DNA from: Campylobacteraceae bacterium | Lineage (GTDB): Bacteria; Campylobacterota; Campylobacteria; Campylobacterales; Campylobacteraceae | Direction of reading: 5' to 3' | Assembly (NCBI GenBank): GCA_031274495.1 | Contig: JAISQB010000036.1 | Location: 1 to 47,922, forward strand | DNA: 47,922 bases | Shown: piece after piece, positions 1-47,922 of the stretch | Layout of the letters: every line of letters begins with the position of its first letter | How positions within the stretch are numbered: the first letter of the stretch is position 1 | The notes under the pieces: generated by a model | What the model saw: only the letters and a program-made list of their open reading frames with translations | Told to the model about the DNA's origin: nothing | The model's database searches: none | Translations under genes and position numbers: made by a program

Positions 1-80
1 CTTAAGATATTTGTCAGCGAAGCTAATTCTCCGGGCTTATTTTCCAAAAAAACCGTAAGCTGTTGCACTAAATACTTCAT
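1..80 (-). CDS. ACT domain protein (N-terminal part, cut by window edge)
   Basis: Only the first 26 codons are inside the window. They read MKYLVQQLTVFLENKPGE then LASLTNIL, which is the opening beta strand and the glycine/leucine turn (KPGELA) of an ACT ligand-binding domain. Its ATG overlaps the paaK stop in an ATGA arrangement, so the two are probably translationally coupled. Small ACT-domain proteins of unknown ligand commonly accompany paaK and iorAB. Binding an aromatic amino acid or related acid would fit, but that is inference. The rest of the gene lies to the left. Confidence 0.75.
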   Translation of the reverse strand, partial: MKYLVQQLTVFLENKPGELASLTNIL

Positions 81-1378
81 TTCAAACTCCTTTTATCGAC
101 GACGCGCACCGCTTTTCCTTGTGAACGCTCGATAGTTCTTGGCTCGACCAATTTAACATTCGCGTGGATGTATAGATTGCTCAAAAGCTCATTTTGTATC
201 TTCTTTTGCACCCTCTCAAGCGCGCCGATGCTGTCCATGGGCATATCCTCCGTGACCTCCACCATCACATCAAGTCTGTCAAGATAACCTTTTTTATCGA
301 CGATGATTTGATAGTTGAGTGTGATTTCGTCAATATTTGAGAGTACGTGTTCAACTTGCGACGGGAAGACATTCACGCCGTTTACGATGAGCATATCGTC
401 CACCCTGCCCATAATATTTTTCATCCGTATCTGCGTCCTGCCGCACTCGCAAACTTCAGGATTTAGCACCGTCACATCGCCCGTTCGGTATCTAATGATG
501 GGCAACGCCTGCTTTGTCAAAGAGGTGATGACAAGCTCGCCTTTTTCGCCGTAGGGCAGCGACTTTAAAGTCACGGGGTCAATTATCTCGGGGTAAAAAT
601 GGTCTTCAAATATGTGCAAATCCTTGCTGTGTTTGCAGTTGCCCGCAACGCCAGGACCTATCACTTCGGATAGTCCGTAGATGTCGTGATAGCTTATATT
701 TAAGCCCTTCGCCAACTCCTCTTTTAGCCCTCTGCTCGTAGGCTCCGCGCCGAAAAATCCGGCTTTTAGTTTAAAATCTTTTTTGGGCTCGTAGCCTTCA
801 TTTAGCGCGGTCTCTAAGATGTGCATCGCAAATGTCGGCGTGCAAGCCAGAGCGGTCGCGCCAAAATCTTTCAAAAGCATCGCCTGCCTTGATGTAAATC
901 CCCCAGAGCTTGGTACAACGGTCGCGCCCACTTTCGTAGCCCCGTCGTGAAGTCCAAGACCGCCCGTAAAAAGCCCGTATCCGTAAGCCACGTGGACGAT
1001 ATCATCTTGCGAGATACCGCCCATCGTAAGCACTCTTGCGACCCCCTCAGCCCAGACATCTATATCGCCTTTTGTGTATCCGACAACTGTTGGTTTGCCC
1101 GTCGTGCCGCTGGAGCTGTGTATCCTGATAAGTTCGGAATTATCCACGGCAAAAAGTCCGAACGGATAGTTGTCGCGCAAATCCTGCTTGACCGTAAACG
1201 GCAATTTTGACACATCCGCTATGGTTTTGATATCCTGCGGTTTTATACCAAGCTCATCAAATTTACGCCTGTAAAAAGGCACTTTGGCGTAAACTTTTGA
1301 GACGGTATCTTGCAGCCTTTTGCTCTGAAGCGCGAACTTCTCGTCGTGCGACAAAGACTCCTCCCTTGACCAAATCAT
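77..1378 (-). CDS. paaK: Phenylacetate-CoA ligase
   Basis: This 433-residue AMP-forming ligase activates phenylacetate or a related aryl acetate to its CoA thioester with ATP. The P-loop-like adenylate motif SSGTTGKP is at residues 89-96. The middle of the protein carries the HDIYGLSE and RYRTGD motifs of the family, and the C-terminal lid contains GRVDDMLIVNGVNVFP. The length is normal for PaaK. The gene overlaps iorB upstream by 4 bases and the ACT gene downstream by 4 bases. With iorAB next door the likely substrates are aryl acetates linked to ferredoxin-dependent oxidation of aryl pyruvates. No ring-hydroxylating paa genes are visible, so full phenylacetate breakdown is not implied. Confidence 0.93.
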   Translation of the reverse strand: MIWSREESLSHDEKFALQSKRLQDTVSKVYAKVPFYRRKFDELGIKPQDIKTIADVSKLPFTVKQDLRDNYPFGLFAVDNSELIRIHSSSGTTGKPTVVGYTKGDIDVWAEGVARVLTMGGISQDDIVHVAYGYGLFTGGLGLHDGATKVGATVVPSSGGFTSRQAMLLKDFGATALACTPTFAMHILETALNEGYEPKKDFKLKAGFFGAEPTSRGLKEELAKGLNISYHDIYGLSEVIGPGVAGNCKHSKDLHIFEDHFYPEIIDPVTLKSLPYGEKGELVITSLTKQALPIIRYRTGDVTVLNPEVCECGRTQIRMKNIMGRVDDMLIVNGVNVFPSQVEHVLSNIDEITLNYQIIVDKKGYLDRLDVMVEVTEDMPMDSIGALERVQKKIQNELLSNLYIHANVKLVEPRTIERSQGKAVRVVDKRSLK

Positions 1379-1914
1379 ATTTCCTCCTCGCTCGCGTCTT
1401 TTATCGCCTGACGCAAAACAGTGATATTTTTTTCCGCTACTTTTTCGTTCATCACGTGTATGGCTTGCTCTATATCCGCCTGCGTGAAAGGAAAATCTCG
1501 CACGCTTTTTAGGACGATGCCAAGCATATAGACATTTAAGGCTTGTATATTGAAGATATTTTTGTTGGCTTTTGCAAACGCGTCTATCTTTATCGTCTCA
1601 TAATCCAACTTTGGGAATTTTTTATCGGCGTTTACTACTATGACGCCTTTTTTTGGCTGCAAAAATTGCACATTTCTAAGCGCCTCGTCACTCTCCAGCG
1701 CGATAAGCAGGTCTGCTTGTCCCTCGTCAATGGCGGGCGAACTAAAATCGCCTATCTTCACATAACACGAAACAGAGCCTCCGCGCTGGCTCATACCGTG
1801 GTTTTCCGTACCCAGACACTTCTCATTTTTAAGGCTTGAGGCGATGGAGAGGACTTTGACCAAAAACACGACGCCTTGACCGCCAAAACCGGCTATTACT
1901 ACTTGATATTTCAT
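1375..1914 (-). CDS. iorB: Indolepyruvate ferredoxin oxidoreductase, beta subunit
   Basis: This 179-residue protein is the small, gamma-domain-type subunit of the thiamine-dependent 2-oxoacid:ferredoxin oxidoreductase IorAB. It has the N-terminal GFGGQGVVF motif (residues 9-17), then GTENHGMSQRGG, both characteristic of this subunit. Its partner iorA lies 9 bases upstream, and the paaK ATG overlaps its stop, so the three are one transcription and translation unit. The complex oxidatively decarboxylates aryl pyruvates made by transamination of aromatic amino acids, giving aryl-acetyl-CoA and reduced ferredoxin, or runs in reverse. The length is typical of the family. Confidence 0.92.
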   Translation of the reverse strand: MKYQVVIAGFGGQGVVFLVKVLSIASSLKNEKCLGTENHGMSQRGGSVSCYVKIGDFSSPAIDEGQADLLIALESDEALRNVQFLQPKKGVIVVNADKKFPKLDYETIKIDAFAKANKNIFNIQALNVYMLGIVLKSVRDFPFTQADIEQAIHVMNEKVAEKNITVLRQAIKDASEEEI

Positions 1915-1923
1915 ATTTTCTCC

Positions 1924-3726
1924 TTACGCCAACTCAAACGCGTCTGTCGGACAGAGCCCGTCTATACACGCACTGCAGCCTATACACAAAAACGGATCGA
2001 TTTCGACTTTACCCTCTGCATTGTATCTGAAAGCGGGGCAGTTGTACTTGGTGATACACTCGTTGCACGCGATACATTTGTCTTGATTGACGACAGCTTT
2101 TGTGTTGGGCAAAAACTCACGCGAACGCTCTTTATCGAGTACGCAAAACTCCCTCATCACCGCCACGATAGGACCGTTTGCGCTCTCAAGCTCTTTTTTA
2201 AGTCCTTTCATAAACGCCACCGTATCTTTGATGTTTGGCTGATAAGTGTACTCGAAACACTTCGCCCCGCACCCTTCGACTATGCGTTTTATATCGACTA
2301 TCTCGGGCGCGGCGCGTTCAGGCGTCGTCTGGCGTCCCGTCATCGCCGTGATGGAGTTGTCCATAATGACTAAGATAAATTTATGTTTTTGATAGACGGC
2401 GTTTATCAAAGGAGCCACGCCGGAGTGCAAAAATGTACTATCTCCTATCGTCGCTATCACCGTTTTTTTTGGGTCTGCTATACCAAAACCGCTCGCCGCC
2501 CCGATACTGCCGCCCATACAAAGCACCAAGTCGATAGCTCTCTGGTTAAGCCCCAGCGTATAACAGCCGATATCGGATGGGAATATAGAACTCTTCTCGC
2601 GAAATGTCTTTTTGATAGCATAATACACATCGCGGTGTGGACAGCCCGGACAGAGATTTGGCGGGCGTACGGGAAGCTCTTTATCGTAATGTGTGCCTTT
2701 GTAGCTGTTTTCTTTGTCCCAAAGCCCTATATTGATGAAAGTCTGCAAAACTTTCTCTTTTGTAAATTCATCTATCGCGTGGACATCTTTCGTCATCTTC
2801 CCGCGCAATTTCTCGCTTGACAACTGCTCCTCGATACACGGATAGCTCTCTTCAAAAACCACCACTTGCTCGTACTTTTTAAACAACTCTTCAAGTTCAT
2901 TTTTGGGCAGAGGGTAGGGCATATCAAGCTTTAAGACATCCGCCTTGATACCGGTCTCCCTCAAACACTCTTTCGTGTAGCCGTCCCCCGTACCGCTCGT
3001 AAGACAGAGTGTTTTACAGCCTTTTAACTCTTTTAGTTTTGGCTCTATAAATAGCTCGTAATTATACCTCTTGAGCTCCTCTATGCGCTCCAACTGCTCC
3101 AAGCCTTGGACATATCTGCCCGCCCTTGGCACCGCAGCCCATCTTGAAGGTTCCCTCAAAAAGTCGCCCTCTCTACCCTCAAAAGTATGCTCGTCGCTAA
3201 CTTCGCAAATCTCCCTCGCGTGGCACACCCTCATAACAGGGCGCAGCATAACTATAGTCTGAAATTTCTCAGAAAGCTCGATGGCAAGCTTCGTCATATC
3301 GTAAGCCTCTTGCGGCGTCGCGGGGTCAAAGACGGGGATTTTTGCGAATTTGGCAAAGCTCCTGCTATCCTGCTCCGTTTGGGACGAGTAAAATCCCGGG
3401 TCATCCGCGCTGATTAAGAGCATAGCGCCTCTATTGCCGATATAAGCCGCACTCATCAACGCGTCGCTTGCCACATTAAGCCCTACCTGCTTCATCGTCG
3501 CGCACGCCCTTTTTCCGACTATCGCTCCGGCATACGCCACCTCAAAACCGACCTTCTCATTTGTCGCCCATTGTGCGTAAGCATCCAAACCGTGCTTGCT
3601 TATTAATTTCTGATAATTAGTAATAATTTCGCTCGAAGGTGTGCCCGGATACCCCGACACCATCTGCACATTAGAGTGCATAAGCGCCAACGCTATAGCT
3701 TCGTTGCCCATTAAAATCTGTTTCAT
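1924..3726 (-). CDS. iorA: Indolepyruvate ferredoxin oxidoreductase, alpha subunit
   Basis: This 600-residue catalytic subunit carries the pyrimidine-binding domain first (SGYPGTPSSE at 24-33). A TPP pyrophosphate domain follows (GDSTF, then about 30 residues on, DNS) with the CPGCPHRD motif upstream of it. The C-terminus holds two [4Fe-4S] clusters: C551-x2-C554-x2-C557-x5-C563 and C581-x2-C584-x2-C587-x4-C592. It is the first gene of the iorA-iorB-paaK-ACT operon, with a GGAG ribosome binding site just before the ATG. It shares an intergenic region of about 190 bases with the divergent rsmD. All expected cluster ligands are present, so I see no sign of decay. Confidence 0.95.
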   Translation of the reverse strand: MKQILMGNEAIALALMHSNVQMVSGYPGTPSSEIITNYQKLISKHGLDAYAQWATNEKVGFEVAYAGAIVGKRACATMKQVGLNVASDALMSAAYIGNRGAMLLISADDPGFYSSQTEQDSRSFAKFAKIPVFDPATPQEAYDMTKLAIELSEKFQTIVMLRPVMRVCHAREICEVSDEHTFEGREGDFLREPSRWAAVPRAGRYVQGLEQLERIEELKRYNYELFIEPKLKELKGCKTLCLTSGTGDGYTKECLRETGIKADVLKLDMPYPLPKNELEELFKKYEQVVVFEESYPCIEEQLSSEKLRGKMTKDVHAIDEFTKEKVLQTFINIGLWDKENSYKGTHYDKELPVRPPNLCPGCPHRDVYYAIKKTFREKSSIFPSDIGCYTLGLNQRAIDLVLCMGGSIGAASGFGIADPKKTVIATIGDSTFLHSGVAPLINAVYQKHKFILVIMDNSITAMTGRQTTPERAAPEIVDIKRIVEGCGAKCFEYTYQPNIKDTVAFMKGLKKELESANGPIVAVMREFCVLDKERSREFLPNTKAVVNQDKCIACNECITKYNCPAFRYNAEGKVEIDPFLCIGCSACIDGLCPTDAFELA

Positions 3727-3802
3727 AAAATCTCCGAATAGTTATTTTTAACCATATAAAACGATAGGGTATTTAAAAACATATTACAAACCCCTTATTT
3801 TT

Positions 3803-3831
3803 TTGACATTTTGACTTTTTAAATGTAAAAA
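3803..3831 (+). promoter_or_regulatory. Probable sigma70 promoter of rsmD
   Basis: A perfect TTGACA at 3803-3808 is followed after 17 bases by TAAAAA at 3826-3831. Spacing and direction suit rsmD and predict a leader of roughly 80 bases to the chosen ATG at 3916. Confidence 0.45.
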
Positions 3832-3915
3832 CACCATTAAACAGTTAGGAAAATGATTTTTCACAGCCAAATTGTGTTAGAATTTTTCTCTATTTTAAGC
3901 TATGAACGGAACAAT

Positions 3916-4503
3916 ATGCAACAAAACAAAACTCTATATGTAAATATATCAGGCGGTAAATTCAGAGGCAAAAAGCTGCTGCTACCGCCGTTAGACAACA
4001 CCAGAAGCACAAAGTCTATCCTCAAATCCTCCTACTTCAACACCCTCCAATTTGACATCGTAGATGCAATATTTGTAGAAGTCTTCGCCGGCAGCGGCAG
4101 TATGGGGCTTGAAGCCCTAAGCAGAGGCGCCAAAGAGGCATACTTCATAGAAAAAGACAAAAACGCCTTCAACATCCTAAAGAAAAACTGCGAAAGCTTA
4201 GAAGGCACAAAAAGCACCTGCTACCTTGGCGACACATTCAAAGAGCTCCCCAAAATAGCCCAAACCCTAAAAGAGCCCGCCTACTTCTACTTCGACCCAC
4301 CCTTTGACATCAGAGACGGTATGGCTGACATCTACGAAAAAACAATAACCCTCTTAGCCGCTCTACCCCCTTCAAAAGTAAAACTCGCCACCTTTGAACA
4401 CGCCACCTCCTATAAAATGCCCCAAACCATAGGCGATTACGAGTTAATAAAGTCCAAAACATTTGGTAATAGTTCACTAAAGTTTTACGCACTAAAGGGT
4501 TAG
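3916..4503 (+). CDS. rsmD: 16S rRNA (guanine(966)-N2)-methyltransferase
   Basis: This SAM-dependent methyltransferase modifies G966 of 16S rRNA during small-subunit assembly. The protein has the RsmD opening ISGGKFRGKKL, the SAM-binding EVFAGSGSMGLEALSRGA motif, and the catalytic DPPF motif (FYFDPPFD). I start at the ATG at 3916, giving 195 residues. It has GGA five bases upstream, and the family normally begins just before the ISGGK strand. The frame is open back to an ATG at 3853, but the extra 21 residues look non-conserved. It is a core gene and marks the left border of the accessory island. Confidence 0.92.
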   Translation: MQQNKTLYVNISGGKFRGKKLLLPPLDNTRSTKSILKSSYFNTLQFDIVDAIFVEVFAGSGSMGLEALSRGAKEAYFIEKDKNAFNILKKNCESLEGTKSTCYLGDTFKELPKIAQTLKEPAYFYFDPPFDIRDGMADIYEKTITLLAALPPSKVKLATFEHATSYKMPQTIGDYELIKSKTFGNSSLKFYALKG

Positions 4504-4551
4504 TTTAATATTTGAGTAATATAATTGATTTTTTACAAAAAAGGTAAAATT

Positions 4552-4761
4552 ATGAGCAAATACGAACAATTATGGAAACACATCCAAGCCAACGGAAGCT
4601 CCACTTTAAAACTCTCTTTTGAAGAGATTAAAAACATCGTCGGATTTGAGATAGACCACTCTTTTTTGAGTTATAAAAAAGAAGCCGCTCAGTTTGGATA
4701 TCGTGTTGGCAAAATCTCCTTGAAAGAAAAATATGTCGCGTTTGATAGAATTGGTAAATAG
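4552..4761 (+). CDS. Small conserved protein of unknown function
   Basis: This 69-residue protein begins MSKYEQLWKHIQ. The ATG at 4552 is preferred over the upstream in-frame ATG at 4525 because the protein then starts at the family-like YxxLWxxIQ segment. It contains SFEEI.NIVGFEIDHSFL.YKKEA and then GY.VGKISLKEK. I have the impression of a small family seen mainly in Firmicutes and as isolated cargo genes, but I cannot name a function. It is the first gene of the accessory island, about 50 bases after rsmD. Its base composition is AT-richer than rsmD. Confidence 0.7.
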   Translation: MSKYEQLWKHIQANGSSTLKLSFEEIKNIVGFEIDHSFLSYKKEAAQFGYRVGKISLKEKYVAFDRIGK

Positions 4762-4792
4762 AGAAAAGAGTAAAGAATTATTTGTGTTTACA

Positions 4793-4817
4793 TTATGCGA
4801 AATGGTGGCTAAATTTT
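4793..4817 (+). repeat. Cassette-boundary-like repeat, copy 1
   Basis: The run TTATGCGAAAT followed shortly by GGCTAAATT recurs in related form at 5730, 6379 and 6595. Each time it lies between the end of one island gene and the promoter of the next. It resembles the right end (R' box side) of an integron attC site, but here no left half is visible. Confidence 0.3.
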
Positions 4818-4826
4818 AAAAATGTA

Positions 4827-4853
4827 TTGATGAAAAAAAGTTGCCGATATAAT
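4827..4853 (+). promoter_or_regulatory. Candidate promoter of the beta-lactamase gene
   Basis: A consensus -10 TATAAT lies at 4848-4853, 17 bases before the ATG. TTGATG at 4827-4832 could be a -35, but the 15-base spacing is short. AGGGAT just before the ATG serves as ribosome binding site. A transcript starting here would have a very short leader. Confidence 0.35.
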
Positions 4854-4870
4854 AAATAGGGATAGTAAAA

Positions 4871-5680
4871 ATGAACAAAAAATTCTGCTTGATAATTGTG
4901 GCAATGATTATCGCCTTGAATAGTTGTGCCAGTCAACCCAAAGAAGTTTCTGGATTGAAAGATGTATTTGATAAATTCAAAATTGACGGTTCATTTCTTA
5001 TTTATAATCAAAACAAAAATATTTATATGGGATATAATTTGGAAAGATGCAAGATTCATTTCCGTCCGGCTTCAACCTTTAAAATCCCGAATACATTAAT
5101 TGCATTTGAAAGTGGAATTGCGACACCTGAAACTGTTTTTAAATGGAACGGAGAAAAAAGAAGTTTCTCAAGCTGGGAAAAGGATATGACTATCGTAGAA
5201 GCATTTAAAGCCTCTGCTGTTCCCGTTTATCAGGAAATAGCAAGGCGGATTGGAGCCGAGAAAATGAAATATTATACTCAACTTTTCAATTATGGAAATA
5301 TGGATATAAATTCTGAAAATATTGATAAATTTTGGTTGGAAGGAAATTCAACAATCACACAATATCAGCAGATTTATTTTTTGCAAAAGTTATATAATTT
5401 GGAATTGCCTATCAAAGAGGAATATATGAAACAAGTTAAAGCAATGATGCAATATGAAGTAGGTAAAAATTATATAATCAGTGGAAAAACAGGTTGGGCA
5501 AATAGCCAAAAAGAAAGCATAGCCTGGTTTGTCGGCTATGTTGAAACAAACGATAATGTTTATTTTTTCGCCACAAATGTTGTTCCAAATGAAAGTACAA
5601 ATATGGAAACATTTGGACAAGTAAGGATTGAATTAACAAAAGATATTTTGAACAAGTTGAAAATTATATCAAAGGATTAA
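4871..5680 (+). CDS. Class D (OXA-type) beta-lactamase, lipoprotein
   Basis: This 269-residue serine beta-lactamase has a lipoprotein signal (LNSC, acylated Cys about residue 19) and should act in the periplasm. All class D motifs are present: S68-T-F-K71 (acylating serine and the lysine that is carbamylated), S115-A-V117, Y141-G-N143, W155 and K206-T-G208. It should therefore be catalytically intact. The substrate range, penicillins or wider, cannot be read from the motifs. The gene is much more AT-rich than the core genes. It is bounded by attC-like repeats on both sides (4793 and 5697-5741), which points to lateral transfer as a cassette. It is not close to any OXA variant I can name, so no allele symbol is given. 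Confidence 0.9.
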   Translation: MNKKFCLIIVAMIIALNSCASQPKEVSGLKDVFDKFKIDGSFLIYNQNKNIYMGYNLERCKIHFRPASTFKIPNTLIAFESGIATPETVFKWNGEKRSFSSWEKDMTIVEAFKASAVPVYQEIARRIGAEKMKYYTQLFNYGNMDINSENIDKFWLEGNSTITQYQQIYFLQKLYNLELPIKEEYMKQVKAMMQYEVGKNYIISGKTGWANSQKESIAWFVGYVETNDNVYFFATNVVPNESTNMETFGQVRIELTKDILNKLKIISKD

Positions 5681-5696
5681 AACATAAATAAAAATG

Positions 5697-5741
5697 AAGT
5701 ACGCCGCCACTTTGCATACAGCCGGAACGTTATGTGCAATA
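5697..5741 (+). repeat. Shortened attC-like site after the beta-lactamase gene
   Basis: A left arm AAGTACGCC...GCATACA (5697-5720) is joined almost directly to a right arm CGGAACGTTATGTGCAATA (5723-5741). The same two arms flank a 70-odd-base central region at 6283-6390. TGCATA can pair with TATGTGCA across the site. The position just after a gene's stop codon, the R'-like GTTATGT and the variable centre are what an attC site or a deleted attC would show. Confidence 0.4.
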
Positions 5742-5859
5742 GGGGCTAAAATGATTATAAAAATATCTTAAAATTATTGACTAAATCAAAAATATTTAGC
5801 ATATATAATTGTCTTATTATATGAGAGTATGGTAAATAAAATATAGGAGGTTTATCCGT

Positions 5860-6144
5860 ATGAATGTGGCATTATATATTGGCGGCGCAATAATTGTACT
5901 TTGGTTTATAGGTGGAATTTATCGCCATGTACATGGTCTTGGAAAAATCATCAGCGTCATCGATGATAATTGTACGGGATGCAAATGTTGTTTGAAAAAG
6001 TGTCATCGTAATGTACTGGAGCCGATAAGCGAAGAAAAAAGGGCACATATTATTGTAAAAAATCCTCTCAGATGCAATGCTTGTGGCGACTGTGTGGGTG
6101 TATGTAAGTTTAAGGCTCTGAAATTAATTGAAAAGGTAAATTAG
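5860..6144 (+). CDS. Membrane-anchored 2[4Fe-4S] ferredoxin
   Basis: The 94-residue protein has one N-terminal transmembrane helix (residues 4-20) and then two classic cluster motifs: C38-x2-C41-x2-C44-x3-C48 and C72-x2-C75-x2-C78-x3-C82. An additional C43 sits inside the first motif. It should carry electrons at the cytoplasmic face of the membrane. A strong AGGAGG ribosome binding site precedes the ATG, and a TATAAT at 5804-5809 may be its -10. No partner oxidoreductase is adjacent and the gene sits between two attC-like sites, so it is probably a solitary cassette gene. The physiological partner is unknown. Confidence 0.85.
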   Translation: MNVALYIGGAIIVLWFIGGIYRHVHGLGKIISVIDDNCTGCKCCLKKCHRNVLEPISEEKRAHIIVKNPLRCNACGDCVGVCKFKALKLIEKVN

Positions 6145-6282
6145 TAGAATTTTAGCAATAAATAAATTTCAGGAATAAATTTCTGAAAATAAAATATGAA
6201 ATGAAAAATTTGTACAATTGAAAGAGAAAAAAATAAAATCGGAAAATTAATTTTCGATAATGCATTTAAGTTATAAAATATA

Positions 6283-6390
6283 AAGTACGCCCCTATGTCG
6301 CATAACAGGATTGTTAACGCTTCGCCGCCGGTAGGTGGCTCGGGGTAGGGTTTTGATTTGGTAATACTACACGGAATGTTATGTGCAATA
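6283..6390 (+). repeat. Candidate attC (integron cassette recombination) site
   Basis: GCATAAC (6300-6306, matching RYYYAAC) and GTTATGT (6378-6384, close to GTTRRRY) are complementary and 85 bases apart end to end, within the usual attC size. The left arm AAGTACGCC and right arm CGGAATGTTATGTGCAATA repeat those at 5697-5741. The centre has a small hairpin (GCCGCC/GGTGGC) and a GGTGGCTCGGG run that recurs at 8629. I could not find convincing L'/L'' boxes, so this remains a candidate. Confidence 0.42.
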
Positions 6391-6540
6391 CCTTTAAATA
6401 TATACTCTTAAAAATGCAAAGAAGCGTTTTATTGTACGGCGTATCCGATACGCCATTTATCCCATTGGCAGCGCGTCTGTTTGTATTGAAAAGATTCCAA
6501 AAATAAAAAGCAATATCAGGATAAATTAATTTAAAGGCAA
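6391..6540. other. Intergenic stretch without a visible gene
   Basis: No ORF with a ribosome binding site is visible between the candidate attC site and the hairpin at 6541. The only structure is a perfect 8-1-8 palindrome, GGCGTATC-C-GATACGCC, at 6438-6454. It is not followed by a T run, so it is more likely a binding site or recombination remnant than a terminator. Confidence 0.4.
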
Positions 6541-6594
6541 TAGTTGTAGCGCATAAGAAAGCGGTCTTTTATGTGCTCTAAGAAGCCACAACTA
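6541..6594. other. Large imperfect inverted repeat / hairpin
   Basis: TAGTTGT (6541-6547) pairs perfectly with ACAACTA (6588-6594). Inside, GCGCATA..AAAG (6549-6561, two bases bulged) pairs with CTTTTATGTGC (6566-6576) around a CGGT loop. The layout of outer stem, asymmetric internal loop, bulged inner stem and small loop is attC-like. However, the outer boxes read GTT...AAC rather than AAC...GTT, so it is not a canonical attC. It directly abuts boundary repeat copy 4. Confidence 0.45.
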
Positions 6595-6616
6595 TATGCG
6601 AAATATCAGCCAAATT
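6595..6616 (+). repeat. Cassette-boundary-like repeat, copy 4
   Basis: TATGCGAAAT followed by CAGCCAAATT matches the boundary repeat at 4793 (ATGCGAAAT plus GCYAAATT) and has the same position, directly before the promoter of the next gene. Confidence 0.3.
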
Positions 6617-6642
6617 AGCTGAAAAAAATTTATAAAATAGCA

Positions 6643-6671
6643 TTGACAAATAAAAATTATTTTGATAAAGT
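6643..6671 (+). promoter_or_regulatory. Probable promoter of the DUF1266 gene
   Basis: A perfect TTGACA (6643-6648), a 17-base spacer and TAAAGT (6666-6671). Because the TTG of the -35 box is in frame, the gene could be mis-started there. The GGAGG at 6711-6715 shows that the ATG at 6721 is the real start. Confidence 0.5.
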
Positions 6672-6720
6672 ACAACATAATACTTTCCTTAAATATTATA
6701 GGAAAAATATGGAGGCTTTT

Positions 6721-7449
6721 ATGTTTCAGACATTAAAACAGATAGTGAGGATTTTTACCATTGAAGATTTCGCGAAAAATCCTGATGCCCCCTTGATAGA
6801 TGAAGCCGATCGGCGCGCTCTTTTTGTTGGGCTTATAAACAGCGAGCAGATTACCGCATATGCCGATAGCCTTACGACAGGGCTTCCTAAGGATAGGGTG
6901 TTTCAGGGTTTGACTGAAGCGTGGGATATTTATGATGTGAAAAGCGCACGCGAAATCATCGAATGGCTCCGGCAAGCAGGGCATCGGGCGTATTATGATG
7001 AGATATATCCATTGTTGAAAAGCTCCGATCAGGAAAAACGAAATAGACTCATTGAAGAGAAATTTGGAGAGTGCGCTCCGGAGGCAATCGAGTTTGCGGA
7101 TAATCTCGCGGGGTGTATTGCGAGCAGGGGTGATAACGGTTTTGCTGCTTTTAATGATGAAAATATGAAAAAAGGGATACTTGCGTGGGATTTGGGGAGG
7201 TTAGTAGTGATCGCTCGTCTGTGCTTTGACGCAGGCTATATCGATGAAAAAACGGCGTGGGAAGTCATAAGAAGCGCATACGAAGCGGCGGCAAAGAGAT
7301 ATCCTAACTGGAAAGAATTTGCCATCTCTTATCTCATCGGACGCGGAATGTTCGGCGGCGACTCGATGATGTTGAACGGGCTATATTCCATCGCGGAAAA
7401 AGCATTTGAAGATGATAATAGTCCGTGGAAAAATATCCCGTTAAAATAA
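6721..7449 (+). CDS. DUF1266 family protein
   Basis: This 242-residue soluble protein matches my memory of DUF1266. Its C-terminal half has the AWDLGRLVVIARLCFDAGYI segment, followed by E.AWEVI..A...AA..Y..W.EF..SYLIGRGMFGG. The function of the family is unknown, though members occur as isolated genes in enterobacteria, Clostridia and others and sometimes near contact-dependent or polymorphic toxin loci. The start at 6721 is set by GGAGG six bases upstream. It has its own promoter and is bounded on the left by cassette-like repeats. Composition is less AT-rich than the beta-lactamase, so the two probably have different sources. Confidence 0.75.
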   Translation: MFQTLKQIVRIFTIEDFAKNPDAPLIDEADRRALFVGLINSEQITAYADSLTTGLPKDRVFQGLTEAWDIYDVKSAREIIEWLRQAGHRAYYDEIYPLLKSSDQEKRNRLIEEKFGECAPEAIEFADNLAGCIASRGDNGFAAFNDENMKKGILAWDLGRLVVIARLCFDAGYIDEKTAWEVIRSAYEAAAKRYPNWKEFAISYLIGRGMFGGDSMMLNGLYSIAEKAFEDDNSPWKNIPLK

Positions 7450-7774
7450 CGGCAGACTGTAGCGGCTACCATTCGCATAGTTCACAGTTCAGGGTGGACT
7501 GGTTTTTCTTATATGTCTTTAATACTTTCTAAAAATAACTACATAATAAAATATACACCTATACAATAATCGCATTTTTGGTATTAAAATATTGACAAAA
7601 AAATAAAAATAGGATATAGTAAGTATACATATCTTATATGGATAATGTTATGGATATCGACAATTTATCGTGATTTTTGGCAAGATTTATGAAGCGAGAT
7701 TTGGATAATCGACCTTACAACGGAGAAAATCAGTCAGAGGCGCCAACGAAACGGTTAAAATTTAGGAGGATGAT
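7450..7774. other. Intergenic region with promoter for the next gene
   Basis: 325 bases without a convincing gene. The promoter at 7592-7620 predicts a leader of about 148 bases before the ATG at 7775. I see no recognisable riboswitch in that leader. Confidence 0.4.
7592..7620 (+). promoter_or_regulatory. Probable sigma70 promoter
   Basis: TTGACA (7592-7597), a 17-base spacer and TATAGT (7615-7620) point toward the membrane protein gene at 7775, which has an AGGAGG ribosome binding site. Confidence 0.5.
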
Positions 7775-8146
7775 ATGACACTAAAACAAGAGATATTTCG
7801 CGCGATATTTGTGATATTGGGGCTTGTGGAAATATCTACCAATCTATTTTATCTTTTGGGCAAAGAGGCATTATCCAAAGCAAAATTTCAACACCAAGAG
7901 ATGCCTAAAAACATCACAATGAGTCAGCTGAAAATCAAAGTGATATTTATGCTTGTATTTGGCGTTTTATTTTTTATGGTGGGGATTTTTTCTTATATCG
8001 CGGGGTTATACAATGATACTCTCTTCTTTAGCGTACTGCTTTTGTTTACCATTTATGCCTTATGTGAAGCTTTATACTATAAGTACTGGAGAATATTTGG
8101 ATTTTTTACTTTGTCTGCTGCATTGACCATCGTGAGTATTGCATAA
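7775..8146 (+). CDS. Small four-helix membrane protein, unknown function
   Basis: This 123-residue protein has four predicted transmembrane segments (about residues 9-28, 53-75, 79-98 and 105-122). A short polar stretch, including HQEMPKNIT, lies between the first two. AGGAGG precedes the ATG. I do not recognise a family or any catalytic motif. The next gene follows after 44 bases in the same direction, so the two could share a transcript. It has no signal peptide beyond the first helix. Confidence 0.65.
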   Translation: MTLKQEIFRAIFVILGLVEISTNLFYLLGKEALSKAKFQHQEMPKNITMSQLKIKVIFMLVFGVLFFMVGIFSYIAGLYNDTLFFSVLLLFTIYALCEALYYKYWRIFGFFTLSAALTIVSIA

Positions 8147-8190
8147 ATCAAACACGGTTGCATTATTAAAAACAGTTTAAAGGAGTTACT

Positions 8191-8622
8191 ATGGCACATT
8201 CTTATAAAAAAAATGCCGCAGGTGGATTTACAACATCTACTTCTGAAAAAAAAGATAAGAGGATATGGCATAAAAGATTGAGGGCGGCGCAATTACAAAA
8301 GTTAAACATTAGCAAGGATGTTGAAAATCAAATTATGCCCGCAATAAATGAGGTTTCAGACCCTTGGGATATGGATAAAGACGGCAAACATATATATTGT
8401 ACGGAAATTTCAATAAGAAAAGATATCAATGGCTACTTTTCCGGATTAAAAAATAGCTCTGACAAGGAGGTCTATTTTGAAAATAACTCCAATTCCTATG
8501 TGATAAAAGACTTTTTAGAGTATTTTAAAATCAATAAAATGAGCAATAAATTATTCAATATTACCGATAAGCAAAAAGAGCAATTTATCGCCTGTTTTAT
8601 CAAAAAGAGTAAGAGAAAATAG
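8191..8622 (+). CDS. Hypothetical protein, unknown function
   Basis: This 143-residue basic, soluble protein has an N-terminus rich in Lys, Thr and Ser (AHSYKKNAAGGFTTSTSEKK, then DKRIWHKRLR). No membrane segment or catalytic motif is visible. I have a weak impression that proteins with a similar start occur as lone cargo genes in Gram-negative accessory regions, with no known function. AAGGAG precedes the ATG. An attC-like central motif lies just after its stop codon. Confidence 0.65.
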   Translation: MAHSYKKNAAGGFTTSTSEKKDKRIWHKRLRAAQLQKLNISKDVENQIMPAINEVSDPWDMDKDGKHIYCTEISIRKDINGYFSGLKNSSDKEVYFENNSNSYVIKDFLEYFKINKMSNKLFNITDKQKEQFIACFIKKSKRK

Positions 8623-8628
8623 AACAGT

Positions 8629-8660
8629 GGGGCGGCTCGGGCTACGGGTTTGCTTTAGTC
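8629..8660 (+). repeat. Fragment resembling the centre of the candidate attC
   Basis: GGGGCGGCTCGGG followed by CTACGGGTTTGCTTT matches GGTGGCTCGGG...TTTTGATTT at 6331-6359 at about three quarters of positions. It begins 6 bases after a stop codon, which is where a cassette's attC should lie. The expected GTTATG right end is not present, so if it is an attC it is decayed. Confidence 0.3.
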
Positions 8661-8765
8661 TTTGCTTCGCAACACAATATAGGCAAAAATGTTGATAATA
8701 TTTATAGGATATTATTGATAGCAAGATATGATGTACATATTAAATTCTTTTCAAGGAGATTTGAT

Positions 8766-9113
8766 ATGAAACCAAAACAGTTTGCGTGTTTGATTGCGCT
8801 ATTAACTTTTGTTTGTATGGCTCTTAATGCACAAGTTGGTTATACCGGACCAGGACCCGAGATCATAACCGTTGAAGCGGCAAAAAAGCTTCGGGATGAT
8901 TCTCCTGTGGCTTTGAGGGGTAAAATTGAGAAATCTCTCGGTGATGAAAATTATCTCTTTTCAGATGATTCGGGAAGTATTATCGTTGAAATTGACGATA
9001 GATTGTGGGCGGGAATTAGTGTAAATCAAAATGATGTGGTCGAGATCGTTGGAGAAGTTGATAAAGGCTTCACAAAGATCGAGGTGGAGGCAAGTAGTAT
9101 AAAAAAATTATAG
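8766..9113 (+). CDS. YgiW/YdeI-type BOF-domain periplasmic protein
   Basis: This 115-residue protein has a signal peptide (cleavage near ALNA-QV). A single bacterial OB-fold domain of the YgiW/YdeI family follows, with the GYTGPGP lead-in, ALRGKIEKSLGDENYLFSDDSG, IIVEIDDRLW and DVVEIVGEVDKGF segments. YgiW (VisP) relatives are periplasmic stress proteins in enterobacteria. What this copy binds is unknown. The start at 8766 is chosen for AAGGAGA seven bases upstream and because it leaves a proper signal peptide. The frame is open further upstream to 8715. Confidence 0.82.
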   Translation: MKPKQFACLIALLTFVCMALNAQVGYTGPGPEIITVEAAKKLRDDSPVALRGKIEKSLGDENYLFSDDSGSIIVEIDDRLWAGISVNQNDVVEIVGEVDKGFTKIEVEASSIKKL

Positions 9114-9154
9114 GAAAATATTATCCGTGATTTATTGCAGATATCATTAAAAAG

Positions 9155-9183
9155 CCTATCCTAAACCGTAGTTTTGGGATAGG
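9155..9183. terminator. Hairpin after the YgiW-like gene
   Basis: CCTATCC.AAAC (9155-9166) pairs with GTTTTGGGATAGG (9171-9183) around a CGTA loop, about 12 base pairs with one bulge. No T run follows on the plus strand. It may be a weak terminator or a recombination-site stem. Confidence 0.4.
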
Positions 9184-9314
9184 TCACTCTCTTACGCTGT
9201 TGTTCCGTAGCATTTTGCATTAATTAGCAAACATCATCATAAATACAATCAATGAAAAATATAGACTTAATTTAAAAAATTGTAAAATATACCGTCACAG
9301 TTTTAGGAGGCAAT

Positions 9315-9416
9315 ATGGGCGGGGTTACGACGGGCGAATTGGCGAAGCTGTCGGGGAAAAGAGGTCTATGCGGCGAAATATGCAATGAAGGTCTGAAATA
9401 TGCACGAATATATTAG
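9315..9416 (+). CDS. 33-codon ORF with ideal ribosome binding site
   Basis: AGGAGG at 9305-9310 precedes an ATG that opens a 33-residue frame, MGGVTTGELAKLSGKRG and on, ending in TAG at 9416. The GELAKLSG segment recalls the first helix of a MerR-type DNA-binding domain, so this could be a truncated regulator. Alternatively it is a short upstream peptide whose translation feeds the next gene, because the next ATG (9400) lies inside it in another frame. Confidence 0.35.
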   Translation: MGGVTTGELAKLSGKRGLCGEICNEGLKYARIY

Positions 9417-9909
9417 GGATGTTTTGTCGGCGAAAATAGGAGGTTTAAGTCCGGAAAATAGAAAAATCGCCGAAGCGTTAGTCAAGAAATTGCACTCTTT
9501 TACCCACGCGCCGCTAAATAAAAAGGATGGTTTGCGGATGTTGCCGTTTATCGAGTCTTGGGAGCTGGTAAGTACGGTTGCAGCTGTCGTAAAAGAGCAT
9601 AAATTGGGTTTCAATGATGAAACGAATGGGTTTGTCCATCCGAACACCGATAGGTCTATCCCGTATTATGATAGTGTGGGCTACTACTATTGTATCGATC
9701 TGCTTGTTTTGTATGTGATAAATAAAAAAGAGAATTACGAAAAAATAATATCCGTTTTGGAAAGCGAAATTGCAAAAGAGAACGAACACTCTAAGATAAA
9801 AAAAGAGCGCGGTGGGCGATGTTTTGATGTGATGTCGCGGGTGTTTGGATTTTATAAAAAAGATACGGATATGCTTGATAATTTGACGGCAAAACTTGAA
9901 AAATATTAG
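9400..9909 (+). CDS. Hypothetical protein, unknown function
   Basis: This 169-residue soluble protein is mostly helical-looking, with no signal peptide, membrane helix or motif I recognise. Features are a tyrosine cluster (DSVGYYYCIDLLVLYV) near residue 90 and a charged helix (ENYEKIISVLESEIAKENEH) after it. The start has only GAAGG upstream. The strong ribosome binding site belongs to the 33-codon frame that overlaps its first five codons, so translation may be coupled. It is followed after 27 bases by the flavoprotein gene and may be co-transcribed with it. Confidence 0.6.
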   Translation: MHEYIRDVLSAKIGGLSPENRKIAEALVKKLHSFTHAPLNKKDGLRMLPFIESWELVSTVAAVVKEHKLGFNDETNGFVHPNTDRSIPYYDSVGYYYCIDLLVLYVINKKENYEKIISVLESEIAKENEHSKIKKERGGRCFDVMSRVFGFYKKDTDMLDNLTAKLEKY

Positions 9910-9936
9910 CAAAAAAACATAATATAAAGGAGCATT

Positions 9937-10980
9937 ATGTACGATATCGCCATCATAGGGTTGGGTCCTGCGGGGGCTACTTTGGCAAGGCTGTTGGACA
10001 AGAGGTATAAGGTCATCGCGATAGATAGAAAAAATTCTAAAACAGGCAAATGCTGCGGGGGATTGCTATCGCCTGATGCACAAAAGATACTTGCCCAGTT
10101 TGATATCTGCCTGCCAAAAGATGTCTTGGTGGATCCGCAAATATTTTCGGTAAAAACTATAGATTTAAATAGTCGCATCGAGAGGTTTTATCAGAGATTT
10201 TATATCAATATGAATAGGGCAAAATTTGATAATTTCCTAATCTCTCTCATCCCAAACAGCGTAGAGATATACAGCGATAGTTTTTGCAGAAAGATCGAAA
10301 AAGAGGAGGGCAAATACCGCCTTACTTTCAAAGCAAACGGAGAAGATAGGGTCGAAGAGGCAAAGATTATCATCGGAGCCGACGGGGCAAACTCTATCGT
10401 TAGAAATACCTTTTACAAAGCAAATAAAATCGACAAATATGTATCCGTCCAAGAGTGGTACGAGGACAATGCAAATTCGCCGTTTTACTCTTGCATTTTT
10501 GATAAGGAGATAACGGATTCGTATTGCTGGACGATATCAAAAGACAACTATTTTATCATCGGAGGGGCGTTTCCGTCACGCGATAGCAATTGGAGATTTG
10601 AACTTTTAAAAAAGAAGGTAAAAAAGAGCGGGATAGTATTTGGGAAATTGGTAAAAAGGGAGGGTTGTTTTGTATGCTTTAATAGAGGCATCGCGACTAC
10701 ATATACGGGCAAAGATGGGGCGTATCTGGTAGGAGAGGCGGCGGGGATGATAAGTCCGAGCTCTTTGGAGGGGATCAGCTACTCTATGGAGAGCGCGAAG
10801 ATACTGTCGGGAGTTTTAAATAAAAACCTCAATAAAATTGACCGTAAATATTTCATAAGGACGCTGGGTATCAGGATAAAATTGATGCTGAAAATCCTAA
10901 AAATGCCGTTTATGTACAATACGATTTTGAGGAGATTGATTATGAAGAGCGGGCTTAGGACTATTAAAAAGATGAAGTAA
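9937..10980 (+). CDS. Geranylgeranyl-reductase-like FAD-dependent oxidoreductase
   Basis: This 347-residue flavoprotein has the Rossmann ADP-binding motif G8-x-G10-x2-G13 at its N-terminus. Then come the CCGGLLSP segment near residue 38, the GADGANS motif near residue 147 and the second FAD contact LVGEAAGMISPSSLEGI near residue 266. This is the layout of the geranylgeranyl reductase / halogenase-like group of PHBH-fold enzymes. It probably reduces or hydroxylates a lipid or aromatic compound, but the substrate cannot be told. AAGGAG lies upstream of the ATG. It follows an unknown gene and has no isoprenoid genes nearby, so it looks like accessory cargo. Confidence 0.82.
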   Translation: MYDIAIIGLGPAGATLARLLDKRYKVIAIDRKNSKTGKCCGGLLSPDAQKILAQFDICLPKDVLVDPQIFSVKTIDLNSRIERFYQRFYINMNRAKFDNFLISLIPNSVEIYSDSFCRKIEKEEGKYRLTFKANGEDRVEEAKIIIGADGANSIVRNTFYKANKIDKYVSVQEWYEDNANSPFYSCIFDKEITDSYCWTISKDNYFIIGGAFPSRDSNWRFELLKKKVKKSGIVFGKLVKREGCFVCFNRGIATTYTGKDGAYLVGEAAGMISPSSLEGISYSMESAKILSGVLNKNLNKIDRKYFIRTLGIRIKLMLKILKMPFMYNTILRRLIMKSGLRTIKKMK

Positions 10981-11043
10981 AAACTAAAACGCGGGTTGCA
11001 TTGACAAGGTATCAACTTTTCTATAGCAAGATTGCTTTAAAAT

Positions 11044-11220
11044 TTGACCAAAAATGGGAGGGCGATTTTCCTTTCAAAAAAAGCTGCCCGGAAGTTAATC
11101 GCCAACTATTCCGACAAACTCGACCTGCGCCCGATTAGCAACAATCAAGCGGTTGTTGTTGACGGCGATAGAATTGAAACGCTTACCGCTGAAAAGAAAG
11201 GCAAGAAGAGCGCCGTATAG
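11044..11220 (+). pseudogene. Protein-like fragment without a proper start
   Basis: The frame after a TAA at 11038 reads TKNGRAIFLSKKAARKLIAN and continues in protein-like fashion to a TAG at 11218-11220. Only a TTG (11044) could start it and there is no ribosome binding site. TTGACA at 11001 and TATAGC at 11022 upstream could be a promoter remnant. I read it as the 3' end of a disrupted gene of unknown family. It could instead be a very small gene of 58 codons. Confidence 0.3.
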
Positions 11221-11304
11221 CTCAAATGTGGGTAAAAAATAGAACTGTTGACGATATGGGTAAAATATGGTCGATTTTAGACGTAAAAACCAAAGGGGCG
11301 TTGG

Positions 11305-11625
11305 GTGGCGAGTGATATTGAATTTGTGAATTTTGTGATGGACCAGATCAGGGACGCTGGGGTGATAACGCACAAGAAAATGTTTGGGGAGTATATGATA
11401 TATTCAAACCAAAAGCCTGTGTTGCTGGTGTGCGATAATACCGTGTTTGTAAAGATTCACGATTGTGTGAAAGCGCTGCTGAAAGACGCTGAAACGGGCT
11501 TTCCGTATGATGGGGCAAAGGAGCATTATATCGCTGATGTTGATGATGGGGAGTTGTTGTCGCAGATAGTAAGAGAGATGGAAAGGGTGACGCCTACCCT
11601 TAAGAAAAAGAAGAAAAAGTCATAA
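11305..11625 (+). CDS. TfoX N-terminal domain protein
   Basis: The 106-residue protein matches the TfoX_N domain: a helix DIEFVNFVMDQI, then ITHKKMFGEYMIY, LLVCDNTVFVKI and the GAKEHYIADVDD segment. Stand-alone TfoX_N proteins are common and their role is unknown. The competence role belongs to longer Sxy/TfoX proteins and should not be assumed. The start is GTG at 11305 with AAGGGG about 10 bases upstream. The C-terminus ends in a run of seven or more lysines, encoded by an A-rich stretch, which is typical of such proteins. It is the last gene of the accessory island. Confidence 0.8.
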   Translation: MASDIEFVNFVMDQIRDAGVITHKKMFGEYMIYSNQKPVLLVCDNTVFVKIHDCVKALLKDAETGFPYDGAKEHYIADVDDGELLSQIVREMERVTPTLKKKKKKS

Positions 11626-11764
11626 AGCAGCACTGCTCTGCGTTTGTGTAGGTCAAGCTCGCGTCAATTCTCGCGGTAAAAGTTTCTTGACAAATACCAT
11701 ACGGTGGTGGTTTTGATGTTAAAGACTTTCCCGCGCCGGCAAACGCCAAGATAAAAATTTAAAA

Positions 11765-11793
11765 TTGCAAAAAAAGCTATAATAATCTATAAT
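11765..11793 (+). promoter_or_regulatory. Probable promoter of the orphan permease
   Basis: TTGCAA (11765-11770), a 17-base spacer and TATAAT (11788-11793). A second TATAAT lies at 11778-11783. A promoter of its own agrees with the gene standing alone. Confidence 0.5.
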
Positions 11794-11826
11794 TTCATTT
11801 TTTACGATACATTAAAGAGAGTTTGT

Positions 11827-12624
11827 ATGAAGAAGATGCCCGTTGTGAGCTTTGGGATTTTGATTTTTGTGGTTTTGTTGTCGTTTTTTGGCGGGTTTGT
11901 ATATCAGCCATCGCCTTATGATATGAACGCCAATGCGCTTTTGGAAGCTCCAAGTTTAGGGCATATACTTGGCACCGATAGGCTTGGGCGCGATCTGTTG
12001 GCGCGGATAATGAAGGGCGGGCAAGTGTCGCTTATCATAGGATTTGGCAGTGCGACGATAGCGAGCTTCGTGGGGCTTGCCATAGGGATAAGTGCGGGAT
12101 TTTTCGCCAAAAATACGGATAAAGTCATCGTCGTTATGATAGACCTGTTTCTCACTTTTCCGACATTTTTTCTACTTTTGGCGCTTATCAGTTATGTGAA
12201 CGCTTCGGCACTTACGCTCATCATCGTCATCTCCGTGACGGGCTGGATGGGGATGGCGAGGATGATACGAAGCGAAAGTTTCGCCATCAACGCGCAGCCG
12301 TTCATAAAGGTACTAAAACTCTCCAATGTCTCAAGGCTAAAAATCATCTTCAAATACTTCACGCCGCTTTTGGCGCCTCTGTTTTTCATAAGTTTTACCT
12401 TCGGAATCAGCGGCGCGATACTATCCGAAAGCGGTCTTAGCTTCCTTGGAATCGGCGTTATGCCGCCAGATATTAGCTGGGGGAGTATCTTGTCGGAGGG
12501 CAAAGAGGTGATAGATGTGGCTTGGTGGATCAGCTTTTTCCCCGGACTTATGATATTTTTGGTCACACTCTCGCTTATCAATATCAGCGATTATCTGCAA
12601 TTTTTGACGAATCAAAAGGGTTAA
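11827..12624 (+). CDS. ABC transporter permease, DppC/OppC type (orphan)
   Basis: This 265-residue inner-membrane protein has an N-terminal anchoring helix and then the OppC-like LGTDRLGRDLLARIMKGGQ segment. Five further helices follow, with the cytoplasmic coupling loop at about residues 190-205 (GAILSESGLSFLGIG) that contacts the ATPase. This type imports peptides, nickel or similar solutes. Its usual partners (DppB-type permease, ATPases, binding protein) are not adjacent. The accessory island lies on its left and a decayed stretch on its right, so the rest of the transporter may be elsewhere or lost. The start at 11827 has GAGAG upstream. Confidence 0.85.
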   Translation: MKKMPVVSFGILIFVVLLSFFGGFVYQPSPYDMNANALLEAPSLGHILGTDRLGRDLLARIMKGGQVSLIIGFGSATIASFVGLAIGISAGFFAKNTDKVIVVMIDLFLTFPTFFLLLALISYVNASALTLIIVISVTGWMGMARMIRSESFAINAQPFIKVLKLSNVSRLKIIFKYFTPLLAPLFFISFTFGISGAILSESGLSFLGIGVMPPDISWGSILSEGKEVIDVAWWISFFPGLMIFLVTLSLINISDYLQFLTNQKG

Positions 12625-12674
12625 GTTCCCGCGCCAATCCTGCCAAAACGCGTGCTTTTAGCGGTATTGCAAAA

Positions 12675-12881
12675 TTACTCTATTTTTTGCAAATAGTGAA
12701 ATAGTCCGACGTTTGTATAGTATATCTGCGCGCCCATATAGCCCTTGACGCCATAGATGTCGGTTAATTCCTCAAACTCCGCGACAGATAAAACATCAGC
12801 AGTTACATCAGCGGAAAAAATAAGACAAAACCGCGTTATTGTATCAAATTTGCCACTATTTATATTTAGCTTAAATTTATT
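12675..12881 (-). pseudogene. Minus-strand protein-like remnant, no start codon
   Basis: The minus-strand frame from 12881 to a TAA at 12675-12677 has 68 codons and reads like real protein (for example FDTITRFCLIFSADVTADVL, then EFEELTDIYGVKGYMGAQIY). There is no ATG, GTG or TTG with a ribosome binding site at its start. It therefore looks like the 3' end of a lost gene between the orphan permease and the iron locus. The family is not recognised. Confidence 0.4.
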
Positions 12882-13001
12882 TTAATTTTATGGTTGATAA
12901 TCTCTTAAATTTCCGCCGTTTTTTGACAAATTTTAGCCATACCTGATAAAAATTCTCAGAAGCTATAAAGCGCCATCTTGTCGTTGTTTTGGGGGATGCG
13001 T

Positions 13002-13016
13002 TGATAATAATTATCG
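13002..13016. promoter_or_regulatory. Fur box-like palindrome 1
   Basis: TGATAAT-A-ATTATCG is a 7-1-7 inverted repeat with one mismatch to the Fur consensus arms (TGATAAT/ATTATCA). It lies about 94 bases upstream of the ftr1 ATG. Fur repression under iron sufficiency fits what is known for the P19 locus of C. jejuni. Confidence 0.65.
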
Positions 13017-13076
13017 GTATTTAATCATTTATAAAGCTTCTAAATAGTAAAATTCTATTTTTACTTTTTATCGTTT

Positions 13077-13091
13077 TGATAATCAATATCT
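13077..13091. promoter_or_regulatory. Fur box-like palindrome 2
   Basis: TGATAAT-C-AATATCT also matches the 7-1-7 Fur pattern, with a GATAATCAATATC core one base from the classical GATAATCATTATC. It sits 18 bases before the ftr1 ATG, so a bound repressor would cover the transcript start or the leader. Together with box 1 it suggests cooperative iron control. Confidence 0.65.
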
Positions 13092-13109
13092 AATATTTTG
13101 GAGTTTTTT

Positions 13110-15014
13110 ATGAAAAGCATAGTTCAAATCCTGCTTGTCTTAGCCATACCGTTTTTTTTAAACGCGAGGACTTATGACTATGATGATTTGACCAATCGCG
13201 TAAAAGAGCGCTTTGCCGATAGTCTGGCACTTTATGAGGAGGGCAAGACGGAAGAGGCGAGAGAGGTCGCGCAGAGTGCGTATTTTGAGCTATTTGAGAA
13301 CTTAGAGGGTCCCATCAGGATAAATGTTTCAAGTAAGAAATCGTGGACTATGGAGCGAAAATTTACCAAGATAAGAAATCTCATCAAAAGCGGGGCGAGC
13401 ATAGAAGAGGTCAAAGCCACGATAGATAGCCTAAACGCCGATATGGACGAAGTTCTTCCAAAACTAAAAGCAGGCACCGTTATAACGGCGGAAGCTACGC
13501 AAGGCGATGAGGCTGAGAGCGCGAGTGTCGCACCCGTTGTTTTGGAGCTTGACGCAAGATGGCAAGCTCTGTATGACAGTATAGAAAAGAGACTGCAAGC
13601 ATCCGTTGAGGCGTTTAAAAACGGCGACAAAAACAGAGCCAAAGAGTTGATACGCGAGGCGCAGTTTGAAGACTACAGAAACGGTATGATAGAGGTCGCC
13701 ATACGAAAGCATATCTCCCAAGCTAAAGACGGGCAGATACAAAACGATATTAGGCGCGTTATCATCGCCGTAGATAATATGGCAAGCGAAAAAGAGCTTG
13801 AGGGCGAACTCTCCAGGATAGAAAACTCTATCTTCGACGCACTAAATGATCTTCCAAAAGAGGCTGCCGAGTTAGCCGTGGCAAATGTGGAGAAGGTCGA
13901 AGAGCCGGGGCAGGATTTTGGCGCTGTTTTGGCGGATATAAAAGCGGAGGGGGCGAAAACTCTTGAACTTTATAAAAACGGAGATAGCAAAAAAGCGATA
14001 AGCACGATACAAAATGCATATTTTGATATATTTGAAGCAAGCGGTATGGAGGTGCGCGTTGGCGCGGCTGACAGCGGCTTGAAAACGACGATAGAGGGGA
14101 CATTCAGCGAGATAGCGGCTATCATCAAAAGCGGCGGCAGCGTGGAGAGGGTGGAGCAGGCTTTGGAGAAGCTTTATAGTGAAGTGGAGCAGGGCGTTGT
14201 TAAATTGTCGGATTCAGGCACACCGTGGTCGCTGTTCATCTACGCTTTGGTGATAATTTTGCGTGAAGGTTTAGAGGCTCTTATCGTTGTGACCGCCGTT
14301 ATAGCCTATCTTGTCAAAAGCGGCAATCAAAAAAGACTTGGGATTGTCCACAGCTCTCTTTGGAGCGCGATAGGGCTAAGCTTTGTGACGGCTTTTATTA
14401 TGAACTATCTCTTCAGCGCTTCTGGTGAGTCGAGGGAGATGTTGGAGGGTGTTACGATGCTTGTGGCTGTGGGCTTGCTGTTTTATGTGGGCTTTTGGCT
14501 TCTATCAAACGCACACGCCAAAAAGTGGTCACAATATATATCCGGCAAAGTCCAAGAATCACTTAGCAGCGGTTCGGCAAAAGCTCTATGGTTCACCGTA
14601 TTTTTAGCGGTCTATAGAGAGGGTGCGGAGACGGTGTTGTTTTATCAGGCGATACTATTTGACGCCAAAAACGCGCTTGGTGTATTGGCGGTCGCGATAG
14701 GATTTGCGATAGGATTTGTAATACTTATAGCTGTATATTTTGCTCTGAAAGCGGGCTCTTTGAAGTTGCCGATAAAGGCATTTTTCCTTACTACAAGCGT
14801 GATTATATTTTATATGTCGGTAACATTTACGGGCAAGGGCATTATGGAGCTTGTAGAGGGCAAAATCATAGAACCTACGATCATAGAGGGCTTGCCTACG
14901 ATAACTTGGCTTGGCGTCTATCCGTATGTTGAGAGTTTACTGCCGCAGCTTGTGTTGCTTGTGGCTATTGTTGCCGGAAGCCTGTTTTTGCGCGCACGTG
15001 CGAAAAAAGCTTAA
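13110..15014 (+). CDS. FTR1-family high-affinity iron permease with N-terminal repeats
   Basis: This 634-residue inner-membrane iron permease has a signal peptide (LAIPFFLNA). A periplasmic part follows, built of three repeats of roughly 95 residues (starting near residues 26, 155 and 272, each with a helix like LYxxGDxxxA...AYF). The C-terminal FTR1 domain has seven helices. It carries both REGxE iron-coordinating motifs, REGLE near residue 384 and REGAE near residue 501. It is the first gene of the P19 locus (Cj1658-like). Start chosen: ATG 13110 with GGAG seven bases upstream, not the in-frame TTG at 13098, which lies in the ribosome binding site. Fur boxes precede it. Confidence 0.93.
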   Translation: MKSIVQILLVLAIPFFLNARTYDYDDLTNRVKERFADSLALYEEGKTEEAREVAQSAYFELFENLEGPIRINVSSKKSWTMERKFTKIRNLIKSGASIEEVKATIDSLNADMDEVLPKLKAGTVITAEATQGDEAESASVAPVVLELDARWQALYDSIEKRLQASVEAFKNGDKNRAKELIREAQFEDYRNGMIEVAIRKHISQAKDGQIQNDIRRVIIAVDNMASEKELEGELSRIENSIFDALNDLPKEAAELAVANVEKVEEPGQDFGAVLADIKAEGAKTLELYKNGDSKKAISTIQNAYFDIFEASGMEVRVGAADSGLKTTIEGTFSEIAAIIKSGGSVERVEQALEKLYSEVEQGVVKLSDSGTPWSLFIYALVIILREGLEALIVVTAVIAYLVKSGNQKRLGIVHSSLWSAIGLSFVTAFIMNYLFSASGESREMLEGVTMLVAVGLLFYVGFWLLSNAHAKKWSQYISGKVQESLSSGSAKALWFTVFLAVYREGAETVLFYQAILFDAKNALGVLAVAIGFAIGFVILIAVYFALKAGSLKLPIKAFFLTTSVIIFYMSVTFTGKGIMELVEGKIIEPTIIEGLPTITWLGVYPYVESLLPQLVLLVAIVAGSLFLRARAKKA

Positions 15015-15065
15015 ATTTGAGGTTTTTAAATTTTAATAAAAACAATTTTAGTTAAGGAGATGGAA

Positions 15066-15599
15066 ATGGTCAAATTTTTGACAAAATTAGTTGCGGCGCT
15101 GGGCGTCGTTTTCGTATTGAACGCTTTGGCGGCGGATGAATTCAAAGAGTTCCCGATAGGTGAAGAGGTAGAGATCAACAATATGCTCATCGCGGCTGTA
15201 TATCTTGAGCCGATTGATATGGAACCAAAAGGTATAGATTTGGCTCCTTCTTTGGCTGATATCCACCTTGAGGCTGACATTCACGCCACAGAGGGCAACA
15301 AAAACGGCTTCGGAGACGGCGAATGGATCCCACATCTTAAAGTATCTTATGAGCTTACCAACAAAGATACAGGCGCAAAAAAGAGCGGCACTTTTATGCC
15401 TATGGTCGCAATTGACGGTCCTCACTACGGCTCAAACATCAAAATGTTGGGCGTAGGTAACTATCACCTTAAATACACGATTGAAAATCCGTCAAAACAA
15501 GGTCTTGGACGCCACTCAGACAAAGCTACGGGTGTCGGCAAATGGTTTGAACCCTTTACGGTTGAGTATGATTTCAAATATACCGGAATCAAAAAATAG
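15066..15599 (+). CDS. p19: P19 periplasmic iron/copper-binding protein
   Basis: This 177-residue periplasmic protein has a signal peptide that ends at ALAA-DE. It closely matches the P19/Tpd/FetP family: AAVYLEPIDMEPKGIDLAPS, then ADIHLEADIHA, PMVAIDGPHYG and GRHSDKATGVGKWFEPF. The metal-site residues known from C. jejuni P19 correspond to H67, a Met of the MPM motif (111 or 113), H120 and H150, and all are present. It hands iron to the FTR1 permease upstream. AAGGAG abuts an ATG at 15060, so the ATG at 15066 with correct spacing is the start. Confidence 0.95.
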   Translation: MVKFLTKLVAALGVVFVLNALAADEFKEFPIGEEVEINNMLIAAVYLEPIDMEPKGIDLAPSLADIHLEADIHATEGNKNGFGDGEWIPHLKVSYELTNKDTGAKKSGTFMPMVAIDGPHYGSNIKMLGVGNYHLKYTIENPSKQGLGRHSDKATGVGKWFEPFTVEYDFKYTGIKK

Positions 15600-15615
15600 G
15601 TTCATTTTAAAACGC

Positions 15616-15661
15616 GCTCTGTTTTTGTCCTAACTTGGCAAAAGCAGAGCAACTGCTTTTT
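15616..15661 (+). terminator. Intrinsic terminator overlapped by an alternative hairpin
   Basis: AAAAGCAG (15640-15647) and CTGCTTTT (15653-15660) form an 8-bp stem followed by Ts, a plausible rho-independent terminator after p19. Its left arm is also part of CAAAAGCAGAGC (15639-15650), which can pair with GCTCTGTTTTTG (15616-15627) at 11 of 12 positions. The two structures exclude each other, as in an attenuator. It could set the ratio of ftr1-p19 to the downstream transporter genes. Confidence 0.5.
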
Positions 15662-15795
15662 ATCTGTTTTGACTTACCCTTTCAGCCAACGGTTTTGGCA
15701 AGCACACTGTTAACTACTTTAAAAGAAAAAACCGCGTCAAAATCAGATAGATTTAAGTCTGTAAGCTTTATTATTTTGAAAAAGTTAGGAACAAA

Positions 15796-17019
15796 GTGTC
15801 AGTATATTTTTATCACGTTTTACAATCTTTTTTAGGAATAACCCTCTATCTTGCCCTTTGGAGTAAAAAAGTCTCCCCAAAAGAGGTGAGTTTGGGTTCA
15901 CTCATCGGTATAATCTTCGCTTTCGCCTCCTTTAAGATAGCGGACGATTTTTTAAATACGGACGAACTTAAAACCGTCTGTTTCACTATAGCCATCGTCT
16001 CTTTAATATTTCTGCATTTTCTATTTTTGGCGCGCTCCACCATTTTGAATATCGCCGTAACCGCACTTTTAGTGTTTTGTTTTGGCGTCTACTATAGGGT
16101 AGTGTCGTACGATTTCCCGCTCTTTAGCGGCGAACTTTTGGATACGCTCTCCATCATATCTTTTGGTTTTACGATTTTAGGTTTTTTTATAATAGTATTT
16201 ATATATCTTTTCTTGCGCAATATCGCTTTGGCGCTTTCAAATAAAATTTTGATTTTCCTTGTGGCGTTAACTGCCATTTTAATGATACTAAACTTTTTTG
16301 GGCTAAGCGCCTTGGAGATGATGCGCTTCAAACTTATCGACACAAGCGCGCAGTTTCTGTCCATAACGGCGATGCTGATACATTACGGCTCGTTTTTGCA
16401 CTACGGCTACTGCGGTTTGATTGTTGTAGCTTTAGCGCTTTATCTAAAAGATATGCCCGCTTTATCCCAAAAAGAGAGCGTTGGCAGCATCGTTTACAGA
16501 AAGACAAAAGCCAAAAGAGAGCAGATAAAATTTGGCATAAAGTGCGTCATAGCGGCGATTTTACTCTCAAACGCACTCTTTTTATATTACGACCTCCACG
16601 CTTCAAGACCGCCCAAGATTTCGGACTCTAAAATTTTAGAACCCATCAACGGCGAATTTAGGATACCCATCAAACTCTTGGAAGATGATGATCTGCATAG
16701 ATTTGCATATATAAATGAAGAAGGTCACAAGATACGCTTTTTTGCGATAAACCGCTTCAAGGGTAAAACTTCACCGGTTGTAGTGTTTGACGCGTGTATG
16801 ATTTGTGGCGATATGGGGTATGTCAAGAAGGGGGATGAGCTTATCTGCATCTCCTGCAATGTGCGTATATTTCTCCCATCCGTGGGAAGAGCGGGCGGCT
16901 GCAATCCGATACCGCTTGTGTATGAAAATGACGGCGAATACTTGATAATATCATTAGACGAGATAAAAAGCGGGGCGAACTTTTTTAGCGAAATAGTAAA
17001 AGAGGGGGGTGCAAAATGA
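15796..17019 (+). CDS. DUF2318 Fe-S-containing membrane protein of the P19 locus
   Basis: This 407-residue protein (Cj1660-like) has about ten transmembrane helices through residue 270. A C-terminal domain on the outer side follows, with cysteines in C-x2-C, C-x2-C and GGCNP (FDACMICGD, ICISCN, AGGCNP), the DUF2318 signature. Such proteins are thought to bind metal or a cluster and to help redox handling of iron in the periplasm, but the reaction is not established. The start is GTG at 15796 with AGGA five bases upstream. The next gene overlaps its stop by four bases. Confidence 0.85.
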   Translation: MSVYFYHVLQSFLGITLYLALWSKKVSPKEVSLGSLIGIIFAFASFKIADDFLNTDELKTVCFTIAIVSLIFLHFLFLARSTILNIAVTALLVFCFGVYYRVVSYDFPLFSGELLDTLSIISFGFTILGFFIIVFIYLFLRNIALALSNKILIFLVALTAILMILNFFGLSALEMMRFKLIDTSAQFLSITAMLIHYGSFLHYGYCGLIVVALALYLKDMPALSQKESVGSIVYRKTKAKREQIKFGIKCVIAAILLSNALFLYYDLHASRPPKISDSKILEPINGEFRIPIKLLEDDDLHRFAYINEEGHKIRFFAINRFKGKTSPVVVFDACMICGDMGYVKKGDELICISCNVRIFLPSVGRAGGCNPIPLVYENDGEYLIISLDEIKSGANFFSEIVKEGGAK

Positions 17020-18284
17020 GATTTAGAATGGTAAAAGCCGCACTTCTGGGTAATAAAACGCAAAAACTTTTAGCCTTTTTGACTATCTTCTTAGCCTCCG
17101 GACTGGTATGCGCTATGTTAAATATCACCCTTGGCATCGGCGATAAAGTGGCTATGGAGCTTAGAAGTTACGGCTCAAATATCATAGTCCTACCCAAAGG
17201 TGGGAGCATAAATATCGACATAGGCGGCGAGGAGCTGAACCTCTTGCAAAACGACGCCTATCTGGAAGAGCAGTATATAGACGGGCTGAAAAATATATTT
17301 TGGAGAAACAATATAGTAGCTTTCGCGCCGTTCTTGGAAGAGAAGATCGAGTTTGGGGGCAAGAGCAGGGCGATACTGGGGACATATTTTGACAAAAAGA
17401 TAGAGCTTGAAGACGGCGAAGAGTTCTCTACGGGCATAAAAACTATGTATCCCTTCTGGAGCGTTGAGGGGGAGTTTTTGGATGATGACGCTTTGGATGA
17501 AGTGCTGATAGGCAAAAATTTAGCCGCAGAGCTTGATATAGCGGTCGGAAGTGTCGTTAATGTGGCGGGCAAAAGCTTAACTGTTAAGGGGATACTAAAG
17601 ACAAATGACAGCGCGGATGATAAGATAATCACCTCTTTGAAATTAGCCAACGAACTTTTAGGCAAAGAGGGCAAAATATCGTGGATAGAGGTCTCCGCGC
17701 TCACTATCCCCGAAGATGACCTCTCCGTCAAAGCAAGGCGCAATTTGGAGAGCTTAAACGCCATAGAGCACGACAAATGGTACTGCTCGGCGTATGTGGG
17801 CTCTATCGCCTATCAGATAGAGGAGGAGTACCCCTCATCCAGCGCGAAAGCTTTGATGAAAATCAGCGAGGGCGAGAGCCAGATAGTAAAAAAGATACAG
17901 TCTTTGATGGGCGTTGTCACTATCTTGGCGCTATTTTCGGCTTCCATCGGCATAGCTTCGCTTCTAACTTCAGAGATACATAGACGCAAAAAAGAGATAG
18001 GCTTACTAAAAGCGTTAGGCGCAGACAATCTCAATATCTATCTGCTCTTCTTAGCCGAATCTTTATATATAGCCATCGCCGCAGGAATTGCCGGCGCGGT
18101 GGGTGGATATGGGCTCTCTATTTTGATGGCGTTTTTTATATTTGCGCACGCTATAAAGATAAGCCTCATAGTGCTGCCGCTGACGGTCTGCTTTGCCGTT
18201 TTGATAGCGCTTTTGGGCTCATTGCTGCCTATGAGAAACGCAGCACACCTACTTCCCGCGGAGGTTTTACATGAAAGGAAGTAA
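17016..18284 (+). CDS. FtsX-like ABC permease of the P19 locus (first)
   Basis: This 422-residue MacB/FtsX-type permease has an N-terminal helix (residues 13-35) and a periplasmic MacB-like domain of about 220 residues. Three C-terminal helices form the FtsX domain, which contains the EIHRRKKEIGLLKALGAD motif that contacts the ATPase. It is Cj1661-like. Its ATG overlaps the DUF2318 stop (ATGA) and its end overlaps the second permease by 14 bases, so expression is coupled. With the second permease and the ATPase it forms a transporter whose cargo is unknown but which works with P19-FTR1 iron uptake. Confidence 0.9.
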   Translation: MRFRMVKAALLGNKTQKLLAFLTIFLASGLVCAMLNITLGIGDKVAMELRSYGSNIIVLPKGGSINIDIGGEELNLLQNDAYLEEQYIDGLKNIFWRNNIVAFAPFLEEKIEFGGKSRAILGTYFDKKIELEDGEEFSTGIKTMYPFWSVEGEFLDDDALDEVLIGKNLAAELDIAVGSVVNVAGKSLTVKGILKTNDSADDKIITSLKLANELLGKEGKISWIEVSALTIPEDDLSVKARRNLESLNAIEHDKWYCSAYVGSIAYQIEEEYPSSSAKALMKISEGESQIVKKIQSLMGVVTILALFSASIGIASLLTSEIHRRKKEIGLLKALGADNLNIYLLFLAESLYIAIAAGIAGAVGGYGLSILMAFFIFAHAIKISLIVLPLTVCFAVLIALLGSLLPMRNAAHLLPAEVLHERK

Positions 18285-19407
18285 ATTAAACTTCATCTTT
18301 TTTGCAAAAATGGTATTTAAAAGCCTCTCCTTAAGCAGGGGTGCGGCGGGCGTTATATTTGTATCCATAGCGCTTGGCGCGGCGATAACGGCGGGCTTTA
18401 TCAATATATATCTTGATATAGACTCCAAAATGAACAAAGAGCTGAAAGCTTACGGCGCCAACTTTATCATAGCCTCCAAAGATACATATATGAGCGAAAA
18501 AACATACGAAAATACGCTTGGGTTGATAGACGGCGGCAAACTTTTGGGCGCGTCGCCTTATCTATTTGGTATAGCAAGGTTAGAGCTTGGAAACGCCGTG
18601 ATAGCGGGGGTGAATTTCAAAGAGCTCAAAAAAGCAAAGCCGTTTTTAGAGGTGAGAGAGGGCAGCTATATCAATGTCGATTTTGACGAATTCAGCGCGC
18701 TTGTCGGTGTGGATTTGGCAAAGAAGATGGAGCTTAAAGTGGGCTCCGTTGTGGATATAATGGGCGCTAACGGTAAGATTAGACTAAGGATAAAAGGCAT
18801 CGTCTCAACCGGCGGCAAAGAGGACGGCATACTGTTTGTGCCGCTAAGTACGGCGCAAGACGCGCTCGATAAAGAGGGGCTTATCAACTTTGCCGACATC
18901 GTAGTGCTTGGAAATTTTGACGAACTGAAGATTTTGGGCGAAACGATAAGCGAAGCAAGCGGACTTGCCGCAAAGCCCGTGACGGCTATTTCGAGGTCGG
19001 AGGGTATTATATTAGATAAGATAAAGCTCCTAATGGCACTTGTAGCCTTGAGCGTGCTTCTCATAACATCTTTGTGCGTCAATACGACCCTAAGCTCCAT
19101 CATCTTTTCAAGGACGAAAGAGATAGCGCTCCTGCGCGCTCTGGGTGCTTCAAAAAAGAGTATCGTACGGCTGTTTGGAATGGAGACTTTTGTGATGAGC
19201 TTTTCTGCCTCTCTTGTGGGGGCGGGGCTTGGATTTTTGCTATCGCAGGCTTTCGGGCGGGCGATATTTAATTCGGGTATCGATTTTAGATTTTTATCTA
19301 TCCCTTCGGCGGTTTTGATTTCGGCGGTTTTTGCCGCCGCGGCGTGCTTTTTGCCTATCAAAAAATCGCTTGGGATAAATGTGGCGAATATTTTACGAGG
19401 AGAATAA
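18271..19407 (+). CDS. FtsX-like ABC permease of the P19 locus (second)
   Basis: This 378-residue relative of the preceding gene (Cj1662-like) has the same architecture: N-terminal helix, periplasmic domain, and a C-terminal FtsX domain with SRTKEIALLRALGAS. The two are diverged paralogues and probably form a heterodimer on the ATPase. The ATG at 18271 lies within the end of the upstream gene, with AGGAAG-type pairing weak, so translation is likely re-initiated. The downstream ATPase starts directly after its stop. Confidence 0.9.
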   Translation: MKGSKLNFIFFAKMVFKSLSLSRGAAGVIFVSIALGAAITAGFINIYLDIDSKMNKELKAYGANFIIASKDTYMSEKTYENTLGLIDGGKLLGASPYLFGIARLELGNAVIAGVNFKELKKAKPFLEVREGSYINVDFDEFSALVGVDLAKKMELKVGSVVDIMGANGKIRLRIKGIVSTGGKEDGILFVPLSTAQDALDKEGLINFADIVVLGNFDELKILGETISEASGLAAKPVTAISRSEGIILDKIKLLMALVALSVLLITSLCVNTTLSSIIFSRTKEIALLRALGASKKSIVRLFGMETFVMSFSASLVGAGLGFLLSQAFGRAIFNSGIDFRFLSIPSAVLISAVFAAAACFLPIKKSLGINVANILRGE

Positions 19408-19408
19408 A

Positions 19409-20074
19409 TTGTCGGCAGTTGTTGAATTAAAAAATATAGAGAAGCGCTTCGGCGATGTAAGCGCACTGGAAAATATAAATATAACGGTAAATAAAAACGA
19501 GTGGGTGAGCGTGATGGGCGTGTCCGGTTCAGGCAAAACCACGCTTTTAAACATACTATCCTTGATGGACAACCCAACAGGCGGCGAGTATCTTTTTAAC
19601 GGCGAAGATGTGAGCGGGTTTGACGAGACAAAGCAGCTTCTGTTCCGCCGCGAAAAGATAGGGCTTATCTTCCAGCAGTTTCACCTGATACCATATCTTA
19701 CGGCACTTGAGAATGTGATGTTAGCCCAATACTACCACAGCGCGACGGATGAAGAGGACGCAAAGGCGGCTTTGGCAAAAGTGGGACTTTCGCACCGCTT
19801 GACACACCGCCCATCAGAGCTATCAGGCGGCGAACAGCAGAGGCTTTGTATCGCAAGGGCGCTTATCAATGACCCCGAAGTGCTGCTCGCGGATGAGCCT
19901 ACGGGAAATTTGGACGAAGATAATGAAAAGGTGATATTTGACCTCTTCTTGACACTGAAAAAAGAGGGTAAAACGATCATATCCATCACGCACAACCCAG
20001 AACTCGGCGCACTTGGGGATAGAGTGATATATCTGCACCACGGCAAAATAGTCGGCAAAGAGGAGCATAAATGA
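19409..20074 (+). CDS. ABC transporter ATPase of the P19 locus
   Basis: This 221-residue LolD/MacB-class ATPase (Cj1663-like) has Walker A GVSGSGKTT near residue 35, the Q-loop IFQQFHLIPYLTALENV, signature LSGGEQQR and Walker B VLLADEPTGNLD. I start at TTG 19409, which has GAGGAGA six bases upstream. The in-frame ATG at 19379 lies inside the upstream permease and would add ten residues that do not fit the family. It energises the two FtsX-type permeases. Its stop overlaps the ATG of the thioredoxin-like gene. Confidence 0.93.
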   Translation: MSAVVELKNIEKRFGDVSALENINITVNKNEWVSVMGVSGSGKTTLLNILSLMDNPTGGEYLFNGEDVSGFDETKQLLFRREKIGLIFQQFHLIPYLTALENVMLAQYYHSATDEEDAKAALAKVGLSHRLTHRPSELSGGEQQRLCIARALINDPEVLLADEPTGNLDEDNEKVIFDLFLTLKKEGKTIISITHNPELGALGDRVIYLHHGKIVGKEEHK

Positions 20075-20595
20075 GTTTTGATACGATAAAAAAAGCGGCT
20101 TTTTTGGTAGGGATAGCGCTTCTTTTTGTCTCCTGCTCAAAAAACGCGGGCGAAAAAAACCATATAGTCTTAAACGGCAAAAACGGCGAAGCGGGCACGA
20201 TAACGACATATTTTTCAGCTTCAAATAAGACGCTTAAGATAGATAGCGGCAAGCCTTTTATACTATTTTTTACCTCCACGACTTGCGGGGCTTGCGCTGA
20301 GGCTGTGCCATATATGAACTATTTTGAAGAGAAGTACGCCGATAGATTTGAAGTGATAGGCGTTATGAATGGGGACTTGGGGCTTGAGAAAGGATTTGAA
20401 GTGTTGAAAGCGAAAAATATCAACTTCAAAGTGGTATCCGAGGTCAAATCCGTAGACTATTTCTCCCGCGCCGTGGGCGGTATATACGGCACTCCGGTGT
20501 TTTACCTATACGACAAAGATGGGGCGCTAAAAGAGAAGTTTTTGGGACTCACACCGCAAAACAGATTAGAAGAGAGTATAAAAGAGATAATATAA
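20071..20595 (+). CDS. Thioredoxin-like (TlpA-type) lipoprotein of the P19 locus
   Basis: This 174-residue periplasmic lipoprotein (signal LLFVSCSKN, acylated Cys near residue 24) carries a thioredoxin fold with the active-site CGAC in FTSTTCGACAEAVPY and the cis-proline motif GTPVFYLYD. In C. jejuni the locus ends with two such proteins (Cj1664, Cj1665), but only one is present here. It probably keeps cysteines of the DUF2318 protein or another partner reduced. It is the last gene of the iron locus by overlap (ATGA). Confidence 0.88.
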   Translation: MSFDTIKKAAFLVGIALLFVSCSKNAGEKNHIVLNGKNGEAGTITTYFSASNKTLKIDSGKPFILFFTSTTCGACAEAVPYMNYFEEKYADRFEVIGVMNGDLGLEKGFEVLKAKNINFKVVSEVKSVDYFSRAVGGIYGTPVFYLYDKDGALKEKFLGLTPQNRLEESIKEII

Positions 20596-20630
20596 GGTAT
20601 AATTTCGCTTTTTAATGACGGAGAGAGATT

Positions 20631-21392
20631 TTGCTTGAAAATATTAAAAAGCTTTTAGACGCCGCCGCGGCTGATAAAAACAGCACATACCAGTTAGCCG
20701 CCGCGGCAGACCCGCTTCGTGTAGCAAAACCCCACAACGACGATATCATCGCGCTCATTTGTGCCCTGTTCGCTTACGGTAACGCAAAACTTATAGAAAA
20801 ATTCCTACTCTCATTAGACTTTTCCGCATTAGACGATGACGAAGAGGCGATAGAGAAAAAGTTGAACGGAAGATACTACCGCTTTCAAACAAATCAAGAT
20901 GTGATAGAGATATTTAAAACACTATCACTACTCAAAAAAACGGCAAAATTAGAAGATCTCTTTTTGGATGGATACAAAGAAGATGGCGATGTGGTAGGCG
21001 GTATAAGGGGCGCCCTTACAATGCTATACGATTTAAACCCATACCGCTCGGTAGGCTACGAGTTTTTACTGGGCAAGATCCCGCCCAAAAGCCCATCTTC
21101 GCCCTACAAACGGTGGAATATGTTCCTGCGCTGGATGGTAAGAGATGACGAACTTGATATGGGACTCTGGAAAAGTGTCAAAAAATCATCCCTTCTGATC
21201 CCCTTAGATGTGCACACTTTCAATGTCTCCAAAAAATTAGGACTCTTAAATCGCAAAACCTACGACTTCAAAGCTGTCATAGAGCTAACGCAAACCCTAC
21301 GCTCCTTCGACCCCACCGACCCCATCAAATACGACTTTGCGATATACAGATTGGGACAATCAAAAGAGATAGAAAAGTTGATGGGTAGGTAA
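20631..21392 (+). CDS. TIGR02757/DUF2400 family protein
   Basis: This 253-residue protein fits the TIGR02757 family: DPLRVAKPHNDDIIALICALFAYGN near the N-terminus, then WNMFLRWMVR, and the C-terminal PLDVHTFNVSKKLGLLNRKTYD...IELTQTLRSFDPTDPIKYDFAIYRLG. The C-terminal pattern resembles helix-hairpin-helix DNA glycosylases, but the biochemical role is not established. The start is TTG at 20631 with GGAGAGAG upstream. A TATAAT at 20598-20603 gives it its own promoter. Confidence 0.85.
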   Translation: MLENIKKLLDAAAADKNSTYQLAAAADPLRVAKPHNDDIIALICALFAYGNAKLIEKFLLSLDFSALDDDEEAIEKKLNGRYYRFQTNQDVIEIFKTLSLLKKTAKLEDLFLDGYKEDGDVVGGIRGALTMLYDLNPYRSVGYEFLLGKIPPKSPSSPYKRWNMFLRWMVRDDELDMGLWKSVKKSSLLIPLDVHTFNVSKKLGLLNRKTYDFKAVIELTQTLRSFDPTDPIKYDFAIYRLGQSKEIEKLMGR

Positions 21393-21584
21393 TTTTTGCC
21401 GTTATCTGTTTTTGGGTAAAGGTATTGCTACAAGCAATATAGCCTCTAAAAAAAGTGGGAATTGCGGGCTGCCTCCCATCCATCATAAAAAATCTTAAAT
21501 CTTTCAGTTTTACATAAATAGCTATCTTTACAATTCTATCAAATCTATATTTTCACCCAAAAAATATTCACCCCATATACTTAG
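21393..21584. other. Intergenic, no gene seen
   Basis: No coding frame with a ribosome binding site is visible. The stretch leads into the outer-membrane-protein relic at 21585. A hairpin-like GGGCTGCCTCCC run is near 21467. Confidence 0.3.
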
Positions 21585-21656
21585 AGGGCACTCTTCAAAA
21601 AAGGTGATGAGTTCGATAACTTAAAAGCTAATTTGGGGTATAGGTATAGGTTTTAG
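21585..21656 (+). pseudogene. 3' relic of an outer-membrane beta-barrel gene
   Basis: A 23-codon open piece reads RALFKKGDEFDNLKANLGYR then YRF and stop. The final aromatic-alternating GYRYRF is the classic C-terminal strand of an autotransporter or porin barrel. Everything upstream is lost. It continues directly into the repeat and hairpin shared with 36036-36105, so both relics derive from related genes. Confidence 0.5.
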
Positions 21657-21711
21657 GGGGCTTTGACATAACAATGCAACGGGCTCTTTATTTTTTTGAG
21701 CTTGTTGTGTT
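21641..21711 (+). repeat. Direct repeat copy A with terminator-like hairpin
   Basis: About 60 of the bases from TAGGTATAGGTTTT through GAGC are shared with 36036-36096. Inside, CAACGGGCTC (21677-21686) pairs with GAGCTTGTTG (21698-21707) through two G-U pairs. The loop is T-rich. It was probably the transcription terminator of the lost barrel gene. Confidence 0.6.
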
Positions 21712-21826
21712 GGGTTTAATACTTTTTAATGCAAAAGTGAGGGTTTTCTATCTGTAATGGATGGAAAAACTTCAAGAATACGTTTTTGATGTGGACAAAT
21801 TCATAGAATCTTAATTCTTACATTGC

Positions 21827-21832
21827 TATAAT
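21827..21832 (+). promoter_or_regulatory. Extended -10 of the atpB promoter
   Basis: TTGCTATAAT ends here with a perfect TATAAT, 32 bases before the atpB ATG. No good -35 is seen, which is normal for Campylobacterota promoters. Confidence 0.5.
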
Positions 21833-21864
21833 CACCGCAATAAAATTAAAAAATAGGGCTAAAA

Positions 21865-22542
21865 ATGTCTGAACTTTTTCTCTTCGCAGGTCTTATCTCC
21901 GACAACCACACTTGGCTTGTTCTATCTCAAATGCTTATAGTTGCCGTTATTGTTCTTCTTGTAGCTAAAGCAGCTACATCGTCTTTGCAGCTTGTGCCAA
22001 GAGGGGCGCAAAATGTTATGGAGGCGTTTCTTGAGGGCATTATAGGTATAGCCTCAGAGGTCGCAGGAGAAGAGGTTGCCAGAAGATATCTACCGTTGGC
22101 GGCTACTATCGCGCTGTTTGTCTTCGTCTCAAATATGATAGGTGTGATTCCAGGATTTGAAGCTCCTACGAGCAATGTCAATATAACTTTGCCGCTGGCT
22201 TTGATGGTATTTTTGTACTATAACTTCGAGGGCATCAGAAGAAACGGTTTTGTAAAATATTTCAAACACTTTCTTGGACCAAACATCTTTTTGGCTCCGT
22301 TGATGTTCCCGATAGAGATCATCTCGCATATCTCAAGAATCGTCTCTTTATCGTTCCGACTCTTCGGAAATGTCAAGGGTGACGACCTCTTTTTGATGGT
22401 TATACTATTCCTCGCTCCGTGGGTTTTACCGATATTGCCGTTTTTCATATTGGTATTTTTCGGCGCACTGCAGGCTTTTATATTTATGATATTGACTTAT
22501 GTCTATTTGGCCGGTGCGGTACAAATCAGCGAAGAGCATTAA
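21865..22542 (+). CDS. atpB: F0F1 ATP synthase subunit a
   Basis: This 225-residue proton-channel subunit of the F0 sector has about six helices. It carries the essential arginine in [20 protein letters not shown] (the SxxLRxxGN-type motif of helix 4, here SFRLFGN) and the C-terminal [16 protein letters not shown] helix. It stands apart from the other ATP synthase genes, which is the usual arrangement in Campylobacterota. The next gene starts 12 bases after its stop. Confidence 0.96.
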
Positions 22543-22554
22543 GAAGCGCAAAAT

Positions 22555-22842
22555 TTGCGAAAATCATACTTTGAGTTTTTAATCAGTTTTTTAGCGGGAG
22601 CCTCTTGGGCTCTCGTGCTTTTTGGTGCTGTTTTATTCTATCTTATCTTCTCGCGTTTTGGTTTTTTCGCTGGATTTTTAGGGGCTTTTGTCGGTTCACT
22701 TTTCGGACTTTTTGTAGTTTTGATGGTTGAGATAGCGTATATACAGATACAAAAGTTGGAGGAGTTGAAGCGCCAGACAAAACTGCTTGAAGAATTATTA
22801 AAAAAAGCTCCCCCAAAAGATGATATCGTATCTGATAACTGA
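22555..22842 (+). CDS. Small two-helix membrane protein downstream of atpB
   Basis: This 95-residue protein has two transmembrane segments (about 8-30 and 33-62), a charged coiled-coil-like tail (KLEELKRQTKLLEELLKKA) and a hydrophilic end. A similar gene follows atpB in C. jejuni (Cj1203c, from memory). The start is TTG at 22555. Ribosome binding sequence is weak (AAGAAG), so translation may depend on atpB. Its last 23 bases overlap the ThiE-like gene. Function unknown, and a link to the ATP synthase is inference from position only. Confidence 0.72.
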   Translation: MRKSYFEFLISFLAGASWALVLFGAVLFYLIFSRFGFFAGFLGAFVGSLFGLFVVLMVEIAYIQIQKLEELKRQTKLLEELLKKAPPKDDIVSDN

Positions 22843-23371
22843 CCCGAAATTTTACACAAACAGACCAAGCCTTATTGCTTCAAAACTCTATGGAATTTCA
22901 AAAAAGCATAAGATAGATTATGCGTGTTTAAGAGATAAAGACTCTTTGAACTATAAAGATGAAGCAAAAATTTTTGTAGTGGTATGTGATAACTTGAAGA
23001 TAAAATCCATTTTACATACTTTTTGGCAAGAAGCATTAAATTTTGGGGCTTTTGGAGTTCACTTTGCTACGAAAGATTTTGAAAAAATACCTTTAGCTAA
23101 AAAAGAAAATCTTTTTGTCATAGCAAGCGCACATTCGCTTGATGAGGCAAAAGAGGCGGTAGATTTGGGGGCTGATTTTATCACGATAAGCCCCATTTTT
23201 TACACTCCTGACAAAAATAAGCCCCTTGGTTTAGAGAAGTTAAAAGAAATAACAGCTAAAATACCGACTAAATGTATCGCGCTTGGAGGCATCTTAGAAG
23301 AGTCCCAAATCCTGGCAATTAAAGAGGCTGGGGCTGCTGGTTTCGCGTCCATCCGCTATTTTTTAAATTAA
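22820..23371 (+). CDS. ThiE/TenI-like TIM-barrel protein
   Basis: This 183-residue TIM barrel of the thiamine phosphate synthase group opens with SYLITDPKFY. It has CLRDK for the pyrophosphate-contacting loop, and SAHSLDEAKEAVDLGADFITISPIFYTPDKNKPLGLEKL, which matches ThiE strands 5-7, then CIALGGI. Two ThiE features are weak: the NDR loop is replaced by VCDNL, and GVHLGQxD reads GVHFATKD. It may therefore be a TenI-like or divergent ThiE rather than an active synthase. The start overlaps the upstream gene. gatB follows after 18 bases. Confidence 0.72.
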   Translation: MISYLITDPKFYTNRPSLIASKLYGISKKHKIDYACLRDKDSLNYKDEAKIFVVVCDNLKIKSILHTFWQEALNFGAFGVHFATKDFEKIPLAKKENLFVIASAHSLDEAKEAVDLGADFITISPIFYTPDKNKPLGLEKLKEITAKIPTKCIALGGILEESQILAIKEAGAAGFASIRYFLN

Positions 23372-23389
23372 ATTTTAAAGGTTTATGTA

Positions 23390-24820
23390 ATGTTTGAAGT
23401 TGTGATTGGTTTGGAGATTCACGCGCAATTAAACACCAAAACGAAGATTTTTTGTTCGTGCGCCACGAGTTTCGGGGAAAATCCAAATACCAATGTCTGC
23501 CCCGTCTGTTTGGCGCTTCCCGGAGCACTTCCCGTTTTAAACAAAGAGGCTGTAAAAAAGGCCATATCTTTTGGAACAGCCATCAATGCGACTGTCAACA
23601 AACGCTCTATTTTTAACAGAAAAAACTACTTTTACCCCGACCTTCCCAAAGCCTACCAGATAAGCCAATTTGAGATTCCCATCGTCGAAAAGGGTGAGGT
23701 TTATATAGATTTGGAGGATGGCACGACAAAGAGGATAGGCGTTACAAGGGCGCATTTGGAAGAGGACGCGGGCAAAAATATACACGAGGCAAATACAAGC
23801 AGCGTTGATTTAAACCGTGCGGGCACGCCGCTTCTTGAGATAGTAAGCGAGCCTGATTTGCGAAGTTCAAATGAGGCTATTTTGTATCTTAAAAAAATCC
23901 ACGCGATACTACGATATATCAACATCAGCGACGCCAATATGCAAGAGGGCAGCTTCAGATGCGACGCCAATGTCTCCATAAGACCAAAAGGCGACACGAA
24001 GCTATACCAAAGGGTCGAGATAAAAAACTTAAACTCATTTAGATTTATACAAAAAGCTATAGATTTTGAGGTGGAGCGCCAAAGCGAAGCGTGGACGGAC
24101 GGCGTTTACGACAAAGAGGTCGTGCAAGAAACCAGGCTTTTTAATATAGAAACGGGCGAGACGAGAAGTATGAGAAGTAAAGAGGATAGCGCGGAGTACC
24201 GCTACTTTCCGGATCCTGACTTGTTGCCTGTGATATTAAGCGACGATATGATAGACGAGTGCAGTAAGATCCCAGAACTCCCCGACGAAAAAAAAGCGCG
24301 CTATGTAAAAGAGCTTGGCGTTAAGCCATATGATGCAGGGGTTATCACAAGTTCTGTGGAGTTGGCAAAGTATTTTGAAGAGATGATTGGCTTTGGAGCA
24401 AGTCCAAAAAATAGCGTAAGTTGGCTTAGCGTCGAGCTTTTGGGGCGTCTTGGAAATGGGGTAGGGGTGGAAAACTCCCCCGTGAAGGCTTCCAAATTGG
24501 CTGCGCTCGTTAAAAGGATAGAGGACGGCACGGTGAGCGGCAAAGCGGCGAAAGATATCTTGGACTTTTTGATGCAAAATGACGAAGATATCGACCAAGT
24601 TATCGATAAATTAGGACTTAAGCAAGTAAGTGATGACGGCGCTATCATAGCTATCATCGACGCGGTTTTAAGCGCAAACGCCGACAAGGCAAATGAGCTT
24701 AAAAACGGCAAAGAGAAGCTTTTCGGATTTTTCGTAGGGCAGGTGATGAAAGAGAGCAAGGGGGCGGCAAATCCGTCAAAGGTCAATGAGCTTTTGAAAG
24801 ATAAGTTGGGATTGAAGTAG
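23390..24820 (+). CDS. gatB: Asp-tRNA(Asn)/Glu-tRNA(Gln) amidotransferase subunit B
   Basis: This 476-residue GatB binds tRNA and carries the kinase and transamidation centre of GatCAB, which forms Gln-tRNA(Gln) and, where needed, Asn-tRNA(Asn). Motifs visible are [18 protein letters not shown] at the start, the zinc-site cysteines ([21 protein letters not shown]), the [20 protein letters not shown] signature and the C-terminal YqeY-like helical tail. It is followed by gpsA and the dihydroorotase homologue, the same order as in C. jejuni. GatA and GatC are not in the window. Confidence 0.97.
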
Positions 24821-24838
24821 CAATTTAAAGGAAGACTT

Positions 24839-25723
24839 ATGGATATATCGGTCATCGGCGGCGGTAAATGGGGGCAGGCTCTGCACTTTGCCTTTTCGCA
24901 AAACCATACAAGCATCATCACCTCAAGGACGAAAAAAGATATTCCAAATTTTGTAACTCTTCAAAAGGCACTTAGTAACAGATATCTTGTTGTAGCCTTG
25001 CCTGCACAGATAGTGGGTGAGTGGCTTAAGAATAATTTCAAGTACAACAACCAAAAGGTGATGGTCGCCGCCAAAGGTATCGAAGAGAGCAGCGGGCGGT
25101 TTTTGAATGAGATATTTTCGGATTTTGTCCCAAGCGAAAATCTCGCCTATCTCTCAGGTCCCTCATTTGCTGCGGAGGTCGTAAAGGCACTGCCGACGGC
25201 TCTGGTGGTAAGCTCCAAAAACAGAGATACGGCGCGTGAGTTTTGCGCCTTTTTTCCAAATTTTATCAAATCTTACGCGGATGATGATATCGTCGGAGCC
25301 GAGATAAGCGGCGCGTATAAAAATGTCTTGGCGATTGCCAGCGGAGTGTGCGACGGGCTTAATTTAGGACTTAACGCGAGGGCAAGCCTTATAGCCAGAG
25401 GGCTTGTTGAGATGCAAAGATTTGGCTTAAGCTTTGGCGCGAAAGAGGCGACATTTTTGGGACTTAGCGGCGCGGGAGATCTATTTTTGACCGCTTCAAG
25501 CACACTCTCACGCAACTACCGCGTGGGCGAAGCTCTGGCAAAAGGCTTAAAACTTGATAAAATATTGCAAGAGTTAGGCGAGGTGGCAGAAGGGGTTTTG
25601 ACCTCAAGAGCCATCAGCAAAATCTCAAAAGAGAAAAATATCTACACCCCCATAGCAAGGGAGGTGAGCCTCATCATAGACGGGAAATCTCCGCTTGACA
25701 GCTTAAGAGACTTACTCGCGTGA
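24839..25723 (+). CDS. gpsA: Glycerol-3-phosphate dehydrogenase [NAD(P)+]
   Basis: This 294-residue enzyme reduces dihydroxyacetone phosphate to sn-glycerol-3-phosphate for phospholipid synthesis. Visible motifs are the NAD(P)-binding GGGKWGQAL (residues 7-15), AAKGIE, LSGPSFAAEV, and the catalytic lysine region EISGAYKNVLAIASG with GLNARASLIARGLVEM. It has AAGGAAG before the ATG and sits in the gatB-gpsA-pyrC2 cluster. The length is slightly shorter than the E. coli enzyme, as usual in this phylum. Confidence 0.96.
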   Translation: MDISVIGGGKWGQALHFAFSQNHTSIITSRTKKDIPNFVTLQKALSNRYLVVALPAQIVGEWLKNNFKYNNQKVMVAAKGIEESSGRFLNEIFSDFVPSENLAYLSGPSFAAEVVKALPTALVVSSKNRDTAREFCAFFPNFIKSYADDDIVGAEISGAYKNVLAIASGVCDGLNLGLNARASLIARGLVEMQRFGLSFGAKEATFLGLSGAGDLFLTASSTLSRNYRVGEALAKGLKLDKILQELGEVAEGVLTSRAISKISKEKNIYTPIAREVSLIIDGKSPLDSLRDLLA

Positions 25724-25770
25724 AAACGCTTGGGGTTATGCGAATTTTAAAACTACGGTAAAGGATTTAT

Positions 25771-26994
25771 ATGTTGATTAAAAATGCCAAAATATCGGGC
25801 GAAGAGAGCCTAAAAGATGTTCTTATCGAGGGAGATAAGATAGTTAAAATAGCAGATAGTATAAAAGGCGAAAACGAAGTTATAGACGCTAAGGGTGCAT
25901 ATCTGCTATCAGGTCTTATCGATCTAAATGTGAGGCTCAAAAACGGCGTTCTTAATCAGAAAAATTTAGACACTCTCTCCAATGATTGCGCCAGAGGCGG
26001 GGTTACGACATCTTTGATTATTCCTGATTTTTTGCCACGTCTTGATAATGAGAGCTTTTTGGAGCTTTTAAACGCGAAGGTGCACACTCTGCCCACGACG
26101 ATATTTCTATCGGCTCCTTTGGTGAACGAAGAGACGGACAAACTCAACAATATCGCCACTTTGATACAAAACGGTGCGATTGCCGTCTGGGGTAAATCGC
26201 ATGTAAACTCCAATCTCATCCGCCGCGGCATACAATACGCAAAGATGAAACAGACGCCGTTTTTGATAGACTGCTATGATAACGACTTGGACGATAACGG
26301 CGTTATGAACGAGGGCGAAGTGTCGTTTAAATTGGGACTCCCCGGTATCTCAAAAGTATCCGAAACAAGCGAAGTGGCAAAGCTTTGCGAGATAGCCGGA
26401 TACTACGAGCAAAAGCCCATCCTTTTCCAAACACTCTCGGCAAAACGCTCCATCGAACTCATAAACGGCGCCAAAAAATCCCTAAACGCTTACGCGGAAG
26501 TCTCTATCCACCACCTTTTGAAAAACGACAGCAGCTGCGATGAATTCAACACTTACGCAAAAATCAAACCGCCGCTAAGAGATGAGGACGAGCGTCAAAA
26601 GTTGATAGAAGAGTTAAAAGAGGGCGGCATAGATATCCTTACCTCCGCCCACTCCCCGCGCTCCATCCTATATAAAGATGTGGCGTTTGAGGAAGCAGCG
26701 TATGGCATCCACGCCGTTTGTGACTATCTGTGTTTAGCTTATACACATCTGGTCGATACAAAACTAATAAGCATAGAACAACTCATAGACCTAACAAGCA
26801 AAACCCCCGCGAAAATTTTAGGCTTAAAAACCAAAGGCGAGATAAAGGAAGGATTTGACGCCGACTTGGTTATATTCGACACAGAATATAAAGAGAAGCT
26901 AAATATACCGGACTCCATATATTCAGGCGAAACGCTAAAGGGTAGGGTACTGAAAACGATAGCTAAAGGCAAACTTGTTTTTGAGAGAGCTTAA
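25771..26994 (+). CDS. Dihydroorotase homologue lacking metal ligands (PyrC2/PyrX-like)
   Basis: The 407-residue protein aligns by eye with class I dihydroorotase over its length (LSGLIDLNVRL, YDNDLDDNGVMNEGEVSFKLGLPG, EVSIHHLL, KIKPPLRDEDER, SKTPAKILGL). However, the metal-binding D-x-H-x-H is D51-L-N53-V-R55, and the catalytic TDHAPH motif reads SAHSPR. It should be inactive as a hydrolase. Non-catalytic PyrC-like proteins that stabilise aspartate transcarbamoylase are known in Pseudomonas (PyrC'/PyrX), and a structural role of that kind is my inference. The order gatB-gpsA-pyrC2 is conserved. Confidence 0.88.
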   Translation: MLIKNAKISGEESLKDVLIEGDKIVKIADSIKGENEVIDAKGAYLLSGLIDLNVRLKNGVLNQKNLDTLSNDCARGGVTTSLIIPDFLPRLDNESFLELLNAKVHTLPTTIFLSAPLVNEETDKLNNIATLIQNGAIAVWGKSHVNSNLIRRGIQYAKMKQTPFLIDCYDNDLDDNGVMNEGEVSFKLGLPGISKVSETSEVAKLCEIAGYYEQKPILFQTLSAKRSIELINGAKKSLNAYAEVSIHHLLKNDSSCDEFNTYAKIKPPLRDEDERQKLIEELKEGGIDILTSAHSPRSILYKDVAFEEAAYGIHAVCDYLCLAYTHLVDTKLISIEQLIDLTSKTPAKILGLKTKGEIKEGFDADLVIFDTEYKEKLNIPDSIYSGETLKGRVLKTIAKGKLVFERA

Positions 26995-27043
26995 TTTTTA
27001 GCGTGTCAAATCGGACGAGTTTTATTCTTGGGTGGAAAAACAC

Positions 27044-28519
27044 CTAACCAAACTCCACAATCTTATCGGCGATTTTTTGGGAGAAGGTTTTGTCGTGTTC
27101 TACGAAAAGCATTGTGGGGCGGTACTGTAGGAGTAGATTTTCTATCTGTATGCGCGAGAGTACATCTATGAAATTTAGCGGTTCGTCCCAGATGTATAGG
27201 TGTGCGCTTTCGCATAGGCTTTTTGCGATGAGGATCTTTTTCTTTTGTCCGGCGCTGAATTCGCTTATCTCTTTTTCAAGTGCTGCGCGGGAAAAGTCAA
27301 GTTTGCGCAAAATCGTCTTAAAAAGGCTCTCGTCTATATCGGAAGCTTTCGCGAACTCTTTTAGGTTGCCTGCAAGCGATGATGTATCTTGCGCCACATA
27401 GGATATTTTAAGTCCGCTTGGGATGTGAAGCGTGCCGCTAAAGTCTATCTTTTCGCCCAATATAAGTTTCAACAGTGTACTCTTGCCGCAGCCGTTTGCC
27501 CCTTTTAGCCAGACGCGCTCTTTGTTTTCGATGGTAAAGTTTAGATTTTGAAAAACAGGTTTTCCGTAAAAAACGCTAAGATTTACCGCCTCTACCAATC
27601 TTTTGTTGGGATATTCTAAGGGCGAGAGTTTCAAATCCGACGCGTATTCGAGGTTTTTTAGCAGTGCTTGCTTCTCTTCTATGGCTTTGTCACGGCGGTT
27701 TTGGGTGTTTTTTGATAGCTTCATAAGTTTGGCGGATTTGTGTCCTATGAAGCCTTTATCTGCCGCAACCCCTTTTTCTATGTGGTATTTTTCGCGCTCC
27801 GTTTTGCCGGACCAAGTGCCGATCTTCTTTGAAGCCTCCTGAAGGCGCTCTATATCTTTGGCGAGTTTTCTGTTTTGCGCCAACTCAAAATTGTCCCTAT
27901 ACTCCCTATTTTGCCACCAAGTGGAAAAATTACCCTGCCGCACCTCTATATCGGCGCGGTTTATGGATAGGATGTGGTCCGTGCAGCTATCCAAAAAATA
28001 GCGGTCGTGCGAGACTAATATAAAGCCGTTTTTGCGCTTCAGATACTCCGCCACCGTCTGTCTTGCATTGATGTCAAGATGGTTTGTGGGCTCGTCTATG
28101 AGTAAAAAGTTGTTCTCTTTCAAAAATAGTATCGCCAGCATCGCCTTTGTCTGTTCGCCGCCGCTTAGCATTTCAAAGGCTCTGTGTAAAATATCTTGGT
28201 TTAGTTGCAGTAGCGAAATCTCTTTTTCCAACTGCCACAGCTCCGCCAAAGGGCAAATCTCAAAAGCTATCTCGCAAAGAGTCCTCCTCTTATCTTCCAC
28301 AACAAATGGAAAATAGTCAAACTCCACTGACGCGGATATAGTACCCGTGTATTCATACTGCCCCATCAGAAGCTTCAAAAGCGTCGTTTTACCGCGTCCG
28401 TTTCTGCCGATAAGTCCAAGCTTCCAGTTAGTATCCAAAATGATGGAGATGTTTTTAAAAAGGCTCTCAAAACTACCTTCGTGAGTGAAACTTAGATTTT
28501 TGATAGATACCTGCGACAT
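27044..28519 (-). CDS. ABC-F ribosome-associated ATPase, Lsa-like
   Basis: This 491-residue soluble twin ATPase has two ABC domains and no membrane helices. First domain: Walker A GRNGRGKTT (38-46), signature LSGGEQTKA (118-126) and Walker B FLLIDEPTNHLD. Then a long charged linker (about residues 205-300, the antibiotic resistance arm). Second domain: GANGCGKST, FSAGQKKK and LYIWDEPLNFID. The opening (NLSFTHEGSFESLF, DTNWKLGLIGRNGRGKTT) strongly recalls Lsa(A)-type proteins of Firmicutes, which rescue ribosomes from lincosamides, streptogramin A and pleuromutilins. Resistance here is inferred, not shown. It is convergent with the upstream cluster and could be the last gene of the minus-strand run. 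Confidence 0.85.
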   Translation of the reverse strand: MSQVSIKNLSFTHEGSFESLFKNISIILDTNWKLGLIGRNGRGKTTLLKLLMGQYEYTGTISASVEFDYFPFVVEDKRRTLCEIAFEICPLAELWQLEKEISLLQLNQDILHRAFEMLSGGEQTKAMLAILFLKENNFLLIDEPTNHLDINARQTVAEYLKRKNGFILVSHDRYFLDSCTDHILSINRADIEVRQGNFSTWWQNREYRDNFELAQNRKLAKDIERLQEASKKIGTWSGKTEREKYHIEKGVAADKGFIGHKSAKLMKLSKNTQNRRDKAIEEKQALLKNLEYASDLKLSPLEYPNKRLVEAVNLSVFYGKPVFQNLNFTIENKERVWLKGANGCGKSTLLKLILGEKIDFSGTLHIPSGLKISYVAQDTSSLAGNLKEFAKASDIDESLFKTILRKLDFSRAALEKEISEFSAGQKKKILIAKSLCESAHLYIWDEPLNFIDVLSRIQIENLLLQYRPTMLFVEHDKTFSQKIADKIVEFG

Positions 28520-28555
28520 ATATCTCCCTTAGGGGGAAATTTTAGCGTAAATCAG

Positions 28556-29284
28556 TTAAAAGTCATAATATATGCGAGATAGATAGAGCCCTGTACTTGG
28601 CGCGGCTTTGGTAAAAATGCGTATTTTTTTGTCTATCTGCGCTTTTAACTCATCAAGTGTAAGTGTGCCCTCTTGCACGGCAAAAGCCGCCCCCGCCATC
28701 ATTCTCACCTGCGAGCGCAAAAAGCCGTCTCCCAAAAAGCGCAAGACGGTAAATTTTTTATACCTGTAAGCGTCTGCTTTGTAGAGTGTCCTGATATCGT
28801 CTTTCGTCGGGCTTCCCGTCTTTTTGAAGTAGCCAAAGTCGTGCTTGCCTTGAAACAGAGACAGAGTCTGATTTAACAAACTCACATCAAGCCTTTGCCT
28901 TAAAAGCGCAAATTCGCCCAAAAACGGCGCGTACTCACCCTCGTAGCAGATATATCTATAAAGCCTCTTTTTGGCGTCAAATCGCGCGTGCAAGCTTTCA
29001 CTGACGGGTATAGTTTTTCTTACATATACGGATGGATACAAGAGGCGATTTAGCGTGTTTTTGAACTTTTCCAAATCCTCCCAAAAAGTGGGCAGGTCGA
29101 TGTGTACTACTTGATTTAGCGCGTGTACGCCGCTATCTGTGCGTCCGCTGCCGATTGGTTTGGATGTTATGCCAAGCTCTTTTAGCGCGAATATGATTCT
29201 ATCCATAACGCTATTTTTGTTTGGCTGTTTTTGAAATCCTTGAAATTTGCTCCCGTCGTAACTGATGTAAAGAAAAACTCGCAT
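28556..29284 (-). CDS. truA: tRNA pseudouridine(38-40) synthase
   Basis: This 242-residue enzyme converts U38-U40 in the tRNA anticodon stem to pseudouridine. It has the N-terminal YDGSKFQGFQKQP segment, the catalytic aspartate in GSGRTDSGVHALNQ (about residue 47), and the C-terminal RFLGDGFLRSQVRMMAG motif. It lies directly after the LptF/G-family gene with no gap, so they share a transcript. Length is usual for the family. Confidence 0.95.
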   Translation of the reverse strand: MRVFLYISYDGSKFQGFQKQPNKNSVMDRIIFALKELGITSKPIGSGRTDSGVHALNQVVHIDLPTFWEDLEKFKNTLNRLLYPSVYVRKTIPVSESLHARFDAKKRLYRYICYEGEYAPFLGEFALLRQRLDVSLLNQTLSLFQGKHDFGYFKKTGSPTKDDIRTLYKADAYRYKKFTVLRFLGDGFLRSQVRMMAGAAFAVQEGTLTLDELKAQIDKKIRIFTKAAPSTGLYLSRIYYDF

Positions 29285-30301
29285 TTAAAAGCGTTTGAGT
29301 ATTTTTTGTCTGAAAAAGATATACGATATCGCAAATCCCGCGCCAAATACTAAAACAACGCCTATTATCGGATGAATTTGACCTATGAGCATTATCGCGG
29401 CGAAGTAGGCTAATATCGCAAACGAGATACCAAAATATACACCCGTGCGCTCGTATCTGTAGGTGACTATGCCAAAGCCAAGCGCAAAAAGTGTGGTCGC
29501 GAAGGGGAATAGGGCGATGAGCATATAAAATACAAAATCTTTAGCTTTCTTTTTGTCTTCAAATATGTCAAACCAGTAGCTTTTTATATCTTCCACGCCG
29601 CTTATCTGGTCGCTGATGGGCGTGCGCATAAACATCGTCTCAAACTCTAATTGGTTGATGTTTTCGTCGGTTATGTCGTATGCTTTGCCTGATTTCAACT
29701 CAAGGTTCATTTCGCCGCGATTGTTGTTGATAAAGGCTTCCGACGCAGAGACGATTTTGTCGCCTGCTTGTTCGTTTTGGTACATTATAATCTCTTTGTA
29801 AGAGTCGCGCCCTGCGCTATTGACAAAGACAAACCAATCTGAAAACTTTTGCCCAAACTCGGTGGCTTCTATATTGAACTTCGCTTGTGCTCTTTTATAA
29901 TCTATAAAATTTGCCTGCAACTCCTTTGAGAGCGGCATCAAAACAAGCACATTTACTACTAAAAAAGCCGAAAGAAGCGTTGATATGGTAAGGAAAAAGT
30001 TGGCTATCTTGTTGGGTGAAAAGCCAAGCGAAAAGAGAACTATCGTCTCATTTTCGCGCGAAAGTTTAAATAGGGCTATCGCGAGAGCGATAAAAAATGT
30101 AATCGGCAGCGTAAATATAAAGACTTTGGGCAGCAAAAACATATATAGTTTGCCAAGCTCAAAAAATGAAATCTTTATAACGGAAGTGATGCGCGCTATC
30201 TGTATAAAATAGATAATGGAAGTGATGAAAAATAGCGTAAAAAAGAGCGAGCCGAACACGGACAAAAATTGGCTTAAAAGGTATTTGTTGGTTTTAGACA
30301 T
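29285..30301 (-). CDS. LptF/LptG-family lipopolysaccharide export permease
   Basis: This 338-residue inner-membrane protein has three N-terminal helices, a periplasmic jellyroll of roughly 150 residues (about 110-255) and three C-terminal helices, the YjgP/YjgQ fold. Motifs include the N-terminal KYLLSQFLSVFGSLFF and LSRENETIVLFSLGFSPNKI in the coupling loop. It forms part of the LptB2FG extractor of lipopolysaccharide. Whether it is F or G cannot be settled by eye, so no symbol is given. It overlaps the prepilin peptidase gene by 8 bases. Confidence 0.87.
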   Translation of the reverse strand: MSKTNKYLLSQFLSVFGSLFFTLFFITSIIYFIQIARITSVIKISFFELGKLYMFLLPKVFIFTLPITFFIALAIALFKLSRENETIVLFSLGFSPNKIANFFLTISTLLSAFLVVNVLVLMPLSKELQANFIDYKRAQAKFNIEATEFGQKFSDWFVFVNSAGRDSYKEIIMYQNEQAGDKIVSASEAFINNNRGEMNLELKSGKAYDITDENINQLEFETMFMRTPISDQISGVEDIKSYWFDIFEDKKKAKDFVFYMLIALFPFATTLFALGFGIVTYRYERTGVYFGISFAILAYFAAIMLIGQIHPIIGVVLVFGAGFAISYIFFRQKILKRF

Positions 30302-31022
30302 AGATATACTTCAAAAGGGTCGAAATTTGCGGCGCGAATAGATATGTGATAAAAAGCCCCATCGCCAAAAACGGGATAAACGGCAGTTCAAAACCCTTTT
30401 TGGCGACAAGAAAAAAGGCGGGCAGGGCGAAAAGTGCCGATATATATATAGCGAACAGTCCGCACGACACGCCAACCATCGCTCCGATAATCGCCGCTAT
30501 GATGATATCCGCTTCGCCCATAGCCTCTTTTTTGATGACTGCTGAGATGATGATACGAAGCAGCGCGAAACCGCCCGCGAACAAAAGCGCGTATTCGACT
30601 CTTGCCAAAAAATCAGGATGCGCGAATACCAAAACAAGCGCGGGGATACTTAGTGAGTCGGGTACGGCTTTGTATCTTAAGTCTATGATGGAGAGTGCAA
30701 AAAGCAGGGCAAATATCAATCCGTCGAAAAAGGCTATGTAGATATTGTCCGCCTTCAAAGCGCAGACGAGGAATAAAATCGCCGTGATAAGTTCGATAAG
30801 CGGGTATTGGAGGCTGATTTTCTCTTTGCAAAAGGCGCATTTACCGCGCAAAAATATCCACGAAAAGAGCGGTATATTGTGGTACCATTTTAAGGGCGTA
30901 TCGCAGTTGGTGCAGTGAGAGGCGGGGAATACTACGCTCTCATTTTTTGGGATGCGCAAGATTAATACATTTAAAAACGAGCCAAAAAGCAAGCCAAAAA
31001 CGGTCAATATTATGATATTCAT
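30294..31022 (-). CDS. Type IV prepilin peptidase / N-methyltransferase
   Basis: This 242-residue A24-family aspartic peptidase cleaves type IV pilin or pseudopilin leaders and methylates the new N-terminus. It has the GSFLNVLILRIPKNESVVFP start and the zinc-binding C-x2-C pair (CTNCDTPLKWYHNIPLFSW and CAFCKEKISLQYPL). It also has the two catalytic aspartates, in IIDLRYKAVPD (about residue 114) and GEADIIIAAIIGA (about 168). No pilin genes are nearby. It overlaps uppS by 4 bases and the LptF/G gene by 8, inside a compact envelope operon. The symbol could be pilD, gspO or comC, depending on the pilus system served. Confidence 0.92.
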   Translation of the reverse strand: MNIIILTVFGLLFGSFLNVLILRIPKNESVVFPASHCTNCDTPLKWYHNIPLFSWIFLRGKCAFCKEKISLQYPLIELITAILFLVCALKADNIYIAFFDGLIFALLFALSIIDLRYKAVPDSLSIPALVLVFAHPDFLARVEYALLFAGGFALLRIIISAVIKKEAMGEADIIIAAIIGAMVGVSCGLFAIYISALFALPAFFLVAKKGFELPFIPFLAMGLFITYLFAPQISTLLKYIYV

Positions 31023-31696
31023 ACTTCGCCAAACTTTCTTTTAATGTGCGCGTACGCTTGGATGATGCCCGAAAACTCCGCCTCCGCGAAGTCAGGCCAC
31101 AGCGTGTCCGTGAAAAAAAGCTCCGCATAAGAGGCTTGCCAGAGTAAAAAGTTTGAGAGCCTCTTTTCGCCGCCTGTTCGTATCAAAAGGTCGATGGGTG
31201 CGAAATCTTTAGTGTCAAGATTTGCCTCAATGACTTCTTTTGATATTTCCACCCCCTCGCTGATAGCTTTTTTGCACGCCCTTGTTATCTCGTCGTGAGA
31301 GCCGTAATTTATCGCAAGCACCTGCGTCAAAGCGGTGCCATCTTTTGTCTCATCTTTCGTCTGCGTTATGAGCTTTTGCAAATCCTGACTAAGTTTGCTC
31401 AAATCCCCTATCGTCTCAAAGCGGATATTGTTTTTTAAAAGATTCTCCCGCTCTTTATTCAAAAACTTTGCAAATAGCTTCATCAGATACTCTATCTCAT
31501 ACTTCGGACGCTTCCAATTTTCAGTACTAAAGGCGTACAAAGTCAGATATTTCACACCGCTTTTTACGGCGCACATCGTGATATCTCTCACCACCTCCGC
31601 ACCTCGTTCGTGCCCGAAGTTGCGCTTTTTGCCCTGTTTTTCCGCCCATCTGCCATTGCCGTCCATAATAATCGCTATGTGGTTTAATTTATTCAA
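31019..31696 (-). CDS. uppS: Undecaprenyl diphosphate synthase
   Basis: This 225-residue cis-prenyltransferase makes the C55 lipid carrier for peptidoglycan and O-antigen. Visible motifs are IIMDGNGRWAEKQGKKRNFGHERGAE with the catalytic Asp at the start, YLTLYAFSTENWKRP, and the C-terminal DLLIRTGGEKRLSNFLLWQASYAELFFTDTLWPDF. It lies one base after coaBC and overlaps the prepilin peptidase. The tail HIKRKFGEV is typical for Campylobacterota. Confidence 0.97.
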   Translation of the reverse strand: MNKLNHIAIIMDGNGRWAEKQGKKRNFGHERGAEVVRDITMCAVKSGVKYLTLYAFSTENWKRPKYEIEYLMKLFAKFLNKERENLLKNNIRFETIGDLSKLSQDLQKLITQTKDETKDGTALTQVLAINYGSHDEITRACKKAISEGVEISKEVIEANLDTKDFAPIDLLIRTGGEKRLSNFLLWQASYAELFFTDTLWPDFAEAEFSGIIQAYAHIKRKFGEV

Positions 31697-31697
31697 A

Positions 31698-32897
31698 TCA
31701 CAACTCTTCGCAAGCTTTTAATATCTCAAAAGATATCGCAAGCTTCGTTTTTTTGCCAAACTCTTTTTCGCTGTCTGCGGTGATAAAAGTGATGGTGTTT
31801 TCGTCCGAGCCGAATGGATTTTGTTCGCCTATCACATTTAGGCAAACCGCGTTTAGATTTTTAATCTTAAGCATATTTTTGGCGCACTCTTTTGCCTCTT
31901 TATTGTCAAATTCGGCTTTAAATCCTACTGTTTTTATGCCCGTCTTGTCCAAATTAAAGAGCAGATCTTTATTTTTTACCAGCTCAAGATTGAAGCTTTT
32001 TCCAATCTCCTCTTTTTTTAGCTTGCCATTTTTTTGCTCAAGCGGTTTATAGTCGCTCACCGCCGCTGCCATAAATAAAAACGGGCTTGGAGTTTTTTTG
32101 ATATTTGCTATATTTTCGTCCAGCGCCTTTTTCATATCGTCCGAGCTTTTCACAAAAACACGCGTTACTGGGAGGTTGATATCGTGCGACTTTGCGCTTT
32201 GGATGTATGTGACATTTGCCCCGCTCACAAATAGAGCGGTCGCTAAACCCTCAGCCATTTTGCCGCTTGAAAAGTTCGAGATAAATCTCACATCGTCTAT
32301 CTTTTCGACTGTCCCGCCGCCTGTTACCACAACATCTCTATCTCGCCAAAAAGGTGACGAAAGCAGCGCGCGTGCCGTCTCGTAAAAGATAGCCTTTGTG
32401 TTCGCAAGCGCCCCTTGACCCTCTATATCGCAGGCTAAAAGTTTAGTCGCGGGTTCTACTATCTTGTATCCAAAGCTTTTTAACTTTTCCAGCGAATGCT
32501 GCGTGGAGCGGTGCAAAAACATCGCCGTATTTGCCGCTGGCGCTATGAGGATGGGCTTTGTAAAGGCGAGCGCGGCGGATGTTAGGAGGTTGTCCGCGAT
32601 GCCGCAGGAGAGTTTATTAATAGTGTTTGCCGTGGCGGGGGCGATGACAAATACATCAGCCCATCTATTGATAAATATATGGTTATTATCATCCGCCCAA
32701 CTCTCTGTCTCCAAGCTTAAAACTCTATTTTTGCTAAGAGCTTCAAAGCTAAGCGGCGTTACGAAGCGTTTAGCCTCCTCGCTCATCAAAACGCGCACAT
32801 TCGCGCCGTTTTTTGTAAAAAGTCTGACAAGTTCCAACGCCTTATACGCCGCTATACTGCCTGTGACGCCAAGAAGTATATTTTTGCCTTTTAACAT
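31698..32897 (-). CDS. coaBC: Phosphopantothenoylcysteine decarboxylase / phosphopantothenate-cysteine ligase
   Basis: This 399-residue bifunctional coenzyme A enzyme has the flavoprotein CoaC domain first: GVTGSIAAYKALELVRLF, HIFINRWADVFVIAPATANTINKLSCGIADNLL and the active-site C in LLACDIEGQGALA. CoaB follows from about residue 185: VVTGGGTVEKIDDVRFISNFSSGKMAEGLA, then AAVSDYKP. The PAMN motif of CoaC is APAANTAM here, a mild deviation. It sits between glmU (2 bases away) and uppS, in line with an operon. Confidence 0.95.
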   Translation of the reverse strand: MLKGKNILLGVTGSIAAYKALELVRLFTKNGANVRVLMSEEAKRFVTPLSFEALSKNRVLSLETESWADDNNHIFINRWADVFVIAPATANTINKLSCGIADNLLTSAALAFTKPILIAPAANTAMFLHRSTQHSLEKLKSFGYKIVEPATKLLACDIEGQGALANTKAIFYETARALLSSPFWRDRDVVVTGGGTVEKIDDVRFISNFSSGKMAEGLATALFVSGANVTYIQSAKSHDINLPVTRVFVKSSDDMKKALDENIANIKKTPSPFLFMAAAVSDYKPLEQKNGKLKKEEIGKSFNLELVKNKDLLFNLDKTGIKTVGFKAEFDNKEAKECAKNMLKIKNLNAVCLNVIGEQNPFGSDENTITFITADSEKEFGKKTKLAISFEILKACEEL

Positions 32898-32899
32898 TA

Positions 32900-34201
32900 C
32901 TATTTGCCTGTTTTAAAGTATTTGTAAAAAAAATCTTTTACAAATTTCAGCGGTGCGCGGTTGATGGCAAGAGAGCCTTTGGGTACATCTTTGGTTACCG
33001 TCGTACCTGCCGCTATTATCACATCGTCTTCTATCTTCACGGGAGCTACGATTTGCGTGTCGCTGCCGATAAAGACATTTTTGCCGATGATGGTTTGGTG
33101 TTTTTCTTTACCGTCGTAATTACACGTGATAGTCCCGCAGCCTATGTTTGTCCCTTCGTCTATTATCGCGTCTCCAAGGTAGCTTAAATGTCCAGCTTTC
33201 ACGCCTGTGAGGGTTGATTTTTTGACCTCTACGAAATTGCCCACGTGGGAGTTTTTGATAAGCGAATATGGTCGCACGTGTGCGCACGGTCCAACGTCGG
33301 AGTCTATGACTGTGCTGGATTCTATGACGGTGTGGCTTCTGATGAGGCTGTTTTGGATGTGCGTTTTGCCAAGTAGCGTTACGCCGTTTTCCAGTACGCT
33401 CTCGCCCTCTATCGTGACGCCCGCTTCTATATATATGGTCTCAGGAAGCCGCATAATGACGCCGTTTTTCATCAACGCGTGTTTAATGCGCTCTTGCATA
33501 ATCGTCTCGGCACGTGCCAGTTGCGCTTTGGAGTTGATACCCATAAATGTATCCTCCTCCACCAAAACCGCCCTTACGCTGTTGCCGTACTCTTTTGCAA
33601 GCCCTATCAAATCCGTTATATAGTACTCTTTTTGAGCGTTGTCGTTTGTGAGTTTTGGGAGCATTTTATTTAAAAAGTGTGTGTTAAATGAATAGACGCC
33701 GGCATTTACGAGATTGATACTCTTCTGCTCCTCGCTCGCGTCTTTCTCCTCTATAATCCTTTGCACATTCAACCCGTCGCTTGTGACCACGCGCCCGTAG
33801 CCTTTGGGTTTTTTTGTGTAAAACGCACCCATAACGATGTCGGTGTTTTCATCTTGACACAAAAGTCTCATATTTTCTGTTTGCAAAAGTGGCATATCAC
33901 CGCTTAAGACGAGGATCCTTTTATATTTGGGTTTGAGCCCCATAATAGCCCCGCCGGTCCCTGGAAAGCGTTCGTGGTCTTGTATGATGATGTGAAGTCC
34001 TGCGAATTTTTTTAAAAGTTCGGCTTTTATATCTTCGTGGTGGTGAAAAAGTATCACGTGAATATCATCGGAGAGTGACTGAGCCTCTTTTAAGATGTGG
34101 TGCAGCATAGTATATCCGCAAAGTTTATGCAAGACTTTGGGTGTGGTGGATTTCATCCTGGTGCCAAGCCCCGCCGCCATAATCGCTATTGAAGGACGCA
34201 T
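32900..34201 (-). CDS. glmU: UDP-N-acetylglucosamine pyrophosphorylase / glucosamine-1-phosphate acetyltransferase
   Basis: This 433-residue bifunctional enzyme makes UDP-GlcNAc. The N-terminal uridyltransferase has MAAGLGTRMKSTTPKVLHKLCG and PGTGGAIM. The C-terminal left-handed beta helix (from about residue 230) carries IGHSVI-like hexapeptides, SYLGDAIIDEGTNIGCGTITCNYDGK and a normal acetyltransferase end. The length matches the shorter Campylobacter form. It starts the compact glmU-coaBC-uppS-prepilin peptidase-lptG-truA run. Confidence 0.97.
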   Translation of the reverse strand: MRPSIAIMAAGLGTRMKSTTPKVLHKLCGYTMLHHILKEAQSLSDDIHVILFHHHEDIKAELLKKFAGLHIIIQDHERFPGTGGAIMGLKPKYKRILVLSGDMPLLQTENMRLLCQDENTDIVMGAFYTKKPKGYGRVVTSDGLNVQRIIEEKDASEEQKSINLVNAGVYSFNTHFLNKMLPKLTNDNAQKEYYITDLIGLAKEYGNSVRAVLVEEDTFMGINSKAQLARAETIMQERIKHALMKNGVIMRLPETIYIEAGVTIEGESVLENGVTLLGKTHIQNSLIRSHTVIESSTVIDSDVGPCAHVRPYSLIKNSHVGNFVEVKKSTLTGVKAGHLSYLGDAIIDEGTNIGCGTITCNYDGKEKHQTIIGKNVFIGSDTQIVAPVKIEDDVIIAAGTTVTKDVPKGSLAINRAPLKFVKDFFYKYFKTGK

Positions 34202-34262
34202 ACAAAAACTCCTTTTTAAAAATTAGCTTGTTATTGTATCAAAAAAAAGTTTAAGCGTGCGT

Positions 34263-34835
34263 TTATGGCTGAAAATAGGCGTAATGAGCTGTGATTTTGT
34301 AAGAAAAGAGCATATCTTCCAAAACCTGCCCGCGTCCTATGTTGTGAACTATCATATACCGCTCGCCCTCTTTGACATTGGAGACTATGCCTATATGCAT
34401 CGAACCGTTTGGCAAGCCCCATACTACTATGTCTCCGGGCGCGTAATCTTTCGCCTCTTTGCTTATCTTCAAAACTTTGCCGTGTCTTGAGAAAAAATAT
34501 GCTAAATTTGGCACGCGGCGGTGGTCTATATTGGTGTCGGTTCTTTTCAGAGCCCAATTTTTAGGATATTTGTCAAAATTTGCCGCCATATCTTCGTGTA
34601 TGAGTTTTTGCAGGTCGATACCAAGCTTTCTGTACGCTCTTATCACGACATCAGTGCAAACGCCGTAGTTTGAGGGTATATCGCCGTTGGGGTAGGGTAT
34701 CTTAAAATAGCTTGCGTTATAACTGACACTATCTTTGGTCAATGTGAGCGCGGCGGATGAGAGCTTCTCGCCAAAACTAACCTCGCCCAAAACCAAGCTC
34801 ACGCAAAGCAGTAAAAGCAGCGCGATTTTTTTCAC
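34263..34835 (-). CDS. DUF1287 family secreted protein
   Basis: This 190-residue protein has a signal peptide (LLLLCVSLVLG-EV) and the DUF1287 domain. It shows YPNGDIPSNYGVCTDVVIRAYRKLGIDLQKLIHEDM with a cysteine in the NlpC/P60-like position, RRVPNLAYFFSRHG, and GDIVVWGLPNGSMHIGIVS with a histidine near residue 156. It probably is a periplasmic cysteine hydrolase acting on murein or a related amide, but the activity of the family is not established. It is divergent from the S1-domain gene and about 60 bases from glmU. Confidence 0.83.
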   Translation of the reverse strand: MKKIALLLLLCVSLVLGEVSFGEKLSSAALTLTKDSVSYNASYFKIPYPNGDIPSNYGVCTDVVIRAYRKLGIDLQKLIHEDMAANFDKYPKNWALKRTDTNIDHRRVPNLAYFFSRHGKVLKISKEAKDYAPGDIVVWGLPNGSMHIGIVSNVKEGERYMIVHNIGRGQVLEDMLFSYKITAHYAYFQP

Positions 34836-34904
34836 TTAAAATAGCCTTTTTGGGATATGGTCTGTTATAATACACTTTTTTAGATTAATATTATGAAGGT
34901 TACC

Positions 34905-35738
34905 GTGGCTATCAAAGTAGGAAAAATCAACCAATTAAAAGTAAACCGCCGGAGCGATTACGGGCTCTATCTTTTGGACGGCGAGGGGGGCGAGATACTG
35001 CTGCCCAACGCGTATGTAACGCCGCAGATGGAGGTGGGCACGGCAGTGGACGCGTTCATATATCACGACTCCGAAAATAGATTAGTAGCCTCCACGCTCT
35101 ATCCGATTGCCAGACTTGGTGAATTTGCACTTTTGGAAGTGACGGACACATCGTCATTTGGCGCGTTTGTGGATTGGGGCTTGCCAAAAGAGCTTTTCGT
35201 ACCCGTAAAATACCAAAAAACGCCTTTTAGGGTAGGGCAAAAGAGGGTGATTTTAGTCGCGCTCGACGAACTTACCAATAGATTAATCGGCGTTGAGAAG
35301 TTTGGCAAATTCTTACCAAAAGGCACCCCCAAATTTGCCGTGAACGACAAAGTCGAACTTTTTATCTTAGCAAAAACGCCGCTTGGATTTAAAGCGATCA
35401 TCAACAACCGATACGAGGGGATGCTCTACGCGAATGAGATTTATGGAGAGTTAGAGATAGGCGAAAAGAGAGAAGGATACATAAAAAATATGCGCAAAGA
35501 CAGCAAGATAGACCTATCCTTGCAGCCCATAGGCGTCAGCGCGGAGTTCGCCGCACAGACAAAAGTATTAGACATCTTGCGCGAAAACTCTTACAAAATC
35601 CCATACAACACAAAAAGCACCCCCGAAGAAATTTACAAAACTTTCGGCATCAGCAAAAAAAGCTTCAAGCAAGTGGTAAACAACCTGCAAAAAGAGGGGC
35701 TTATAAAGATAACCGACGAGGGGATAGAGATAGCGTAG
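34905..35738 (+). CDS. CvfB-like S1-domain RNA-binding protein
   Basis: The protein has three S1-like beta-barrel segments, with GEFALLEVTDTSSFGAFVDWGLPKELFVP as the clearest (about residues 65-95). A C-terminal winged-helix follows, VLDILRENSYKIPYNTKSTPEEIYKTFGISKKSFKQVVNNLQKEGLI. This is the CvfB/YitL architecture, an RNA-binding regulator of unclear target. I place the start at GTG 34905, preceded by GAAGG, to give 277 residues. The ATG at 34893 would add MKVT but has no ribosome binding site. A TATAAT at 34866-34871 lies upstream. Confidence 0.83.
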   Translation: MAIKVGKINQLKVNRRSDYGLYLLDGEGGEILLPNAYVTPQMEVGTAVDAFIYHDSENRLVASTLYPIARLGEFALLEVTDTSSFGAFVDWGLPKELFVPVKYQKTPFRVGQKRVILVALDELTNRLIGVEKFGKFLPKGTPKFAVNDKVELFILAKTPLGFKAIINNRYEGMLYANEIYGELEIGEKREGYIKNMRKDSKIDLSLQPIGVSAEFAAQTKVLDILRENSYKIPYNTKSTPEEIYKTFGISKKSFKQVVNNLQKEGLIKITDEGIEIA

Positions 35739-35870
35739 TAGGCGCCATTTTGCCCTTTTGCTTCATTTATAGTCTTTAGTTTCAAAAGCAGACATGAGAA
35801 ATATTCGCTTTAATGGATACTACAAATATCAATGTATTCAAAAGCTATCTCCCTCAGAAATGGATACAGG

Positions 35871-36061
35871 TATAACTTTAACAATCTAAACATAAACATT
35901 TACGGTTCAAACTCTCACGCCCTGTCCATAAGTAAAACAGAGGGCTTAACTCATACTTAGCAAGAGTAGGAGTAGGATATAAGTTAAAAGATACCACAAA
36001 CCTCTACTATAAGATAGGTTATATAAAAGAGCTTGTAGGCATAGGTTTTAATGGGCTTTGA
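35871..36061 (+). pseudogene. Decayed outer-membrane beta-barrel (autotransporter-like) 3' end
   Basis: Two adjacent frames together resemble a barrel: first YNFNNLNINIYGSNSHALSI and on to a TAG at 35958, then from 35957 LARVGVGYKLKDTTNLYYKI and on to a TGA at 36061. A frameshift separates them, and no start is visible. The surrounding 450 bases between the CvfB-like gene and azlC contain no intact gene. It runs into the repeat shared with 21641-21711. Confidence 0.55.
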
Positions 36062-36105
36062 CATAACAACGCAACGGGCTCTTTATTGTTTTGAGCCCGT
36101 TGCGT
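36036..36105 (+). repeat. Direct repeat copy B with perfect 13-bp terminator hairpin
   Basis: The segment from TAGGCATAGGTTTT to GAGC matches 21641-21701 with few changes. ACGCAACGGGCTC (36069-36081) pairs perfectly with GAGCCCGTTGCGT (36093-36105) around TTTATTGTTTT. No T run follows the right arm, so it may be a bidirectional or rho-assisted terminator left over from the lost barrel gene. Confidence 0.65.
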
Positions 36106-36188
36106 CTGATTTGTCATTTGAAAAAGGGATATTTTACGATTTTGCTGATATGATTATAAATTTTAAAGCAGCGTCGGAAGGTTAACTT

Positions 36189-36857
36189 TTGAGTTTTTCT
36201 AAGATTTTTCGTTTGAGCATTCCCGTACTTATGGGGTATATTCCTTTGGGGATAGCATTTGGACTTTTGGCGGTTCAAGTTGGTATCGCTTGGTATTACG
36301 CGCTTTTGATGAGCGTTTTTATATATGCCGGTTCGGCGCAATTTTTGTGCGCTCTGCTTTTTAGCCAGATGGCATCGCTGCTTGAGATATTTATCGCCAT
36401 ATTTTTACTAAATTTACGCCACTTTTTCTACGGACTCTCAATGATAAGCGAATTTAAAACCCTAAAAGGAGTCGCCAGAAAATACGCCATCTTCGGACTT
36501 ACGGATGAGACTTTCGCACTTTTAAAGAGCGTCAAAACTCAAAAAGAGGAGAAAGAAAAAGCGTATGTTACGATAACGCTGCTAAATCAGATATATTGGG
36601 TGGTAGGCACGCTTATCGGGGCGATGTTGGGTGGGAGTTTGTCATCTTTTGATTTTAAGGGGATAGAGTTTGCCCTTTGCGCGCTTTTTGTGGTTTTAAG
36701 TATAGAACTTTACCAAAGGAGCAAAGATACGAAAGTGTTGATTTTATCCTTGGCAATAGGGCTTTTTGGCATTTTGTATCTGCCTCCAAAGGATATGCTA
36801 ATCATCTCTTTGCTCATCTGCTCATTTTTTCTTCTCATCTTGAAAAGGCGTGCGTAA
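36189..36857 (+). CDS. azlC: AzlC family branched-chain amino acid exporter, large subunit
   Basis: This 222-residue membrane protein with about seven helices has the AzlC start SIPVLMGYIPLGIAFGLLA and the NLRHFFYGLS motif near residue 78. AzlC pairs with AzlD to export branched-chain amino acids and analogues. The start is TTG at 36189 with GGAAGG upstream. azlD follows at once, and leuDB lies 1.2 kb further, which makes a leucine-related role plausible. Confidence 0.9.
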   Translation: MSFSKIFRLSIPVLMGYIPLGIAFGLLAVQVGIAWYYALLMSVFIYAGSAQFLCALLFSQMASLLEIFIAIFLLNLRHFFYGLSMISEFKTLKGVARKYAIFGLTDETFALLKSVKTQKEEKEKAYVTITLLNQIYWVVGTLIGAMLGGSLSSFDFKGIEFALCALFVVLSIELYQRSKDTKVLILSLAIGLFGILYLPPKDMLIISLLICSFFLLILKRRA

Positions 36858-36858
36858 A

Positions 36859-37188
36859 ATGGAAGCAAGTTATATACTGTTGGCAATTTTGGCGGCTACC
36901 GTGGCGACATTTCTTACGAGAGTTTTGCCGTTTTTACTCTTTGATAAAAAGCAAAAACCAAGTAAAACGATAGAGCTTTTTGAGAAACATATGCCTTTGA
37001 TGATAATGGTCGTGTTGGTTTTTTACGCGATTAAGGATACCGCTTTTAGCCAATATCCTTATGGGATAAGCGAGATAGCGGGCATTGCGACGGCGATTGG
37101 TCTGCATTTGGGATTTAAAAACGCCCTTTTTAGCATCATAGGCGCTACTGCGGTTTATATGGTATTTGTGCAGGTCTTGTTTGTATGA
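36859..37188 (+). CDS. azlD: AzlD family branched-chain amino acid exporter, small subunit
   Basis: This 109-residue protein has about four helices, with the AzlD pattern VATFLTRVLPFLLF near residue 17 and KHMPLMIMVVLVFYAIKD. I start at ATG 36859, two bases after the azlC stop, with AAGG at 36845-36848. The in-frame GTG at 36850 is too close to that site. Its end overlaps the TSUP gene by 4 bases. Confidence 0.88.
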   Translation: MEASYILLAILAATVATFLTRVLPFLLFDKKQKPSKTIELFEKHMPLMIMVVLVFYAIKDTAFSQYPYGISEIAGIATAIGLHLGFKNALFSIIGATAVYMVFVQVLFV

Positions 37189-37958
37189 TTTTGGGGGTAG
37201 AGTTTGAGCTTTGGGTTGTCGCCGTTTTATGTCTGACATTTTTTGTGTCGGGATTTGTAGATAGCATAGCGGGCGGGGGCGGACTTATAAATGTTCCCGT
37301 TTTTTTGCTTTTGGGGGCGCCGCCTGAGTTTGCTCTGGGGACTACTAAAATGTCGGCTACGATAGGCAAAATCGCCGCGCTGATAAATTACGCAAAAAAC
37401 GGCTTAATCAACTGGCGTTTGGCTTTTGTCGGACTTCCCGCGGCGATAATAGGCGGGGCTTTGGGCACGAAGGCGATTTTGTATTTTGATAGTGCAAATA
37501 TCGGCAAGATAATACTCTTTTTGCTCCCCGTGGGTGTCGCGGCTGTGCTTTTACCGAGGAGAAATTTTAATACCGCGAACACCATAACGCGCTTCAAACT
37601 CTACGCGCTTACGCCGATGATATGCTTTGTTTTGGGATTTTACGACGGCTTTTTTGGTCCGGGTGTTGGGAGCTTCTTCATCATAGCTTTGAACTTTTTC
37701 ATAGGCTTGACACTCGTCCAAGCCGCGGCTATGACAAAGGTATTTAATCTCTCCACAGCTTTTAGCAGTTTTGTGGTTTTTGCCGTAGCGGGTAAAGTCT
37801 TTTTTCTGCTTGGCATTTTACTCATCTTCTTTAGTATCGCGGGGAATATCTTAGGCAGCTCTATGGCGATAAAAATAGGCTCCGATTTTGTCAAAAAAGT
37901 GTTGCTCTTTTCGCTTAGCCTGCTTTTTGCCACACTTGCTTGGAAGTTTTTTTCGTAA
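37185..37958 (+). CDS. TauE/SafE family (TSUP) anion permease
   Basis: This 257-residue protein with about eight helices has the TSUP motif DSIAGGGGLINVPVFLLLGAPPEFALGTTKMSATIGK at residues 25-60 and its mirror, FYDGFFGPGVGSFFIIAL, near residue 150. These proteins move sulfite, sulfonates or other organic anions across the inner membrane. The substrate here is unknown. The ATG overlaps the azlD stop (ATGA), so it belongs to the azlCD operon. A hairpin that may end the operon follows at 37973. Confidence 0.88.
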   Translation: MILGVEFELWVVAVLCLTFFVSGFVDSIAGGGGLINVPVFLLLGAPPEFALGTTKMSATIGKIAALINYAKNGLINWRLAFVGLPAAIIGGALGTKAILYFDSANIGKIILFLLPVGVAAVLLPRRNFNTANTITRFKLYALTPMICFVLGFYDGFFGPGVGSFFIIALNFFIGLTLVQAAAMTKVFNLSTAFSSFVVFAVAGKVFFLLGILLIFFSIAGNILGSSMAIKIGSDFVKKVLLFSLSLLFATLAWKFFS

Positions 37959-37972
37959 AAACTGCACCCTTA

Positions 37973-38005
37973 AAAGAGGAGTTTTAAACTCTTTTATAAA
38001 TAGCT
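37973..38005. terminator. Hairpin between the TSUP gene and leuD
   Basis: TAAAAGAG and CTCTTTTA form an 8-bp stem around GAGTTTTAAA-type loop sequence, which itself is near palindromic. It is placed as a terminator of the azlCD operon. The leuD -10 TAAAAT at 38011-38016 follows immediately. Confidence 0.4.
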
Positions 38006-38042
38006 TTTGGTAAAATAACAGTTTTCAATCAAAGGATTTACA

Positions 38043-38552
38043 GTGAGTGTTATAAATGCTAAAGTATGGCGCTTTGGCGATAATATCGATACGGATTTGA
38101 TTATCGCCGCGCGATATCTGAACACATCGGAGCCGACGGAACTTGCTAAGCACGTGATGGAGGATGCCGATCCGTTGTTTGTCGAAAAACTTCAAAAGGG
38201 TGATATAGTAGTTGCGGGTGAGAATTTTGGCTGTGGAAGCAGCCGCGAACACGCTCCCATCGCGCTAAAAGCGGCTGGTGTGGAGGCTGTGATAGCTAAA
38301 AGTTTCGCCAGAATTTTCTATAGAAACGCCTTTAATGTGGGGCTTCTTATCTTAGAGCTTGACAAAAGCGACGAGATAAGAGAGGGTGATAGGGTTGAAA
38401 TTGATGTGGACGAGGGGACTATCAAAGATATCACTACGGGTAAGAGTTATAAATTTGCCGCTATCCCATCTTTTATGCAAGAGCTTATAAAATCCGGCGG
38501 ACTTATGCAATACGCGGACAAACAGATAAAAACAGTAAAGGCAGACCAATGA
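38043..38552 (+). CDS. leuD: 3-isopropylmalate dehydratase small subunit
   Basis: This 169-residue small subunit of isopropylmalate isomerase carries the [15 protein letters not shown] motif and [21 protein letters not shown]. This is the archaeal/Campylobacterota-type LeuD (shorter than the E. coli form). It isomerises 2- to 3-isopropylmalate with LeuC, which is not in the window. The start is GTG at 38043 with AAAGGA upstream. The leuB ATG overlaps its stop. Confidence 0.95.
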
Positions 38553-39619
38553 AACACTACAAAATAGCTTTGATAAAAGGCGACGGGATAGGTCCTGAGA
38601 TAATCGACGAAGCGGTTAAAGTGCTCGACGCCGTAAGCTCAAAAGAGAAGTTTGAGATAACTTACAACGACTATCTTATGGGCGGTATTGCTATAGATGT
38701 CAAAGGCGAGCCGCTTCCCGATGAGACGATAAGCGGTTGCTTAGAGTCAGACGCCGTGCTTTTCGGCGCTATAGGTGGCGAGAAGTGGGACAAGCTTCCA
38801 AGGGATAAAAGACCTGAGAGCGGACTTTTAAGGCTTAGAAAAAGTCTTGGAGTGTTTGCCAATCTTCGCCCGACTACCGTATTTGACGAACTGATAAATG
38901 CGAGTACGCTGAAGCCTGAAATTGTCAAAGGGGTGGATCTGCTTGTCGTAAGGGAGCTTATCGGCGGTATCTATTTTGGTCAGCCAAGGGCGAATGACGG
39001 CAACAAAGCGTACAATACTATGGTCTACGAAAAAGACGAAGTGGTCCGCATAGCGCGCGTGGCGTTTGAGGCGGCGCAAAAGAGGTCTAAAAAGGTCTGC
39101 TCCGTTGATAAATCAAATGTCTTAGAGGTGAGCCAACTTTGGCGCGATACTGTGACGGAGGTAGCCAAAGAGTACCCCGATGTTGCCCTAAGCCATATGT
39201 ATATAGACAACGCCTCTATGCAGCTTATACGCAATCCAAAGCAGTTTGATGTTATCTTGACGGGTAACCTCTTCGGAGATATATTGAGCGATGAGGCGAG
39301 TATGGTGAGCGGCTCTATAGGGCTTTTGCCTTCGGCTTCCATAGGCGGCAAAGTGGGACTTTTCGAGCCTATCCACGGTTCGGCGCCTGATATTGCAAAG
39401 CAGGGTATCGCTAACCCGATAGCTACGATTTTATCAGCAGCGATGATGCTTAGATTTGTATTAGATGAGACAAGCGCGGCAAATAGAATAGAAGCGGCGG
39501 TAAAAGAGGTCCTAAGAGGCGGATACAGGACAAAAGATATTTCGCAGTTTGACGCCAAAGAGGTCTGCAGTACGAGCGAGATAGGCTCTATCATAGCCGA
39601 TAGGGTCTCTAAGATTTAA
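38549..39619 (+). CDS. leuB: 3-isopropylmalate dehydrogenase
   Basis: This 356-residue NAD-dependent enzyme oxidises and decarboxylates 3-isopropylmalate in leucine synthesis. Motifs: [13 protein letters not shown], the substrate arginines in [40 protein letters not shown], and the metal-binding [25 protein letters not shown]. It overlaps leuD by four bases. The macro-domain gene follows after 4 bases. Confidence 0.97.
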
Positions 39620-39623
39620 ATTT

Positions 39624-40082
39624 ATGATATTCTTTGTACAAGGCGACGCCACAGACCCAAAAGGAGAGGGAAATAAGATCATCGCCCACATCTGCAACGA
39701 CATAGGCGGATGGGGCAGGGGGTTTGTGTTGTCGCTCTCAAAAAGATGGAGAGAACCCAGAAGCGCTTATATCAGGTGGTTCATCTCGCAGGAAAATTTC
39801 ATCTTGGGCGAGGTGCAATTTGTAGCTGTGAGTGATCAAATAAGCGTTGCAAATATGATAGCCCAAAGAGATGTAGAGGCTATCGACGGCGTCCCTCCCA
39901 TCAGATATGACGCCTTGGAAAAGTGTCTATCCAAAGTGCAAAAAGAGGCGAAGCGAAAAGACGCGAGTGTGCATATGCCGCGTATCGGTTGCGGGCTTGC
40001 CGGCGGCAGATGGGAAAAGGTGGAAGAGATAATAAAAGCGACGCTTTTAGATGTAGATGTTTTCGTGTATGATTTGAGATAA
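39624..40082 (+). CDS. Macro domain protein (ADP-ribose binding / deacylase-like)
   Basis: This 152-residue single macro domain has the strand-loop FVQGDATDPKGEGNKIIAHICNDIGGWGRGF, with the asparagine and glycines that hold ADP-ribose, and the second loop PRIGCGLAGGRWEKVEEII. The DIGGWGRGFV form resembles the ALC1/Poa1-type macro domains that bind or hydrolyse ADP-ribosyl groups. The exact substrate is unknown. It starts 4 bases after leuB, so probably is co-transcribed, without any evident pathway link. Confidence 0.9.
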   Translation: MIFFVQGDATDPKGEGNKIIAHICNDIGGWGRGFVLSLSKRWREPRSAYIRWFISQENFILGEVQFVAVSDQISVANMIAQRDVEAIDGVPPIRYDALEKCLSKVQKEAKRKDASVHMPRIGCGLAGGRWEKVEEIIKATLLDVDVFVYDLR

Positions 40083-40128
40083 GTTATATTTTGCTATAAT
40101 AAAAATTTACACCCAAAAGGAGTTCTCA

Positions 40129-40617
40129 GTGGGCAAAAAATCTTTAAAACAGAAGATGATTGATTATATTTTTACCGTTTCAAAACAGCCCGTCCGTTAT
40201 AAAGATCTGCTCTCCGCCAACGCGCTTTACAACGAAGGGATGCACGTTGACCCCGCAAAGCTTAACTTTAGGATGAGCATAACAAGAGCCTATCTTGTAT
40301 ACGCCATCATCTGCGCTTGCGTACTGATACCTATGATTTTACTCGTACATCTTATGCCGCATATAAATAACCACATCCCGATAGTAGGTGTCATATTTGC
40401 CACATCGTGCGTATTTATCAGCTTCAACTACTTCACCGAATGGCTCAGAGACGGCATCACCCTAAGACTCATAAAAGAGGCGTGGCTGATGCACTTTCCA
40501 TATTTCCCGTACGATAAATACAATAAAAGAATAGAAGAGTTATACCACGAAATCAGAAAAAAAGAGCTTCCGAGGAAAGATTGGGAGCAGTATGTGTTGG
40601 ATGGGCTTTTAAAGTAA
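40129..40617 (+). CDS. Conserved two-helix membrane protein, unknown function
   Basis: This 162-residue protein has two transmembrane segments in the middle (about residues 52-76 and 84-104) and cytoplasmic ends. The C-terminus is aromatic and charged (WLMHFPYFPYDKYNKRIEELYHEIRKKELP). I believe similar proteins occur across Campylobacterota, but I know no function. The start is GTG at 40129 with AAAAGGAG upstream. An extended -10, TTGCTATAAT (TATAAT 40096-40101), gives it its own promoter. Confidence 0.75.
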   Translation: MGKKSLKQKMIDYIFTVSKQPVRYKDLLSANALYNEGMHVDPAKLNFRMSITRAYLVYAIICACVLIPMILLVHLMPHINNHIPIVGVIFATSCVFISFNYFTEWLRDGITLRLIKEAWLMHFPYFPYDKYNKRIEELYHEIRKKELPRKDWEQYVLDGLLK

Positions 40618-40736
40618 AATTCACCGCTTTTTATTTAGCCGTTGCTTGTTTTTACGGAAATGGCAAACGATATTATAAATTAACGCAAATATCTTACTAT
40701 CCGAAATTTTAATCCTGATAAACTGTATCTAATTAC

Positions 40737-40765
40737 TTGACAAATTGGTTTATTTGAGTTAAAAT
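40737..40765 (+). promoter_or_regulatory. Strong sigma70 promoter of the desulfhydrase-cystine transport genes
   Basis: TTGACA (40737-40742), 17-base spacer and TAAAAT (40760-40765), about 30 bases before the ATG at 40795. It is the best -35/-10 pair in the right half of the window. Confidence 0.6.
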
Positions 40766-40794
40766 GTAGGATTAAATAATACTTTAGGACCTAT

Positions 40795-41775
40795 ATGTCG
40801 CTGCAAAAAAAGTTGGATAAGTTTTCGCGTGTTGAGCTTGTGAATTATCATACGCCCATTGAGAAGTTGGAGCGGTTTTCGAAGCACTTGGGGCGGGATG
40901 TTTATATTAAAAGAGACGATTTGACGCCTATAGCTTTTGGCGGTAATAAGATTAGAAAGTTGGAGTTTTTACTGGCGGACGCGTTGAAAGTGCACGCGGA
41001 TACTCTTGTGACGGGAGGCGCTATCCAGTCAAATCACGTGCGCCAGACGGCTGCTGTGGCTGCGAAGTTTGGTCTGGGTTTTTGGGCGCTTTTGGAAAAT
41101 CCTATAGATACAAAAGAGCGAAATTACCTCACCAACGGCAACCGCTTGCTTTTGGACTTGTTTGGCGCGAAAGTTAAAAATGTAGAAGAGCTTGACAACG
41201 AGCAGTTGGATAAAACGGCGGAAGAGTTGAAAAATGAAGGCAAAAAACCATATGTCGTCCCTATCGGCGGCTCAAATGCTCTTGGCGCGCTTGGATATGT
41301 GAGGGCGTCGTTGGAGATAGCTCATCAAAGCCATCAAATAGGTGTGGATTTCACCTCTGTTGTAGTCGCGTCGGGGAGTGCGGGGACTCACGCCGGACTT
41401 GCCGTAGGTCTAAAAAGTCTACTTCCAAATAGCGAGCTTATAGGTGTTACGGTTTCAAGAAAGGTCGAAGATCAATTGCCAAAAGTTAAATTGCTATCCG
41501 AGCAGACGGCGGCACTTTTAGGCATTGAAGAAGAGATAGATATCAATCTTTGGGATGAGTATTTCGCGCCAAGATACGGCGAGCCAAATGAAAAAGGGTT
41601 GGAAGCTATAAAGCTTTTAGCCGAGCTTGAAGGGGTTTTGTTGGACCCTGTTTATACATCAAAAGCAGTTGCAGGGTTGATTGAGGGCGTAGATAAAAAT
41701 CGTTTTGCGGACAGCAATGGGGCGATTTTGTTTGTGCATACGGGCGGCGCGCCTGCGTTATTTGCGTATAGTTGA
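40795..41775 (+). CDS. D-cysteine desulfhydrase / ACC deaminase-like PLP enzyme
   Basis: This 326-residue fold-type II PLP enzyme has the Schiff-base lysine in [18 protein letters not shown] (residue near 50), [20 protein letters not shown], and the phosphate-binding [17 protein letters not shown]-cysteine desulfhydrases and 1-aminocyclopropane-1-carboxylate deaminases share this fold, so the substrate cannot be fixed by eye. The following cystine-type ABC genes favour a D-cysteine or sulfur amino acid role, as in dcyD-fliY-yecS of E. coli. A strong promoter stands upstream. Confidence 0.85.
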
Positions 41776-41809
41776 TTGATTTAATAAATTTTACCAAAAA
41801 GGAGTTTGT

Positions 41810-42610
41810 ATGATTCATAAAAGAATTTTCAAACGGATATTTAGCGCGGCGTTAGGGCTGTCGCTTGTTGCGGTTTTCAGCGTAAATCTAAAAGCTGCCG
41901 ACAACTCTCTTCAAAATATCAAAAAAGCAGGAGAGATAGTAGTAGGTCTGGAGGGGACATATCCTCCGTTTAGCTTTCAGAATGAAAAAGGGGAGCTTAC
42001 CGGTTTTGAGGTGGAGTTCGCGAAAGCTTTGGCAAAAGAGCTTGGCGTAAAGGCAAAAATCGCCCCCGCGAAGTTCGACGGACTTTTGGCTTCATTAGAG
42101 TCAAGAAGAGTCGATGTCGTGATAAACCAAATAACCATCTCCGAAGAGAGAAAGAAAAAGTACAACTTTTCAACGCCTTATACATACTCAGGTATTCAGG
42201 TTTTGACGAAAAAAGAGAATGCCGGCACGGTGAAAGAGTCCAATGATTTGGTGGGCAAAAAGGTGGGAGTAGGGCTTGGCTCAAACTATGAGGATTGGCT
42301 CCGTGACAATATAAAAGGTGTGGATATCAGAACTTATGACGATGATCCTACAAAATACAATGACTTAAATGTCGGCAGAATCGACGCCATACTCATAGAC
42401 CGCATAGCCGCTATAGACTTAGTCAAAAAGACCAAAAATAGACTATCTTTAGCAGGAGAGCCATTCTCAAAACAAGAGGCGGGCGTTGCGATAAGAAAGA
42501 GTGATGTGGAACTTTTGACGGCTGTAAACAGGGCTATCGCTACTCTAAAAGCAAACGGAGAGCTTGGAAAACTTTCCATAAAATGGTTTGAGATAGATAT
42601 AACAAAATAG
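41810..42610 (+). CDS. Amino acid (cystine-type) ABC transporter substrate-binding protein
   Basis: This 266-residue periplasmic protein has a signal peptide (LGLSLVAVFSVNLKA-AD) and the family 3 solute-binding fold: VGLEGTYPPFSFQNEKGELTGFEVEFAKALAKELG, SRRVDVVINQITISEERKKKYNFSTPYTYSG, GLGSNYEDWL. It resembles FliY/TcyA cystine binding proteins. AAAGGAG precedes the ATG. The permease starts directly after its stop (TAGATG). No ATPase gene follows. Confidence 0.9.
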   Translation: MIHKRIFKRIFSAALGLSLVAVFSVNLKAADNSLQNIKKAGEIVVGLEGTYPPFSFQNEKGELTGFEVEFAKALAKELGVKAKIAPAKFDGLLASLESRRVDVVINQITISEERKKKYNFSTPYTYSGIQVLTKKENAGTVKESNDLVGKKVGVGLGSNYEDWLRDNIKGVDIRTYDDDPTKYNDLNVGRIDAILIDRIAAIDLVKKTKNRLSLAGEPFSKQEAGVAIRKSDVELLTAVNRAIATLKANGELGKLSIKWFEIDITK

Positions 42611-43261
42611 ATGACTGATACTTTAGAGCTTATACAAAATTCTCTGCCCTTTTTGCTAAAAGGCGCCATCCTTACGGTGGAGCTTGGTCTGGGCGGTATG
42701 TTTTTCGGTCTTTTGCTTGGTTTCTTGATAGCCCTTATGCGGCTATCAAGTTCCACCACTTTGAATGTCATCGCCAAATTTTATGTATCTCTCTTCCGCG
42801 GTACGCCTCTTATCGTTCAGCTGTTTATGATATATTACGGTCTGCCGCAGTTTGGCATCACATTAGACCCGTTGCCCGCGGCGCTGATAGGTCTGTCGCT
42901 AAATACCGCCGCGTATACATCCGAAACTTTGCGCGCAGCTATCTCTTCTGTGGATAAAGACCAAAGAGAAGCGGCTTTCAGCCTTGGGGCGACGAGATTT
43001 CAGACGATGGTTTTTATCACTATCCCGCTGTCGTTAAGGGTCGCTTTACCGCCGCTTAGCAATAGCTTTTTGAGCTTGATAAAAGACACTTCGCTTGCCG
43101 CCACGATACAAGTGCCTGAGCTTTTCAGACAAGCGCAGCTTATCACCTCAAGGACACTTGAAGTTTTTACGCTATATCTTACCGCGTCGCTTATATATTG
43201 GGTGATGGCTATAGTTTTATCCTCGCTGCAACATTATCTCGAGAAAAAAGTCTCAAAATAG
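42611..43261 (+). CDS. Amino acid ABC transporter permease (YecS/TcyB-like)
   Basis: This 216-residue inner-membrane protein is of the HisM/GlnP family. It has an N-terminal helix GAILTVELGLGGMFFGLLLGF, FRGTPLIVQLFMIYYGLPQFG, and the EAA coupling loop AAISSVDKDQREAAFSLGATRFQTM followed by RVALPPLSNSFLSLIKDTSLAATI. It has no spacer from the binding protein gene, so the two are translated together. The ATPase needed to drive import must be encoded elsewhere. Confidence 0.92.
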   Translation: MTDTLELIQNSLPFLLKGAILTVELGLGGMFFGLLLGFLIALMRLSSSTTLNVIAKFYVSLFRGTPLIVQLFMIYYGLPQFGITLDPLPAALIGLSLNTAAYTSETLRAAISSVDKDQREAAFSLGATRFQTMVFITIPLSLRVALPPLSNSFLSLIKDTSLAATIQVPELFRQAQLITSRTLEVFTLYLTASLIYWVMAIVLSSLQHYLEKKVSK

Positions 43262-43311
43262 CTTTAAATATGCTATCATTACGCTTTATCTGCGATAGAC
43301 GCGGGTTAATT

Positions 43312-43330
43312 TTCAAAGGGAGCCTTTGAA
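43312..43330 (+). promoter_or_regulatory. Perfect hairpin covering the nadM ribosome binding site
   Basis: TTCAAAGG (43312-43319), loop GAG and CCTTTGAA (43323-43330) form an 8-bp perfect stem ending one base before the GTG start at 43331. The Shine-Dalgarno AAAGGGAG lies in its left arm and loop, so the folded form should hinder initiation. It may be a translational switch or an operator on the DNA. Confidence 0.45.
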
Positions 43331-44308
43331 GTGAAGAACTTATCCATATATATCGGTCGTTTCCAGCCTCTGCACAACGGTCATCTGCATATCATCAACA
43401 AAGCCAAAGAAGATAGCGATGTGCTGGTGCTGATAGGCTCGGCAACGGAAGCCAGAAATATCAAAAACCCTTTCCCCACAAATCTCGTACGCGAAATGCT
43501 AAAACCATACGCCACTTTCATCGAAGAGATATCCGACTACCCCTTTGACGACTCTCCGTGGCTTGCCGAGATACAAGAAAAGGTCTCAAAATACGACTAC
43601 AAATATGACAATGTCTATATCATCGGACACGACAAAGACGAGAGCAGCTACTATCTCAAAAGCTTCCCGCAGTGGACGCTAAAGAGTATAGATAATTACA
43701 AAAATATAAACGCCACCACCATCAGGGAAGAGCTCTATCAGGGCAAAATCCCGGAAAACTTACTCTCCCCATATGTAGTAAATATCGTGCGTGATTTTAT
43801 GCAGACCAAAGAGTGGCAACATAGGATAGAAGAGTACGAAAACCACCTCAAAATGAAAGAGGCTTGGAGCAAGGCGCCGTACGAGCCTATATTTGTGACG
43901 ACTGATTGCGTTGTGATATGTAACGGTCACGTCCTTTTAGTCGTGCGCGGCGGGAACCCCGGCAAAGGGCTCTACGCGCTTCCGGGCGGGTTTTTGGATA
44001 GCCACCTCACGATACAAGAGAGCGCGGTAAAAGAGCTCAAAGAGGAGACGCGCATCAAACTCCCCAAAGCCGTACTCATCGGCAGTATCAAAAAATCAGC
44101 AGTATTTGATAAACCCGACAGAAGCACAAGGGGCAGGACCGTAACGCACGCCTTTTTGTTGCAGTTAAACGAAGCGGAACTTCCCAAAGTAAGAGGCGGT
44201 GACGACGCTAAAAAGGCGTTTTGGATACCGCTCTCTAAGGTGAAGGAAAATCGCTCTATGATGTTTGAAGACCATTTTCACATCATAAGAAACTTTACAA
44301 ATATCTAA
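43331..44308 (+). CDS. Bifunctional NMN adenylyltransferase / Nudix hydrolase
   Basis: This 325-residue fusion has an N-terminal nucleotidyltransferase domain with IGRFQPLHNGHLHII (HxGH-type H-N-G-H at about 16-19) and the ISATT-like NINATTIREEL motif. The C-terminal domain is a Nudix domain with GGFLDSHLTIQESAVKELKEETRI near residue 215. In the Nudix box the usual R and final G are K and R, a conservative departure from Gx5Ex7REUxEExGU. It makes NAD from NMN and hydrolyses a nucleoside diphosphate such as ADP-ribose. The start is GTG at 43331 behind a hairpin. nadV follows after 99 bases. Confidence 0.92.
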   Translation: MKNLSIYIGRFQPLHNGHLHIINKAKEDSDVLVLIGSATEARNIKNPFPTNLVREMLKPYATFIEEISDYPFDDSPWLAEIQEKVSKYDYKYDNVYIIGHDKDESSYYLKSFPQWTLKSIDNYKNINATTIREELYQGKIPENLLSPYVVNIVRDFMQTKEWQHRIEEYENHLKMKEAWSKAPYEPIFVTTDCVVICNGHVLLVVRGGNPGKGLYALPGGFLDSHLTIQESAVKELKEETRIKLPKAVLIGSIKKSAVFDKPDRSTRGRTVTHAFLLQLNEAELPKVRGGDDAKKAFWIPLSKVKENRSMMFEDHFHIIRNFTNI

Positions 44309-44407
44309 ATTCCCGCACTCATAGCGGTTGTCAAGCGTAGCGTCTTGATGTAAAATCTGCGCTCAAAGCGGAGAGCTTGAGTTTAAAATAGACCAAAGAG
44401 GTTTAGT

Positions 44408-45712
44408 ATGAATTTTCTACTGGATAGCGACAGCTACAAATACAGCCATTTCGACCAATATCCCGCAAATGAGGGATTTTTTGCCTACATAGAGGCGAGA
44501 TACGGGGAAGAGGTGAAGTTTTTCGGACTTCAATACATCATAAAAAAGATGCTCTCCAAAATGTACTCAAAAGAGGATATCAAAGAGGCAAAAGAGATAG
44601 TAACGGCGCACGGATTGCCGTTTAACGAGAAGGGTTTTGAGGAGTTAAGAGAGCTTGGCTACTTCCCGCTCAAAATCAAAGCGGTAAAAGAGGGCGGAGT
44701 CTACCCCACGCAAATCCCGCTTGTAAGTATCCAGAGCACGGATGCGAGATTTGGCTGGTTCGTGAGCTTCATAGAAACGATGATGCTTCGCGTCTGGTAC
44801 CCCACCACTGTGGCAACCAACTCTTACAATATGAAAAAAATCGTACACAAATACACTAAAAATTCAGCCTTCAAAGTGCACGATTTTGGCTCGCGCGGCG
44901 TTTCGTGTCAAGAAAACGCGGTTATTGGCGGTATGGCGCACCTTTTAAATTTTAGAGGCACAGATACCACGATAGCGCTTGAGGGTGCAAGAAAATATTA
45001 TAACGCCGATATAGCAGGCTTTTCTATCCCCGCTATGGAGCACAACTCCGTCACATCGTGGGAGAGCGAGAGCGAGGCGTTTGCAAATATGCTCAGCATT
45101 TACGCGAAAGAGGGTGCGGTGCTGGCGTGCGTGAGCGATAGTTATGACTATAAAAATACCGTCGATAATATCTGGGGGCAGGAGCTAAGAGAGCAGGTCA
45201 AAAAGAGCGGCGCGACCGTAGTTGTAAGACCAGATAGCGGCGATCCTTTGGAGCTTATCCCATACACGCTTGATAGCTTAGCGCGCAATTTTGGCTTCAC
45301 AAATGAGAGTGACGGCAAGCTTTTGAACAGCGTCAGAATCATCTGGGGCGATGGCATAAACGCGCAGATGATAGATAAGATTTTATCTTTAGTGACAAAG
45401 AGCGGCTGGAGCGCGGACAATGTAAACTTCGGCGTCGGCGGCGCACTCTTGCAAAAAGTCAACAGAGATACATACAGCTTCGCCTACAAATCCAGCGCGA
45501 TTAAAATCAACGGCAAATGGAAAGGCATCTGCAAAAACCCCGTCACCGACCCCATCAAAAAAAGCAAAAGCGGCAGAATAGGTGCTGAGTTAGTAGACGG
45601 CAAATACATCGTACGCGACTTAGACAAAGACAAATTCGAAAACGCCTTAGAGACCGTCTATCTAAACGGCGACTTGGTCAAAGAGTACAAATTCGAAGAT
45701 TTGGCGGATTAG
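44408..45712 (+). CDS. nadV: Nicotinamide phosphoribosyltransferase
   Basis: This 434-residue enzyme makes NMN from nicotinamide and PRPP. The active-site features of the NAMPT family are visible: DSYKYSHFDQYP at the start, VHDFGSRGVSCQENAVIGGMAHLLNFRGTDT, the histidine of IPAMEHNSVTSWE (phosphate-accepting His in human NAMPT), CVSDSYDYKNTVDNIWG and RPDSGDPLE. With the preceding NMN adenylyltransferase it forms a two-step NAD salvage route (nicotinamide to NMN to NAD), as also found in some phages. A -10-like TAAAAT lies at 44384-44389, and AGAGG precedes the ATG. Confidence 0.95.
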   Translation: MNFLLDSDSYKYSHFDQYPANEGFFAYIEARYGEEVKFFGLQYIIKKMLSKMYSKEDIKEAKEIVTAHGLPFNEKGFEELRELGYFPLKIKAVKEGGVYPTQIPLVSIQSTDARFGWFVSFIETMMLRVWYPTTVATNSYNMKKIVHKYTKNSAFKVHDFGSRGVSCQENAVIGGMAHLLNFRGTDTTIALEGARKYYNADIAGFSIPAMEHNSVTSWESESEAFANMLSIYAKEGAVLACVSDSYDYKNTVDNIWGQELREQVKKSGATVVVRPDSGDPLELIPYTLDSLARNFGFTNESDGKLLNSVRIIWGDGINAQMIDKILSLVTKSGWSADNVNFGVGGALLQKVNRDTYSFAYKSSAIKINGKWKGICKNPVTDPIKKSKSGRIGAELVDGKYIVRDLDKDKFENALETVYLNGDLVKEYKFEDLAD

Positions 45713-45720
45713 TTAAATAT

Positions 45721-45752
45721 GCGAGGCGGCGATTTAAACCCTGCCGCTTCGC
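45721..45752 (+). terminator. Hairpin after nadV
   Basis: GCGAGGCGGC (45721-45730) pairs with GCCGCTTCGC (45743-45752), 10 base pairs including one G-U. No T run follows directly. It is probably the nadV transcript end. The purL -10 TACAAT (45794-45799) follows. Confidence 0.5.
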
Positions 45753-45826
45753 AAACACTTCAAGTTTTAACACGCTGATAAGCCCTTTTTTTGTACAATT
45801 CCTAAAAACTTTTCTCAAGGTATCCT

Positions 45827-47922
45827 ATGAAAACAACAGCCCAGATTTTGAAAGCTCATAAGTTGAGTGATGAAGATTATATAAAGATAAAAGAGATATT
45901 ACAAAGAGAGCCAAATCTCTTGGAGATAGGCATATTTTCCGCTATGTGGAGCGAGCACTGTTCTTATAAATCAAGTAAAAAATACCTTAACGGCTTCCCG
46001 ACCAAAGCTCCTTGGGTCATACAAGGTCCGGGAGAAAACGCGGGTGTTATCGATATAGGGGATGGCATCGCTGCCGTTTTTAAGATGGAGAGCCACAACC
46101 ACCCAAGCTTTATAGAGCCGTTTCAAGGGGCGGCTACGGGAGTTGGCGGGATACTGCGAGATGTCTTTACGATGGGGGCGCGTCCTGTGGCAAATCTCAA
46201 CTCTTTGCGTTTCGGAAGCGTCACGGGGGATAGCAAAAAGGCAAAACACCAACGATATCTTGTAAGGGGCGTCGTTGAGGGGATAGGGCATTACGGCAAC
46301 TGTATGGGCGTCCCTACCATCGGCGGAGAGACATTTTTTGATGAGTGCTACAACGGCAATATTTTGGTAAATGCTTTCACTTTGGGACTTTGCAAAAGCG
46401 ATGAGATATTTTACGGGCGCGCTGAGGGTATCGGCAATCCCGTCATATATGTTGGAAGTAAAACGGGGCGCGATGGGCTTGGCGGGGCCGTTATGGCGAG
46501 CGATAGCTTTACCGAAGAGAACAAATCCTTGCGCCCGACGGTGCAGGTAGGCGACCCGTTTGCCGAAAAACTTCTGCTTGAGGCGTGCTTGGAGCTGTTT
46601 AAATACGACTATATCGTGGGCATTCAGGATATGGGCGCGGCGGGGCTTACTTCAAGCTCGTTTGAGATGGCGGGACGCAGCGGAAGCGGTATGAAGATGG
46701 ACTTGTCGCGTGTGCCTGCACGAGAGGAGGGTATGACGCCTTACGAATTTATGCTCAGCGAATCACAAGAGAGGATGCTCATCTGCGCCAAAAAGGGCTA
46801 TGAAGATAAAGTACTCGAAATCTTTAAAAAGTGGGATTTGGACGCGGAGGTGATAGGCGAAGTTACCGATACGGGCGTGATGGAGCTATATTTTGAGGGT
46901 GAGTTGGTGGCAAATATCCCCGTCGCTCCCGTCAGCGAAAACGCCCCTATCTTAGACCGCCCCGTAAAAGAGCCTGCGTATTTAAAGGATGTAAAAAATA
47001 TCCCCGCTTTCACTCTGCCAACATCCCAAGAGGCGTTTGAAAAGCTCATATCTCACCCCGAGATCGCCGACAAATCTTGGATATACGAGCAGTACGACTC
47101 TATGGTGCAGACAAACACCATCAAAGCTCCAGGTTCACTTGACGCGAGCGTTATTCGCGTGAAAGAGAACGGCAAGGCTATCGCTATGAGCAGTGATTGC
47201 AATCCGAGATTTAACTACATAGACCCAAAAGGCGGCGCGGCGGCGGCTGTGATGGAGAGCGGCAGAAATGTCGCTATGAGCGGAGCAAGACCGCTGGCGA
47301 TCACGGATTGTTTGAATTACGGCAACCCTGAAAATCCGGAAGTTATGTGGCAGTTTGCCAAAGGTTGCGAGGGGATAAAAGAGGCGTGTTTGGCACTAAA
47401 TACCCCAGTCGTGAGCGGAAATGTCTCTTTGTATAATGAGACCGAAGGTGTGGGCGTCTTCCCTACGCCGTCTATCGCGATGGTGGGCTTAAATGACGAC
47501 GCGAACAAAGTTCTGCCCTCATCTTTTACAGACAAAAACAGTGCCATATATATAGTAGGCGATACCGAGGATGAGTTTGGCGGGAGCTTGTATCTGAAAG
47601 TTTTCGCGAAAAAGGTTTGCGGGGAGTTGCCAAAGATTGACTACGCCAAAGAGTTAAAACTTTGGGAACTTGTCATAGAGGCGAACAAAAAAGGTCTCAT
47701 CACCGCCGCCAAAGATATAAATGTCGGCGGAGTTGCCATAGCGTTAGCCAAAATGAGCGCACTAAGCAAAGTTGGCGCACAGGTAGACACCGGCGATGAA
47801 AAAACGCTCTTTAGCGAGAGCTTTTCAAGGGCTTTAGTAGAGGTAAAAGAGGAAAAAACTTTTGAAGAGTTGGCAAAAAAGATAGGCATAAATGTAAAAG
47901 CGATAGGCAAAACAGGCGGCGA
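45827..47922 (+). CDS. purL: Phosphoribosylformylglycinamidine synthase subunit PurL (3' end outside window)
   Basis: The frame opens at ATG 45827 with CAAGG upstream and stays open to the window edge, about 699 codons of an expected 730 or so. It is the small-form PurL that works with PurS and PurQ to make FGAM in purine synthesis. Motifs: [75 protein letters not shown], and [16 protein letters not shown]. The last 30 residues or so lie to the right. Confidence 0.96.

Follow-up and report, generated by a model that had tools for sequence, protein, structure and literature searches.

The apparent attenuator between p19 and fetA of a Campylobacteraceae bacterium is most likely an ordinary terminator or 3′-end hairpin

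Is there a transcriptional switch behind the p19 gene of Campylobacteraceae bacterium? The window analyzed here is a stretch of 47,922 nucleotides (contig JAISQB010000036.1 of assembly GCA_031274495.1), and its nearest named relatives are metagenome-assembled genomes that are likewise called Campylobacteraceae bacterium. It contains an iron uptake gene cluster, and the original prediction placed a mutually exclusive terminator and antiterminator after p19. The features of the locus are as follows.

13002 to 13015, plus strand: Fur-box-like sequence TGATAATAATTATC located 5′ of ftr1, the sole match in the window with no mismatch to the pattern
13110 to 15014, plus strand: ftr1/fetM iron permease (PF03239), with the ATG at 13110 after GGAG, a start picked by eye
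15060 to 15599, plus strand: p19/fetP periplasmic iron-binding protein (PF10634), with the stop codon TAG at 15597-15599
15785 to 15790, plus strand: Shine-Dalgarno-like TTAGGA before the fetA GTG, read from the sequence
15796 to 17019, plus strand: fetA/FtrD-like (DUF2318) membrane protein (PF10080), with a GTG start
17016 to 20595, plus strand: two FtsX-like permeases, an ABC ATPase and a thioredoxin-like protein (fetBCD/E-like), from the ORF list and family matches

The mechanical ORF of ftr1 starts from the TTG at 13098, in frame with the ATG at 13110. The sequence at 13002-13015 is called Fur-box-like by its likeness to the Fur box consensus. A second Fur-box-like sequence with one mismatch lies at 13077-13090, also 5′ of ftr1, while none was found in the p19-fetA spacer at up to three mismatches to the pattern derived from this consensus. 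The gene order ftr1-p19-fetA-ABC-thioredoxin, all on the plus strand in the window, is the same as in the fetMP-fetABCDEF cluster (cj1658-cj1665) of Campylobacter jejuni, which also has a Fur box 5′ of ftr1 and a hairpin 3′ of p19. However, the spacer from the p19 stop codon to the fetA GTG (15796) is 196 nt in the window and 82 nt in C. jejuni, whose hairpin is a simple stem without useful overlap. The fetA/FtrD-like ORF is 406-410 aa in the window and in the loci L035, L036, L037, L040, and L041; it is 455-477 aa in most other Campylobacterota loci.

Are the two stems really present? Both were refolded and found as described, the left arm of the presumed terminator lying wholly inside the right arm of the longer hairpin. 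The following elements were recognized after p19.

15608 to 15615, plus strand: 5′ flank with a possible pairing partner in 15655-15662 (probabilities 0.56-0.80), which would lengthen the long stem at its base
15616 to 15650, plus strand: long hairpin with 14 pairs, -19.6 kcal/mol, the conserved element
15640 to 15660, plus strand: short overlapping hairpin with 8 pairs and no wobble, -7.3 kcal/mol for the bare stem, probably incidental
15657 to 15661, plus strand: T5 tract after the hairpins, a probable termination or 3′-end region, from the sequence

The long hairpin starts 16 nt past the p19 stop codon, and its right arm (15639-15650) contains AAAAGCAG (15640-15647), the left arm of the short stem. 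None of 200 shuffles of its 35 nt folded as well, a test that is generous because the stretch was picked for its folding. The stretch of the short hairpin folds at -7.9 kcal/mol and is no better than its shuffles (z -0.28; 63/200). Without the weak lower stem, the T5 tract begins 6 nt past the strong stem, and T-runs of 5-6 occur in the same place in all four relatives of the window's group. The lower-stem extension was rejected as a conserved feature, since the exact pairing of the window is absent from these four relatives; other lower-stem extensions seem possible in them, as judged by eye.

Which stem would win? In a fold of 15600-15672, the pairs of the long stem have probabilities above 0.98 (the 12 outer pairs were examined), and those of the short stem have probabilities of about 10^-6. 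At equilibrium the short stem is essentially never formed. The stabilities are not comparable (-19.6 versus -7.3 kcal/mol, about 12 kcal/mol in favor of the long stem). When the transcript was grown in 5-nt steps, the long stem was complete at 15651, ahead of the right arm of the short stem. When the left arm of the long stem was barred from pairing, the short stem did form. Since the long stem dominates and also forms first, switching would require some factor able to open a stem of -19.6 kcal/mol, and none was seen. Moreover, the supposed antiterminator is finished before the right arm of the terminator is transcribed, so that read-through would be the default.

Is the overlap unusual in this genome? 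As a background, the 57 nt past the stop codon were folded for 250 3′ ends of ORFs of at least 120 aa in 326 kb of the same genome. A hairpin as stable as the long stem was found at two of them, presumably including p19's own end (-19.6 kcal/mol). Hairpins of -10 kcal/mol were found at 51 of the 250 ends, at 18 of 50 convergent gene ends, and, where the next gene lies on the same strand 57-300 nt away, at 8 of 37 ends. For the overlap itself, both strands of the 326 kb, coding sequences included, were scanned for hairpins that stand before a T-run and reach at least -10 kcal/mol, which gave 520. With the window counted, 38 of them have an overlapping alternative of -4 kcal/mol or better and 14 have one of -6 or better. 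An alternative that reaches -6.5 and has no more than one wobble accompanies 4 of the 520, the window hairpin included, and two of the 68 hairpins of -15 or better, the window hairpin again counted. The stem overlap exceeds chance weakly and is only mildly unusual. It arises from an A-run in the 3′ arm of the terminator and the T-run behind it: these two runs already supply the AAAA/TTTT half of the short stem, and only the four GCAG/CTGC pairs are extra.

Is either stem maintained in the genus of the window? It was found that 13 of 14 genus genomes, the window's own included, have p19 (one has no p19 match), and in all 13 loci it is directly followed by a hairpin of at least -13 kcal/mol. Grouping of these loci by spacer sequence, without a tree, gave a window group (the window, L035, L037, L040, and L041), a second group with a different stem (L038, L039, L042, L044, L045, and L046), and two others (L036 and L043). 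Pairs were counted in the window group, a small sample of five sequences, after the arms had been realigned separately in a way that leans towards the stems; the counts of the first alignment (A1) were left unused because the long stem is out of register in it. Three pairs of the long stem are changed on both sides, 96.6% of its cells pair versus 54-61% in slid registers, and 3 of 500 shuffles matched its covariation score. Two of the five members (the window and L040) have a perfect short stem; this stem has one compensatory pair, and 200 of 500 shuffles were as good on covariation. Its sixth pair fails in three of the five, in L041 partly because the row of this locus in alignment A4 is shorter and out of register, with gaps at the end. 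The overlapping stem of L040 is perfect but differs in sequence, AAAAACAG/CTGTTTTT (9 pairs, -7.3 kcal/mol). The best overlapping stems in the relatives' own registers reach +4.2 kcal/mol in L035 and L037 and -1.5 in L041. Two mutually exclusive stems sharing a strand are thus present in the window, but in the relatives the two are not both conserved or covarying.

How far does the hairpin extend beyond the genus? From 75 loci, L048 (a second copy in one genome) and L106 (a frameshift-split match) were removed and the window (L005) was added, which gave 39 Campylobacterota loci and 35 loci of other groups; the 12 other genus genomes enter once, as L035-L046. The best hairpin in the 57 nt past the p19 stop codon is -8 kcal/mol or better in all 39 Campylobacterota loci and -10 or better in 38, a set that includes close species (37 distinct 57-mers) and two loci, L090 and L099, that have no fetA start within 260 nt and count as p19 ends, not as shown p19-fetA junctions. 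At the ftr1 3′ ends of the same loci, where the stop codon of the upstream ORF was chosen by script and the 57 nt often reach into p19, only 6 of 39 have a hairpin of -8 or better and 3 of 39 one of -10 or better. Among 17 further family loci (L018-L034), several of them close to named loci, 16 were readable by motif (all except L025), and all 16 have a hairpin at -8. Compared with 100 shuffles, the hairpin ranks in the top 5% in 32 of the 39 Campylobacterota loci and in 24 of the 35 other-group loci (Yersinia, Alphaproteobacteria, etc.). The stem sequences are unrelated between lineages, while the position is kept.

A T-run of at least 4 lies beside the stem in 22 of the 39 Campylobacterota loci and is absent in 17, which means that termination cannot be its role at every locus. 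Three of the 39 (the window, L040, and L096) have an overlapping alternative of -4 kcal/mol or better, and the C. jejuni loci have no useful overlap, the best being +0.2 (L100) and -1.7 (L104). This survey indicates that conservation concerns the presence of a hairpin at this position; paired alternative stems are not conserved, and a T-tract is not always there. In the comparison of the spacer across Campylobacterota, by which the original prediction was to be judged, the hairpin of the long-stem type is kept in place, and the short stem mostly is not. Six Campylobacter loci (C. jejuni, C. coli, and C. volucris; L100, L102, L103, L104, L083, and L109) have another hairpin, rich in A+U, past the first one, with its end close to the start of fetA. 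L061 of Sulfurospirillum sp. BB15 has two bulge-free tandem hairpins of 9 and 11 pairs within the 60 nt past p19, ahead of the next gene.

How, then, might fetA be transcribed? Two further elements were noted in the spacer of the window.

15662 to 15748, plus strand: imperfect inverted repeat with arms at 15662-15673 and 15736-15748, around some 70 nt missing from the four relatives of the window's group
15752 to 15774, plus strand: conserved block TTTAAGTCTGTAAGCTTTATTAT with a -10-like TATTAT (15769-15774), a candidate fetA promoter from the alignment of relatives

All five members of the window group keep TATTAT together with the preceding block, and the candidate -10 there matches at 5 of 6 positions and has no -35 in register. 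All six members of the second genus group carry CTGTATAATAAAA unchanged just past the hairpin, a perfect TATAAT with TG directly before it. A promoter-like sequence past the hairpin is thus found in 11 of 13 genus loci; L036 and L043 are the other two, and the spacer of L043 is about 62 nt. The available text of PMC3824568 describes a C. jejuni -35-type sequence TTTAAGTnTT with 19 nt to the -10 in cj0183. The letters TTTAAGT in the block fit this type, but the distance from the 10-mer to TATTAT is 7 nt, not 19, and the assignment was rejected. The block was also discarded as a general promoter motif, as its pattern occurs once in the genome. With a promoter-like element in 11 of 13 loci, fetA in the window's genus need not rely on read-through, and the spacer sequences suggest that a separate fetA promoter is likely in most of this genus. 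Such an element is a feature of the window and unlike the fetMP-fetABCDEF cluster of C. jejuni. Outside the genus, the spacer is merely 36-65 nt in 13 of the 39 loci (L047, L050, L053, L054, L055, L057, L058, L061, L065, L091, L092, L093, and L096). A promoter would hardly fit into such spacers, so transcription of fetA probably relies there on read-through or on a promoter inside p19.

The stretch of about 70 nt at 15662-15748 looks like a fold-back insertion between the terminator and the putative fetA promoter. The arms of its inverted repeat are ATCTGTTTTGAC and GTCAAAATCAGAT, and the right arm is largely common to L037. The spacer was rejected as a repeated mobile element because its genome has no second copy (best other match 25 nt, 88%, E 0.05). 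A search for 15658-15750 elsewhere in the 14 genus genomes gave 23 nt at 96% (E 4e-4, G001) as the best match, the rest being weaker and short.

What is known for C. jejuni? In the available parts of the papers, a single primary start site lies before the whole cluster, which was taken as one operon, with induction values of 3.2 for 1649, 3.8 for p19, 2.9 for 1651, and 3.5 for 1652 (PMC6083913). The cj1658-p19 unit was named an operonic transcript, p19 being among the top-expressed genes under iron limitation, and cj1660-1663 were iron-repressed as well (PMC3815106). Without Fur, cj1658-p19 and cj1660-1665 are both up, and the Fur motif was assigned to cj1658 (PMC4491227). Since both sides co-respond in these reports, the C. 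jejuni junction appears to be read through, not fully terminated. The sRNA CjNC140 is an activator of p19: when it is missing, p19 drops 7.9-fold and the upstream gene 7.6-fold, and the main text of PMC10470494 does not mention CJSA_1571 to CJSA_1573, which are the downstream genes by numbering. Another study placed C. jejuni FetA behind a constitutive promoter and the 82-nt fetP-fetA spacer and found that it was still up under iron limitation (PMC10783030). As far as the available text goes, its authors suggest control at the post-transcriptional level or through a regulatory element that lies either in the spacer or within fetA. A regulatory element at the p19-fetA junction has thus already been proposed in print for C. 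jejuni, and the second A+U-rich hairpin of Campylobacter is a candidate for these iron-dependent FetA levels. The main text of PMC3656092 has nothing on attenuation or p19, and no described p19-fetA hairpin or attenuator was found among the literature matches listed, which were mostly freely accessible papers.

Could the window nevertheless use attenuation, in which the long stem is opened and the short stem forms, terminates, and lowers fetA expression? Its geometry permits this, one strand being common to two alternative stems as in known transcription attenuators, and the short stem does form once the left arm is barred. The perfect overlapping stem of L040, with different letters at -7.3 kcal/mol, and the iron response of C. 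jejuni FetA behind the 82-nt spacer (PMC10783030) can be read in the same way. However, attenuators sit in a leader, whereas the element of the window lies behind a structural gene; its short stem is thermodynamically negligible, with the long stem ahead by about 12 kcal/mol and forming first, and no sensor was found. A terminating ribosome usually reaches about 12-15 nt, and the left arm, 16 nt past the p19 stop codon, is outside this reach. Rfam riboswitches and leaders gave four weak matches in 12500-17100, none of them near the gathering score, so that no family is present at threshold there, though a site for some protein is conceivable. Neither do the relatives retain the overlap, as the sixth pair fails in three of five, 200 of 500 shuffles equal the covariation, and the best overlaps are +4.2 (L035 and L037), -1.5 (L041), and, in C. 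jejuni, +0.2 and -1.7. With a short stem that is perfect in two of five members, an overlap in three of 39 loci, and a pairing probability of about 10^-6, the idea of attenuation by exclusive stems was abandoned as very improbable, and the short hairpin is most likely incidental rather than a regulated alternative. It is still less likely that the long hairpin itself has no function and arose by chance or as a mere by-product of structure. Its sequence is not conserved across lineages, and hairpins of -10 kcal/mol stand at 51 of 250 gene ends of the same genome, but 39 of 39 loci at -8 against 6 of 39 at the ftr1-p19 junction, together with the compensatory changes in the long stem, speak against it.

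The reading that I consider probable is that the long hairpin marks the 3′ end of the ftr1-p19 mRNA as a terminator, and probably as an exonuclease block, with fetA restarted in most of the genus. The hairpin at 15616-15650, prolonged by the weak lower stem as far as the T5 tract (15657-15661), would act as an intrinsic terminator, possibly a leaky one. Counting against this reading are the joint response of the C. jejuni genes on the two sides of the junction, the two genus loci without an assigned promoter-like element, and the frequency of hairpins behind other genes. The same hairpin would block 3′-5′ exonucleases on the ftr1-p19 RNA, and periplasmic P19 may thereby be made in excess over the membrane and redox components. 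The fetA-ABC-thioredoxin genes would probably be restarted from their own promoter just past the hairpin in most of the window's genus, while outside this genus the element may be an intercistronic hairpin of the malE type. The window and its four group relatives share with intrinsic terminators a GC-closed stem and a T5-T6 tract near the stop codon, although the T-tract of the window is 6 nt off the strong stem and 17 of the 39 loci have no T-run of at least 4. The expectation that the DUF2318-ABC-thioredoxin genes are expressed in a graded manner relative to ftr1 and p19 remains plausible with a hairpin kept between p19 and fetA; the switch is not needed for it.

A somewhat unlikely alternative, though one with a precedent, is that the hairpin is protective and terminates little. 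An mRNA from the Fur promoter would then be cleaved in its fetA part and exonucleases would be stopped at the hairpin, so that the ftr1-p19 RNA persists, as for malE. In E. coli ABC transport operons, binding-protein genes are stabilized, with 3′ structures in malE and others, and stable hairpins without a U-tract were reported at 26 of 34 stabilized 5′ genes in the available text of PMC5927463. The likeness to malE-malF is that a stable stem stands right after the gene of a periplasmic binding protein and before those of membrane components. The U-tract is absent in many Campylobacterota relatives too (the T-run is kept in 22 of 39), 13 of 39 loci have the short spacer with little room for a promoter, and the C. 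jejuni genes on either side of the junction respond alike in the available reports. Differential mRNA decay is the trait of the malE-malF hairpins and would be expected in the window under this reading. However, P19/FetP serves an FTR1-family permease, not a classic ABC importer. The window and all four group relatives also have a T5-T6 tract and a promoter-like element downstream, which termination fits better.

The apparent switch is thus most likely an ordinary terminator or 3′-end hairpin, and the better lead is the p19 3′ hairpin that was found in all 39 Campylobacterota loci. Its effect would be familiar in kind, because transport operons that need an excess of binding protein use such hairpins. 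It is conceivable, but a long shot, that the p19-fetA hairpin is an iron-responsive stoichiometry device, at which an sRNA, an RNA-binding protein, or a nuclease alters read-through or cleavage under iron limitation and raises FetA. If this were true, it would explain why the FetA level of C. jejuni still depends on iron when the gene has a constitutive promoter. Judging from the available text of PMC10783030, the p19 3′ hairpin would be a concrete place to seek this iron dependence of FetA, as well as the cause of the abundance of p19 RNA.
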